From Thuidium tamariscinum (Eukaryota; Streptophyta; Bryopsida; Hypnales; Thuidiaceae): DNA of 64,000 nucleotides. A program made the translations under genes and the position numbers. The notes beneath the pieces were generated by a model, which was not told where the DNA came from, made no database searches, and saw only the letters and a list, made by a program, of their open reading frames with translations. Within the stretch, counting starts at the first letter, position 1, and each line of letters starts with the position of its first letter. Below, piece after piece: positions 1 through 64,000 of the stretch. The DNA is taken from positions 8,000,501 to 8,064,500 of the forward strand of contig OX344758.2 in the NCBI GenBank assembly GCA_947034885.2, given 5' to 3'.

Positions 1-212
1 CTGAGAAAGTGCTGAGATGGTATTTCTACATTCATCCATATTTTGGACCTAAAAAACACTTTTTCATCTAAATTTGGCGACTTCATCCATATTTGAAAGA
101 AAACGCAAAAATTTCTAACAAAAAAAGATTACTTTTATTTGGCGAAAAAAAGACATTTAATTTGAAATGGTACAAAATGACCCCATGGTGCTGGAAAAAA
201 AAGGGTTGATTG

Positions 213-776
213 CTAGACATTAAATCCTACTATCAGAGGTAGGCCTAGCAAGGAAAATTTTGGGTTCTCTGAATAAAAGTGAACAAAAAACCCTATTTTG
301 GCTTGAATCTAGAATATGTTCTATGCTACTCTCAAATTAATTTGGGGTCTCTGATCATAAATATGAATTTAGAATTTGCAAAAAAAAACATTTTCAAAAA
401 GAATTAAAACTCCTATGTTTTCTCTTGAGGTAAATTCATTTGTTGGGCCCACCTTCAATGGTTGGATTTAATGTCCTGCATTGCAATTTAACTTAAGCTA
501 GCCAGAGTTTTATAAATCCTACCATCAAAGGTGGGCCCAACATATGGATTTACCTCAAGGGGGAAATGAAGGAATATTTTGTTCTTTGCAAAAACAAAGT
601 TTTACAAATTCTAAATTCATATTTGCAATCAAAGACCCTAAACTAGCTTGGGGAGGTCTAGAACATATCCTAGACACGGCCCAAAGTAGGGAGTTTTTTT
701 TCACTTTTAGCTAGAGAACTCAAAATTTATCTTCTTGGGCCTACATTTGATGGTAGGATTTAACATTCAGCCTACC
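213..776. repeat. Head-to-head pair of ~255-bp TIR elements forming a long inverted repeat
   Basis: Two related units, about 217-474 and 512-770, lie in opposite orientation with a spacer of about 35 bases. Each unit begins near AAATCCTACYATCARAGGT and ends with the reverse complement, ending near GGATTTAA. The inside matches too: both contain a conserved stretch around a GGGTCTCTGATCATAAATATG-like core, direct in one copy and inverted in the other. Target duplications are unclear, although TTAA or TA flanks the ends. The arrangement could be two insertions of one miniature element or a single foldback element. Confidence 0.6.
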
Positions 777-1254
777 ATAATCACTAATCCGGATGTTCAA
801 ATGGACTACACACCTCAAATCATTTTGAAAGTAAAAAAAATTTAGAAATATGAGAAGTACACACATCTAACCTACTTTAATAGTCATATTTTTCAAACTC
901 TTATTAAATAAGTTATGGATTTTTGAAGTTGGACTTAGGGTACTCCACGTGGTACCCACCTTGAAATGTTCATTGTGGGTACAATGAAACTCCTAGTGTG
1001 TATTCCATTATGTTAAAAGATGTTTTCAAGGACACTTCTTGTGTATCCCATTTTATTATTTTTATTATGAGATATACATTAATTTTATAAGACCTTATTG
1101 GTTGGCAAGTAAAAGAAGAGTCCATCACATACTTGCATTATTTATTTTGTACACTATTTAAATCAATAGTAAATTTTCGTACTTATGTTATTGGTACAAA
1201 TTGAACAACTTCAATTCCAAGAAACAAAATGAAAAGAATAGAACAGACTCTAAT
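777..1254. other. AT-rich sequence, nothing recognised
   Basis: No open frame above background, no RNA gene and no repeat boundary can be supported here. Confidence 0.5.
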
Positions 1255-1898
1255 CACAATGTGACGAAAAGAGGCAGCACACCCTGTTGGATTAATTTTC
1301 CTAACCCCCCTCATCAGTAAAAATCAAGAACCGTTGGATTTGAATTTTAAAAAATCCCACCCCCCCTCCAAGAAAAATCAAGAGCCATTGGATACGGATA
1401 CGAATACAGAATACAGGTATAGTATATGAGTACAAAATACGGGTAGGAAATACTGGTACAAAGTATAGATACAGAATACATATACAGAGTATGAATACAG
1501 AATACGGATACTAATATTAAATACTAATACCAATACCAAATACAGATACCATACAGATACGGATACGGAAACTCGTACAAAATACGGATATGGTATTACC
1601 CCATTTGTCCCATAAGCATTGTAACCAAGCCCACCCTGTGAGAAGTATAAGAGGGATGGAAGGGAGGGGGTTTCAAAAATAATAAATTTAATATTCAAAA
1701 TTTAATAATTAAATCAGATTGGGAGGGGAGGGGGGTTTGAAAAGTTAAAAAATTTTAATATTTAAAATTTAATGTTCAAATCAGATTGGGAGGGGGGGGG
1801 GGCGTGAAATAATTCAATTTTTAAATTTTTTTAGTTTTTGAGCTCATTGTGACAAAGTTTGTCACAATGACACAATGAGCTCAAAAGAGGCAATCACT
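1255..1898 (+). mobile_element. 640-bp dispersed element, copy 1
   Basis: It starts ACAATGTGACGAAAAGAGGC and ends in a hairpin-like segment, GAGCTCATTGTGAC followed by GTCACAATGA and CACAATGAGCTC, then AAAAGAGGC. The same left block, GGATAC-rich middle, G-run blocks (GGGAGGGGAGG) and terminal hairpin recur at 39130-39699, and an inverted partial copy lies at about 2110-2560. No coding potential. The class is uncertain: the 39130 copy has a short AAC duplication, which does not identify a superfamily. Confidence 0.65.
1390..1600. repeat. Degenerate hexamer minisatellite (GGATAC/GAATAC)
   Basis: Some 35 variants of a 6-base unit (GGATAC, GAATAC, AGATAC, AATACT) run without a break. An independent version is in the second copy of the host element at about 39268-39420, and the reverse complement (GTATCC) appears at about 2285-2460. 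The array is part of the 640-bp element, not an isolated satellite. Confidence 0.7.
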
Positions 1899-2109
1899 AT
1901 ATAAAGAGAATAGATGAACCACTAAATTGTGAAATTTCAAAAGATTGTTTATAGATGTACCAAAAATTGATACTAGATTCTCCTAAATTCTCATGTTTTA
2001 ATTGTGTACATATCAATATCTAGGTTTTGATGGATGTGTGTGGACAAAATGTATGTGTCATACTTTGGATAGTAATAATTGGATTATATGAGGGTTGTCT
2101 TTGGGGTAG

Positions 2110-2560
2110 ATAGTGAGGTCCATCCAAAAGACAATGTGCCAAAAAAAAATTTAAGTTTTAAAATTCCCCCCGGGACCTTCCCCTCTAGTTTATACAAAAA
2201 TTAATTACCTTCCATCCCTCCCCTCTCCTCCCCTATTTATAACTTTGAACACCATTTAATTTGACAATCAATATGGGACAATCCCGTATCCTGTATCCAC
2301 TTTCATATATGTATCCGCTTCCGTGACTATATTTCTTATTCAATATTTTTACCATAATCGTAATACTATCTAAACTCTATATCATATCTATATTGTATCT
2401 ATATATTGTATCCTATATATTTTGTATGTATATAATATTTGTATCCCTATTCTGAATTTGTATGGATGGTTCAAATTTAAATCTTGCAACTTAGATCAAT
2501 GGCTTGTGATTTTTTGAAAAATCGACAGCATTTTGGTAGGGGAGCATTTTTTTCCTTTTT
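2110..2560 (-). mobile_element. 640-bp dispersed element, inverted partial copy
   Basis: It reads as the reverse complement of the element at 1255-1898: C-rich blocks (CCTCCCCTCTCCTCCCC), then GTATCC-type units, then the complement of the AAATCAAGAGCCATTGGAT segment near 2495-2520. It forms a large inverted arrangement with the first copy, and its ends are decayed. Confidence 0.5.
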
Positions 2561-3334
2561 TTAATCAATAATTCAAATTTTTCTTAAGGGATGAATGTAT
2601 TCAAATTGACAATTCTTGTTTTTCCTTCAAGGATAGAGGTAGGTTACTATTATTGTTTCTTTAATCATAGAAGATAATAATAATTATGAGAGTACATATC
2701 TTAAAGTCAACTACACCTAATTTTATCTAGATAAGCTTTTCAACATTGTTACCATTATTAAATTGTCTACATTTTGTAGGATTTTTATAAAATTCAAAAG
2801 AAGATTCTTACTTCTTTTTCCATACATTTTGGGATTAGGTGAATAAAATCATACATTTCTAAAGTGCTAAAAATATATGTTTATAAAATCAATGCTAAAT
2901 TTTATGATTACAGGGCTGATGTTTTATTCAAAAATCTAATAGGGATAGACATGTCACATTTAGGTCCAACTACCTTAATGTATGCAACCATAATCATCAT
3001 TGCTCAAATGTTGTCTTTTTGGTTGTTGCACATATTTAGACCTTCAGATTTCACAAATTATTCTTTTGCACCAAGATGGAAAATAAAAAACTTTTCAATC
3101 CATACTCATTTTGAAAAAAAGAAAAAGATTTGATATAGTCAAAGTAAAAACCTACATTTCTTCATTGGTATCCCTAGGGGCAACTGTTATTATTCATTCA
3201 GAAACTTGCATAGCTCTCATATTTTCCAACATTGTTGCAATAGACCTCAAAAAACAATCCTTAAGATTGTGGAATTATTATATAAACTCTTTCATGTATG
3301 TAGCCAAACTACATGGTAGTGATCATTGACTTCA
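2561..3334. other. AT-rich sequence, nothing recognised
   Basis: Short open frames (for example 2864-3133) have the AT-driven composition expected by chance and no recognisable motif. The block ends at the TTAA of the next transposon. Confidence 0.45.
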
Positions 3335-3338
3335 TTAA

Positions 3339-4250
3339 CCCTTAAAGGTTTTTGACTATGTTTCCACCAAAAATGCTCCAAAACTGCCATTTCTAATACA
3401 AGTGTATTTTTTTTAAAACACATTTTTGACTCATGTAACCGTAGGATCTTGTATTAAGATGGTTTGTAAACATGTGGACAAAATTTCAGAAATTTCCACT
3501 GTATAGATTGCAAGATATAAGCATTTGAATTGACAAAAATTGTTTTTTTATACCTGCGAAAATCCGAGCAGCTGCACTTCACAAGGTCACATTTGTGTGA
3601 AAAAAAATTAAAAATGGTGGTTACTCTTTGAATTCATACTTCATTCGGAATTGTACAACATATAGGAAAAAATAAGTAAGTAGAAAGAAGTAAAAAATGA
3701 GCCAAAATACTAAATTGTAAACATTTTATTCATGGAATTGAAAATTTTCAATCCCAATGGTTAAAATGTTGTAATAAACAATCTACACCTTTGATTTTTA
3801 TTTTTCTCCAAAATTATGAAAAATTGAATTAAATGAAGAATTTCAAACTTTTTTTGTACTGTAGAGGTTTTGTAATTGGCTACAAACTACCCCAAACTCA
3901 AAATCTTCATAACTTTTGACTCACTGACTAGAATGGATTGATTTAAAGCTTTACTTTTAGATAAAAATCTAATAATCTAATAATCAAATTTCAAATTTTT
4001 ATTTTTTTTAAAAGTAATTTTGAAGAAGTTTTTTTATCTACCCAAGCTGCCTATCGAGTAAAGAAAACAACATATTCTACCATAACTTTTTAACCGTGTA
4101 GTCAAAAGTTATGAAAATTGTTGGCCCTCAAAGCTACTCCTTGGGCACATGTTGTATCAAAATTTCAAAGAAAAAAAATAAAAACTCCATCCGTAGTGAG
4201 ATGCCTAAAAAATTTATGTTCTCAAAAAACGCAGTTGAGGGCTTTAGGGG
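3339..4250 (+). mobile_element. TTAA-flanked piggyBac-like non-autonomous element, copy A
   Basis: The element begins CCCTTAAAGGTTTTTGAC after a TTAA at 3335-3338 and ends GGGCTTTAGGGG before a TTAA at 4251-4254. That gives a TTAA target duplication and ends of the form CCCYTAAAG. The 912-bp interior aligns by eye with copies at 10899, 18018, 22580, 23560, 42787 and 58079, sharing phrases such as GCAAGATATAAGCATTTGAA, GTACAACATATAGGAAAAAA and AACTTTTGACTCA. No transposase reading frame is present. TTAA duplication with CCC-type ends is the established piggyBac signature; the family assignment is inferred from ends alone. Confidence 0.7.
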
Positions 4251-4254
4251 TTAA

Positions 4255-5025
4255 ATCATAAATTTTTAATTTGGTTCCACCCTTTTCAACATCAATTCGA
4301 CACTAAATTGATATATTGCAAACATTTGTACAAGTTTTATTATTTAAAGATGCAATAGGACAAAACAAGATTCCAAACCAAGGTCCAATTGCATTAGGGG
4401 ACAATTTTGAGCCTATCTTCCTTATTTTATGACTTAAAGTATATAGCTATTTAAAAAAATATGTGTCTATATTAAATGAGCAAGATGACCATTTTGGAGG
4501 TACTTTGTATTAATTTTCAAGAAGGATTTCTTGACTCTTTGGAGCTATTTAGGTAGACTCACACTTCAACATTTTGTAACAAATTTATACTTTGTCCAAA
4601 AATTATAATTCTATTTACTATAGTCTTTTCTTTAAATTTTTTTATATTTGAGAAATATACTAAAAAAATTCAACAATCCCATGGGAGCAATTTTCTACAA
4701 TCCCCTGAACATTTATTTCTACTATAGGTCATATTCCTTATGCAATTAAAATTCACTCCAAATAGATAGCAACATAATAGTATTCAATTACATAGGTAGA
4801 AATGTCAATTTTATTCATGCAAGAAGGAACTACCATTTGCCATTCTTCTTTCTCAAATCCATTATAGACACTCTTTCATTTCTCTTTGGTGATGTCAACT
4901 TCTCAAAGTTAGTCACTTTTCTATAATTTTGTTCCTAGTGAAATTATTATATTACAAAAATTAGAATTAATTCCCATTATCTTTTCTAAGAACAAAATAG
5001 TTCTTGGATAGGCTTTTATATTTTC
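4255..5025. other. AT-rich sequence, nothing recognised
   Basis: No supported gene or repeat boundary between the TTAA element and the next TIR element. Confidence 0.45.
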
Positions 5026-5298
5026 CATAAGAGGATTTTTAGCTAGTGTAGAAGACCGCGAGTTCTTGAACTGTAGGAACTCGTTGAAAACTACCACAAA
5101 GGCAATTTGATGTAGCCAAGAGACTGCCACATCAGATAATAATATTTAATTAATATTTTAATATTTTTTTGAAAAAAATTTAAATTTTTTTAATAATATA
5201 TATTTTATTTATTTATTATTATTATTTAATCTAATAGGTTCACAGACTTGAGAACAAGGCTGAAACGGTCTCTTGAAGCCCTCAAAAATCCTCTTATG
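5026..5298. mobile_element. Small TIR element (CATAAGAGGATTTTT family), copy 1
   Basis: The ends are perfect inverted repeats, CATAAGAGGATTTTT and AAAAATCCTCTTATG. The interior has GAAGACCGCGAGTTCTTGAA near the left, a GCCAAGAGACTGCCACATCAG segment, a very AT-rich centre and GAAACGGTCTCTTGAAGCC near the right. The same plan is found at 28935-29252. The flanks do not give a clean target duplication. It is non-coding. Confidence 0.65.
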
Positions 5299-5399
5299 TA
5301 TCAATTTTGTCTTTATTTTATAATTTCTTGGGGGAAGATAGAAAACAAATAGCTTGTTGGGAATAAAATTATTATTAGGAATCATACTTTAGAGCAAAC

Positions 5400-6150
5400 A
5401 TTATACTACTTTAGGCCCAGTATAGGGTTTGTTGGATAGTATAAGAAGTCTAAAATTTGAAAATTTTGTTTCTCATAGAAATTATTTTTTTTTGCAAGGA
5501 TAGATTTTATTCATTTTATTTAGATTTATTCAACCTCATAATGAAAAATTTATGAACAATCTTAATTTAGAAGCAATCGAAACACCTTTGTAGAAGAAAT
5601 AACTTAAGGGAATTATTTCTTAGAACAATTTCTACAATTTTTCAAATAAAAGGCAAAAAACTGGATTTAAATAGGGTCTAGTTTTTGTACTAGAACAATC
5701 TCACTACCATACTGGCATTTGCTTCTCTTATGATTCCATCCTAAGCTTATGAATGATTTAGTTATTCTTTCAATCTTGTATCTACTACTATGGATTTAGC
5801 ATTTTCCTAAAAAATGAATATCAAATGTGTATATATTTGAAATGTCTTTTAGACTTTCAAATCAATTTTTCATTATAATTTTTTTAATTTCAATTTTTAG
5901 CTAAGAAAATTCAGAGCCTCAAAACCTAATCAAGATAGGAACCAAAAAAACGTTTTTTTCATAAAAAATGCAAATATCTTGCAATTTACATAGTCAAAGG
6001 TTTTGAAACTTCCTCAATACATTTTTATACTATTCTACATTGAATGCTATGGTTAGACATAGGAAAAAAAACTAAAATTTTATGCCCTTTATAGTAGAAA
6101 TGGCAATTTTGAGTTGAATTTGATGAAAAAATAAACTTGGGACTTTAAAA
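5400..6150 (-). mobile_element. Decayed TTAA-family element (copy F)
   Basis: Internal phrases of the TTAA family occur in reverse orientation: AGATTTATTCAACCTCATAATGAAAAATTTATGAACAATCTT-like near 5522, ATATCTTGCAATTTACATAGTC near 5972 and TAGTAGAAATGGCAATTTTGAG near 6094. The termini and TTAA duplications cannot be placed, so the boundaries are approximate. Confidence 0.4.
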
Positions 6151-9064
6151 AATTAGAAGATTATATTAATTACTATTAGAGATTTTGTAAACTTTGGATT
6201 ACATCTAATTTTTTCAACTTTTGATTGTTGGTTGATCAAGCCCCCTACTAAGTTGATTAGTTGTTGATTGTCCACTACCACATGGTGGTCTTTGATTGAG
6301 AAGAGAAAATTTGACTATTCTAACTGTTAGCTTGTTTGGATGATCCTTTGGCCAGTTCAAATTTAGTTTGAATTTTGACTTTTCTATTGGTTGGAATCTA
6401 CAATTTAGAAGTTGGATCTTTTTTTTCCACATATAGATATTTTAGAAAAATTTAACTTAGAAATTGAAGCAATGGTGATTGGAGAACAATTTTTCAAACA
6501 AATTTTTGTCACCCTCTTGAAATACTAACTTCAAGAGTTTCTTTGACTTCTTGAGAGTTCTTTTGGGAATTTCTATAAGACTTGAAATATAGGGACTCAA
6601 AGCTTTGCCGTGATTTTGACTCTATAGCAAAAATCTTAACAATTGGAATCAAGGGTTTTTAAAGGTCCACCATCGTTTTGATTCTATAGAAAAAATCTAA
6701 ACACTTGAAAACAAAGGGGGTCAAAATTTTATTGTGGTTTAATTTCTATAGTACAAATCTAAACACATTGAGACAAGGGGGTTTAAAGCTTTATTGCCTA
6801 GAAGGAAAGAAGAGAAACCAAAAGCAAAGTTTAGATAAGAAACAAATACTAGAACATAGATTAGTAATAATTTCAAGTTAGTACAAAACACCATTTAAAA
6901 AACAACACTAGAGGGACTTCGAAGCATCATAGACAAGGTATAAAGGGGGTAACTCAAGGATTAATACAATTGAACAAACCGCTTAAAATCAACAAGTTAA
7001 TGAGAAAACTACTGGAAATAAGTGTATAAAACAATAAAGGCTTTGAAGAGACCCAATTGTCCTTCAAATATTTCTTGGAAAACAACAACAATGAAGCACA
7101 AAGCTTTAGCAAACGGCAACCATTTGGTTCAAAAATAGTCAAAATTCATTGAGATAGATCCAATGGGGTCTGAGTGCCAATAAAAAGTTCAAATGGCTTA
7201 TTTTTAAAAGAGAAATAGATTTTCTAATATAATCTTCAAAGGGCCCCTCTCCTATCATTTTTCTAGTGGTAAACTTATACATTAAGATTTTCATCCTACT
7301 CTTGTTTTTTCAACTTTTTATATTGGTTCAAAAATCTACCTTTTAGAAAAAGGAATCCAAAACACAAATAGATGATGCAATTGGTTTTAGATTTTCATTT
7401 TTAGTACATAGAGAGACCCCTTCCATATTTTTCATAGCAATAAAACTCATTGAAACCAAGAGCAAACTTAAAATTGAAAAGGGGTTAAAACTCAATTTTT
7501 GAAGTTATTTTCTTCTAAGAATAGTAACTATCCTAGGCTTTTAGGATGGTACAAGGGGATAAAAATTACCCAATTTTTGGCTTCATTCCAATTTCTTGTG
7601 TTTTTGGAATGCCAGTCAACTCTGCTACAAATCTTTAAATTCACTGGAATTAAAGAATATTATTTATTGAATTAAAGAATTCCACCAATTCAAATACTTC
7701 TTACTATTGGAATGCCATGAAACTTATTGGGGAATGTAATTAGCATGAAAGAATCTATAATAATTTTTAGTGAGATTATTATGCCACCTTAGTAATATCT
7801 AGGATTTTTCAATTGTAGATTTGAGTAGTTGACTCTTCAAACAACGATCTTTCAAGGAAAAAGAATTCTAGAAATTCAATTTATAGAAACTCTCATAAAA
7901 TGAAAAATATAAAGGTTCATTTTTTGTCTATTTATTGCATGAAAAAAAAAAGTCTTGCTACCTCCTTTAATTACTAGTCTCTAAAGAATCTTTCTCACAA
8001 AAAAGAATCTCAACAAAATAATTTTATCATCAAATCTCTATTATAGTTTCAATATTAGAACACTATAATTTGGCAATAAAAAGCCCTCTGATAACCATTC
8101 TTGAGTTTGATAGATCTACAAGTTAATAATTGGGGGTTTTACTTTTTTTTAATCAATTTTGGAAACTCAAATCTATCCTTGAAACTCCAATAGGGTTCTC
8201 AAGAGGATCCTCTTAGACCAATTTAACCAAGTTATATCACATGTGTGATAGAATTAAATAATACCTATTTGATTTTACATTATTTTTGGATTTTTGTGCA
8301 TAAAATTAGATTTAAACTTTAAAAACAAAAACAAAAAAATAATGAGTTAGAAGTGACAAATTGGGAGTTCATAAGTATTTCTAAGTTTTAAATAGATTTT
8401 TTAGTATTATTTTTTATTTTTTGTCAAATTGAATAGCCTAGAAATGTAGCCAACAAACTAATTGTCTATTTGACAAAATAATTGTCCAACTTCATAGAAA
8501 AAATTATCTAGCTCATATATATTTAGATCTAATGCTAATGTTCAAGAAATGTATAAACCAATGATAAAAAACATTACAATGTAAAATGCGCATGTCATTT
8601 AAAGATAGAGAAAACTAATTTCACCAACTCACTTATGAATCCTCATTTCTAGACCTTGAGGCATTTTCATCTTAATTGTATTATTATTTTTTAATATTTT
8701 TTTAGTTTATTCATTTCTTAAAGAATTACTTCATAGTATAATTAAACAATTGATTAAATCAATTAGCTGGATTGATGATAGTATTGCTACAAAGGCAAAT
8801 ATATATATATATATATATGTGTAAGTATACTTATATAAAAAAATATACCTTATCTTCTACACTGGTAGTATCTACTATAGCAGTTGTATCCTACGTAGCA
8901 ATCATAAAAGACCTTTATTGCCTTCAAAGTCAAATTGAAGTATCTCCAAATAAATAACAACTTGACACTATAGGAGTTCAAGATTGTAATAGAGAAGGCA
9001 AAGCTTATTTTGAAGAAAGTAGATTCTATGACAAAAAAAATAAAAATTATTTGCTTCACTTTAT
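6151..9064. other. Long AT-rich stretch without supported genes
   Basis: Only chance-length open frames are seen. A dinucleotide (AT)n run lies at 8799-8818. A GTTTAAAGCTTTATTG-like phrase recurs with variation at 6595-6790 as three short imperfect repeats (around GATTCTATAGAAAAAATCTAA). No protein similarity was recognised on either strand. Confidence 0.5.
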
Positions 9065-9213
9065 CACTATAAGAGAACACTATCAATTGGAACATTTTCC
9101 ATACATTAGAATATGACAATTTGGACATTTTTGTCAATTTGGACATTATCTATCAATTTAGACACAGTTAGCCAATTGGAACTTGTCAATTTGGATATTA
9201 TTTTCTTGTAGTG
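9065..9213. mobile_element. Miniature CACTA-type element (149 bp)
   Basis: It starts CACTATAAGAGAAC and ends TTTTCTTGTAGTG, the reverse complement of CACTACAAGAAAA, which are the classic CACTA termini. The flanks are TAT and TAC, compatible with a mutated 3-bp duplication. The interior is built of repeated CAATTTGGAC / CAATTGGAAC motifs in the same orientation (about five), resembling the subterminal transposase-binding repeats of CACTA elements. Too short to code. Confidence 0.65.
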
Positions 9214-10894
9214 TACCTATTGCCTTTGAACATAGTAGACTTAGGCATATTGCTCTAGAATATAGAAGTTGAGGATTTTGTGTTCATTTTGTAGTTCATT
9301 TTACAAACAAGTATGTATTGAGTTTAGCTTTGTTTTTCCATTTGTTTATTCTTCCATGGTTATTACATCAAGAATTTTAGGATTAGTGGACATCCCAGAT
9401 GGACAAGCTAACTAGATACACAAACCACCTGAACCACTTAATTTCTTAGAACTTGAAATCCTTCCAAGTACTAAAAAAAGTTACTATGAATTATATTGAT
9501 GCACATCAAGGTTAATGCATTAGAATGTGTTAATGTTACAATAGTTAATAGACGCACTAGCATCTTAAACAAATGTAGATGTAACCCTAATGCTTCATTG
9601 AATCTAAAAATTCTATGATTTTGTGGTTTTAAGCTATGTACATACAAAATAGTTAGATTTCAATTGAGCAAAACACTTTATTGAGAACCAAGTTTTATAT
9701 TGTCATATAACATCTCTATTTTGGTTTTATACTATTTTTCAACTTTTGTGTATAAACTTAGACTTAAACTTGTAAAAAAAATAATAAAAATAATGAGTCC
9801 TAAGTGGCAACTTGGAAGCTCATATAAGACCATTGATATTGTATTTTAGAACAAATCTTTCAAGTGTTTTTAGAAAATTCAAAAATTGCTCCAACTTTTT
9901 ATTTCCATAACAATTGCATGCCTTAAATTTATATAGGATTGTATCATTGATCCCAATGATATAAAATTATGATTGCATTAAATGGATTTGGGATTCTTTC
10001 TAAATTGATCTTTCCAATTCCTCAATAACCTAAATATCAATTCATGCTTGTTCTTCAATTCTAGGGAATATTATTTATAAAATGAAATTGTTTCAAATCC
10101 TTAAATATTTCATTTATGCTTAGCGTTGGATTTTATTTTTATTTTAATTGTCAAAACTATTAAAATATAAAAATATTACAAAGTATCTAATATTAATATA
10201 ATATTTGAATTGTTATTTGAAATTGACTATTGCATAGCAAAATCTATAATTTTGAACAATTATAATAAATTTGTGTTTCTAGAAATAAAATTTGTATTAA
10301 TACGAAATATACATAAATTAATATTTTTAATTTTATATAACTTGATATATTACAATTTTCAATTTATTGATAATTTTCAATTGTCATTTCTAAAATTTAT
10401 AGAAATTAAATAAAATTAAATAAACCATATTTTATTTCAACCTTCAAGAAAAACAAGTGCAACTTTTTTTTCTTTTAGAAATAACAATCATCTAAAGGTC
10501 TTTGGGTTAAAAAACTCTAGATGTTTTTGTAAAAACTTTGGTTTTAAAAAAAAAAGTCTTGTAGAAGCAATTTTCAAAAGTTCAAGTGCACTCACAATCA
10601 AATTCATTTGTGATATTTGAGTTATTTGTAAAATACCCTAAATCGGGGTTTAAACCCATGACTTTTGTGAAAAAGCCGGTTGAGTTAAAAAAGTCAAAAT
10701 AAAAGTGGATATGAAACTTATTTTTCCATCAAAGTGGTGCCTAAAAAAGTTTGGTCCCCACTTTTGAAGTCGTGTGACATAAGTATCTTGCAAAAAAGTT
10801 TGACACTCTTCAACTATAGTTGCCTTCTCAACTTCAAAAAAAGTCATGCCCAAAGTGGGGGGGACTTTACAAATAACTCAATTAGCAATGTAGT
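9214..10894. other. AT-rich sequence, nothing recognised
   Basis: The open frame at 10210-10413 is very AT-rich (I, L, N, K, F), typical of chance. No repeat boundary was found until the TTAA at 10895-10898. Confidence 0.45.
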
Positions 10895-10898
10895 TTAA

Positions 10899-12081
10899 CT
10901 CCTAAAGTTTTAAAACATTCTAAAGCTACCATTTCTAATACAAGTCCCAAACTTTAGAAAAATTAAAAAATTAAAACCTATAGACCATAGGATCTTGTAG
11001 TATGCTAATTTGAGAAGATGTGAGAAAAATTTCAGAATTTTTTTATTGCATGTGTTCTCTAGATATTAGCAGTTGAATTGACAAATATCTTTTTTAGGCG
11101 TTAAAAAACAACATGCTAGCCACACTTTATATGTTCACATTTGCATTGAAAAAATGTCTATGTTGTTGGTGCTTCTTTGGATTCATCATTCAAAACATTA
11201 GATGAAATTTGGCTCCCTAAAGGGCCGTTTTTGGCCAGTTCTCCTTGTTGTTCCTATAGTAGTGAGGGAATAGTTGACAATAGTCAGTCGATATAAATAC
11301 AAATAAATTAATTAAATTAAATTAAAATTGGGCCACTAAAATTGAAAAAAATCTAACATGGTCATCACCTGACTACGTCAACATTCTATTGATTTGCAAT
11401 TCCTGCAGTTCTACACTACATAAGAACTTACAGTCTTCTTTTTACTAAAATCTCCTCTAATGCAAGTTGCTTACATGCTTGAGGTATTTACATCATTTCA
11501 AGTTGTACAACATGTAGAAAAAAATTGTAAATAGAAAAATGGAAAAAGATTCAAAATAAAAATTGATAAGAATTTAGTCAAGGAATTGAAAAATGCCAAT
11601 CTCAATGATTTTAATGCATGTAATAAACAATCTACATCCTACAATTTATTTTTTATAAATAAATATTAGAAATTGAATTAAATATAGAATTTTAAAGTTT
11701 CTTTTAGCGGTGAAAAACCATAATTGCTTGCAAACTAAAACTCCTCATGACTTTCATCTCATTTGTCAAAGTGGAGTGTTTTAAAGCATTTCACATACAT
11801 ATAAATTATTTTAACAATGAATTTCAAATTTTGGTCTTTAAACAAAGTGATTTTTTCTAATCTTCTTGGATTGCTTAGACAAGGAAAAAAAATATAGATA
11901 ATGCAACTTTTTAATGAGCATGTAGTCAAAAGTTATGAAAATTGTTGGGCCTTAAGGAAAATTTGCATCATCATTTTGTGTGAAAATTTTGAAGAAAAAA
12001 AATGAAAATTCCATTTGTAGTGAGTTACCTATAACCGCTATGTTGCCAAAAAAACATATGGTCCTTGGTCCTTTATGAAAT
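10899..12081 (+). mobile_element. TTAA-flanked piggyBac-like element, copy B, with internal insertion
   Basis: The left end is TTAA then CTCCTAAAGTTTTAAAAC. The interior follows copy A (GATATTAGCAGTTGAATTGAC, GTACAACATGTAGAAAAAAA, TGCAAACTAAAACTCCTCATG). The right end TTGGTCCTTTATGAAATAAG is decayed, so the right TTAA is lost. About 240 extra bases around 11210-11465 interrupt the alignment with the other copies. Confidence 0.6.
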
Positions 12082-14040
12082 AAGTGTCTAGTGACTTGAT
12101 GTATGGATGGAAGGATACACTTAAAATTCATATGGTTTTGAAATTATAGAGATTGAAAAGGCATACAATAAACAATTATGACTTCACTGTTCTATAGCTT
12201 TATTTTAATTACTTGCACAATTTTATAGACATAAATGACAAAAAGACTCAATGGCTACTCAAAATTTTACAATGTAGTGATTTTATATTCATCAAGTTAT
12301 GAATGAGTTTGAACCTAAATGCCATCACTGGAATTATAAAAAATAATAATTAAAAAAAAATCATTTATTACAACAAATTAATCTAAGTAGGTGAAGATAA
12401 TTTAAATTTGCATAAATTGTAGCCTTGATATTAGACATACTTAGTATATCATCAACATCCTAAGAATATTCCAAAACATCTAACATGTAATTCATTAATA
12501 GAAATTAAGATCATAATAAAAAAGATTTGAGTATTGTCTATGTAGATGATGTTTTGGGAAAACCTAAATTTTTTTTGAGTTTATATAATACTCACATCTT
12601 TACTTAGTTGATATAATTGTATTAAATATTTCCTTCATTTCTATAGAATCACTTATATCATCATAGGTTATAATTTGAAATTCATTTTATTCAATTAGAA
12701 CATTGAAAACTGATGGAATTTTAAAGTATTGACTATTTTTACTATGCTATTGAATTTCTTATTATTGAAAAGTTTTCAATTTTAGAAATCCTCAACAATG
12801 AATATTAGAAATTTATTTTATGATGATCATGAATTTGGTAGTTGAATTTATCTACTTGAAAAATGGGTGAAATGGTTTTAGTAATTGTTTTGGTGTATAG
12901 TCATTGTAAATTACCTATTATTCTTTTAATATTATATATTTAAAAATATATCATTTTTACAAATTTAAATATTTAAATTGTTACAAACGTGCCTACCTTC
13001 TTGAGATTTTTTACCTTTCTTTCATTGAAAAATTACTCTATGCTAAATGTACATAGGATATTTGTTCTTTTTATGATCTAAATGTTTGCCTTATTTATTT
13101 ATTTACAAATTATTTCTAATATAATGATTTTAAAGAAGATATTATTTATAATATTGTTGAATACAGGAAAGAGTGCATATGTTTCTTGTACACCAAAAAG
13201 TATAAAAAACTAAGAGAATCATAATCTAATTATAAGATGACCAACTAAAAGACTATTATGATTTTAAAAGAAAATTATATATAAACTTACGTGAAGCTAT
13301 TAGAACAATGAAGAAAATAATGAAGACATGCCTAAATGGAAGAATCAAATGACTAGGAAAAAATGATTTCATTAGTATGATTTGTAAGAATAAAATAGAA
13401 ATATGCACATTAAAGATTTTTCTAAAGAAAGAAGTGTGCTTTATTCAAAATTGTTGTATGATTACTATGAAATTATTCTAACCCATTTTGTCTCCTAAAC
13501 TTCATATAAATCCACTAATGATCCAAACATTAAAAATTGCAAGCATTGTAATAATTCTTTGTTGATCAATTTCATTAAATTAGCTTGAATTTGAGTGCCA
13601 AAAATAGTATCATTCATTTGTTCAAAGCTATAATAACTAAAGCTAGTATAGATTTATGCTTTTATGCTTTTATATTAGTGTGAAAATTGTGAAATTTCAA
13701 ATATCAAAATTGAAAAAATTCTTTACAAACAAAGTGTGAAAATGACTAGAATTATGGAGCGTCATCCGTTAAAGTTTACAACAGTCGCCACCTTCAATTC
13801 ACCAATAGTCTACATTTATGCCATTTTTGCAAACCTTTTGTTGATGAATATAATTTCTTTTCAAGGAACATTTTTGGGGTGTGCTTTGATAAGAGCATCA
13901 TCATTTGATCAACCAAATTGTGTGGTTAAATTTTTTGTCTTCTATGTCACAATATTTCATTGAAATTAAGTAAATTGATTTGAGGCTATAATTTTTTTTT
14001 AAATTTCCATTTTAACTAGAGTTTATTAATTAGTCAACAA
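12082..14040. other. AT-rich sequence, nothing recognised
   Basis: No supported gene. The open frame at 13736-13963 is short, and no family is recognised. Confidence 0.4.
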
Positions 14041-14067
14041 CAACTAAGTTATTGAGTTCATTCAAGC

Positions 14068-14800
14068 TTGAGCATCTCCACTCTGGAGCTCCCCAACCTC
14101 ACCCCATTTTTCCAAGCCCTCATGATCTTCTCCCTTCTACTCATCACTACACGCCTTCAAACTGCACCGCTTCTTCGTGGCTTAGCCATCTACATCTTCT
14201 TCCTCATCTATCTTCTAATCACTCAAGAATACAAAAACAAACCTCTCCCTTAACCTCATAATTATGTGTGGAATTATTTTAAAGAATGAGCTTCAAGAAC
14301 ATTATTAGACATAATATTGAGTTTATTCATTAAATAAAGAATTTTAGATTTGTACAAATTAGTTCATCTAGAAACAAGCTTGGAACAAAGACAAAATATA
14401 GAAAAAGAATATTAATTGTAATCTTCTTTTAGTAAATATACTAGTGAGATAGAAATCTAATGCCTTGAACACCAAATTTGGCATTATGTTCCAAAAGAAA
14501 AAAGATGATGCAATATGGGAGGATTGTGGTTGCCACCTATCTATGGCAACACGCACATTTGTTGTTGATACAAGTATTGTCATCCCACATATTTGTACAT
14601 TTGGAAAGGATGAACAAACTAAGCATTACATCTTTGATCATGCTGCTTTTCAAGCCATCACTAAAATACAACAAGGCTCTTTGCTTGACACGTGGGTCCA
14701 AAAACACCTCGGTGATGGTCGACTCTTTGTTGCTAAGCCTCCGGAGCCCCTTCTTCTTCCTCTAGTACCTTGGCGTCACGATGAACCTCCTATAGGTTGA
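14068..14800 (+). other. GC-richer island with short coding-like frames
   Basis: Composition rises well above the surroundings at 14050-14260 and 14440-14800. The first block reads as a 61-residue hydrophobic frame with repeated leucine and isoleucine runs (membrane-like). The second (14465-14800) reads 111 residues to a stop, with an internal start MATRTFVVDTSIV. Other frames in the same blocks are also open, so coding is not certain. They could be exon remnants of a gene or pieces of an unrecognised transposon. No function is proposed. Confidence 0.25.
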
Positions 14801-15686
14801 CATCTAGGCATTCATTTTGAATAGTTTAATTTTAAATTCATTACATCCATAATTTACACCAAATAATTCATCCTCATAGATTTTTTTTATTATAAGTCAA
14901 ATTCAATGATATCACGTATTTTAGGTTGTTGATCTTCAAATTGCTCATGTTATCATACATAATGAAACAATAATAAGAATACTTTTTTTTAAGAAAATTC
15001 TACAAAATACCTAAAAGCCATGAAATGTTGAGGTTCCATTTGGTCCTTCTTCTAATTGCTATTATGGATTACTTTCTAAGTTTTATCCAATTAGTATTTT
15101 GGAATGACAACAAAGTCTAAATGTATAGAATATTATCAAATCAAATTGTCTTCTCTCTACATCAATGTTAAGCCCCACCTTAGGAACTGAACACTAGAAA
15201 GAAGGTTCAACTTTTTTGGCATCTTGAGGAATTATTAAAAAAATATTGACCCCTCTTCCTTTCTTTGAAAATGCACCTCATTTTCACTAGATTACATACA
15301 TTCATTACTTCATTATGACTCAATTATCATTATTTTAATAACCACTTTAAAAACTAATAACAATTCTAATTTTATTTCTACATTTCATATGTGTTTGTTT
15401 CAAGCTAGAATGTCTAATTTTGCCAATGGTAATCATCCATCAATATTCATTCAAAGTATTTGTTTTTTTTTCTCAACTAGCAACAATAAAATCTATAAAT
15501 AGATCATTTTCATCAACATATTCTTTTAATGGAGTTTAGATTAAAAGTCTTATAGCCCTTCTTCATTTTTTCAAAGTATTCAATAGCAGTTTAGGATTTA
15601 GTGTAAAATTAATACAATTGTGAAATTAATCTTGTGAAGATTGGACGTTACCACCAAGATGGCGATTATGGGAGCCAAAAGACAAA

Positions 15687-16031
15687 ATGTTGAATTTCAA
15701 TGAAGAAAATTCAGTAGAAGAATATGACATGAATATAAGCTTATTTTTTCTTTATGTAAATTTGCGGGATCCTTTGAAGCAAGAAGAAATGAAAGCAAAT
15801 TTGGAGGGATGGATGATGGCTTGTGGTGAAGATACTTGCTTGATCAAAGGCAAGCATCCTAGCAAGGTGGATCGATGCTTTGTCACCAAGAATTTTGAGT
15901 TTTTCACATATTTGTGGGCTGCTGGTAATAAGTTGAATTCCTTTCTCCGAGATTTGAAGATTCGTGGCCGCATGCGTCACATGTGCCGATTGGTGGATAT
16001 CATTGTTGATTCTCATGTTCAATCTAGCTAG
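15687..16031 (+). CDS. Hypothetical open frame of 114 residues
   Basis: It starts at ATG 15687 and ends TAG at 16029-16031. Its second half is charged and cysteine-containing (MMACGEDTC, FFTYLWAAGNKLNSFLRDLK, RGRMRHMCRLVDIIVDS), with richer codon use than the flanking AT-rich DNA. That makes it more coding-like than most short frames here. It has no recognised family, no upstream or downstream exon that I can place, and overlapping open frames on the other strand. It may be an exon fragment of a dead gene. Confidence 0.28.
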   Translation: MLNFNEENSVEEYDMNISLFFLYVNLRDPLKQEEMKANLEGWMMACGEDTCLIKGKHPSKVDRCFVTKNFEFFTYLWAAGNKLNSFLRDLKIRGRMRHMCRLVDIIVDSHVQSS

Positions 16032-16811
16032 AGCATGTGGTCATCTTTTCAATCCTTGAATATTAAATTTCTAAATCCTAAATATCCTAAATGTGATTTT
16101 TGTCCAAGGTTTGAATCAAATAAAACATATCTAAGTGGGAAGAAAAGAAAAACTTGCAAATATAAAGGTGCTTTGTTTAGATTCAGATAACTAATCTATT
16201 TTCCTTCAAAATCTCTTAATCTTTTTTTCACCCCAATATAATCTATATTGGATCAATTCCCTTCTTTGATCTTTGTTGTAAGGTAGTTTCAATTATATTG
16301 ATAAATTCTCAATTGCTAAATATAAGATGCACTCAAACTACATTTTCCATTTGTAACATATTCATTTGAAAAGGTTGATTTTCTTCTTTGATTTCAATTT
16401 ATACATTAAATGAATGAAGTTGTCGTTATTGTTCATTCTAAATGATGCCATTTTTATTCTTACAATTAATTAAATGGTTGTTTTAACCTTTTAATTTTAA
16501 GTAGGTCATTGATTTTTTTGTTTATTTTGTTTTATTTTGGAATGATAAGATGAATTTCATTGGATGAATTAAATAATATATTCAAAAGTATTAGAATATG
16601 CAATCCAAACATTTTGAATGAATGATAATGATAATTGAAGAAAATTTATTGCTCAATATATGTTCGCAATTTTATTGACTTTCTTTACATTCTAGATTTG
16701 AAATAGTTATATTCATTAGATGTTTTTTAGCCCTACAAGAGATTGTTTAACCTTGGAGTGTCTGGAATCATTTGCAGCCTAGAAGGAGAGGTGAGATATT
16801 GATAAAATTGC
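16032..16811. other. AT-rich sequence, nothing recognised
   Basis: No supported feature before the CACTA terminus at 16812. Confidence 0.45.
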
Positions 16812-17389
16812 CACTAGTAGAAAACCTTGTTTTTTTGGATGTTTGAAGAAAAAAGGCAGTTTTTGAAGACATAATGTGGAAGATGGGATATTGGGCTCAG
16901 AAAAATAATTCAGTTCAATGTTTTCTTGAATGACTGCATGTCATTAGAAAAACGAGTTTTTTTTCTGTGCAATATCCTTGTTGCAGACAACACGTGCTAA
17001 AATATAGTTGCGTTTTTTTTAATGTACTTCAGAACAGGTCACTGCCACGTCAGCAACAAGGTTGCCTCTACTACAGGTAAGTTCAAAAAAGCACCTAAGG
17101 AGGGGGGGTCAAACGCTGACTAAGCTTCCAAACACTGTGGAGGAGCAGTTCTTACGCATCATCTTTTTCTGAAATAACATAGATGGGTACAGAAGGTAAA
17201 CTTTCAAAATTATTCCCTATTTCTAACCCACTTGAACAGTTTTTTGGCTGAAGCCTTCTTAAGCTTCTAGGTATTGCCTCTTAAGTGTACAACAAATTCA
17301 CTTTATAATAGGCTACATTAAATTTTTTATTTATGTATCCATACAAACTAAGCAATGAGATGTTAGATATTACTTCGGAGAAGAAAACA

Positions 17390-17990
17390 CAACAGTACCA
17401 CCTATGGATTGAAAGATTTTAATGTTTCATCATGAGGTTTTTAAGATTGTAAATGTAAATTAATCTTTTGAACTTGAAATTTACAATACGTATTATCAAC
17501 ATAGAGCTAACTTCACAAAATAAAAATCCATGGTAAGAAACCAAGTTTTTAGCCCTTAGGAGGTTGTCAAAGTTGGCAATTGTTAAATTTTCTCAAAACT
17601 ATGCATGTTGGGAGATTTCAAAGATCTTTTTTTAAATTAATCTTTTGACCTTGAAATTTTTCACACATATAAAAAACATAGATTTTATTTCATTCCAAAA
17701 ATTTCATGGCTAAAAAAAACACTCAATCCTTGGGAGGGTATCAAAGTTGGAAGTAGTAAAATGTTTTTCACCGCTACACATGTTGGTAGATTTTGAATTT
17801 TTTTTTTGTAAATCTCTTGGAATTGAAATTTGGCATGCATGTTATTCATTTACAAATGATGTTGTAAAAAATTTCATAGGAAAATATCAATTTTTGAGGT
17901 CTCGGATCTTTGGAAGGCTATCAAAGTTGACAGAGCTAAAATTATTTTTACTACAGATCCCTAAACGCCATTTTCATTGGGACCCCGTTG
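17390..17990 (-). repeat. Foldback-type tandem modules inside the CACTA element
   Basis: Three to four modules of about 170-200 bases share the phrases CATGTTGGTAGATTT, TCTTTTGAACTTGAAATTT, TTTCATGGC and GGAGGTTGTCAAAGTTGGCA. They match the right arm of the element at 38471-40369. The block ends AACGCCATTTTCATTGGGAC, matching AACGCCATTTTGAATGGTAC at that element's right terminus. No matching left arm is evident here, so this is one arm only. Confidence 0.6.
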
Positions 17991-18017
17991 TGCAATAGCT
18001 CATATGGGATATATTAA

Positions 18018-19022
18018 CCTCTGAAATTTCTTGACTATGTTTTTGCCAAAACCTCTCTGAAATTAGCCATTCTTAGTACAAATACCAAATTTTAGGAAAA
18101 AAATATTTTCAAAAATACGTACCATACAATCTTGTTGTGTATTGATTTGAGAAGATGTGGGGAAAAAAATTCAAAATATTTCACTATTTAGATTGCAAGA
18201 TATTAGCATTTGAATTGATAAAAATTCTTTTTTGACCCTCCAAAAAACAAAAAAGCTATGCTTTCCAAGGTCACATTTGTAAGAAAAATTCTCCATGTAG
18301 TGTTGGTGCTTTTTTGGATTCATTTTTAAAGGCAAGCTATCTACATGCTTGAAAATTTTAAAATCATTTGGAATTGTACAACATATAGGAAAAAAATAGT
18401 AAATAAAAAGAAGTAGAGAACAATTCAAAATAATACATTTTTAAGAATTTAGTTATGGAATTTTTAAAAATCAATTCCAATGGTTCTATTGTTTTAATAA
18501 ATAATCTAACTCTAAGAAATAAATTTTTTTTAAGATAAATTGAAAACTTAAGTTAAATAAAGAACTTCAAAGTTTATTTTAAAGTAGAAAATCTATAACT
18601 ACCCAAAACTAAAACTCATAACTTCCATCTCATCGATCAAAACAGAATGATTCAAAGATTTCCCCTCATGTATAAATTTGAAAAAACAATTCCAAATTTT
18701 TGTTTATGAAAAAAGTGATTTTGTTTATTTGCCTAGATTGCTTGATTAAAAAGAAGTTACATATCATATAAGAATTTTTTAACCATGTAGTCAAAGTTTT
18801 TGAAAAGTGCTAGGCATTAAGAAAAAACCTTGTTTTCATATAGCCTGAAAATTTCAAAGAAAAAAAAAAGAAAAATCTATTTATAGTGAGCTACCTAAAA
18901 TCACTATGTTGCTAAAACAACACAACTTCAGTTGGTCTTTAACCCCTCACCGCCCAAGGGGACGAAATGTGTCCCCTTTTCAGTGTATTTCAAGATACCT
19001 GGGGCGGTGAGGGGTTAAAGGG
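18018..19022 (+). mobile_element. TTAA-flanked piggyBac-like element, copy C (inside the CACTA element)
   Basis: The left TTAA is at 18014-18017, followed by CCTCTGAAATTTCTTGAC. The right end is AAAGGG before the TTAA at 19023-19026. The interior is the same as copies A and D (GCAAGATATTAGCATTTGAA, GTACAACATATAGGAAAAAA). It is interrupted by the 72-bp element at 18943-19014; without that insert its right end reads GGTCTTTAAAGGGTTAA, close to the GGTCCTTTAGGGGTTAA of sister copies. Confidence 0.7.
18943..19014. mobile_element. 72-bp TTAA-flanked miniature element (piggyBac-like)
   Basis: Perfect 13-bp terminal inverted repeats, CCCCTCACCGCCC and GGGCGGTGAGGGG, are flanked by TTAA on both sides (18939-18942 and 19015-19018). 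Including the flanks, 19 bases on each side pair perfectly. A second hairpin lies inside: AAGGGGAC, a 7-base loop, GTCCCCTT (18956-18978). The GC-rich ends differ from the AT-rich host element. TTAA duplication plus CCC ends fits the piggyBac superfamily. Non-coding. Confidence 0.75.
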
Positions 19023-19865
19023 TTAAACAAGAATTGTATTCAAAGTAGATTGTTTGAAAAAACACCCATATGTTAAATACAACATCCATATGTTTGCAAC
19101 AACATCTAAAACAACATTTGAAACAATGTCTATAACAACATCTAAGATTTACAATGGTTAAGTTTCTTCATTGAGTTCATTCCAGTTATCCCATATCTTT
19201 TGTTTCCACAAGGGCGGACCATAGATATAAATATGACCTCTTTCATCTTCATTCTTACAAGTAAATAATAAAATAATTAGTTAATAATTAATAAATTAAT
19301 AACAAATTGAATAATTAATTAATTAACTAATAATGAACTAAATAATTATTAATTAATTGAATGATTAATTAATTAATAATGAACTAAATCATAATTTATT
19401 TATTTATTGATAATGAAAAATTATTATTATTATTTAAATAATTTGCACCAATCTTGCTTGCTCCATGGGATGCACCAATTGATGTTTTAGAAAATTTTTA
19501 GGTGTCTAAGTTGATGTTGTTGAAAACAAAGTTGAAATTTTTCTAAATGTCTCAGTTGACATTGCTAAAACCAATATTAAAATTTTCTCAAAACTTTTGT
19601 GAGGTGCCCAAAACTCCCATGTGGCACTATTTGCTTGCGTGGCGCTTGCATGGCTGCCAAATGGCACACTTTTGACAACTTCTTTGTCCATGTTTTCTAT
19701 GATGTTGCTCTAAAAACAGGGCATGTTTTTCTAGAATTTCTTATGTTTTTAGCTTGTCGAACTTGACGGATTTCTCTAGACATGCACAGTAGTCGTGTGT
19801 GATGTTTCATTCAACATAATGCATGTTCACACCCTTGTCTAAAAAAACAAGGCTTTCTACTAGTG

Positions 19866-20203
19866 TGCATTGACAATGTTGGAAAATTGTCGCTCATTAA
19901 GATTGAAGTAACTATAGGATCTTGACCTTCTTGATTGACAGAGTTTCTCTAGGAAGCTTGAGTATAGGAAACTTTGATTGTTGAGAGGATTAAGAGGTTT
20001 GACCATTGTGAAATGGGCTTTCACTTCAAAAGACACGTGCTTACTGTTGTAGATAGAACGTCATTGTGACCACAAAAATGGTCAAAAAATTCCAAAAACA
20101 AAAGTAGAACATAGAGCTAGTTCAGAAGCATGAACCCATGTGAATGAGCGGTACAATAAACCAAGGAAATGATCATAGTGTATCTTGCAAAGCAGCAGCC
20201 TCA
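19866..20203. other. Flanking sequence between two transposons, nothing recognised
   Basis: Single-copy-looking sequence of more even composition. It ends with TCA (20201-20203), the target duplication of the next element. Confidence 0.4.
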
Positions 20204-21146
20204 GAGCATCCCCACAGCTGGACCCGTCAAAAGGCTCGGCCAAGTTGTGCATGGCGGGTTGAGGAGAAGAAGCTGGGGCGTGTGGTAGCAGAGAGTTCTA
20301 CCGCAAGATGTGGGAACACACGCGCTCCTCCCAAAAAAATTGCGGAAGCCACGGTGCTCTGCAAATTCTATGAATTTCAAAATGGGGGTAGGGGCACTCT
20401 CGCTGTTGGGCTTTCTTCAGTGAAGCTCATGGACTATGCGCACTGGAATGCTGGAAATTGGGAGTTCAGAGTTGCACTCATTAAAGGCGGAAGAACATAG
20501 TAGTTTTTGAGGAACAAAGTGAAATTTTTTTATGGCATGGTGGATATTGTGTATCAACAGAGGATTAGTCCTGGAGGCAGTAATTTTTCCTTTGCAATGG
20601 GAGTGGAGTATCTTAAAGAATATCTAACTTGAAATTGATAGCTTCTTTCATGTAGAGGTCGAACTGAATTATTGGAGGATTTGTAGCAATTGCTCTGTGA
20701 CTAGTGTGGATATGGTTCGTTCTAAAAATACTGCACTGGTGAATGTTGTTTATTTCTATTGTGAACTTGATGGAATTGCTCTAGATGCGGAATTGAGCTT
20801 GTAGTAAGCAATTTTTGAATAAGGTGTTTGATAACTTCACAGTAAACAATACCCATAGCATTTTTGCCTGTGAGGAAAAAAAGTTGCAGAATATGACGAA
20901 GATGACTTCAGCGTACAGACAGTGCTTGGAATACTGCAACAGCAGATGTGAATAGTACTTGGAAATGAGCACCAAGGCACATGCCGCGCCAGACATTTCC
21001 CTCTCCATTTCACCACCCCCGGCCAAAATTTGGTCGTACCCGGCCACTAAACTAGCCAAATTATGCTCACCGTGGGGAAGTGCCAGCTTCCCGGCCTGGC
21101 CAAATACCCAATTTGTGCCTTTGGCCACGCAGCCGTGGGGATGCTC
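20204..21146. mobile_element. PIF/Harbinger-like non-autonomous element (943 bp)
   Basis: The left end GAGCATCCCCACAGCTG and the right end CAGCCGTGGGGATGCTC are inverted repeats with one mismatch over 17 bases. TCA lies immediately outside both (20201-20203 and 21147-21149), the TNA-type 3-bp duplication typical of PIF/Harbinger. GC is higher than the surroundings. The long open frame starting at 20144 begins outside the element and crosses its end, so it is not credible as a gene. No transposase motif is seen. Confidence 0.6.
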
Positions 21147-21149
21147 TCA

Positions 21150-22575
21150 AAACATATAGGGGAATACTTTCATTTTCCGGTAGCAAACCGCATTCCAAAT
21201 GGAGTGCCCAATCTGACATTTGCATTTGCCCAAGCAACACGCTCGGCTTGTGGTCCACTATAATGTAACCAACTGAGAGAACAAAAATATTATTATATGC
21301 ATTATTGTACAGCAAAGAAGAGAAAACTAGCGTCATGATGACCTCACTCGCCTAACATCATTGGACTTCGAAATTGCTGTCCAAAGTTCCACAAAAGGCT
21401 ATCGTGATTATAAAATTGCAACTTTGTTAGTCATGGTGACTCCTACCATTTCAATGGGGCCTGATTTTATTATGCACATTTTTCTTGGGACAGGGAATGA
21501 ATAGATGTACTGATTGCGTAATCATTTATTTAATTTTTTTAATGGAACAATGAAACCATAGAGTGTAGACCGAAATTTGCAGTCCAACTAAAATTTACGA
21601 ATTCTGGAACTGCCATTGTAGCAAAAACTTCTCTTGGGCTGCCTCAAATTTCTACCAAATCTAAACATATTGCACTTTGTAATTTTCTCTCTCCACCTAC
21701 CTTCCACATTTGCACTCCTTTTCTTCATTGATGGCACCAACACCTACCTCGAAGCTTGTATAAAAATAGACAGATAAAAATTTGTAATTTTCTGTAAGCT
21801 ATGAGTATTTCATTTCATTTGTTGTCCAATTTTTGGACGTCAGAGTGCTCTAGGGTGAAGGGTTATTCCTTGAAACTATTGCGTGTACAACGAACCAACA
21901 ACTATTGGTCTGAATTTTTGAAAAATAAAAATAAAAACTATTATTATTATTTTTTCAGAATAGATATAAAAACTCAAAAATATTTTTTTAATCTTTATTT
22001 TTTTAAACATTTAATAATTAATTTAAATAAATTAGTAATAAATATTATCTAACGTAGCAATCTCTTGATCACGTTAGACTACCTAAATGGTAACATTCCC
22101 AAAGTTTCTACAACTTTGAAATTCAATGTCTTTTAAATGCCCAAAAAACATCTAATGTTACTTGATGAATGACAACAATCATTTTTGTATTATTTTGATT
22201 GATTTTGAAATTGGAGAAATAATGATGTGGATCTTGGTTGAGGATTAAGACATTTATAAAAAACATCTTTACAAAAAATATTTCTTAATAGAAAAAAACT
22301 TAATAGTCACCTTGAATGTTTAAGGACTAAATTTTAGTTAAATTAAGCAAAAATTTTCCACTTTAACAAAAGAATTGCAAATCTACTTGAAGATATTTTA
22401 CATTCTATTGATTAAAACGTATCATTTATCATCTTTTTGATATCTTCAATATTTTCTTTTTATTACATGTATTTTGAAAAAGTACAATCCTTCAACTAAA
22501 ATGGACACCATATACATTATGAATCTACTACTCAATTATATCTCTATTCACTTTTGTCTATTAAAATCAAGCTAT
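21150..22575. other. Intergenic sequence, nothing recognised
   Basis: Mixed then AT-rich sequence. No gene, RNA or repeat boundary can be supported. Confidence 0.4.
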
Positions 22576-22579
22576 TTAA

Positions 22580-23333
22580 TCCCTAAAAGCCCATTGTTCC
22601 CTTTAGAGATAATTTGGAGTTCGTACACGTTTCAATGACCTCAATTTTCATTGAAACTTTTGGAAACTTTCCCATAAGACAGGAAAATTGATTAGCATTG
22701 TGAATATAATTTTTATATCAATTGATGCCCGGGAGCAAAAGTTATACCACAAAAAGCCCAAATTTTAACTTGGTAGGCAATAAAATTTGAAATTAGATTT
22801 AAAAAAATTTAATCTTATATTTTATATTTTTGTCTACATGTAAAGCTTTTGTTCATTCCATTTGGATTAGTTATATGAAAGTTATGAACAATCTTGTTTT
22901 TCAGGCAATTTGAGCATCTTTTTGAAAAAATAACTTATAGGATTCATTTCTTAATACGATTTTCACAATTCTTCAAAAAAAATTCTTGAAAAGGTTAAAT
23001 TGCTTGCTAAGACAATCTCATTGTTGGGATTATTGTATTTTGATCCCATCTTAGAGCTATTAACAATTTAATTTTTCTTTCAATCTCGAACCTACTTAAG
23101 AATGGCAGGACAATGTTCAAAAAAATTCTTTTTTCCAACTTTGAATGCTCATATCTTCCAATCCATACAGTCAAACTTCATGAAATTTTCACCACATGAT
23201 CTTAGACAAACAAAGTACAAGATAATATGGTTAGATTCTATAAAAATACTATTTTTTATTCAATTGGATGAATGCAACAAAAATGGCAGTTTTGATTGTT
23301 TTTTGAAAGAAAAATGGCCTTGGGCCTTTAGGG
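22580..23333 (-). mobile_element. TTAA-flanked piggyBac-like element, copy G
   Basis: TTAA (22576-22579) is followed by TCCCTAAAAGCCCATTG. The right end reads GGCCTTTAGGG before TTGA, a one-base change from TTAA. The interior is the reverse complement of the family (TTCATTCCATTTGGATTAG, TATCTTCCAATCCATACAGTC). It is shorter than the roughly 900-bp copies, so part of the interior is missing. Confidence 0.55.
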
Positions 23334-23559
23334 TTGATTTGATCGATGAATATTTTTATTTTGTTATTTTTTTGGCTCATAGAAAATGAAAAAAAAAAAG
23401 ATGAGTCCAATTGTACCAAAATAAGTTATTTTTGTAGTAAAATGAGGATGTTTGAGTAGGTTTTGGTGTCATATGCTTATAACAATTGAATAGTTTTATA
23501 TAATTAGTGGTAACTTATATACAATGGAATTCATGGCTAAACTAAGTTCCAATTCTTAA

Positions 23560-24484
23560 CCCCTAAAGGACCAACATGCCTTTTTTGGCAACATAACTAT
23601 TTCGGGTAGGTACGTGTGACTAGAGATTTCCATATTATGGGACCAAATTTTAATAGAAGGTGTGGACGAGGAATATCTTTAAAGCCTGACAATTTTCGTG
23701 ACTTTTGACTGCGTGGTTAAAAAGTTATCACATTATATGTTGTTTATTTCTCAACTCGGGCAGTTTGGGCAGATCAGAAAAAATCACTTTTTTCGAAAAT
23801 AAAAATTTGAAATTGGTTTTATATATTTATATATATGTGGAAAGCTTTGAATCATTCCATTTGGACTAATGAGTCAAAAGTTATGAAGAGTTTTAGTTTG
23901 CGGGTAGTTATAGATTCCCTACTCTAAAAAAAACTTCGAAGTCCTTTATTTTACTCAATTTTCAATATTTTTGGAAAAAAATAAAAACATTGGGTGTAGG
24001 TTGTTTATTACAACATTTGAACCATTGGGATTGGCAAGTTTCAATTTCACAAATAAATTTTTAACAATTTAGTATTTTGAATCATTCTCTACTTCTTTCT
24101 ACTTACTATTTTTTTTGTACATGTTGTACAATTCCAAATGATTTGAAAATTTTCAAGAATGTAGCCAACTTGAATTGAAGAATGAATCCAAAGAGTAACA
24201 ACCATTTTGAAAAAAAATTCATACAAATGTGGCCCTCTGAATCACAGCTGCCCGGATTTTCGCAGTGGTAAAAAAGGGACTTTTGCAACTTCAAACACTA
24301 ATATCTTGCAATCTACACGGCAAAACTTTCTGAATTTTTTTTTACATATTCTTGAACTAGTAAAATAAAAGATCCTACGGTTACATTATTCCAAAAATAT
24401 TTTTTTTATAAAATTTGATAGTTGTCCTAGAAATGACAGTTTTGGAGTAGTTTTGGTGAAAGCATAGTCAAAGAACTTTAGGGG
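23560..24484 (-). mobile_element. TTAA-flanked piggyBac-like element, copy D
   Basis: The best-preserved reverse copy: TTAA at 23556-23559, then CCCCTAAAGGACCAACATGC. The right end is AAGAACTTTAGGGG with TTAA at 24485-24488. The ends are inverted repeats over CCCCTAAAG. The 925-bp interior matches copies A and C along its full length. The phrase TTTTTTGGCAACATAACTA near the left end is shared with other copies (GCTATGTTGCCAAAAAAAC at 12038). Confidence 0.7.
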
Positions 24485-24599
24485 TTAATCCCTAAAGACT
24501 TTTAAAGGTTTCTTCCTATTTTGTTGGTTTTGCAAATCCTAGTGACTTCAAATTTCTTTTAAAATGGCATCATTCTATTACTTTGACATTTTTTATGGT

Positions 24600-24800
24600 T
24601 CACACCGTGCAGTCTGAAATCTAAATCTACCATAGATGTTTGAAATCTATACCTAACTAAGATATTTCAAACTATGTAGTTTGAATTCTATATCAATTAT
24701 AGATTTTTTGAGATCTATAAGAATCCTAAATGTTTGAAAATCTATACCTATCCTAGATGTCAAGTTTTTAGTTTAGATTTCACGGTCTAAAAATTGACTT
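24600..24800. repeat. Short repeat cluster built on GATGTTTGAAATCTATACCTA
   Basis: Three or four imperfect units of GATGTTTGAAATCTATACC and its variants run in tandem. The edges CAGTCTGAAATCTAAATC and GTTTAGATTTCACGGTCT are roughly inverted, so a small decayed TIR element is possible. Confidence 0.35.
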
Positions 24801-27800
24801 ATAGAATATCACCATTTTAATAAAAAAAATTCCATAACAACGTTTGAAGAACAATTTAGACAACTTAATATTTCAAAGTTCATGTAAGACATGTAATTAG
24901 CAAGCCTCTTCTCGAGCCTCTTTTAAATGACATTCTCATAATTCTAAAACATCTAAAGTGTTCATTCTATATAGGACTTGCAAAATAACATAATTGCTAT
25001 GAAGTACATTGTAAGGAGATGGATGGATGGAACTTTATACATCCTACATGAACTTTGAAATATGTTGTCTAAATTGTTCCTCAAATGTAGATGTAGTAGA
25101 ACTTAAAATAATTATTTCAATTTTTTATGATTTGTATTTTGTGATTTGTGATTTGTGTTTTGCATAGAGAAGACAATTTTATATATACACATGAGGTGGT
25201 AAGAAGTAAGACAAACAATGTGGGATATGTAAATTAATTCATAGTTTTAAGAAAACCCTAAAAGCTTAATATATTACCCTACACAAGACAATGATGGTGG
25301 TGGTCATCCTTAATTTCAATAAGGTCGATGTCTTACAACATTATGGCCCCCCTATAATAGTACTATTGTATTCAACAATTGTAACAAAAAACAAAAAATT
25401 GAAGCAAGGTAATGGTACAGTTTAGTAATTGCAACTCACTTTTAGCTTTTTCTCATTAATAACTCTAATACAATCAGTTATCAGCCATTTATATGGGCTC
25501 TTTCACTTCCTCTGATCTGCTAAACTATCCATTTATAAAGGCAATTAGCCAAATTTCATATTGTACTTCATTTTTAGAACCCTAAGCACTATTAAGAGCA
25601 CATTTATAGGGGTGGTTCATAATGCCCTAACTGTTTTCAAGCCTCCTTCTACACCTCTGAAATCATTGGCATATTTGGAAAACATACGGAATAGTCATTT
25701 CAATGTGTCTTAGTTGAAGATTTATAGCAATGGATCAATAGGCTTAGCTTCATAATGATGTAAGCTCAAAAATTGTCTATATAAGGGAAAACAACCCTCT
25801 CCAGAATCTAATGGTCCAATTTTTATTTTTATATTTTTGGTTGGAAGAAAATTTAGAAACATTGCAATAGAGATCGATTTTAATTATAAATTTTGGATGT
25901 TAGATGAATTAATTGCAATTTTTGGAAGTGGAAGGTGTATAGGGTGCCATTCCAGTGTATAGGCTATAGTAATAATTAATGAAGACATGTGTTTGAATAG
26001 AACAAGTCATTGCAGAAATTGATTAATTGGATGCTAAAAATGTGTATAAATTTTTTTATTGCATCTACATAATGTACAGAGCAATACATTGTAAAGAATA
26101 ACAAATTTTAATTAAATTCCTATAGTACTACAAATAGAAGAAGTCAAAGCACACACTTCAATTAATTAACAACTCATTAACATCTTTAGGGTTTTAACTA
26201 TTCATGTACAAGAAAAGAGTACACATTAAACTCAACCTTTTCAATTGATGAGTACTCTAAAAGCATGCACTTCTGACTACAATTTTTGAGCATAAACATT
26301 TTGTTCCATTTAAGGCACTTTTATAAAGGCGGTTCATAATGCCCACTTAATTTTTGAGCTTCTTTTTTTACATATAGATCCCTTCTTATTCTACTGAAGT
26401 AGATTTAGAGCATCTTCAATCTCAACTAGGTTTGTTTTTTTGCAAACATTTGCTACATGTATTAGAATCTAACAAACTAGAAATCATCCCTCCAAAAACT
26501 AGCCTATAAAGCAAGACCAACAAGAAGAACATTGGTTCAAAAAATAGACCTAATTCTAAAGGTATAAGTTTACTTAGCCTATGATAGGTCAAATGGGAGT
26601 TAGCTTTTCATAAGCAAATTATCCTATTGGTGCACATTTCAAAACTAATAATGTGCACCTCTAAAATAATTTAGCATGTAATGGGCCCGCTTCCATTTGG
26701 CATGTCATAGGCTAAATTACCTTATTGGCCTCTAAATGTATTTCTAACTTTTGAATGTTAAATAATAAGAACTTAGAATTTATATCATTGGAACTTGAGA
26801 AGTACATCCAAAAACATGTTGAGTAGCAAGTTGAGTAGGTACAAGAAAAATCCAAATTATTTAAGGCAAGGGACATCTACTTCAAAAGTAAGGAAAAACT
26901 ATAAAGGTCTATAAGAGGTCTTGGCAAATCATAGTTACAAATGCAATATTTGACAATTGACACTCCAAATTTGGTAATAAGAATGTAAGTAGCACCAACA
27001 TTGTATTCCATTTTACAACAATGAATTAAATAGATTACATTGAGAGACAACACTATAATTTTATATTATATTTCTAGGACTTTAGTTTGTAAAGACATAC
27101 CATAGCCTTGTGGCTCACTATTTCCATTGTCAAAACCTTTGAAGTTTGGATTAGATTTAGTTCCCCAATTATTACAATTTACTATTCAAAGCACAATCAA
27201 TTGTGATAGAAGACATCGATTTTCTTTCTTGAAGGATCCAAATGGAGTATAGAGAATAGTGCAAACATAGAATCTTGTTATGAGAAATAACATGTTGTGC
27301 CACAATAAAGCCTAATCATGGGAGTTGTACTAGAGTAGGATGTGATTCATAGTAATGAGCCTCTACTTTCCACCATTTGAGTCTACTAACATCTAAAGTA
27401 GAACCACCTATTCTAAACTAGAACCCTATAGCCAACTTGTTGACTAACTTGTTTCTAACCAAGGTTGGAATGGATTTTTTTCAAGATTGGAATTGGAAGT
27501 TTGTGACACATGTCCTAAAGTAGGGAGCAAGAAGGTAGGAAGCAATGAGTGAGAAAATAGTTTTTTGAATGACTAGAATTAGAAGAGTCTTGGCTATGGA
27601 TTGAAAGCACTTCTTGCCTTTGAAAATTCATAATAATTTCAATTCATGCAATAAAATCACCAAAGTTTTTGCAATTCCTATCATTTCTATCATTGCACCT
27701 CTAAAAATATTTGCTTAACCTTGCACTACACCAGATCATGTCCAAAATACCTCAAATGATTGGTTATAGGTGCTTCTACCTTAAGTATACTCAAAATGGA

Positions 27801-28400
27801 GTCCACTGAGGTTACAATCAATGTTCTTGCTTTCATATTCATTTCACAAACTTCAAAGAAATTGAATGAAAGTAGAGAAATACACCAACAGAAAGAAGAA
27901 ACCATGATCAATAGATACTCTTCTATCACTTATATCTTGATCGTAAACATGCATGATGAATCTTTTAGCCATGGCAAGCTTTGGCACACATTTCCATTGA
28001 TATAACTTAACTCAAGCTTAGTTTGTGTTGGTGCAAGGTCTCTTTTGCAGGATTTTCAATGGAGCATTAATAAAATGAAATCATGTTGTCCAGATTATAA
28101 TATTAATTAGGATTAGGATTAGCAATGAAAAGAGCTTAAGCTGAAGTCATTCCCAGCTTGGCTTCAGGTCCAAATTCAATACATCTGGGTGGAAAACAGG
28201 TGGCAGGTGGATCAGTGTAAGGGAGGAGATCCACAAACCGACCATATAAGGGCTGGAACAGAGTCTTAGGCAGGTCAAATATATTGAAATATTTTTCAGT
28301 GAATTTTTCTTGAAAGAGAGCTTGAATAGGCATCGAACCCAAGTTGTTTTATATTTTTTGGAGCTCTGTAGAATTAGTTATGAATTTCTGAAGTCAATAT
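24801..28400. other. Long AT-rich stretch without supported genes
   Basis: No gene can be supported on either strand. A direct repeat, TTATAGGGGTGGTTCATAAT near 25603 and TTATAAAGGCGGTTCATAAT near 26316, lies about 710 bases apart and may mark the ends of an old element. Open frames near 27726-28005 overlap on both strands and show no recognised family. Confidence 0.4.
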
Positions 28401-28410
28401 GGCATAGGAC

Positions 28411-28517
28411 TCCAAAACTGCCCACCTCTTCAAATGTTCATTGATTGTACATTACTGTAAAGATCAAAAAGCATCGTGTACTAGAAATATACATTTCAGA
28501 AGGTGAGCAGTTTTGGA
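28411..28517. repeat. Inverted repeat with 17-base arms
   Basis: TCCAAAACTGCCCACCT (28411-28427) pairs with AGGTGAGCAGTTTTGGA (28501-28517) with one mismatch, leaving a loop of 73 bases. It could be a small TIR element. No target duplication was identified. Confidence 0.5.
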
Positions 28518-28718
28518 GCCTGAGCGGTTTTCGAGCCTCCTCCCTTATGACACATTCTTCACAAAAATGTTTGGTTTCATCGAGTGTTCAATTTAAGAGC
28601 TGGAAATTTAATATTACATAACATTCAGTAGCCCATAGAAGGACTGCCTTTCCCTTTGTGAAGTCCCCATCACCTAATTTCATGTGACATTTCTTGAAGT
28701 TTGCAACTTTAGTTACTG

Positions 28719-28744
28719 AATGGTGTGGAATATTCCACACCATT
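28719..28744. repeat. 26-bp perfect palindrome
   Basis: The 26 bases centred on GGAATATTCC are perfectly self-complementary, with half-site AATGGTGTGGAAT. There is no spacer. It lies in an otherwise unannotated block. Confidence 0.8.
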
Positions 28745-28934
28745 TCATCCGCCGGGAGGCAGTTTGACAGGTTGCTACTGAATGTTATGTAGGTGGTTAG
28801 ACTTCTTGAAATTTTTTTTTCCAAATTTTTTTCCTGTAAGTCAAATGGAATTGGCATCTAGCCCAATGAAACCATTTTGGAACTTGATGAGATTGGTTAT
28901 GAATTTTTAAAGTTGAAACTTTAGAAGTGGTAAG

Positions 28935-29252
28935 CATAAGAGGATTTTTGGTTGTTTTAGAAGACTACAAGTTCTCAAACACTAAGAATGCTGACACATT
29001 AGCATGCTAATGTGGTTGGGCGACTACCATGTCCAAAAATACTATTTAATGAATTATTCTAATTCATTATTAAATTATTTTAAAATATTTTTTTATTTTT
29101 AACATATTTTGAAATTTTTGCAAAAAAAGGTTTTTATTTATTTTTTTCAAAATTCAATAGTTCAAACCAACAGAGGGTGGTCTACAGTAGTGAAAATTGT
29201 TTTAGGAAATGGCCTTGAAACAGTCTTCTAGGGGCCCAAAAATCCTCTTATG
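28935..29252. mobile_element. Small TIR element (CATAAGAGGATTTTT family), copy 2
   Basis: The ends CATAAGAGGATTTTTGG and CCCAAAAATCCTCTTATG are inverted repeats. Interior landmarks match the 5026-5298 copy: GAAGACTACAAGTTCTC near the left, a strongly AT-rich centre and GAAACAGTCTTCTAGGGGC near the right. The flanks share only AGTG at equivalent positions, so the target duplication is not settled. Confidence 0.65.
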
Positions 29253-29390
29253 AGTGACTATTTGTGCATTGTTGGTGCAATGAGAAAGCTAAATGGGAGT
29301 TGAAGAGTTTTGTGGTATGATGCTTCAATCTATCTATTTTTTAATAGAAAGTCTCAATCCCTCTTTGCTTTGCATAAAAATGCCAATTAA

Positions 29391-29612
29391 CCCTTGAACA
29401 ACGGACTAGTGACCGTGGAAATCATGCATTTTGATTCCGTGTGACATCATCTTTTTTGGAAAAGCCAAATATATTCATTGGAAGTCAAAGCCCTGTAGAA
29501 GATTTCCCCTTTCCACCCCTAAAACCGAGGACCAATAGTTGCACTTCCATTCTACAAGGGAAGATTCTTTCTCATTATGCGGACACAAAACGTCCTCTTC
29601 GACGTTTAAGGG
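29391..29612. mobile_element. 222-bp TTAA-flanked miniature element
   Basis: TTAA at 29387-29390 is followed by CCCTTGAACAACGGAC. The right end GTCCTCTTCGACGTTTAAGGG is followed by TTAA at 29613-29616. The ends agree only roughly as inverted repeats (CCCTTRAAC), so this is a candidate. The 79-residue open frame inside it (29441-29680) runs past the right end and is not credible. Confidence 0.45.
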
Positions 29613-29616
29613 TTAA

Positions 29617-31127
29617 TGTGGATTATGGAATACACTGTCTTTTGCACAAAGTAGCCTTTGGTGGTATTTTCACTAAGTAACTTATGCCACAATAGCCTAG
29701 GTTACTAGTTGCTGACTCTAAGGATTCTTCCACCGATGGCTCCATTGCCACTACCAACATGCTTGCAATAACTTACAATTCTCTCTCTCTTGATTCCATG
29801 CCATGAAGATAGATTTAGATTCATTGTTGATATTTTTATTTGTTAGAAATTCAATTTTTTTTAAGTCACATTTCAATAAGTGACAATCAATAAGATGATG
29901 ACATGTACAACTTCTGCCTCAACAATGGAAAAATTAACTTAGCTAGAGTACCGTGGATTTATTTTGAGACAGAGGAAGTATCATTTGTTGACACACATCT
30001 TGAGATAGTACAACAAGGGATCTTGAATTTAAGTAGTATGTCAAATTTGTGTGTCACTACTTGAGGCCAATATCCAATTTGGAGGGGGGGATGACCTCAA
30101 ACTTTAGTTAGATTCACAATCTCATTACCATGCCAATAAGTCTACTATATACTAGCCAGATATCTTTATAATACTCCATAAATAAAATAGATTTTGAGTT
30201 CATGAAATGTAATTGCTTTTCAATAAGTGTGGCCTACAAAAAAAAATGCACTAAAAATATAGAAGAAAACTAACACCTTATGTATTGCATTGGTTGTTGT
30301 GGAACTTAGAGGAACAAGGGAGAATTTCAACATTCACTAAGAGAGATTGCTTGAAAGGATAAAAATCATTTTGAAGTAGCACATCCATTCTATAGAAATG
30401 AAGAGAAATGTCCATTTGAATCTATCAAATTCATTCACAAGTTCTACATCCAAAATGGAAATATTTTCCAAGAAGAATAGCCACAACATCCTGTCCGTTA
30501 CTCAAGAAACTAAAATCAGTCATTTTAAAGTGCAAGAAATGTTTAGCTACCGTTTGTGTGTTAGTTTGCTAAGTTTACATTAATGACCTAATGAAGAGTC
30601 AAAAGAAGGGCGTGGCTTCATGTCTGCATCACAGAAAAAAAAATACCAACACTTAATTGAGAAATTGTTTCACATTTGGAATGGTGGGTTTATTACTAAA
30701 GTTTGAACAACTTACAATCTGCTGATAGATGCAATCCTGAATTTGGTGATCACTGTACACGTTTTTAAGTGTCAAGCGACTGCACGTTTGATAAAAACAT
30801 GGCCAAAAACGCACTGTTGGAAATCTTTCCATCAAATCTCAAGCCCTGTTGGATATGATATCTTTCATATCGCTGATCTACATAAAACTTCCAAAGATGA
30901 CGCTACAGTAGTTTAAACACTGAAGCGTCAGGTGCCAGTCACAGTACTGCATTTACCCAGTTCACGAGTCTGAACTGAGAAGTAATCACAATGTGGGTAT
31001 TCAATCCAACCATATCTGTTAAGTTACCTCTGATCGCAAATGTATTTGAGCCTTACCAAATCAACAAAAAGGCCAAAACTTTGACACTCCAAACACCAAG
31101 AGATAACCTAACTGCAAACTTATTTTG
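29617..31127. other. Intergenic sequence downstream of GSH1, nothing recognised
   Basis: No gene supported. The last few hundred bases before 31128 may contain the distal 3' flank of GSH1, which is transcribed toward this side. Confidence 0.4.
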
Positions 31128-31133
31128 TTTATT
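31128..31133 (-). terminator. Polyadenylation signal of GSH1
   Basis: AATAAA on the minus strand, about 36 bases after the GSH1 stop codon and within a TAAACAAAATAAG stretch. The position suits a near-upstream polyadenylation element. Confidence 0.5.
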
Positions 31134-31168
31134 CAGATTTCAGAAGCTCTTGCAACCTTAGAATCCAC

Positions 31169-34100
31169 CTAATACAAAAGACTTTCAAACACAGGTTCAA
31201 CTCTCTCGCCCCATTTCCCATGATAGAGCTCCAAAAGACGTTCTGCAGGAGTGACGCCTGTGCACAACACAAAAGAAAATCATTCAGCATAGTTAGATTG
31301 ATCATTTGGAATGGTGGGTTTATTTTCTGCATCCCGAATTCCCGGAATCCTTGAGGTTAATCAAGGGAGAAAGTTATGACTCACCTGTTGCCACAGTATC
31401 CTGAATGCCCTTCAGAAACCCAACCTCGTTGAGCCCTCGCCGAGTTAGGCCATCCTGCAGTCCCAGGCAAATTTTATAAGAAACTTAATGCTTGTAATAG
31501 CATATCGTCGCCTACGGCGATGCTAATAAACATCGTTTTGTCAGAATGTGATCAAGCTAAACCCTAAAGGACGACCGAGAAGCTAAAATAGAGTCCATGA
31601 ATTCTTGGCACTATTTAGTGAGCCTTTAATGGACTTTCTTTTGTTCAACTGTATTTTACTGTTTATCCAACACATGCAATGTTCTTCAAGGATCCTGGTG
31701 ATGTAAAATTTAGCCATGTCTCAATCATATTCTTCACAATAAAATCAATCACATTGATTATTTTAAACAACGAAATCTTGGTCCTTTATAGGTTGAAGTC
31801 AAATGCTAGACTCGTTTAGGATTCATTGGAATAGGAGATAGACAGGAGGTTGGCATCTCATAACCCACCTTGGCAAGTTTAAAGATGTCCTGAGCCACGT
31901 GCTTGAGGAGCCCATCCCTAAAGGGAACATTCAAACCCTGCTTTGGAACCTGATAAACCTCAAACTTCATCAGTTGATTGTTGCGCATTCATAATCAGTA
32001 GTGGTGAGATTAACCTGAAGCAGTTGCGCTGCCAATACAATGAACATACTGCCCCAAATCCCAATTTACTGGACAGCTCTCAACGATAGTAGGAAACAGA
32101 AATGGTGAGTCACCATACCTTTGAGCGGAGCATCGCACGCTCCCTCTCAGTCCAGTCGCTAATGATGTCCACAGCGCCTTGAAGTGATTCCTCATCATAC
32201 AATAACCCTGTCTACATATTAAAAAAACCACAAGTTCTTACAGTGGAAAAAAAGTGGAAGGCAACTACCGCTGGTCTCAAAAGCACTTAATCATTGTCGT
32301 TAACCGATCCACTCGCTTATCATGCGTTAAAATATGAACCCCTAAATGACCAGGAAACCCAAATTGGGTCTTAAGTTTTTTGGACCGATTTCAGAAAGCA
32401 ACATGGGGACTTTGTTTTGTTCCATGCATATCTATTTTATGACCAACAAATGCAATGTTCTTCATTGACTCCGGTGATATGGAATTTGACCCCATCTGAA
32501 TCATATGTTTCATATCATGCTCAGTCGAACTAGGTCAAATTTAAACCATGAAACTTTGTTCTTTAATGGTACCATACCCAAAAAGCAGGCAAAGCACAAA
32601 GTCGTCGCCATGGGCCACCATCAGCTCCTCTCATCTCCAAGTACCGCTTGAGTCTCACCTGCAGTAAGATGGCATTCTATCAATCTGTACCCACATTACC
32701 GGATCCACACAAAAAGAGAAGATCGAGTAAATAATCTGCGACCAAGCAATGCTTCTGCAAATTAGTTGTCATTCATGTGCATACGAAAGCATTCTGTAAG
32801 ATTCAGCAATCATTGCTCTGAGAGTCCAAATATTCAAAGATATGAAATATGAGATTTGAAATAAGGGAAAAAACCTCGGGAAAGATAGTCGTTAGATGAT
32901 TTTCCCAGTCACTCAAAGTTGGTTTCTCTCCAGGTAGAACAGGTAACTTTCCAGCCAGAAAGTCCTGCACAATTCGCCACTAGCTTTGATCAAAAGCTGT
33001 TGTGTGCCTAAGCACACACATGACATCAAATCACCACTCCCCGACATGTGCGTGCAATCCTTAGCACAACAAAAGCAAAATCCAACGACCACAACTTTGT
33101 GTAACAACAAACTGGAAGGAACTATAATGAGGTCATTTGAAAGAGAGCAGGCGACAGGGTAACTTGCAACAACCGCACCGGTCGTAGCAAAAGAGATTTA
33201 CCTTAAACGACAGACCAGAACAATCGACGTACCGATTATTCCGATACACAAAGTACATAGGCACATTCAATGCATAATCGACATACTTTTCAAACCTGCA
33301 TGGCAAGATTTTTCCCATAAGAAACTGTGCAAGTAAAATAGTCCAGCTTTGATGATTGCTTCATAAAAGTTATAGCTGCACTGGTTACAGATTTGCAGAC
33401 TTTAAAAACTGAAATCAATATACCAAAGAATAGCGCATATGTTAAAAGCAAATCTAGAGCTCAGGCGCTGTTTTTAAGTGGTCCAATTAGGCAAGTAAAA
33501 TACAATAAACAAACCCAAGTTCACGTTTCTCACCCGAAGTCATCTTCAAACACAAATGGTAAGTCTCCTGACCGGTTGTTGTCCACGTCTGTCCAGATGT
33601 GGCTGCACATACAGCAAATCCAAAAATCAATTAAAACTTGAGAGATTGTCAATCCAACCTACTATCTGCATACAAAACATTGACCAGTCATACTAACCAC
33701 AATAAAGGACTGAGATTTCACGGTTTAAAATGACCAATAAAAATAAACCATATTGTGAAAACTATTATTCAAATAGGGCCAAAAGTGATATCAACAGAGT
33801 CAAGAAAGGAAATTGTACATGTCGGCAAAGTATTACTCCTGAAATTGAACAAACGAAAGCTGCCACATGACCCACTCAAAAGAACATGAAGGCCAATTTG
33901 GACCTCTTGGTCCTTTAGGGCTAATCTTGCACCCACTCATACTGCGGGAAAAGGGTGAAGTGGGTGCCAATTCGTGATGGCTGTCACCTCTCACCTTCTG
34001 AAGCTTAAGAAGCCATTTGGTTTCCCTTCCGTAAACGGAGAATTTGCGAAAAGGGCTGTTGCAATCTGTGCGAATCACATTTGCAAAGCCTCAGAAATAT

Positions 34101-36993
34101 CACGCAGAGTCATCATTCAGAGATGACAATGTTCCAGATTTACAACACAAACGAACAACTGAAAAGAAAAATTTCATTAAAATTGCCAATTCACCGACTA
34201 CAAATACTGGCCAGAGGAAGTCATGTGATGGAGAATTCTGTAACTTACAGGCTGTAGGGCAAGGCCAACACGGAACTTCCTAACCATATCCTCCTCTGAA
34301 TCAAAGTCCAGATTGACCTGCCCAATTCAGCGGCAGTTATGAAATGAGGGAAGTGGTTCTTTACATAACATCCTTTGGCATTGGAAGCATTGGACCTTGT
34401 CTATTTACAGATGTCGAGATATTGCACTGACAAAGTTTTGTCCCTGCTTGGTTCTACAGCCACTCACATGCAATCCTCTGCATCCAGGCTTACATCATGT
34501 TCATTTTTCAAATCCCCAAACCCTTCCTCCTCTCGTTGTACCTTTATATAAGAAATGGGAGAATGGGCATCATAACCGAATCCAAGGAGGTTCCTAAAGA
34601 ATGTGATGTATCGTTCCAATCAGAAAGCAGCCAAAAGGAAATAGGACGACTCTTCTTTCCAAACAGACCAGTAAGGGCAGAATAATAATGATCAGGCAAT
34701 CAAAATTCAAGGCAAAAGCAAAAATCAAGTTGATTCCTTGAGAGAGAGAATGAGTTGCGTGAGCGCACCTGAACTGTGCATGTGCGAAACATCATGTCCA
34801 AACCATACGCGCCGACTTTAGGCATGTAATTCCGCATGATTTCATACCTGCCCTGTTTCCAAAAATTGCAGAACATTCACTAACGATCCAAAAGCTAAGG
34901 CACGCAGGATATTATCCCTCCAGCCTTTCTGGCACAAACCAACAACAGTTGAAATACAGACTCTGCATCAGTCAAGAGGGAAGTATTACGACAAAAGGCA
35001 ATTCTTCCCAGGTTATATTAGGCCAGATTATAACAGCAGAACATGAGATTCTTCCTGTGAAGATGCAGTACCCTGCTCTCAAAGACAAGCTCATCCTTAG
35101 CTTTTCCATGAGCTCGATTTGTGGGAGAAAATTAAGTATCTACCTTCGGCATAATAGGAATCTCTGCCACACTCCACTTAGGCTGGAACCCAATGCCTGC
35201 GAACCCCAGGCCAATCTCCTCTGCCACAGCTTTTACCTGCACAATCCCGATGGCCAGTTTAGCCTTTACATCCACACCTTTTCCAAGCCCTCTGATCACT
35301 CCTATTGTTCCTTATAATTGCGCTAAAACCCCGACGTTGCACTAGCAACAAGTTTCCTGCCTATAAAACAGAATTCTCAGTAAGTAAGACTGTTTCAGGA
35401 ACTTTTAACAGCATCATAAAGAGAGTCTTCTCGGTGATATGTGAGGAATCCTTATGCTCACGGTGTCATATGGAGATCTTCAAGAGATCACCGTGACCAT
35501 AGGGAGACCTTCCCATGAATCATGAGGAAGAATCTCTATTATAAATGCAGTAGAATGTGTTGAACATTAACAGCTGATGATGTACCTGATACAGATGAGA
35601 ATTGACCTCGGCACATGTCTGGTGAAGTGTCTCCAGAGGCGCCCCACTTAACTCAAACTGACCTCCAGGCTCCAATGACACACTTTGCCCGTCCTGCAAT
35701 TCGCACAACATAGGAAAGTCACACGACATGCATTGTCGTCTCAGCTAATTCCGTCTAAGATCGTCCTAAACCTAAAAACGGGAAGATTCATAGTTCCCGC
35801 CCTGATCAAAGATGGGGGATCAATTAGTTGCAGAGCTCACAAATGTCAGCCCAATAATTTTGTCGCCCTCCATCACTCTCTTCCACTCAAAACGCTCCGC
35901 CAACCCCTCCAGCAGCCGCCGAATCTGCTCATACGTCATAGGTTGTAAATTATCCAGCTGGAACCCGAATTTCTCATGCTCAGTCCCAATCCTGCATAAG
36001 TCGCAGCACCACACTCATTTCCATTACACTCATCTCCATTAGGCGCAAACTTTGCATATGTGGTCCCAAAACTCCATCCAAGCACCAAAACGTCATACAC
36101 TTGTAGAAATTCAGAGTCTATCGAATATCTCATCATGTAGAAAGTCTACCCATCATGCAAAACCAAAGCCCTCTCGGGGTTGTGCCACACAGTATGCAAG
36201 GAGCCAATGGTTCGTAACCATTGATTGGAGTTAGGAACATTAGAGTAATTAGTACTTAAGAGGTCCAATAAAAGCATTTAGTTCCATGAGATCCAAAAGA
36301 ATTGCAAAACTAGAGACATTGAACAGGAGTTGGAGTGATTGCAAGCTATCGTGAAAACAAGCATTGCCAAAGACCCCCCCTCCAATTTCAAAGGAGAGAC
36401 AGATTCGGCGATTAGAGAGATCCAGGTCTAATCAGTAGAAACGCACTCTAAAACTCTCGAAATCCAAACAACTACAGAATCTCCTCGACAGGTCCTACTC
36501 CGTGTACCTCTGTCCTCTATTCTTACAACAAATCTGCTCTCCTTTGCAACCCAAAACAAATAACAAAAAACAAAGAAACCTCAAGAAGCTCTTCTAATAA
36601 AACCTCAGATTCTGACAACCCTGAATCAGCATATTCCCACTGATCGAACAACCCCATTTCAAATTGAAATTTCGTGACGAAGCCACATTGACAAAGCCAT
36701 TCCAACGCACGGATCACGCACCTCCATTTCTCTTTAGGTTTACACCCAGAGGCTAAATACGCCACGAGATCCTGCTTCGTCAGAGGTTTCCCACCGGAAA
36801 CGACATCATTCCTCGGTGGACTCGCCGCCACAATGCTCAACTTACTTCGCCTCCTCCCCTGACATCGCTGGTGCACGCAGCAACTCATCCCAGGACTCTT
36901 CAAGTACTCTGTCTCGAAAGGAGCAGCACCTAAACTTGCAGTGGTCTTCAATGTTGAAGTCGAAGCCACGAACATCGTCATTGCACCTGCCAT
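31169..36993 (-). CDS. GSH1: Glutamate-cysteine ligase, plastid-type (15 exons, 504 aa, complete)
   Basis: Catalyses ATP-dependent joining of L-glutamate and L-cysteine to gamma-glutamylcysteine, the first step of glutathione synthesis, in plastids. Exons (minus strand): 36993-36722, 35991-35841, 35693-35586, 35236-35144, 34852-34769, 34317-34249, 34065-33995, 33602-33534, 33295-33202, 32964-32875, 32658-32578, 32211-32119, 31949-31869, 31454-31385, 31257-31169. All junctions are GT-AG and the phases join without a break. Landmarks are [11 protein letters not shown] (91-101), [20 protein letters not shown] (147-166), [29 protein letters not shown] and the C-terminal [10 protein letters not shown]. 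The first 60 or so residues, ending near IVAASPP, look like a transit peptide. ATG 36993 is the first in-frame ATG after a stop. Cys168 and Cys388 match the conserved regulatory disulfide. Cys331 lacks its rosid partner (Val346), so only one redox bridge is expected. Exon 12 uses a TAG acceptor. The closest plant proteins are about 520 aa. Confidence 0.97.
31561..31792. mobile_element. TTAA-type miniature element in GSH1 intron 13
   Basis: It begins ACCCTAAAGGACGACC after CTAA and ends TTGGTCCTTTATAGG before TTGA. The ends are inverted repeats resembling the larger TTAA family. It shares its middle (CATGCAATGTTCTTCAAGG, GGTGATGTAAAATTTA) with the element in intron 11, which supports one mobile family. 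The TTAA duplications are one base off on each side. Confidence 0.5.
32338..32570. mobile_element. TTAA-type miniature element in GSH1 intron 11
   Basis: The left end CCCCTAAATGACCAGG and the right end TTTGTTCTTTAATGG resemble the intron 13 element. The shared middle is AATGCAATGTTCTTCATTGAC and GGTGATATGGAATTTGA. The right end lies only about 7 bases from the exon 11 splice donor. The target duplication is lost. Confidence 0.45.
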
Positions 36994-37023
36994 TGAGAAT
37001 CCTCGCAGTGCCTGCTCCAACCC

Positions 37024-37545
37024 CTAAACACCACAGCTGCTCCGAAGTAGCAAAACCAATGCAAACAAGATGCAATGAACAGCGGTGCTGATGAGGGGAT
37101 GCAAACTTTGGAAAGGGTGTACAGGCAATGCGTTCCCAGTTATGTAGTGCAAAACCATGTGCTGTAAAATCGTATCAGGAAACCGGGAAGAGTGCAGGAG
37201 GGGACTAATTTGGGTGAAGAAATAATTTCGGACTGAATGATCGATGGTGCACTGGCTGCACTGGCAAATGAGATGATCAAATCGACTTTGTAGGAGAGGA
37301 AGTTCGTGGCAGAAGAGGAGGATGGGAATTGTTGGCTTGTGGTGACCAGGAAAACGCCATCGACTTTCGCCACCACTGTTCATGAGTCCGTCCTTGATTC
37401 TCCAGTTCCTGATTTTGGATTCTGCAGATTTTTGATGCTCAAGGAAGAGCATCTGCACACGGCAAGCGTAAAATTTTGGGAATCCTTCCCACACGTCGCT
37501 CATGATGAAGACTGCTGAACTATGATTGACCCACTTGGGTGACAT
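37024..37545 (-). other. Long upstream frame in phase with GSH1, ended by one TAG
   Basis: From ATG 37545 the frame stays open for 173 codons and closes at TAG 37026-37024, then continues in phase into the GSH1 coding start 31 bases further on. The product is not recognised (histidine- and serine-rich in part, FALVLLLRSSCGV at the end). It may be a chance frame in the 5' leader and promoter, an upstream ORF, or a former N-terminal extension. Chance is the default reading. Confidence 0.3.
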
Positions 37546-37559
37546 GCAGTTCACTGTAA

Positions 37560-38470
37560 TCAGACGGAATTCTTGGCCATGGCTTTGATGGAACTGCTGA
37601 AACGCTAGCCCAAAAAAAAGTTTGAATGTTTGGCCTGATCAGATTTTGGCAATTTATTGCCAAAATTTTTTGCTCCGATCTACCCCAAAGAAAACTGTTT
37701 TAGATTTTGTTGTGGTTTGGGCCTCCTTGTTAGTTGTCTAAAAAGCTTAAAAAAAACTCGCCCAGGTCTTGGCCTCTGGTTCTCTGTATTGTTCCTTTCT
37801 GCAATGAGAATTGCCCATGTCTTTTAAAACTTTTTTAAAAAAAAATTTAGATTTTCACAGATTGTTCATGTGGAGATTAATTTATTTTTTTTGGAACAAA
37901 TGGACAAATTCCATTGAGGTAAGGAATCAGTACATCGAACCAAGGGCACTAGGCCCCGGTGGATTTTTTTTGGTTTTTCTTTTTGTAATCTAAAGTTCAT
38001 GTGGAGATTGACTACAAGATGAGGATAGAAATTTATGCTATTTTTAACTACCGGTATATTGATCATTTGGTTACGTCGTTTATTGTAATCATAAGAATTT
38101 GGTAAACCTGCAACCTGGACTTGGATGGAATGTTGCCATAAAAAAAACTCAAATTTCCACAACATTCGGTGCAACCATTTGGCTAGGTTGGTCCTTTTTC
38201 ATGATGAACTTAAATTTTACTTAGCCTTGAAACTTCTTGTATTTTACTTTTGCATTCAAATTGTGACTCCTAAATATTTAATTGATGAATCACTAAATAG
38301 AATGAGAGATAAACCTAATTAGACTTTGATTTGAAGGGTCATTGCTTGTCATGCTAAAATTCAAATACTAAAGAATATACGGAAGGGCCTAAAAAAAACT
38401 TTTTATCATCTATATTGGCATACGTCAACCTAATTGCTACCAACAATATGAATTCTATGAAGTAAGTGTA
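37560..38470. other. Intergenic sequence upstream of GSH1
   Basis: Probably holds part of the GSH1 promoter, but no core element can be pointed to. No other gene is seen. Confidence 0.4.
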
Positions 38471-40369
38471 GTGAGGTACCATTTAAAATGGTGTTTTTGC
38501 ATTCACAAGGAAGGAAATTTCACATCTGCCAACTTTGACAACCTCCCCAAGGATGAAAAATTAATCCTTCACCATAAAAAATTTGAAAATGACATCAACT
38601 TTATATTAGTCATATGTGCGGTAAATTTCAAGGCCAAAAGATTTACACAAAAGAAAAATATTCAAAGTCTACCAACATATGTAATTGTGTGAAAATTTTC
38701 ACTACTGCCAACTTTGCTATCCTCCCAACTATTGGAAAAAAAGAATTTGCCATGAAATTTTTGTCATGAGATCATATCTATGATGATAATATGTGTACCA
38801 AATTTCAAAGTCAAAAGATTTACACAAGAAAAGATATTTGAAATCTACCAACATGTGTAGTTGTAAGGACAATTTCACTATTGCCAACTTTGCTAGTGCC
38901 CTTTGAAGGATTGAAAAAAAAATTCTTGCTATGAAATTCTTTCATGAAGACACCTCTATATATGTTGATATTATGTGTGACAAATCTCAACTTCAAAATA
39001 CTCACTCAAGGAAAGATATTTGAAATCTACCAACCTGTATGGTTGTATGAGTGATTTTTGCAACCCTTTTCAATCATCTTTTTTTGAGTAAACCTTTTGA
39101 ACTTGAGACTTGGCATGCATCTTACTAACAATGTGACAATGTGACGAAAAGAGGCAGTCACTGTGATGTGATTAATTTTCCTACCCCCCCTCATCAGAAA
39201 AATCAATAGTCGTTGGATTTGAATTTAAAAAAATCCCAACCCCCCTCCAAGAAAAATCAACAACCGTCGGATACTAATACAGATATTGCATACCAATATG
39301 GATACTGAATACGGATACTGAATATGGATACAGATTACAGATATTAGTACTGAATACAGATATGATGAATACAAATACGATATATGGGTATACGGATACT
39401 ATATACTGTATCCTCTATCCCATATCCTTTGTCTCCAACCCCACCCTCTAAGAATTAGAAGAGGGATTTACAAATTAAAAATTTTTGAAAATTTAATATT
39501 TAATATTTATATCAAATTGGGAGGGGAGGGGGCTTAAAAATTTTAATATTTAAATCATTAAATCAGATTGGGAGGGGCTGAGGGGGGGGGGGGGTGCTAG
39601 TTTTTTTTTAATTTAAATTTTTTTTAATTTTTGAGCTCATTGTGACACAATTTGTTCACAATGACAATGAGCTCAAAAGAGGCAGTCACTGCCTCACACA
39701 ACATAGAGATGATTTCATGACAAAAAATTTCAAGGTAAATAAACAACTTTTCATCTCTTTAGAGGGGGTCAAAGTTGGTAGCATTGACATTGTCTTTTAC
39801 AACTATACATGTTGGTAGATTTCAAATATCTTTCTTTGAGTGAGTATTTTGAACTTGAAATTTGTCACACATAATATCAATATAGAGATGTCTTCATGAA
39901 AGAATTTCATGGCAAGAAAAGTTTTTTTCAATCCTTCAAAGGGTACTAGCAAAGTTGGCAATAGTGAAAATGTCCCTACAACTACACATGTTGGTAGATT
40001 TCAAATATCTTTTCTTGTGTAAATCTTTTGAATTTGAAATTTGGTACACATATTATCAACATAGATATGATTTCATGACAAAAACTTAATGGCAAATTCT
40101 TTTTTTCAATTCTTAGGAGGGTGGCAAAATTAACAATAGTGAAATTTTTCACACATCTACAAATGTTGGTAGACTTTGAATATCTTTTATTGTGTAAATT
40201 TTTTGGCCTCAAAATTTGTCATACATATGATTAACATAAAGGTGATGTTGTGCCAAAAAAAATTATAGTGAAAGAAAATTTTTTCATCCCTTGAGAGGTT
40301 GTCAAAGTTAGCCAATGTGAAATTTCTTTCTCTGTAAATGCAAAAACGCCATTTTGAATGGTACCCCAC
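38471..40369. mobile_element. Foldback element with modular inverted arms
   Basis: The termini GTGAGGTACCATTTAAAATG and CATTTTGAATGGTACCCCAC are inverted repeats, followed on both sides by GCAAAAACRCCATTTT-type sequence. The left arm (to about 39055) has about three modules of 150-185 bases in plus orientation; the right arm (about 39060-40369) has the same modules reversed. Module landmarks are ACTATTGCCAACTTTGC, CATGAAATTCTTTCATG and GATATTTGAAATCTACCAAC. The spacer side of the right arm is interrupted by the element at 39130-39699. Long modular inverted arms are typical of foldback transposons. Non-coding. Confidence 0.65.
39130..39699 (+). mobile_element. 640-bp dispersed element, copy 2, nested in the foldback element
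   Basis: It starts AATGTGACAATGTGACGAAA and has the same left block, GGATAC/GAATAC units (39268-39420), G-run blocks and terminal GAGCTCATTGTGAC hairpin as copy 1. AAC (39127-39129 and 39700-39702) is directly repeated at the junctions. Removing the insert restores a normal foldback module (CTTACTAACATAGAGATG against ATTATCAACATAGATATG at 40056). Near the right end GAGGCAGTCACTGCCTC (39679-39695) is a perfect palindrome about a central C. Confidence 0.65.
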
Positions 40370-41560
40370 CTATACATCCTAAAATTGTCCAACTAGACCT
40401 TCAATCATGGTTTTTAATTTTAATCCTCAATGTTCTAAGATTTTATTTCATCAGAAATAAAGTAAAACTATCATCTATTACAAAGAGCAATGATGAAAAA
40501 AAATCTCCTATATTACAAATCCAACTATATAATCTTATATAAATTTTTTTTGAAAATGAATAAGGAAATTTTTATAAACTTTGACCATAAAGGTTGTAAG
40601 ATATTAGTGCTCAAAGTAAAAAGTAGCACAATTTTGAGCATCTTCTAATATTAGGATTTGAGACTTTGAATCATTTTTAAGTAAATCCAACACTACTAAA
40701 ATTTTGAATTTTCAACCTTTATAGTGAATAATTAAGTGGAAATCTAAGAATTTTTTTAAGAAATTTATTTTCATTTTCTAAAACATTATTCCATATTAAC
40801 TAGAAGTAGATGCAAGATGGAGAGGAAATCTAAGTCATTCAAAATTCTAAAATGAATTTGAAACATGTCAATCCTAACAATGATATTAATATTAAATCAA
40901 CTCCATTACGCACACACCTCAAGTTTGTACACTACACAAAGTGCCCGTGCAAAGTACCATTACAATTCTAGTCCTCATTCCCATGATTATACTCTTCTTA
41001 TATAAATTTAGGCAACAACAATTGTCATCAATAACTTCATCACAAAGTTGTGCAAATAAGCATCTACATATTGATTCTACAATTCAATATTTTTCACTTG
41101 TAAAACCATAAGCTAAGCCCATCCAACTTGGTTGTTAGAGAATTGTTGATAAAAAGTGTGTTTTTTTCATTTTTCTAGAATGTTTCAAATGCACTCAACC
41201 TACTTCAATAGTGGCTTGCCAAGCACCGCATATAGGCTACAAAGTCAAAATACTATTTACTATTCACCTTTGTATGCGTGGACCACATGAATTTGGAAAA
41301 AGCAACACACCCCATACCTTGCTTACAAGAAAATTTTGATTCCCTTTTAGACTACCTTTTCAACAAAGTGAATCTCATTTACTTTGAGAGCTAATTTTTG
41401 TTTGGTCCAACTATTTGACAAACAAGGAAAAAAAATCTAGATTTTTTAATGTGTATATATTCAATAGACATTCTATAAATGAACTTTAAATTTGATTGGT
41501 GATGATTACATGTTGGGTTTCTTTTTCGAGAAGTAGCCAACTGAATCTTCAATACTCAAG
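40370..41560. other. AT-rich sequence, nothing recognised
   Basis: No gene or repeat boundary can be supported. Confidence 0.4.
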
Positions 41561-41567
41561 TGATACT

Positions 41568-41690
41568 TAAGTGATATTTGGTGAATGATATCTATATCAA
41601 AACTAGGTGATATTTGGTGAATGATATCTACATCAAAAGTAGGTGATACTTGATAAACGATATCTATATCAAAATTAGGTGATACCCACA
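41568..41690. repeat. 36-bp tandem repeat, about three units
   Basis: The unit contains AGGTGATATTTGGTGAATG followed by ATATCTACATCAAAAGT, repeated with few changes. The 36-base period is a multiple of three, so the minus strand stays open across it (ISPSFDIDIIHQ-type repeats), but no gene is recognised. Confidence 0.6.
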
Positions 41691-42782
41691 TAAAATTTAT
41701 CCATCACTCTTAAAATCCAGCCATAATCCAAATATTTTGACCCCCAAAATGAAAATTTGGGTACGAAAAATACCCAATGTGTATCTTTTCACAGTAGCCA
41801 AAGGCAAAAAAAATAGTGCATATAAAAAAGAACTGTGATTGATTATTGAAGCTCGACCTCTCATGTTCATACTGTGTACATTTTAGGCCAAGAATCTTGA
41901 TGACAGGAGTGGAATCCGATGTTCTTATCAGAATGCAGATAAGCACTCCCCCGCAGAAAGCCATTTTCATTGGTCCCCCAATGTGGGCCCCCACCCCTGC
42001 ATCCTTGTCGTTGCTGGGTTCTCTGCACCTGGTCATGTCGAACAAAGTAAGTCACTATTTACTATTCACTATTTAGTTAGATGGGGCGAATCTTCTTTGA
42101 TTCAGATTCCCAAATTCTCTTTGACTGTGTACTTGCACATCTGCTAACCCTAAAATAGCAACTTCATGTTTGACAAAAAAATATATAAATATAAAATATA
42201 TAAAATATATTAATGATTAGTGGGATATTGCTACTTCAGTTGTTGCAAGATTCTCAGCTATTTCTTTCCATTTTGAGGCAATGGGTTTACAGATTCCCAA
42301 ACTTCCCAATGATTAAGCCTTCAAGGACGTGGCCACATGACTAATGTAATCCCCCCAAATTGCTTAAATTATTGAACCAATAGGTGCATTTTTTGTTTCT
42401 ATGGAGTGAACAATTCAAAGATGGTTATCCATCACCAGTCACATTTCAGCCTTAGCGTCTTTGAAGGGTTAACATTAATCCTTGCGAGCCTTTCCACCTA
42501 TGTGCGTGAAAGCTCATCTCATCAAAACATGCAAGGGTCACTTTCTAGTAACGTGACCACATTTTAGTTTTGACCCCTTTGAAAAGCAAAAGGACCCCCT
42601 ACTTTGGAAAGGAAACTTAATAAAAAGGATATAAAATGGTCAATACTAGAAGGACAACTATGGTAGAGTTAGAGGTCATTTGGAATTAAAAAAATGGCTT
42701 TATTTGTAGTCATGTTGTGGTGGAGAAGTTACATAAAAGGGTAGTTTTTTTTGTGTACTTCTTATTTGTTTTAACTTTTTCT
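41691..42782. other. Intergenic sequence, nothing firm
   Basis: A GC-richer patch at 41840-42060 has overlapping open frames on both strands without a recognised family. CTTTGAAGGG followed by TTAA at about 42461-42474 could be the end of another TTAA element, but no partner end was found. Confidence 0.35.
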
Positions 42783-42786
42783 TTAA

Positions 42787-43658
42787 TTTTGAAAAGACCA
42801 TTTGTCCCTTTGGAGGACAATTTGGATTTTGGGTAGGTACCTATTGACTTTTTAGAACTTGTTTTGAAGATAGAGATAAAGATTTTCTTTGTGGGACTAT
42901 AATTTTTTTTCAACTGATGCTTAGGAACAATAATTATGCTTAGAAGCAAAAACTATCCTCAAAATGAAAAAAATAAGAAATAATAATTTTTTTCAAAAAT
43001 TAGAATTTTTAAGAATTTTTTTCCAATATATTAAATTCTTGTCTATATGAAAAGGTTTTATTCATTTCATTTGGATAAGTGGTGTGAAAGTTATGAGCAA
43101 TCTTGTTTTTTTGGGCAATCTAAGCATTTTCTTGAAAAAATAACTTCTATGATTCATTTCAAAATGCAATTTCCACAATTTAAAAAAACAGCAATCCTAC
43201 ATTGTTTAAATTTGCTTGCTAGAACAATCTCATCATTGGAATTAGTGTGTTTAACTTTAATTCCATCTTAGAAATATTAATAATTTAGATTTTCTTGCTA
43301 TCTTGTAGCTACTTCTACTTAAATTTTTTTTTAAGGAAAATAGATTAAGATTTTTTTCTTGAATATCTTTTCCTAAACTCTAGAAAAAATTCCCTACTTT
43401 AAAGATTTAAACTTAAAAACTCTATAGTGCAAAAAAATTAAATTAAACAACTCAAAGTCAAATAATCTACTCTTGCGACTTGCAAAAAAATTTGTTTGTT
43501 TCACTTTTTCTGAAATTTATTCTCTATATTCTCATTCTAATTAGGTATAAGATCCTATAGTTGGATGTGCAAAAACATTCAAATTTTGTTATTCCTTGTA
43601 ATAGAAATGACAATTTTGTGTGTGTGTTTTTGCAAAAAAGGCCTTGGTCCTTTAGAGG
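42787..43658 (-). mobile_element. TTAA-flanked piggyBac-like element, copy H
   Basis: The right end GGCCTTGGTCCTTTAGAGG is followed by TTAA (43659-43662). The interior is the reverse complement of the family (TTCATTTCATTTGGATAAG, AAGTTATGAGCAATCTTG). The left end near TTAA 42783-42786 is decayed. The MULE inserted exactly at its right junction, duplicating 10 bases that include this TTAA. Confidence 0.6.
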
Positions 43659-43663
43659 TTAAG

Positions 43664-43892
43664 CAACGACGCTAGCATGTGAGCATGTGAGCGTGAGCCT
43701 ATGAGCAGTGAGCGTGAGCCTACGAGCGGTGAGCAGGAATTGTGTGAGCCTAAAGTCTACAAATTTGAATTATGATATAACTTTTGATTTTCTTTAGTAG
43801 AAAAGTAAAACAGATTGATGTTTTTTCAACAGAGTTTATTGTTTTAAGAAAATATGACCTATTGCTGTGGGACCCATGACCGTGGATTTAAA
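43664..43892 (+). repeat. Left terminal inverted repeat region of the MULE
   Basis: Outer GTGAGC-rich tandem (GCATGTGAGCATGTGAGCG, then GAGCCTATGAGCAGTGAGCG units), a less conserved part, and an inner conserved GGACCCATGACCGTGGATTT block ending about 43892. The left region is about 130 bases longer than the right one because the outer tandem and the spacer differ in length. Confidence 0.65.
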
Positions 43893-44226
43893 AACCTAGA
43901 AAGTTGGGGCTATTGCAAGTTCAAATTTTATATCCAGATTTATATCATGTTTTCAAAAGTTCTCCTAGAGTAAGTTCATAAAGTGAGAGTGCAAACAATT
44001 CATCCAAAGGAAATTCTAAAATTGACAAGAAGACAAATGCAATGAAAATACCAAAAAGAATTCCTCATCCTACAAATAATAAAATATTGTTTCATTGCAA
44101 CAAAAAATACATATTAGAATATGAATATAATACTTTGCATATATGAAAATTTTGAAGATAACATATCGCTACTACATATTTACTTCATATCATGCTAATA
44201 CTAGTCAACTAACTTGTTCAGTGACT

Positions 44227-47200
44227 TCACTCGTACGTCTTGATGATTCCAGCAGCAACAAGCACTTGCTTAACTTCATCCAAACTAAGGGTAGGAGCGT
44301 GAATGAATGTGTCTGTCTTGTAATCCAATTTGCAGAAGTAACGAAAAATGTAATAAAGATGTTTGCAGTTTATGTACATGCCACGCTTTCCAATGGAAGT
44401 TCCATTCATACCTCCATAATGGGGACAAGTACAAGATGGAAAATTGGAAAGCGTGATATTATAAACCTTTTGATTAGGCTCACTACCAGACAAAAGTGTA
44501 ATAATAGCACCAAGTCCAGGGTAAGGAAGGAAGTTCACCCCAGTGATACTTGCTGTAACGTTCCTGGCACTCTCCTATTGATTGCGGTGATTTTCAGTGG
44601 GGGCCTTACTGCTACGACGAACTTATTTTCCATTTCGAATGGAAGGGATTCTGTCAGCATGTACTGGTCGAGGGTGAGTCCATAACATTGGCTCAAATAC
44701 CCTAAATGAGGTGAATAGCCGGCACGGTGACATCGGAATGCTAGACTGTAAGCGAAATCCAGCCTCTTCAAACTCTATAATTTTGGTACGAGTAAGATTG
44801 GTACCAATAAGAACCGACCAAATCTCAGGGATCTCATGTCGAGTAAGAACATGGGAACGTTTAGGTCCCATGACACATCGTGCAATTTGGTTTGCACAAA
44901 ACCAAAAATCCTCAGTTTGAACTACTGTACCCTTATACTCACGCTTTTGCCCTCTATAAGTAGGGGCAGCTGTGGATATTCCGTGCCTCACAATCAATAA
45001 CTTGCATTTGGCTTGTATGTACTTCTGAATGGCATGACACTGTTTCCTTGACTTGTGTGAAATTCTCGCTATATGCCATTCTACAGTATCACAGTCAGTT
45101 TCCATGACAGATTGGGTATGGGGTAAAACTATATTAGTTTCCTGAACTGCAGATCCAAGTTGCACTCTACCACTAGTTGACCTAATTTGAACCTGAGGAT
45201 GAGAGAAGTTCACTTTGTCGGGGCGATGAGAATCACCTTCGGAACCAATAGGAAGATCTAATTTCCTTTTGCTGGATCCAAATACTTCTTCACCCTCCAA
45301 ATGCGGAATTCGAGTGTAAATGTCTTCTACTCCAGGCATCTCACTAACTGCATCTGCAATTTTTTTTCCATCTCCAGATGCCATAGCCCTCTTCAATTTC
45401 AAATCTTCTTTAGAAGGGCCTTTTCTAGAAGGGCCTCCACAAAGATAAGCCCTATAGTTGGTCATCTGCATAAAGGCTTGAACCCAGTCATCACAAGTGG
45501 CAACAAACAAATCAGATCCACACTTCCCTGAAGCTTGCATCTATTTGTTGTGCATTGTTTTTGCCAGATTGCATGTTGGAATGTCTGTTAATTCTTCTAT
45601 CGTCAATTTCTGCAAATATAATAAATGAAGTCATTATTTGAAACATTTAGCATATAGGATAAAAAATAGAAAAACAAACAATAAAAGTAGAGATCATACC
45701 GTATCCATGAATGCACCCCATTGACGATATCGAAAGTGCCAAAATGCTAGCCAATCCTCAAGTTCACGGATAGCTGGTTCTGATGCAGCTTCAGAAGAAT
45801 ACCCACCAAGCTTTGATTTCTAGATACATCTTATCCGCCTCAGACATTGATATTGCATCCTTATATTGCTTGCAAAGTCGAATATGTTGTTTTTGGAACT
45901 CTTTGGCAATTAACTTCTCCGTGTGCTTGTGCATACTTGTTGCCCAATGGAACAAGCAAGTCCTATCACGGTCCACCATTGGAATAGATGGATCCTCCGA
46001 CCCATACACAGTGCGAACAGCATTAAAGTTGGCTTGAGCACTATCGCACATGAATCCTTTGAAGGTAGGACTTGACACTCCATTTTTTACCATGACCTTA
46101 TTTAGGCAACGCCAAAAAATGATCTGACCTTCAGAGCCCTCAGTCTGCATATCACATACTGCAATGGTCATGACTTTACAATAAGTAGAATCATAAATGT
46201 GACAAGCAATAGTTGTCTATAATTTCACCCTCTTGACATGATCAAACATGACAAAACAATTCTCAAGGTTGCCGCCAGGTTGCATCCGTCGTACAAGATC
46301 CATTCCACTTCCAGGTCCATCCACGAGCATCTTGAATAAATACACCTTGTCTTGCCCTTGTCTTGGAAATACGCTATCGTGGATATACTTCATTTTGGCA
46401 CGTCCCTTCATGTCTAAAATTCGATCAATCTTGCCTCCACCTTTGTTGTTGTTTTGGAAAGAGGATATGATGTTGCGCACATTGGGCGAGCTAAGGAGCT
46501 TGAACTTATCCATGACATTCTCCAACGCATCACCGTGAAGCATCTCCTTTGGTTCAGGCCCATCGTGAATAAGAAACGTATCAAGGAATTCCTTGCTTGC
46601 CGCCAAGGTAATAGCAGAAGTCTTGGCTGTTGGAGTCCTAGCTACTTCATTAGCAAGTAGCCCAGTTATTGCTTGAAGAGACTCTCTACATTGACCATCA
46701 GCAACTGGATGTGAATGAACACCCAAATGGATGCATGCACGTGACAAATCTCCGGTTCTGAGTACATAATAAATCCGTGAGTTACATAGACTGAGACAAG
46801 TAGGAGGTTGTCTACAGACTTTATAAAGCACAGTAGAGTCAAGGGGAGGGATTTGACCTATGCTAAAAGGATGTTTAGTGGTCTCAATCCACTCAGTTTC
46901 ATTGTTTTTCAAAGCTCGTGTGCGGTAGTCACATTTTGTATTTTCACAAATCAAGTGTCCGATACAATGGGACTTTCTGAACTTCAAACCTAGGTCATTA
47001 TGGATGTTTGATGTCATAGTGCGACACCATGCATGACCATCATACCGCTTGTCCATACCTTCCATACCTCTAGCTCCAAATGTAGATCCACTACAAGGTG
47101 GCAACTCAAAAAGAATATTACCATCGAATCTAGCTGGGAGGAATTGAACCTTTTGATAGTCAATGGCATCAAAATCAGTTTGGGCAAGTTCATTCCGTGA

Positions 47201-47842
47201 TCCAGGCACTGAAGACAGTTTGCGAAGGCATTCTAATACACTTAAGGAATCATGATGATTGGGGGGGAGAGGAGGACGAGAGAACCCGGACGATGCTGGA
47301 CTATTAAGTGTACTACGGAAGGTAGTGGGAATGGGTGAATCTACCACACATGGGAAAACAACATTTGAAGAAGATGGTTGCCGAGCTTTAACTAGCATCT
47401 CACCTTCAGAATCACTAGACAACTCTATGACAGGTTCCAAAGGCTCGTGTTTCACATTGAAACCAATTGTATTCTCGGAGCATCCACTACCTAGGGACTC
47501 TACTTTTACATAATAGGGTAATGGGTGTTTACCCTTGGACATATCAAAAGTAGGTGTTAGTATTTCAGTTGAAGGTGGCAAGAGCTTCGACAAGAGACCA
47601 TAAACTCTATAACGTCCTGCAGAAAGAAGCCAATAGAATCCTTCATGATCACTACATCTTGACTGCAAAATAGACTCCTTAACAACACCGTAGTTTCCTT
47701 GGACTTCTTCCTCTACAACAATAGAAGAAGGGGTGAATCCAAACCGGACATGAAGGAGATCAGTGTGCACCTGAACAAAACCTTGACTATCTAGTGGTAA
47801 AAGAAATGGGACATCATGACCTTTAGCAACAATACTAGCCAT
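44227..47842 (-). pseudogene. MULE transposase, broken by stops and frameshifts
   Basis: Exon 1 runs from ATG 47842 to the donor after 45700; exon 2 from 45609 to TGA at 44227. Read through, it is about 1,100 residues. N-terminal half: a serine-rich linker, then a Cys/His module (HCIGHLICENTKCDYRTRAL, later HLGVHSHP) that may be a WRKY/GCM1-like zinc finger. Core: ACHIYDSTYCKVMTIAVCDM and FKGFMCDSAQANFNAVR carry the likely DDE acidic residues, followed by CLFHWATSMHKH. C-terminus: SCTCPHY then CKHLYYIF, a SWIM zinc finger (CxC...CxH). The order zinc finger, DDE, SWIM is that of MULE transposases. Breaks: TAG after VKRVKL (46217-46219), TAG after MHNK (just before 45540), and frameshifts near KAWW, EEAGF and VSLG. 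Both TAGs stand where tryptophan would be expected. Confidence 0.8.
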
Positions 47843-48519
47843 AGTGAAGCATTAAAGAAAAGTAGAAAACTAGAGGCAAGACCAGTACAAAGAAGCAAGA
47901 AATGATGTTTGTGAGTGCAAGGGATGTGAATATGAAGGATAAAATTATAGGGTTGTTCGAAATGAATGGAATTTTTTTCATGGATGTAGTAAAATTTGAA
48001 ATTGGATTGATGATTTGAATGGTCATTCATCATGAATATCATATGAAGATTTGATATAGAAGAAGGTACATTAATAGTAGGTGAAATGGAGTTGGGTAAG
48101 GCGGCATACTACATGGCATCAATTAGCGTATCACCAATAATAAATGAATTATAATATGAAGAATATTGATTTGTATCAGACGAAGTTGTCAGTGTTATAA
48201 CTGTCGCTAACAAAAGATGGTAAGTCGTCATGCATTGGAGTTGATGATGACATACGACATGTTTAGAATTATAATTATACATCTAGTGACAGGTTAAGAA
48301 TGTAGTGGTTGATGATGATTCAAATTTCAAATAAAAGTAGCTGTTATGTAGTAATGAAATGAAACTATATCCTTACAAAGAGGAGTCTTTGAAGTCTCAT
48401 AGATTATAAAAGTTTGATGAGCATAATGAGGTAGCAGATAGAAATGCGAGTTAGGAAGAAGGTGTGGTCTAGTATGGCAAATGTTGATATTGTAATGCTT
48501 TGATAGTTGATTATTTCAG

Positions 48520-48928
48520 ATGCAAGAGCACTTGCTTTCTCCATTGTTAGTATTGGATACTGTAGTTACAGGTATGAAGAAGAAGAGGAGGAAAAGTAGC
48601 TTTCGTTTTTCAAGTAGAAGGCAATTGTTAAATGCTAGAATGATTAGGCAGTTGTCTCGAATGAGTGCAGCAGATTTGTTGAGCACAAGGAGGAATTTAA
48701 CATATGAAGGTATAGTTCCTTGTGAAGCAATAAGAGAGGATATTGTAGAGGTTGGGCATACTTCTTGTGAAGCTCAACCAGAGATTGCCTCTAGCTATAG
48801 TGATTGTGATCAAAACATTGACGAAGAAGAAGATGAAGTAGACGAAGACAAAGAAGAAGAACAGCAACACCAATCCGTAGTACAAGTACTGGAGTTGGAA
48901 GTAGAGGTAGGAGGTACAAAGAAAATGG
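48520..48928 (+). other. Candidate exon with basic then acidic segments
   Basis: It is preceded by TTATTTCAG (an acceptor-like site) and ends ATG followed by GTACGTAA (donor-like). It encodes a lysine/arginine-rich start (MKKKRRKSSFRFSSRR) and a glutamate/aspartate run (NIDEEEDEVDEDKEEEQQ). It could be an upstream exon of the ParB/methyltransferase-like gene or a third small gene of the MULE. No family is recognised, and splicing to later exons cannot be shown. Confidence 0.35.
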
Positions 48929-49615
48929 TACGTAAATAATTTTTGCAAGCAATGGTAAATTAGAAAGTACGTGAAATTTTTTTTGTGACACATTTTTAGG
49001 AACTTTATATCATTTTGTGCGCGTCGGAAGCACGATTCCAACGGTATATAGCACGTAAAAAATGGATGCATATTGAGTGTTTTACGGCCTAAAAACTAAA
49101 ACAGCATTTTGGAATCTTTCCTGAAATCTTCAGAATTTGCTGATTTTAGGCCAAATCCAGGCCTCCGAGTTTTAGCAATTTTTTGGCGATTTTTGTAAAA
49201 TCACTGGAGTGTCCAAAAAATCTGAAAAAAATTAGAGGAAATCTGACCCGTAGAATCTGTGGGTACAAAATTTTTTGGCTTGAAATCTTGAAAATTGAAG
49301 AAGTTATTCAAAAGATTCCCTTGAGGTACATCTACCAATTCTATACTTGTTTTTTTTTTGTTTTTTTTGGGAGACTTGCTTCAACCTAAGCCTTGTTGTT
49401 TCTTCGCACGTTGTCTTTGAAGGCGCTGGAGCATCAACATACAGAAGAAGAGGAGGGCGGAGAAGCTATCACGATGGAAGAAGGGGAGGCTACAGCAAAG
49501 GCTTCGGCGGAATCAGAGCGGCGAGCTCAACGTGGAAAAACGGCGATCCAAGAAAATGAGCGGACAGCAAGTGCGGCGATTGAGGCAAATCCAAGTTCGT
49601 GGTTTTTTTTTGGCC

Positions 49616-50530
49616 TTCCTAGACCCCAGCCGTTGACGGCTGCGCTTTTTCCGATTCTACTTCGCTTTCAATAATGCTTAGAATTCTGCTGATGTCTGCC
49701 CCTGTAATGGACAGCCATTAACGGCCACTGTTTTCTGAATTTCAGTTTAGGGTATTCACTGCTACAATTCTGTAAAGCATTATAATTTTTGGAGCCTTGC
49801 TAAACCCCAGCCGTTAACGGCTATGGTTTTCGAGATTTAGATTTGCTTCCAATAGATACTATGAAGTAGTCAAATGCCGAAATTTTCGAGCCATTCTAGA
49901 CCCCAGCCGTTGACGGCCGTACTTTCAACACATTCATTTTTTTCTTTAGAACATTAGGGATTTGATCAAATGTTGAAATTTTTGAGATCTTCTTAGACCC
50001 CAACCGTTAACGACCACGCTTTTAGAGACATAAATTTGTTGTTTAATTATGCTACATCTCTGAATACTTGCCAAATGATGAAATTTTTAGGACTTCTTAG
50101 ACCCCAGCCGTTAACGGCCACGCTTTCAAAGACATAAATTTTTTGTCTAACTATTCTACATTTTTGAACACTTGCCAAATGCTGAATTTTTAGGACTTCT
50201 TTGACCCCAACCATTGACGGCCACGCTTTTAGAGACATAAATTTGTTGTCTAAATATGCTACATTTCTAAATACTTGCTAAATGCTGAAATTTTTTAGGA
50301 CTTCTTTGACCATAGCTGTTCAAGACTACATTTTTCAAAAACTTGCATTTACTTTTGATGTATGCTAGATTGTTATAAAATTGTCACATGCTGAATTCCT
50401 TTAGAACTTCTCAGACCCCAGCTGTTGACGGCCACACTTTTAGAGACTTGCATTTGCTTTTAATACATGCTATGTACTTGATTTTATGCTGAAATTTTTG
50501 GGCCTCCTTAGATCACATCTATTAACACTT
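49616..50530 (+). repeat. ~100-bp tandem array with palindromic GCCGTTAACGGC cores
   Basis: About ten units with periods of 85-107 bases. Each has AGACCCCAGCC then GTTAACGGCCACGCTTT or a close variant, then TAGAGACATAAATTTGTTG and a CTTGCCAAATGCTGAAATT segment. Cores start at 49629, 49714, 49810, 49906, 50003, 50107, 50210, about 50314, 50421 and about 50517. GCCGTTAACGGC is a perfect 12-base palindrome in the units at 49810 and 50107. The array sits between the two divergent MULE genes and just before the plus-strand start, so a promoter or protein-binding role is plausible. Confidence 0.85.
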
Positions 50531-50611
50531 CCTATATTAAATTGCATATTTTTTGGTACATATGCATAAACTACAACTTCTTCTAATCTTTTTGTACACA
50601 TTGTTCTTGAG

Positions 50612-53600
50612 ATGTTGACAAAAGGAGATCCACAAGCACAAATAGTAGATGCCGCACTTCAGCCTCTATCTCAAGATCAATTGGAGTTAGAGTTGCATGG
50701 ATTCTTGAAGAAGGAGACTGTGAATACTTCTTCTCTTCTTGAGCGGTTGAGGTATCAACCATGAGCTAAATCCAAAATCAACATTCCTTTGTGCCGTATG
50801 ATCTCTTTACCGGTGATGAGGCCTTTCTTGAAGAATGATGTTATGAATTTAGCTGCACACTTTGTTACTTGTGGTTACATGGAAGGAAATGGAGTTTTCT
50901 ATGTTGCCTTGGAGAACAATGAGGGGAAAACAGTAGATGTCACAGATGACATTATCAAAACATGAAGTCCAAACTGGGTAAGAGCAAATGCTGCATTTGA
51001 GAGAGAATTGCAAAATGATGAAGATCTCAAAGCTTTTTCTGGTAAGATGTTTATGGTGTGGGATGGCAACCATTGTTTGCAAGCATGGTTGCCTCTTATC
51101 AACCGAGATCATGCGAACGACTTTCAATGGCATTATGCTATTGAAAGTATCATTTGGGAGGTCAAAGGGGATGTTGCGACTATGCTGACAGCATTGCATG
51201 AAGTCAATTGGTATTCCCTTATGTTTCTCTATCAATTTTCATTTTATTCAATTCCTCTATTTTCAAAGTTTATGTAATTTGGAATATTAAATGTACCACT
51301 ATTCTATCTTCTTTAGTTCAATGTTCACTTCATCGATTCTAATACAATAAATTTTGTTTTGGCAGGCGAAACCAGAAGTTTCATGTCTCCATAAATCTTG
51401 TTCACAAGCTCTATCGCATTCAAAGTATTGCTGGACAGCCACTCTCATACTTTGAGAAACTTGTTTCTAAGGAGGATCTTGTTGCAGCTGAAGCTAAGCA
51501 AAAGTCAAAACAAAGAACTTGGTTCACTCTAACTCTGGAGGCTCTAAATGGATTCTTATATCAGGTTTATTTTTTAATTTCCTTTTTTCACTTCATATTT
51601 CCTTGAATGTTTAGGCTTCTTCACATTTGCACTTTCTTTCATTTGATTTTATATCTCTTCATCAAGTATGCAAAATATTTGTTATCATGTGCAATTTTAT
51701 TTATTCTTATACATTCTTTACTTTGTGCAGTAAGAGTTGGGGGATGCTGCGGCTGCGGCTCAAAGAAAATTCTATAAGAAGTATCCCAATCCAGCAGATT
51801 GGACTTCAAGTGCAGTTTCTGAGTGGGTCTTCAAAGTTGTTGACAAAGTCAAGATAGCTTCCCATTCAGAATTGAAGAAACAACTTTCCATTGCTGATCC
51901 GAAGCATACAACCGCATTTTTGGAGTAGATAAAGCTTCATTATGAAACTCATGATGACAATCCAGAGATGACCTAGGAGAAACTTTGGATGTTGGCAACT
52001 TCAGCGATGGATACTTCCATGAAGATCAAGTGGCTTGAGAGATGGAACAAGTCTCCTTCTCTTCATGAGGCTCTCAGATTTTCTAAACCGAAATTCAATG
52101 ACATTGACTTTCCTGAGTGGCTTCATAAAGCTACATGGTGGGCTCAGGTGAATACTTATCTTTCTTTCCTACTATTTTAGTACTACTTCTTTGAACCTTT
52201 TGAGTCAATCAAACCATTCTTCTAATTTACAATTTGTGTACATGGCAGTTGGCTATTGAGACAGAAAAACTTTTCAATGCTACAGTGGCTGATTTGGACG
52301 TGTCTATTAACTATCTTCCCGATGGTATGGATCCATTGCCTATCATTTTTGATTATGTGGAGACAATGCGCATACTGTTGTGGGATACTGCATTTTTCCG
52401 TGAATTTGCTGTAGATAAGGGGGTTTCACAAGAACAATAAGATAAACAAGCAACTCAACTTCAAATCAGCCATGCAGAGGGTACTTTATAGGTACTTCAA
52501 GTACATCCTTTTTCTTGCCAAAGTCATTTCCAGAACTCCTACTTTCTTTGCCAATTATTTGGACAAAGAAAGTGAAGAGTGCATGTTTACAGATGGGATC
52601 ATGAAATCTTGGGATCCCATGCATTGGGAAAGATGTGGGTGGTATTTGGATTGTCCTCTTAAAAGACCACCTACTTTTGACATTGTCCTTCGAGATTCTA
52701 TTGAGCCCGCCCTCAAAGGTACAATTATAATTGTTCTTAAAGTGGTTGATAAGGATGCAACCAAGAAGACTAGAAAGACTAAGTCAAAGAAAGTGGTGGT
52801 TGATCTTGATGATTCTAATGAAGATGTACCAGTTGAAGACACTCTCAAAAACCTTGTTGTCACTGGACCTTCTTATTCCAATGTTCAAGAAAAACTCCCT
52901 GCTTCAAAACGCCAGAAGACATCTTCTACTCCTATGGTTTGGTACCAACCTCCTCTCCTACCTTTGAGCTACTTCCTAAGCTTAAAGGTATGATGAGTAC
53001 TCCGGCTCCTTTGTCTATCAATCATACATCTCTTAATCTAATCTTGAATGATTCTTTTGTTAGAATTGTTGAAGAGAAGAAGAAGAATGGTACATTTGGT
53101 ATATCATATGACAACATTGTGGCTTTTCTCTCAAAGGTGAGTTCATTCTTTCTATTTGTTTGTTTTTTATCTCATTTTTATTGTTATGAAATCTTACATG
53201 TTCTATATAATTTACATCTTCTCATTTATTTTCTTTTATGACTTTGACATCTTTTATCATGAATTAACATTTCTGAAATTTATCTTTGTAGGTTGGTGAA
53301 GGCAGAGAGTTCTTTTTTGATGGAAAAATACAAAAGAGACCAGCTGTGGACTTCATCATTGCTGAATATCCAGATGGTCTTCCAATTCTAGGCGTTTCAA
53401 ATCCACCATCTCAAATTCCACATTGGAATGCTAGCATTCCAAGTTTTCTTCATGTGATGATGGCGTTCTCTCTTACTTATCTTCATGATGATGGAGCATT
53501 TCTTCTATTTTTACCTGACAGTTCTACAGTGAAGAGAGAAGTGGCTGGATTCTTCAAGAATTACAAATTGAAGATGAAGGATGAGTAGACTATCATAAAT

Positions 53601-54751
53601 TGCTTACATTTGGCACATCCTATGAACCCATCCAAATTTGTAAGTAGTAATTTTAATCTTTTACTTCTACTTTTGACTCGATTGTTATTACACTTTGTTT
53701 GATTTCAAATGTACCTTCTAATTTGAATTTGATTTTGATTTGCAGACATTGAAGTTCAAGGCTTTGTTGTTGGTTCGATCATTTGCCTCTCCTACTGCTA
53801 GACTACCTCAAGAGCTTCAGATTTCTATTGATCCTTCAATTCTCGAGGTTGATATAGCCACAGATGACGTCCTCTTCAACTCTATCACGACAACAACTCA
53901 ATCATGTAGAAAGGAAGATGGCAAGCCATAGAGGGGTGCTAAGGAGAAGTCTGAGGTTCTAATGAAGCTTTTTGTTCATGGCTTGAGCCCTACAAGTGGT
54001 ATTGTTGCAGACATGACTGCCTCTACAGGTATTGTAATCTACATTATTGAATCATTATTTTTCTATTTTGTGATTTGATTGTTTTTATTTACCCTTCAAT
54101 TTTGATGTTCTTATCATGTCAATGTTGTGTCTTAATCAGGTTCTTCCATCAGAGCAGCTCATTCATCTAATCGCCATATCCTAGCATTAGAAAGTGATGC
54201 CAAGCTCTTTGATGAGGTTCTCAAGCCATTACAAACACCTACAACCATCTCTAAGACTCTTGATTCTTCTACCACAGGCGATGGTATGGACATTGATGAT
54301 GACTCTCCAATTGAAGATGTCGAACTACTTGACTTATGTGAGTAAGTCTTATTTATGTTTATTTCTCTTTTAACAACTTCAATTCAAAATTCTTTACTTA
54401 ATATTCTAATTTACTACTACATACTCAAATATATGGCTTGTTGTTTGCAGTTGAATGAGTCCATCACCAAGACAGACCTTGCCTTTTTATCGGCACCCTG
54501 GATTTTTTTAAAGTCCTACTTTGAGTCCTCAGGGTTTACCTACATATGCTGAAGATTTAGCTTTAGCTTATGCTAATGTTTCATCTAATTCATCTTCAGT
54601 CTCTTTATCACCTCGTAGATCTTATGATCCTAGGGTATGTTCTTATTTTGAACTCAGTGCATCTGAGTTAGACGATATTTGAGTTTGATTTTATGATTTC
54701 ATATTTCATTTCTATTTACTTTATTTTCAGATTGAATTTAACTATACATGA
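50612..54751 (+). pseudogene. ParB-like / beta-class DNA methyltransferase-like gene of the MULE, broken
   Basis: Nine exons with GT-AG borders: 50612-51210, 51366-51564, 51731-52147, 52249-53136, 53292-53639, 53746-54028, 54140-54341, 54451-54634, 54731-54751. N-terminal part: KINIPLCRMISLPVMRPFL, a helix region LAAHFVTCGYM, then FMVWDGNHCLQAWLPL, the DGNHR-like signature of ParB/sulfiredoxin-fold domains. C-terminal part: VDFIIAEYPDGLPILGV at the place of motif IV (DPPY), DDGAFLLFLPDSSTVKREV, then EKSEVLMKLF and GIVADMTASTGSSIRAA followed by HILALESDAKLF, the EKP and motif I (DPFxGxG) region. Motif IV before motif I is the beta-class order of N6/N4 DNA methyltransferases (PF01555). Both catalytic motifs are degenerate. 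About ten in-frame stops and several frameshifts (exon 4) show decay. The tail is serine/proline-rich. Whether the protein was ever an active methylase is unknown. Confidence 0.7.
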
Positions 54752-55534
54752 TGTGGCAACAATCCCAATTAATGGCCTAAGACTTCACCCTATGCCCAAA
54801 TTGAACAATAAAATTATGAGTCTTGAATTACACTACATTATTAAACTTTTTAAAATTATACATAGTACACTTTAACTTGGAATTCAACTAAACTACTAGC
54901 ATTGGATTTGTTTTTAGAAGAAAGTTTTTTGACTAAGATAGTCCAAAAATAAAGCCATTCACTAGAAAAATAGTTGCTTACTTCATTCTAGGTTAATACA
55001 TATATTTAGTATATAATATATGACTATCATGTATATTTTAAATATTTTCTATCCAAGATTGTTTTTGTTTTTAATTTTAAAGCATTGTTATAAAAATAAA
55101 ATAAAATAAGACATGACCATTTTCATTCTTTAAATTTACATAAAGACCAACAATTAAGACTACATTTATTCCTTAGTCATAAGCTCAAAACCATTGTTCA
55201 TGATATAGTGCTTGTAATATTTTGCCTATCACCAAATTTATATTCAACCTCTACAATCCATGTTTATTGCCCCTTCTATTTTTAACTTGATAAATGTCCT
55301 CCTTAAATAATGGTGTTATGATGTATTGTATTTTTTCATATATGTCTTTGTAGTAAGATATCCTAGATTACTGGATTCACGTATTTTCATCATCATGTGT
55401 TGTTTACAAAATATTTCCTATTTTTTATAATATTCCAATTTAAAAATATATTTTGGTTCAATTTTGGGGGACAAAATCACATAGTAACAATTTCATTTGT
55501 TTTTCATTCGGACTATAGATCCTTGCATTTAATT

Positions 55535-55633
55535 CCACGGTCATAGGTCCTTAACAGATTTAGGAATCTTAAATGGATAAAAAAATGGAGGCTCACAGGC
55601 TCATGCTCACAGGCTCACAAACTAGCATCCCCG
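55535..55633 (-). repeat. Right terminal inverted repeat region of the MULE
   Basis: The complement reads CGGGGATGCTAGTTTGTGAG from the edge, then GAGCCTGTGAGCATGAGCC and, inward, GGACCTATGACCGTGGAATT, matching the left region. It is followed by the AGAGGTTAAG duplication. Confidence 0.7.
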
Positions 55634-55643
55634 AGAGGTTAAG

Positions 55644-57179
55644 GTGTATTTTTTTATTGCTAGTGTCATTCCTTGATGCGCATCAAATGGATTTGGGCAT
55701 CATCTAGATTACACTTACAAACCCCTATATTTTGCATCATCACAAAATCATAACTATTTTTAGAGATTCTAAAATATATGCAACTACTTAAAAAAATATA
55801 AAATTTCTTTTGAAATTTCAACTATACAAAATTAAAACAAACCATTATGGTGAGGTGTATTAGTCTAAGTGAAATTATAGATTGAGAGATTATAACATTT
55901 GAAGTGAAATGATAAAAAAAATTAGTTTTCTAAACAAATTTAGCTGAAACTTAAAGCCCTTTTGAAGTGAAAGTTTTTATGTACTCACAATTGAGTATTT
56001 ACAACACTAAGTATTGTGCCTTATTATATATAAGCATCTCCATAAGCATAGACTAAAATTTTAGGAGGAAGGAATATTGGGTTTCCTTGATCCCTTAACC
56101 CCTTATTTGCTCAGTCAACCATATGTGGCCAATCTGAAATCTCAAGCCCATTTCTGTTCAAGTAGTTAAAATTTAAATTTTGAAGGAACTTCGAGGATTA
56201 ATTATTGAAAAGTTTCATTTTTCAGTGAAAAAAAAATCCATATTTGATTATTGAGAGGTCTTCAAAGGTATATATATACTACAAGTGGAGTGTAAATATT
56301 GACAATTTTATTGGCTTTATGCAAAGCTTGGCAATTTCACTTGATTTGAGATCTAAGAAATTGGTCCAATGAAAAGTGTAAAGTCTTTTCATGAATTTCA
56401 CCATTGAAAATTTCAACTTGCAAGTGTTGATTTGAAGCTATTTGCAATTTCTACTTATAATGAAAATTATATTTCAAGAATTGCAAGGTAGATTGTGTAA
56501 TGAGTTTGATGTTTTTTATGTGAAATTGAGTTTTTGGAAGTGCATTTTAGTGAGCTAACACTCTTTGTAGTTGTTCATATTACCTCCAATCTCAAAAACC
56601 TTAATAGCAAATTTATAAAACATTGTAGGCAAAGACAATATACTGAAAATAGAAAACATACATTTTTTTTGGAATAATCTCAAATCTCCTATAAATTTTT
56701 GCACTCAAAATTGGTGTACATGCTATGCATATACTAATATACAAGCTTTATAAACATCTATGTAGTTAGATTCACTGCACCAAATTTTATTCACTGTAGT
56801 AAATTTTTAGTGCTCGTTATAGTGGACCTAACATTGTAGCCCTATCACCGTGGTCCCTTGAACAACTTTGCTATACCATTTATTGTACTTTATTAGATTT
56901 TAGGAAGAAAAAAATTGGTGACTACTTAGGATTTTCTTAAAATCAAATAAGATTACTCCATTCAGATTTAGAATACTATAATCACTCTTCTTCGTCTTGT
57001 TTCTATGTCCCTCTTGGTGTTGAGAAGTATATAGAAGCAAGATAAAGGAGGGTAATCACAAAAATTTAGCAAAATTCAATAAGTATTGTATTAAGATAAC
57101 AAATGCTCAATCTTCTTCTCGACGTTGAGAGGTACAAAGAAACAATAAGGGAATAATCAACTCAACAATCATTAAATCA
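55644..57179. other. AT-rich sequence, nothing recognised
   Basis: No gene supported. A 14-base palindrome TTGATGCGCATCAA lies at about 55673-55686. Confidence 0.4.
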
Positions 57180-57760
57180 ATAAAGAAGAGATGGATCCTC
57201 TGTTGGATCCTACAAGAGGACAATGGTCAACTAATCAATGATCTTGTGTGACTAAGTTCATTCTTCCGTACCACCCAAATATATATTTTTCCAAAATCTT
57301 AACAAGTTCAATTATTGATACATTAAGATAAAGGTATCGGTCTTGACATTGGCCTCTAAGTAGACCTACACTACTACAAGATAGTCATGAACAAAATGAA
57401 ATTTGGAGTATCCAAGCTCTTTCCACATACTATGAAATCCTATGAGCAAATTATTTTTTCAAAAATTTAAAGAAATCCATCCACTTGCAAATGAAGAGGA
57501 AATAATTGATACCCTCCTATTGGCCTAAGATTCTAAGAAGACATATAATGCTACAAGACAATGATCAACCAAAACAAAATTCAGTATAGCAAAGATCTTT
57601 ATCAACAAATTAATTTTCTAAAATCTATTAATTTTTAAAAATCTAAACAATTCCAATAACAATACATCAATAAAAGATTATTGGTACCTTTTCCTAGGCC
57701 TTAAGACAATCTATATTATTATAGGACAATGATCAATCAATATTCTATACAAACTTAATT
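57180..57760. repeat. Imperfect ~175-bp tandem repeat, three to four units
   Basis: TACAAGAGGACAATGGTCAA, TACAAGATAGTCATGAACAA, TACAAGACAATGATCAACC and TATAGGACAATGATCAATC recur at similar spacing. Between them lie shared phrases such as TTGGCCTCTAAGTAGAC / TTGGCCTAAGATTCTAAG and TTCCAATAACAATACATCAA. Confidence 0.5.
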
Positions 57761-58078
57761 CCATCTCCATTCATTTTCATATCAATTGAGTTCTTCATTT
57801 TTGTAATGTATGCTTCTAACTAAGATTAAAAGTTAGAATTTTCATCCAAATTTAACATGACTATGGTAATAGGTCCATGAAAGTAAGTATCCAAATTTAT
57901 TAAAAATAAAAAAATTTGATCCTATTTTAAGAATCAATCTATTTTCACAAATAAAATTAAGTTTATTTTAATATTTCTTCAAATTTTTAAGCCCTACGCT
58001 TATAGAAACCGTACTTTACGGTCAAATGCTCAAATTCACAGTTTCTTAGAATATTGTTGTTGGGCATTTAGAGATTAA

Positions 58079-58940
58079 GTTATTCAACTACGCTTTCACC
58101 AAAAACGCTCCAAAATTGCCATTTCTAGTATATAAGTACCAAATTTTTGAAAAAAACTCATTTTTGGACATTTGTAATTATAGGATCTTGTAATATGCTG
58201 ATTTGAAAATACTTGAAATATTTCCACTATGTGGATTCTAAGATATGAGTTTTCAAAGTCAAAGAAATTTTTTCTTTGGCTCTATGAAAAATCAAGTAGA
58301 TGCACTTCAAAAGCTCAAATTTGTATGAAAAAATGTCCAAAATGGTTGTGCTTTTTTTGATCATTCTTGAAGGCAAATTGGCTACATGATTGAACAGTTT
58401 CAAAGCATTTAGAATTGGAAAACGTATTGGAAAAGAATAATAAGTAGAAAGAAATATAGAATGATTCAAAATACTAAATTATTAAAAATTTAATTACAAA
58501 ATATAAAATTTTCCAATTATAATGAGTGCAATGTAATTTAACTATCCACATCCAATGATTGTTTTTGAAAAGTATTGAAAATTGAATAAAATAGAGAATT
58601 TCAAAGTTTATTTTAGAGTAGGGCATCCATAAGTTCTTGCAAACAAAAACTCCTCATAACTTTTGACTCATTGATCAAGATGGAAGGATTTAAAGCTTTT
58701 CACATATATATAAATGATTTTCCTAATAAACCCAAACAACTCATTTATGAAAAAAAGTACATACTAGGCCATAACTTTTGACTCATATTTTCAAATGTCT
58801 TGAATTTTAGTGCATATGAAATATGTTCCTTGTCCCCACCTTCCATTAAAGTTTGGACCCAACAGATAGAAATCTCTAGTCACACATACTTGTCTAAAGT
58901 TGCTATATTGCCAAATTCAACAAGTTGGTCTTTTAGGAGC
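58079..58940 (+). mobile_element. TTAA-flanked piggyBac-like element, copy E
   Basis: TTAA at 58075-58078 is followed by a decayed left end (GTTATTCAACTACGCTTTCACC). The interior matches copies A and C (ACTTTTGACTCATTGATCA, GGATCTTGTAATATGCTGAT). The right end TTGGTCTTTTAGGAG is followed by CTAA, one base off TTAA. Confidence 0.55.
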
Positions 58941-61372
58941 TAATCTATATCATCATGCAATACAAGAAGGCCAAGTAAATTTGCATATTCTACTTGATGT
59001 CAAAATTTTGCATTGATTGATTTAAAATTAACTACAAGAGATTCTATCCAAGTTTACACTATTCCATACACCAAATAGCCACTAAAGGTAAACTTCTAGC
59101 ACCAAATAAGGCTTAATTCTACTATGTAGATGTAAAAAGATTCTCCTTTTCTGATTTAATGAAATTTAGTAGAAGAAAAAAATAGAATTTGTTAGGATTA
59201 CCAAACTAGGCAAATATGCAATTTTGAAAAGCCCAAATAAAAGTATTTGCTAAATTCTAATTTCAATTGTGTGTTTTCATTTAAGATTAAAATAATACAA
59301 TGTTTCTTTAATTGTTACTTGGAAAGAGATCTTCTCGAGGATAATTGTCCTTGTAAAGTGAAATTAAAAATTTGGATAATTTCCTAAAAATAAAAATAAA
59401 GATTGAGGACATTATAGTGATCTTGAAAATAAGATTATCCAATTGTGACAATGACTTAATTGCAATATTATGGCACCAAGATTTCATAATCAAAATAAGC
59501 ATCACCCTTATAGTTGTTACAAATTTTAAAGTAAAAGCAGTATTTAGTTCTAGTAAAATTTATTAAAAAAAAAACTAAAAATATTATAAATAGTAAAATA
59601 ATAAAATAATAAAATAGTTTAAAAAAAACATAATACATAATAAAATAAGAATATAAACAAACAAGATATATTAAATGGCAATTATATTAAATCGTTGATA
59701 TTCAATGCTTTGTTTTGACATTTAAGATATATGCATCTATAATCATTAAAGTTAAAAATGTACAATCTACATCTAGACAAAAAATATACCACTTTAAGGC
59801 CTAGAGAATAATAACAAAAGCTCTATACAATCAAATTATAAGAGGCTTCAATATCTTTATTTGAATTTAGGTACGCCGACAAAAAATATTTTAAAATTTC
59901 ATGACCAATTCAAATGGTGTCCGAAGAATATATGCTAAAATGCATTGAAACCCTCTTCACTTACTATTAAAAAAAATAAGGTAATCAAATCCGATACCAA
60001 CTATTGACCTAATACCACCCAAATGAAGGAACATTGTTGATTTTAGAATGAGAATCTATGATGGTAGTAAATGTCTTAACTTCACAAATTCTGAAGTTAA
60101 AGCATATACTATTGTCATAGATTCTCAATCTTCAATGACAACTCTTCATTTCAATGGTATTAGGTTAGTAGTTGGAATTAGATTGGCCTACTTTAGTTTG
60201 TATTTATTAATAGTAACTATGCATCATTTGCTAAGAGAACGATTATGAATACATTTATCTTATAATTAGCTTCTTTTGTCAATAAATATGTAAATTAATA
60301 CACAAATCACATTTTATCTACAACAATATGCATAACTATTATTGTAATTAGTAGTTAAATTTTGCATAAATTTTTTTAAATATGAAAGTTAAATTTTTTG
60401 TGAAATTTTATCTTCGAAATTTTGCACAATGTTTTTATTTGTAGTATTTGCCAAGCCTTCTTTTTATGGTGAAAAAATTGAACACTTGATATGGGATCCC
60501 AACCTTGACAATTGATTAGTAAGATATAAAACTATCTATCAAAAAATTACTATATAGCATCTCATTAATGTCTCAAATAATAACATTTTTTATGAGTATT
60601 TCAATGTCATAATTGACATTGCTCAAATTAAAAAGTTAAAATGACGTCCAAATAAAACATGCTATTTATTAAATAATCATTCCATTGGTGAAGGCATGAA
60701 TTGCCATATTTTAGTATATTATTTATGATCTATAAATAAGATATTGTATTGTATATGCAAAATTCTATAATTTGAGGTGAGCTTCATCTAGATTGCATGT
60801 CCACTTTGGATCATATTGTACCTTCAACATGTCTAAATATGTCTAAAAAGTTGCAAAATGGCCTTATATATTATTTATACATTGCTATATTAATCTGAAT
60901 ATGATAAAATATATGTTCTAAATAAAATTTGAATGAAATATATTAATTATTGAGATTTGAGTATATAATTCATACTTTGGTAATCAAATGCAATTCTATA
61001 TACAACGTACCAAATATAACTTTAGCCCTATTATGTACTTTGCAACAACCCAAAAGTAACCAATAGATGACCTTTAGAGTTGTTATCTATACCTTAAGAC
61101 AAAAACTTTGTTTTGTTTTGTTTGTCATGTTGAGATCTTCCGAACCGTGCATCCCCTAACCACATGCTTAGTATTGTCGGAAAGCTCTTGGTGAGGAGTG
61201 TATGGGCTTGGGTTTTGTGGTGTTTTGACCTATGGTGTGAAAGTTATTGAATTTCAAAGTTTTTATGGTTCTCAAAAATTAGAAAATTACTTTTACTTTA
61301 GTTCTAATTGTGGCGTTGGTATAGGGCACACTAGAAAAATGAAGAATGCATCTATTGAGTATACGTTTTTTG
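58941..61372. other. AT-rich sequence, nothing recognised
   Basis: The open frames here (for example 59372-59566, 60048-60248) are short, AT-driven and without recognised motifs. Confidence 0.4.
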
Positions 61373-61700
61373 AAGCCTCCAAAAGACTATGGTTCCCAAA
61401 TTGTAAGAACATAGTAGAGAACTCTATAAACTTTGCTACATAAGCAAGTTGATGTCGTTGAAAGATTGCCATATAAGATAAAATTAATTAAAATTTAAAA
61501 TTAATTGTTAAAATTTAAAAATTGAGTTTAAGAAAACCAATGTTTAATTTTTTAGGACTTTCTTGAAAATTTTGAAAATTTTGAAATGTTTTTAGAATTC
61601 AAAAATTCAAACCACTATTGATTGGTTCACTATACAACAAATAGTTTTGGGTAACAACTCCAAAACAATCTTTTAGAGGATTGAAAAAACACCTAATGGC
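61373..61700. repeat. Divergent relative of the CATAAGAGGATTTTT element
   Basis: Interior landmarks are in the same order as the 5026 and 28935 copies: AAAAGACTATGGTTC near the left, CATAAGCAAGTTGATGTCGT and GAAAGATTGCCATATAAG, an AT-rich centre, and AAAACAATCTTTTAGAGG near the right. The termini have diverged. Confidence 0.35.
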
Positions 61701-62420
61701 ACAATAAATTAAACAATATTTTTTTAAGTATCTTGGTCATAGGTCTTCTTCTTTCAGGTTGAAGGATAACTATTAGGTTAGCATCTCTTTGTTTGATGCC
61801 ATTTTGCAATTAGATAAGAATGAAAATTTTTAGATTTATTTTTGAAAGATGAAGTCATATATCTCTTGCAAGTCATTGAAATAACTATGATTTCTTAAGA
61901 AATAAATGAAAAAAACTCATATCAAGTATAGAATATATTCAAAAAATCTGAAACTTTCACTAAAGATGTATATTATAGAGTATAAAATTATGACATATAT
62001 TACCCAAGTATACCATGCCACTCTAAAATTAGAAATCAACCAACCATGGTTGCAAGCCCAAAGTTCATATTGCTATAAAATATTGAAATTTGAGAATTTT
62101 CAAAATTTTCAATTGGAATAAAAACTAAACTTGAGAAGCTTCATTTCATTAGTTGCATTCAAATTCAAAAATTGTAATTTCTGTGGCTAAAATTTACATT
62201 AAGAAAAAATAACCAACATACACTATAAATGTGATTCATGGATTAAGACTCTTTTTCTTCATTGAGTTTTGAAAACTCAACAATAACATTATAAAGAAAT
62301 TTACAATACTATTCACTGAAAATGTATTCAAACAAGTTCCTAAAAACAATTGGATGAAAAAGATGAAAAAGAGTTGTTTTCCATCGAGGTGAAGTTCGTC
62401 ATCAAAAGGCCTTTCCGGGT
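61701..62420. other. AT-rich sequence grading into the RPB11 upstream region
   Basis: No gene supported. GC content rises sharply from about 62390, where the RPB11 promoter region begins. Confidence 0.4.
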
Positions 62421-62430
62421 TAAACCCTAA
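62421..62430 (+). promoter_or_regulatory. Telo-box upstream of RPB11
   Basis: TAAACCCTAA, followed by CCCG, about 300 bases before the RPB11 start. AAACCCTAA telo-boxes are frequent in promoters of plant translation and growth genes. Function here is inferred from position. Confidence 0.45.
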
Positions 62431-62472
62431 CCCGCCAATTCAACGGGTTTTGGACGTCAGTTCTCGTAACAC

Positions 62473-62484
62473 CATGCATGCATG
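62473..62484 (+). promoter_or_regulatory. RY-type CATGCATGCATG repeat upstream of RPB11
   Basis: CATGCATGCATG is a self-complementary tandem of the RY core CATGCATG, the binding site of plant B3-domain factors. It lies about 245 bases before the start codon. It may be incidental. Confidence 0.35.
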
Positions 62485-62728
62485 GCCTCACTTGTCAAGT
62501 CTTGCGGCTATTCCTCAAGCTCCGTCACTCCTCCCGTTTCTTGCGAGCGTTACATTTCTTGCGCAATAGACAACGCACCCACGGAAATTCGCAAGGCAAA
62601 CGATTGCCGCTTGTGTTTACTTCCAGGTTTTTCAATTGAATTCGCAATTAAAACCATTACCTGGCCGATTCAATTCAGGGATTTACAGCTTCTTAGTACA
62701 TATTACACCAGGCAGCAATCTTTACGAA

Positions 62729-63925
62729 ATGAATGCTCCCGATCGGTACGAGCGCTTCGTGGTGCCTGAGGGCGGTAAGAAGTAAGTCCAGCTGACAATG
62801 TTTACAAATGTCGTTGAATCCCAAATTCGTAATTCGACGCAATTAATTAATTCGTGCTGGCTTGCACTCGAATTGTCGCCTGAATTGTGCGTCGGCTAAT
62901 CTGTATCGAGTTTCGATTGTTTGCAGAGTGGGATACGAGAGGGACATGAAAGTGATGAATGCGGCCACTTTTACGATTCAGCGGGAGGATCACACCATCG
63001 GAAACGTTCTTCGCATGTATGATCGAGTCACTACTCGCCCTGCTGCTTCTTGATTGTTGCATTGATGCAGGTAGTTCTTGAGAATATGTATCAGTTTATG
63101 CGGATGGCTTATTTCAATTCTGCGGACCAAATTTTTATTTGCAGAGGACGGTAGCGGGGGTTTTGGGTGGGTATAATTGAGCGGGAGATTTTGTAAGCAT
63201 TGTGTGAGATTTTAAAGTCGTGTTCTGGGATTATTGACTCGATCTATTCACTGCAGAAATCTGTAGAGAAGCTCGTACGTACGTTCCCTTGCCAATTACG
63301 ATTTGTTTGCTACGGCCGAAGCGAGCTGCTGTTGTTGAACACCCTGGTGTCTTTGATTTCGCATACTCTCAATTTCGCATATGACATCTTCAATTCAATC
63401 ACCAAACCCTAGGGAATGGTTGCCACTACTGTACTGCTTTGTCAGAATGCTACAGAACTCCATACAATCATCCGCATTTTGAACGCGCAAGATTCCGAAT
63501 CTGTATAAAATATAACCTATTTGGTGCACGACAATGTGCATTGAACACAACAAATTAAAGTGCAGGAAGCACAGCGTACAGTACAATGCACATTGCCGCG
63601 TGTTCCCCTCATATTGGGATTCTGCCAATCCTTGAAAGAACCGTAGTACCTCGTGTTTTTTCTCCAGAATTTTGATAAGGGATTTCGTTTGGTCGATTTT
63701 GATTTCTTTTTAACATGAAATGTTGTTTCTTGATTCTGGAATAAAATTTGACCCCAACTGAATAATAATTTTCATCATTCGATCAATCGATGAATTGGTG
63801 TTTTTCAAACTGATTCTGGATCGATTGTCTGCAAGAGCTGCTGCAGGCAACTGCATCGGGACCCAAATGTGTTGTTCGCTGGGTACAAGCTGCCGCATCC
63901 CCTCGAATACAAGATCGTGGCGAAG
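62729..63925 (+). CDS. RPB11: RNA polymerase subunit RPB11 (5' part, three exons in window)
   Basis: Small subunit that pairs with RPB3 in the RNA polymerase II assembly platform in the nucleus; in plants the same subunit also serves Pol IV and Pol V. Exons: 62729-62781, 62927-63016, 63847-63925; introns GT-AG, with phases that join. The product begins [20 protein letters not shown] and continues [20 protein letters not shown], then [20 protein letters not shown] and YKIVAK, ending at a donor GTTAGT. The REDHTIGN and FAGYKLPHP segments are family signatures. The remaining C-terminal third lies beyond the window. The start is the first ATG giving the conserved N-terminus. Confidence 0.95.
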
Positions 63926-64000
63926 GTTAGTAAGTTGACGTTTCTCAACTCAATCCCACACTCAAGAGCAGTCCTCCTGTTGAGCTAGGTCTATCAATGG

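Follow-up and report, generated by a model that had tools for sequence, protein, structure and literature searches.

A ParB-methyltransferase-like (ParB-MTase-like) gene is the standing second gene of a clade of DNA transposons in the moss Thuidium tamariscinum, and no chance cargo. The window analysed is a stretch of 64,000 nucleotides of contig OX344758.2 (assembly GCA_947034885.2, positions 8,000,501 to 8,064,500 of the forward strand), and all coordinates below count from its first letter. It holds one copy of a 12-kb element with terminal inverted repeats (TIRs), in which the 979-codon gene lies divergent to a transposase gene; the two genes were amplified recently together. Relatives of both remain paired across families whose transposases are 51–58% alike, and this association with the transposase is both strict and widespread across this one genome.

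The element and its two genes

The window copy of this MULE-like DNA transposon spans 11,970 bp (43664–55633) and encloses the ParB-MTase-like gene. Copy boundaries agree at both ends or within a few bases, and a 10-bp target-site duplication, AGAGGTTAAG, is read in the sequence at 43654–43663 on the left and at 55634–55643 on the right. The left TIR, CAACGACGCTAGCATGTGAGC (43664–43684, plus strand), is followed by clustered GTGAGC hexamers, and the right TIR (55613–55633) reads CGGGGATGCTAGTTTGTGAGC on the minus strand. These 21-bp repeats are imperfect, with 15 of 21 letters alike by hand count, and 10 of the element's 11 occurrences of GTGAGC/GCTCAC fall within the two terminal 100-bp stretches. 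Ten other recent copies are 95.5–97.5% identical across the gene region, and older copies show identities of about 70–91%. Target duplications of 9–10 bp flank all eight copies with both ends found, the window copy included (with one mismatch in copy C10b); this count leaves out three of the 11 copies, C2, C5 and C3, whose left end lies outside the DNA or was not found. The first-pass annotation of this DNA had placed the gene inside a TIR element, and the ends, TIRs and duplications confirm that placement.

MULE superfamily target duplications are 8–11 bp long, and the TIRs and 9–10 bp duplications of the element agree with assignment to that superfamily. The transposase gene (44250–47842, minus strand, low end set by eye) is damaged in the window and comprises open reading frames at 46217–47842, 45791–46216 and 44623–45540, with a C-terminal piece near 44260–44560. 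Inspection by eye reveals a presumably GCM1-like zinc region, a D..D..CxxH core, presumably of the DDE type, and a SWIM-like CxCxnCxH motif, for which the profile match (E 0.13) was below cut-off. The joined transposase pieces gave no match to the Pfam MULE model PF10551, and none of the 33 genome matches to this model lay at the 80 scored transposase places. By this profile the earlier label of Mutator-like element was not confirmed.

The ParB-MTase-like coding sequence consists of seven exons on the plus strand between 50612 and 54345. Exon 1 (50612–51210) holds the ParB/Srx-like DGNHR motif at 51047–51088 and is followed by exons 2 (51366–51564), 3 (51731–52147) and 4 (52249–53136). Exon 5 (53292–53639) encodes the first half of the MTase-like region, with the motif IV position at 53346–53411 reading VDFIIAEYPDG; exon 6 (53746–54028) contains motif X and the start of motif I (GIVADMTAST), and exon 7 (54140–54345) the remainder of motif I, (G)SSIRAAHSSNRHILALESD, and the stop codon TAA at 54343–54345. 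Across the 11 copies, 126 of 132 splice dinucleotides are conserved and exon lengths are concordant save for small indels; the exon structure is beyond chance. A spliced gene starting at 50612 and including the peptides FMVWDGNHCLQAW, VDFIIAEYPDGLPILGV, EKSEVLMKLF and GIVADMTASTG|SSIRAA had been recognized from the outset, as our reconstruction bears out, with seven exons found in place of the nine proposed. The nine-exon model ending at 54751 is ruled out by the stop at 54343–54345, which is in frame in 9 of the 11 copies (upstream indels put C6 and C9 out of frame at this point) and makes the stretch to 54751 superfluous.

In relatives of the window copy the gene comprises 979 codons. The window copy itself is a pseudogene. 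Five in-frame stops lie in exons 1–3, one in exon 5 and another in exon 6; exon 4 carries two frameshifts absent from the other ten copies, three of which have exon 4 shifts of their own. The annotation had proposed looking for intact copies between similar TIRs; none of the 11 recent copies has a gene free of stops or frameshifts.

Pairing with the transposase and retention of the gene

In a genome search, 60 of 80 transposase places had an MTase match within 16 kb, and the two matches were divergent in all 60 pairs; 500 random placements gave 1.03 pairs on average and never more than 5. In each of eight distant ParB-to-MTase pairs, strand and order are conserved and the gap measures 2,090–2,109 bp. 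Distant MTase places number at least 89 by hand count, many of them without stops, and a loose first look returned over a thousand candidates in the genome. So frequent an association changes the original reading of the gene as cargo: it belongs to the transposon clade as a standing second gene.

Comparison of two old copies with the recent ones gave 32 shared changes other than C>T/G>A, distributed as 6, 5 and 21 over codon positions 1, 2 and 3 (P 1.9e-4); the same comparison including C>T/G>A gave 21, 25 and 35 (P 0.04). These results support, on few sites, purifying selection on the coding frame in the master lineage. Within the recent burst there was no signal of constraint: the 367 private changes of the recent copies, 269 of them C>T/G>A, are evenly distributed among the three codon positions (127, 118 and 122), as expected for dead copies. 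Among 84 changes common to at least two recent copies, 78 are C>T/G>A and seven are stops. Nineteen of the 26 stop changes in recent copies occur in a single copy, and seven are recurrent.

The pseudogene in the window, and the unconstrained decay of single copies that any dead copy would show, are what a one-off capture would leave behind, that is, a Pack-MULE-like cargo gene without function for the element. Against this, the 60/80 pairing, the third-position bias and the existence of old as well as recent copies indicate long retention of the gene, and we consider a functionless capture highly improbable. The candidate origins as a host gene or as a single Pack-MULE capture were rejected in view of the old and recent element copies and the transposase pairing.

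The ParB-like and methyltransferase-like halves

The N-terminal half of the protein is likely ParB/Srx-like, as judged from the DGNHR motif. WDGNHRLQAW is exact in 5 of the 11 recent copies; in the remaining six, as in both old copies, one letter or more is altered. ParB profiles from Pfam, NCBIfam and PHROGs and our own phage ParB HMM gave no match to this half, leaving the DGNHR motif as the evidence for the ParB-like domain that the first-pass annotation had named. When the copies, in an alignment with an Neff of 1, were compared with phage fusions by hhalign, the ParB half reached a probability of 0.3% and the MTase half 6.9%.

Descent of the C-terminal half from a prokaryotic amino-methyltransferase is shown, at moderate strength. 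This half resembles PHROG 3008, 'DNA methyltransferase', around motifs X and I (E 4.7e-5 and 2.5e-5), and its match to PF01555 (E 0.047) is below the Pfam cut-off; the relationship to amino-methyltransferases read initially is supported, and membership of PF01555 is not confirmed. Six-frame genome searches with PF01555 and PHROG 3008 found nothing at E ≤ 0.001, the scores being lowered because an intron splits motif I. With an HMM built from eight phage ParB-methylases, all nine natural copies scored 7.9–16.2 bits, compared with a best score of 7.3 bits among the 5,384 scored of 10,000 shuffled decoys, so that the weakest copy is barely above the decoys. In NCBIfam the top-ranking row for the MTase half was a different enzyme, citryl-CoA lyase (E 0.007), far below cut-off. 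Further sub-cut-off profile rows for the protein were SAPI (E 0.12), SAM_PNT (E 0.039) and WRC (E 0.12). Relatives of the gene were sought in viral, prokaryotic and phage collections and none was found, and PDB sequences contained no related chain. Confidence was very low (pLDDT 39 and 41) in both structure models made from single sequences, too low for a fold search.

The motifs may follow the order IV-X-I: X and I were aligned by profile, and inspection by eye puts IV roughly as far away as would be expected. The catalytic motif of amino-methyltransferases is [DNS]PP[YFW]. Motif IV here is EY[PL][DN]G or KYPDG in the 11 recent and two old copies and never DPPY; the annotation had reported DPPY at a position that in fact reads EYPD. 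Catalysis is accordingly doubtful. In motif I, FxGxG, the 13 copies have T or I at the F and S at the first G. Motifs IV and I may be intact in the 31–42% families, and this one genome offers many MTase families in which recognition and methylation could be tested against each other.

An active N6-adenine or N4-cytosine DNA methylase that marks DNA of its own element, the role proposed for algal transposon proteins, would be in keeping with the similarity to PHROG 3008 and with an Ectocarpus Sola transposon that, in the available text of PMC12477816, has the same domain pair and the same opposite-strand layout. With EYPDG or a near variant at motif IV and an altered motif I throughout the 13 copies, we think such activity unlikely in this branch. 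With DPPY gone from motif IV in this branch, the protein has probably given up methylation and acts by binding.

The palindrome array, possible roles and known systems

Eight palindromic cores, CCRTTRACGG with up to one mismatch and GCCGTTAACGGC as the ideal form, are arrayed between the two divergent genes at 49630–50431. Seven cores are 85–104 bp apart and the last is 211 bp further; 300 single-letter shuffles gave a mean of 0.06 cores and a maximum of 2. The array is present in all 11 copies and also upstream of four deletion derivatives. It was not found between distant transposases and their MTase partners among the places listed genome-wide, and thus, as far as these go, it is not a partner site of the whole clade.

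Binding sites of the MYB3R/MSA type have the sequence AACGG, and the core CCGTTA/TAACGG contains two AACGG boxes in opposite directions. The array could therefore be an enhancer bound by host factors that times expression and is unrelated to the ParB-MTase-like protein. Its opposed boxes, its position between divergent genes and its absence beside the distant families among the places listed all favour this explanation, which we regard as a real possibility, if a somewhat doubtful one.

Overall, we give about even weight to the explanation that we rank first, in which the gene belongs, as second gene, to an autonomous two-gene MULE-like clade and encodes an accessory DNA-binding factor. Such a protein would bind DNA of the element itself, either at the palindrome array or at the ends rich in GTGAGC, and once bound it might promote transposition or help the element to evade silencing. 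Other MULEs have second genes for accessory proteins. The protein might instead act in transposition, by binding ends or in excision or insertion, with silencing uninvolved; strict pairing with the transposase and the concentration of GTGAGC hexamers at both element ends speak for this, but the transposase alone may bind the end hexamers and binding by the protein is putative, and we hold this version to be fairly unlikely. A more specific proposal is that a phage- or bacteria-type ParB-methyltransferase turned into a pseudo-methylase that binds the element's palindrome arrays sequence-specifically and shields the element from methylation by the host or reopens it. Such an anti-silencing factor would parallel VANC in a land plant though descended from a quite different protein; we put this forward as an improbable scenario. 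In this branch the catalytic motif is lost, which suggests that the element may need DNA recognition and not methylation.

Phage ParB-methyltransferase fusions resemble the moss gene in the apparent order of ParB-like region and motifs IV, X and I, and in similarity at X and I. The phage fusions have DPPY and an FxGSG motif I, whereas the moss motifs are eroded; unlike them, the moss gene has seven exons and a middle region of about 400 residues. MuDR, Jittery and Pack-MULE elements carry TIRs and 9–11 bp duplications. The moss element is like them in both respects, whereas its transposase has no PF10551 match.

VANDAL elements of Arabidopsis likewise combine a transposase with accessory genes and, as described in the available text of PMC5735166 and PMC10398659, have noncoding tandem motif arrays that differ between related families; the moss element also has an array, at which binding is putative. 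The anti-silencing function of VANC was demonstrated experimentally (same sources), whereas the moss protein is known from sequence. VANC carries DUF1985/DUF287 (PMC5735166, available text), for which the ParB-MTase-like protein has no Pfam match.

The annotation knew of no described MULE with such cargo; ParB-methyltransferase genes are already published in algal transposons, namely Ectocarpus Sola1-1_Ec32 and the green and red algal cases cited with it (PMC12477816, available text). Likened by description and not by sequence, the Ectocarpus and moss genes both encode the two domains in one protein (1,104 and 979 residues, the moss ParB half being putative), and both lie in large DNA transposons with the accessory gene on the strand opposite the transposase. 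The Ectocarpus methyltransferase is predicted to be active, whereas motif IV is lost in the 13 moss copies read. As far as our literature searches reached, three features are new: the MULE-like setting in a land plant, the loss of the catalytic motif and the intergenic palindrome array. The Ectocarpus element belongs to superfamily Sola1 in another host lineage, whereas the moss element is MULE-like; a transposon accessory class known from algae in the literature searched is thus found in a land plant as well, apparently in a different transposon superfamily.

Borders and recent mobility of the element

When the window element is aligned with ten other copies, all share borders at positions 43664 and 55633. 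Its two ends form an imperfect inverted repeat, and ten of the 11 GTGAGC hexamers in the element are gathered at them. A target duplication of 9–10 bp flanks 8/8 copies with both ends in the stretches examined, a count that excludes, from 11 copies in total, C2 and C5 (left end beyond the stretch examined) and C3 (left end not found there). Seven duplications are exact (AGAGGTTAAG, ATTAGATAC, CAAAATTTT, CCTAACTTTC, CCCTACTCTT, GTTTTCAAG and CACAACAAA), and the eighth (TTATTTTACT/TTATTTTATT) carries one mismatch. These eight differing duplications are strong evidence that the element is mobile, and its movement is recent; divergence among copies in the gene region averages 3.1% (range 2.1–4.6%, 55 pairs). 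The first-pass annotation had named a plant Mutator-like element as the carrier. The ends and duplications, and a transposase layout read by eye, are indeed MULE-like, but the Pfam MULE model gave no match to the transposase, so the superfamily is left provisional. Outside the element, the window holds two tandem arrays (38623–39047 and 39798–40245; units of 182 bp and 175 bp). The genome containing the window at C10:8000501-8064500 (363 Mb, 19 contigs) has 27 NAC-domain matches, ~14 genes by count; so small a set is consistent with a land plant and suggests a bryophyte-like one.

Structure, decay and probable past selection of the ParB-MTase-like gene

The plus-strand ParB-MTase-like gene starts at 50612 and is spliced, as first annotated; however, instead of nine exons reaching 54751, seven exons with GT/AG borders and an in-frame join suffice to reach a stop at 54343–54345. 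The window copy is broken by five stops in exons 1–3, a further stop in exon 5 and another in exon 6, and by two frameshifts in exon 4. A wholly intact gene was found in 0/11 copies, and splice dinucleotides are altered in 6/132. Because the 11 copies compared do not share a single internal stop, and copy C8a is readable over 979 codons with a single internal stop, we infer that the burst of element copies began from an open gene. Among 26 stop-making variants, 19 occur in a single copy and seven in at least two; all seven recurring ones are C>T/G>A, the class that makes up 269 of 367 private changes across the 11 copies. This excess matches the decay expected of methylated DNA and may reflect methylation.

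The recent copies were compared with two older ones, at 90% and 86% identity, and changes were scored at sites where the older pair has one shared letter and most recent copies (≥8/11) have another; such sites should reflect the master lineage. With C>T/G>A left out, a choice made post hoc once the decay pattern was known, codon positions 1, 2 and 3 carried 6, 5 and 21 changes (binomial P 1.9e-4); with these changes kept, the counts were 21, 25 and 35, a much weaker bias (P 0.04). Single-copy differences are near flat across the three positions (80, 85, 85 and 95, 94, 105). The third-position bias in the shared old-versus-recent changes, drawn from few sites, supports a reading of purifying selection on this gene before the bursts.

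Pairing with the transposase across the genome

The gene and the transposase are paired well beyond the window family. The MTase half of C8a matched the genome 168 times, including, among the matches listed, at least 89 distant places by count (~31–42% identity), many of them free of stops. With the ParB half there were 146 matches, mostly at 35–46% identity. The transposase gave 80 scored matches among 879 candidates, 39 of them without stops across the matched stretch and 64 at 51–58% by count. An MTase place lies within 16 kb of the transposase place in 60/80, and the two are divergent, as in the window, in 60/60; distant families account for 45 of these pairs by count. Random placement gave a mean of 1.03 and a maximum of five pairs in 500 runs, against the 60 observed, the input being 106 MTase places among the matches listed, with extra exons of the same copies omitted. 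For the 20 transposases partnerless among the matches listed, the partner may simply not be among those matches. A one-off capture of the gene by a single element is made very unlikely by the 60/80 pairing, the 60/60 divergent arrangement and the chance expectation of ~1.

Between 143 of the 146 ParB places and 103 MTase places, 22 same-strand pairs lie in the right order within 15 kb, and eight distant pairs among them keep a gap of 2,090–2,109 bp. Contig C11 (matches to ~17.3 Mb) holds many distant members of this clade, with 29/143 ParB places and 18/103 MTase places; speculatively, it could be a repeat-rich sex chromosome.

Protein identity, palindrome array and known systems

For the MTase half, the significant profile match is to PHROG 3008, annotated 'DNA methyltransferase', with E values of 4.7e-5 and 2.5e-5; three other methyltransferase families match it weakly. 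PF01555, the family first proposed for it, gave a Pfam E of 0.047, short of the cut-off, and the best NCBIfam row, citryl-CoA lyase (E 0.007), fell far short. Six-frame genome searches with PF01555 and PHROG 3008 yielded no match at E ≤ 0.001; motif I is split by an intron. A profile that we built from eight phage ParB-methylases scored 9/9 natural copies (two of 11 omitted for frameshifts) at 7.9–16.2 bits, against 7.3 for the best shuffled decoy (10,000 shuffled, 5,384 scored), and its match covers motifs X and I in the alignments displayed. A DPPY-type motif is catalytic in beta-class enzymes. The DPPY originally read at motif IV is instead EYPDG or a near variant in the 11 recent and two old copies, and methyltransferase activity of the protein appears doubtful because of this change. 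The ParB half has a WDGNHRLQAW motif, exact in 5/11 recent copies, but profiles (Pfam, NCBIfam, PHROGs and the phage profile), PDB sequences and a structure model gave no support for a ParB fold.

Between the divergent genes, at window 49630–50431 and listed without a strand, lies a palindrome array of eight CCRTTRACGG cores (≤1 mismatch) in ~100-bp units, seven cores being 85–104 bp apart; 300 single-letter shuffles of the stretch gave a mean of 0.06 cores and a maximum of two. The array is present in 11/11 element copies, with 5–8 cores each, and in an alignment of the repeat units the core and its flanking sequence rank with the best-conserved parts. Genome-wide, a spaced core pair matched 59 times forward and 48 times in reverse (107 in total; backwards control 0 and 1), which overstates the arrays, far fewer being separate, since the core is near self-complementary and each array gives several matches. 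The places listed are upstream of the ParB-MTase-like gene in window-family copies and four deletion derivatives, plus a few other loci; among the matches listed, which end on C10 and include none on C11, no array separates the transposase of a distant family from its MTase partner. The four derivatives that retain the array upstream are decayed and middle-deleted; at 70–75% identity, such derivatives (e.g. C2:26532120-26533718) join the exon 1 portion directly to that of exons 5–7. Further arrays, with no listed gene copy attached, lie at C1:16577553-16586094, C2:19439013-19443402, C2:45760226-45760338, C7:7037353-7037647 and C10:2942141-2942815.

We propose that the gene encodes a ParB-methyltransferase-derived accessory protein that would bind DNA and is probably non-catalytic now. 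It would act on the element's own DNA, keeping the element expressed or aiding transposition; its binding, target and effect are predicted.

In Sola1-1, an Ectocarpus transposon, a gene combining ParB-like and DNA methyltransferase domains has been described; its product has 1,104 aa, and it runs on the opposite strand to the transposase (PMC12477816). The kind of gene is therefore already known from that transposon; in the literature surveyed (titles and abstract openings of leading matches, few subscription papers), we found no report of a ParB-methyltransferase gene from land plants or from any MULE. By mode of working, the closest case is VANC of Arabidopsis, a protein that is encoded by a transposon and acts on tandemly arranged motifs within it (PMC5735166, PMC10398659).
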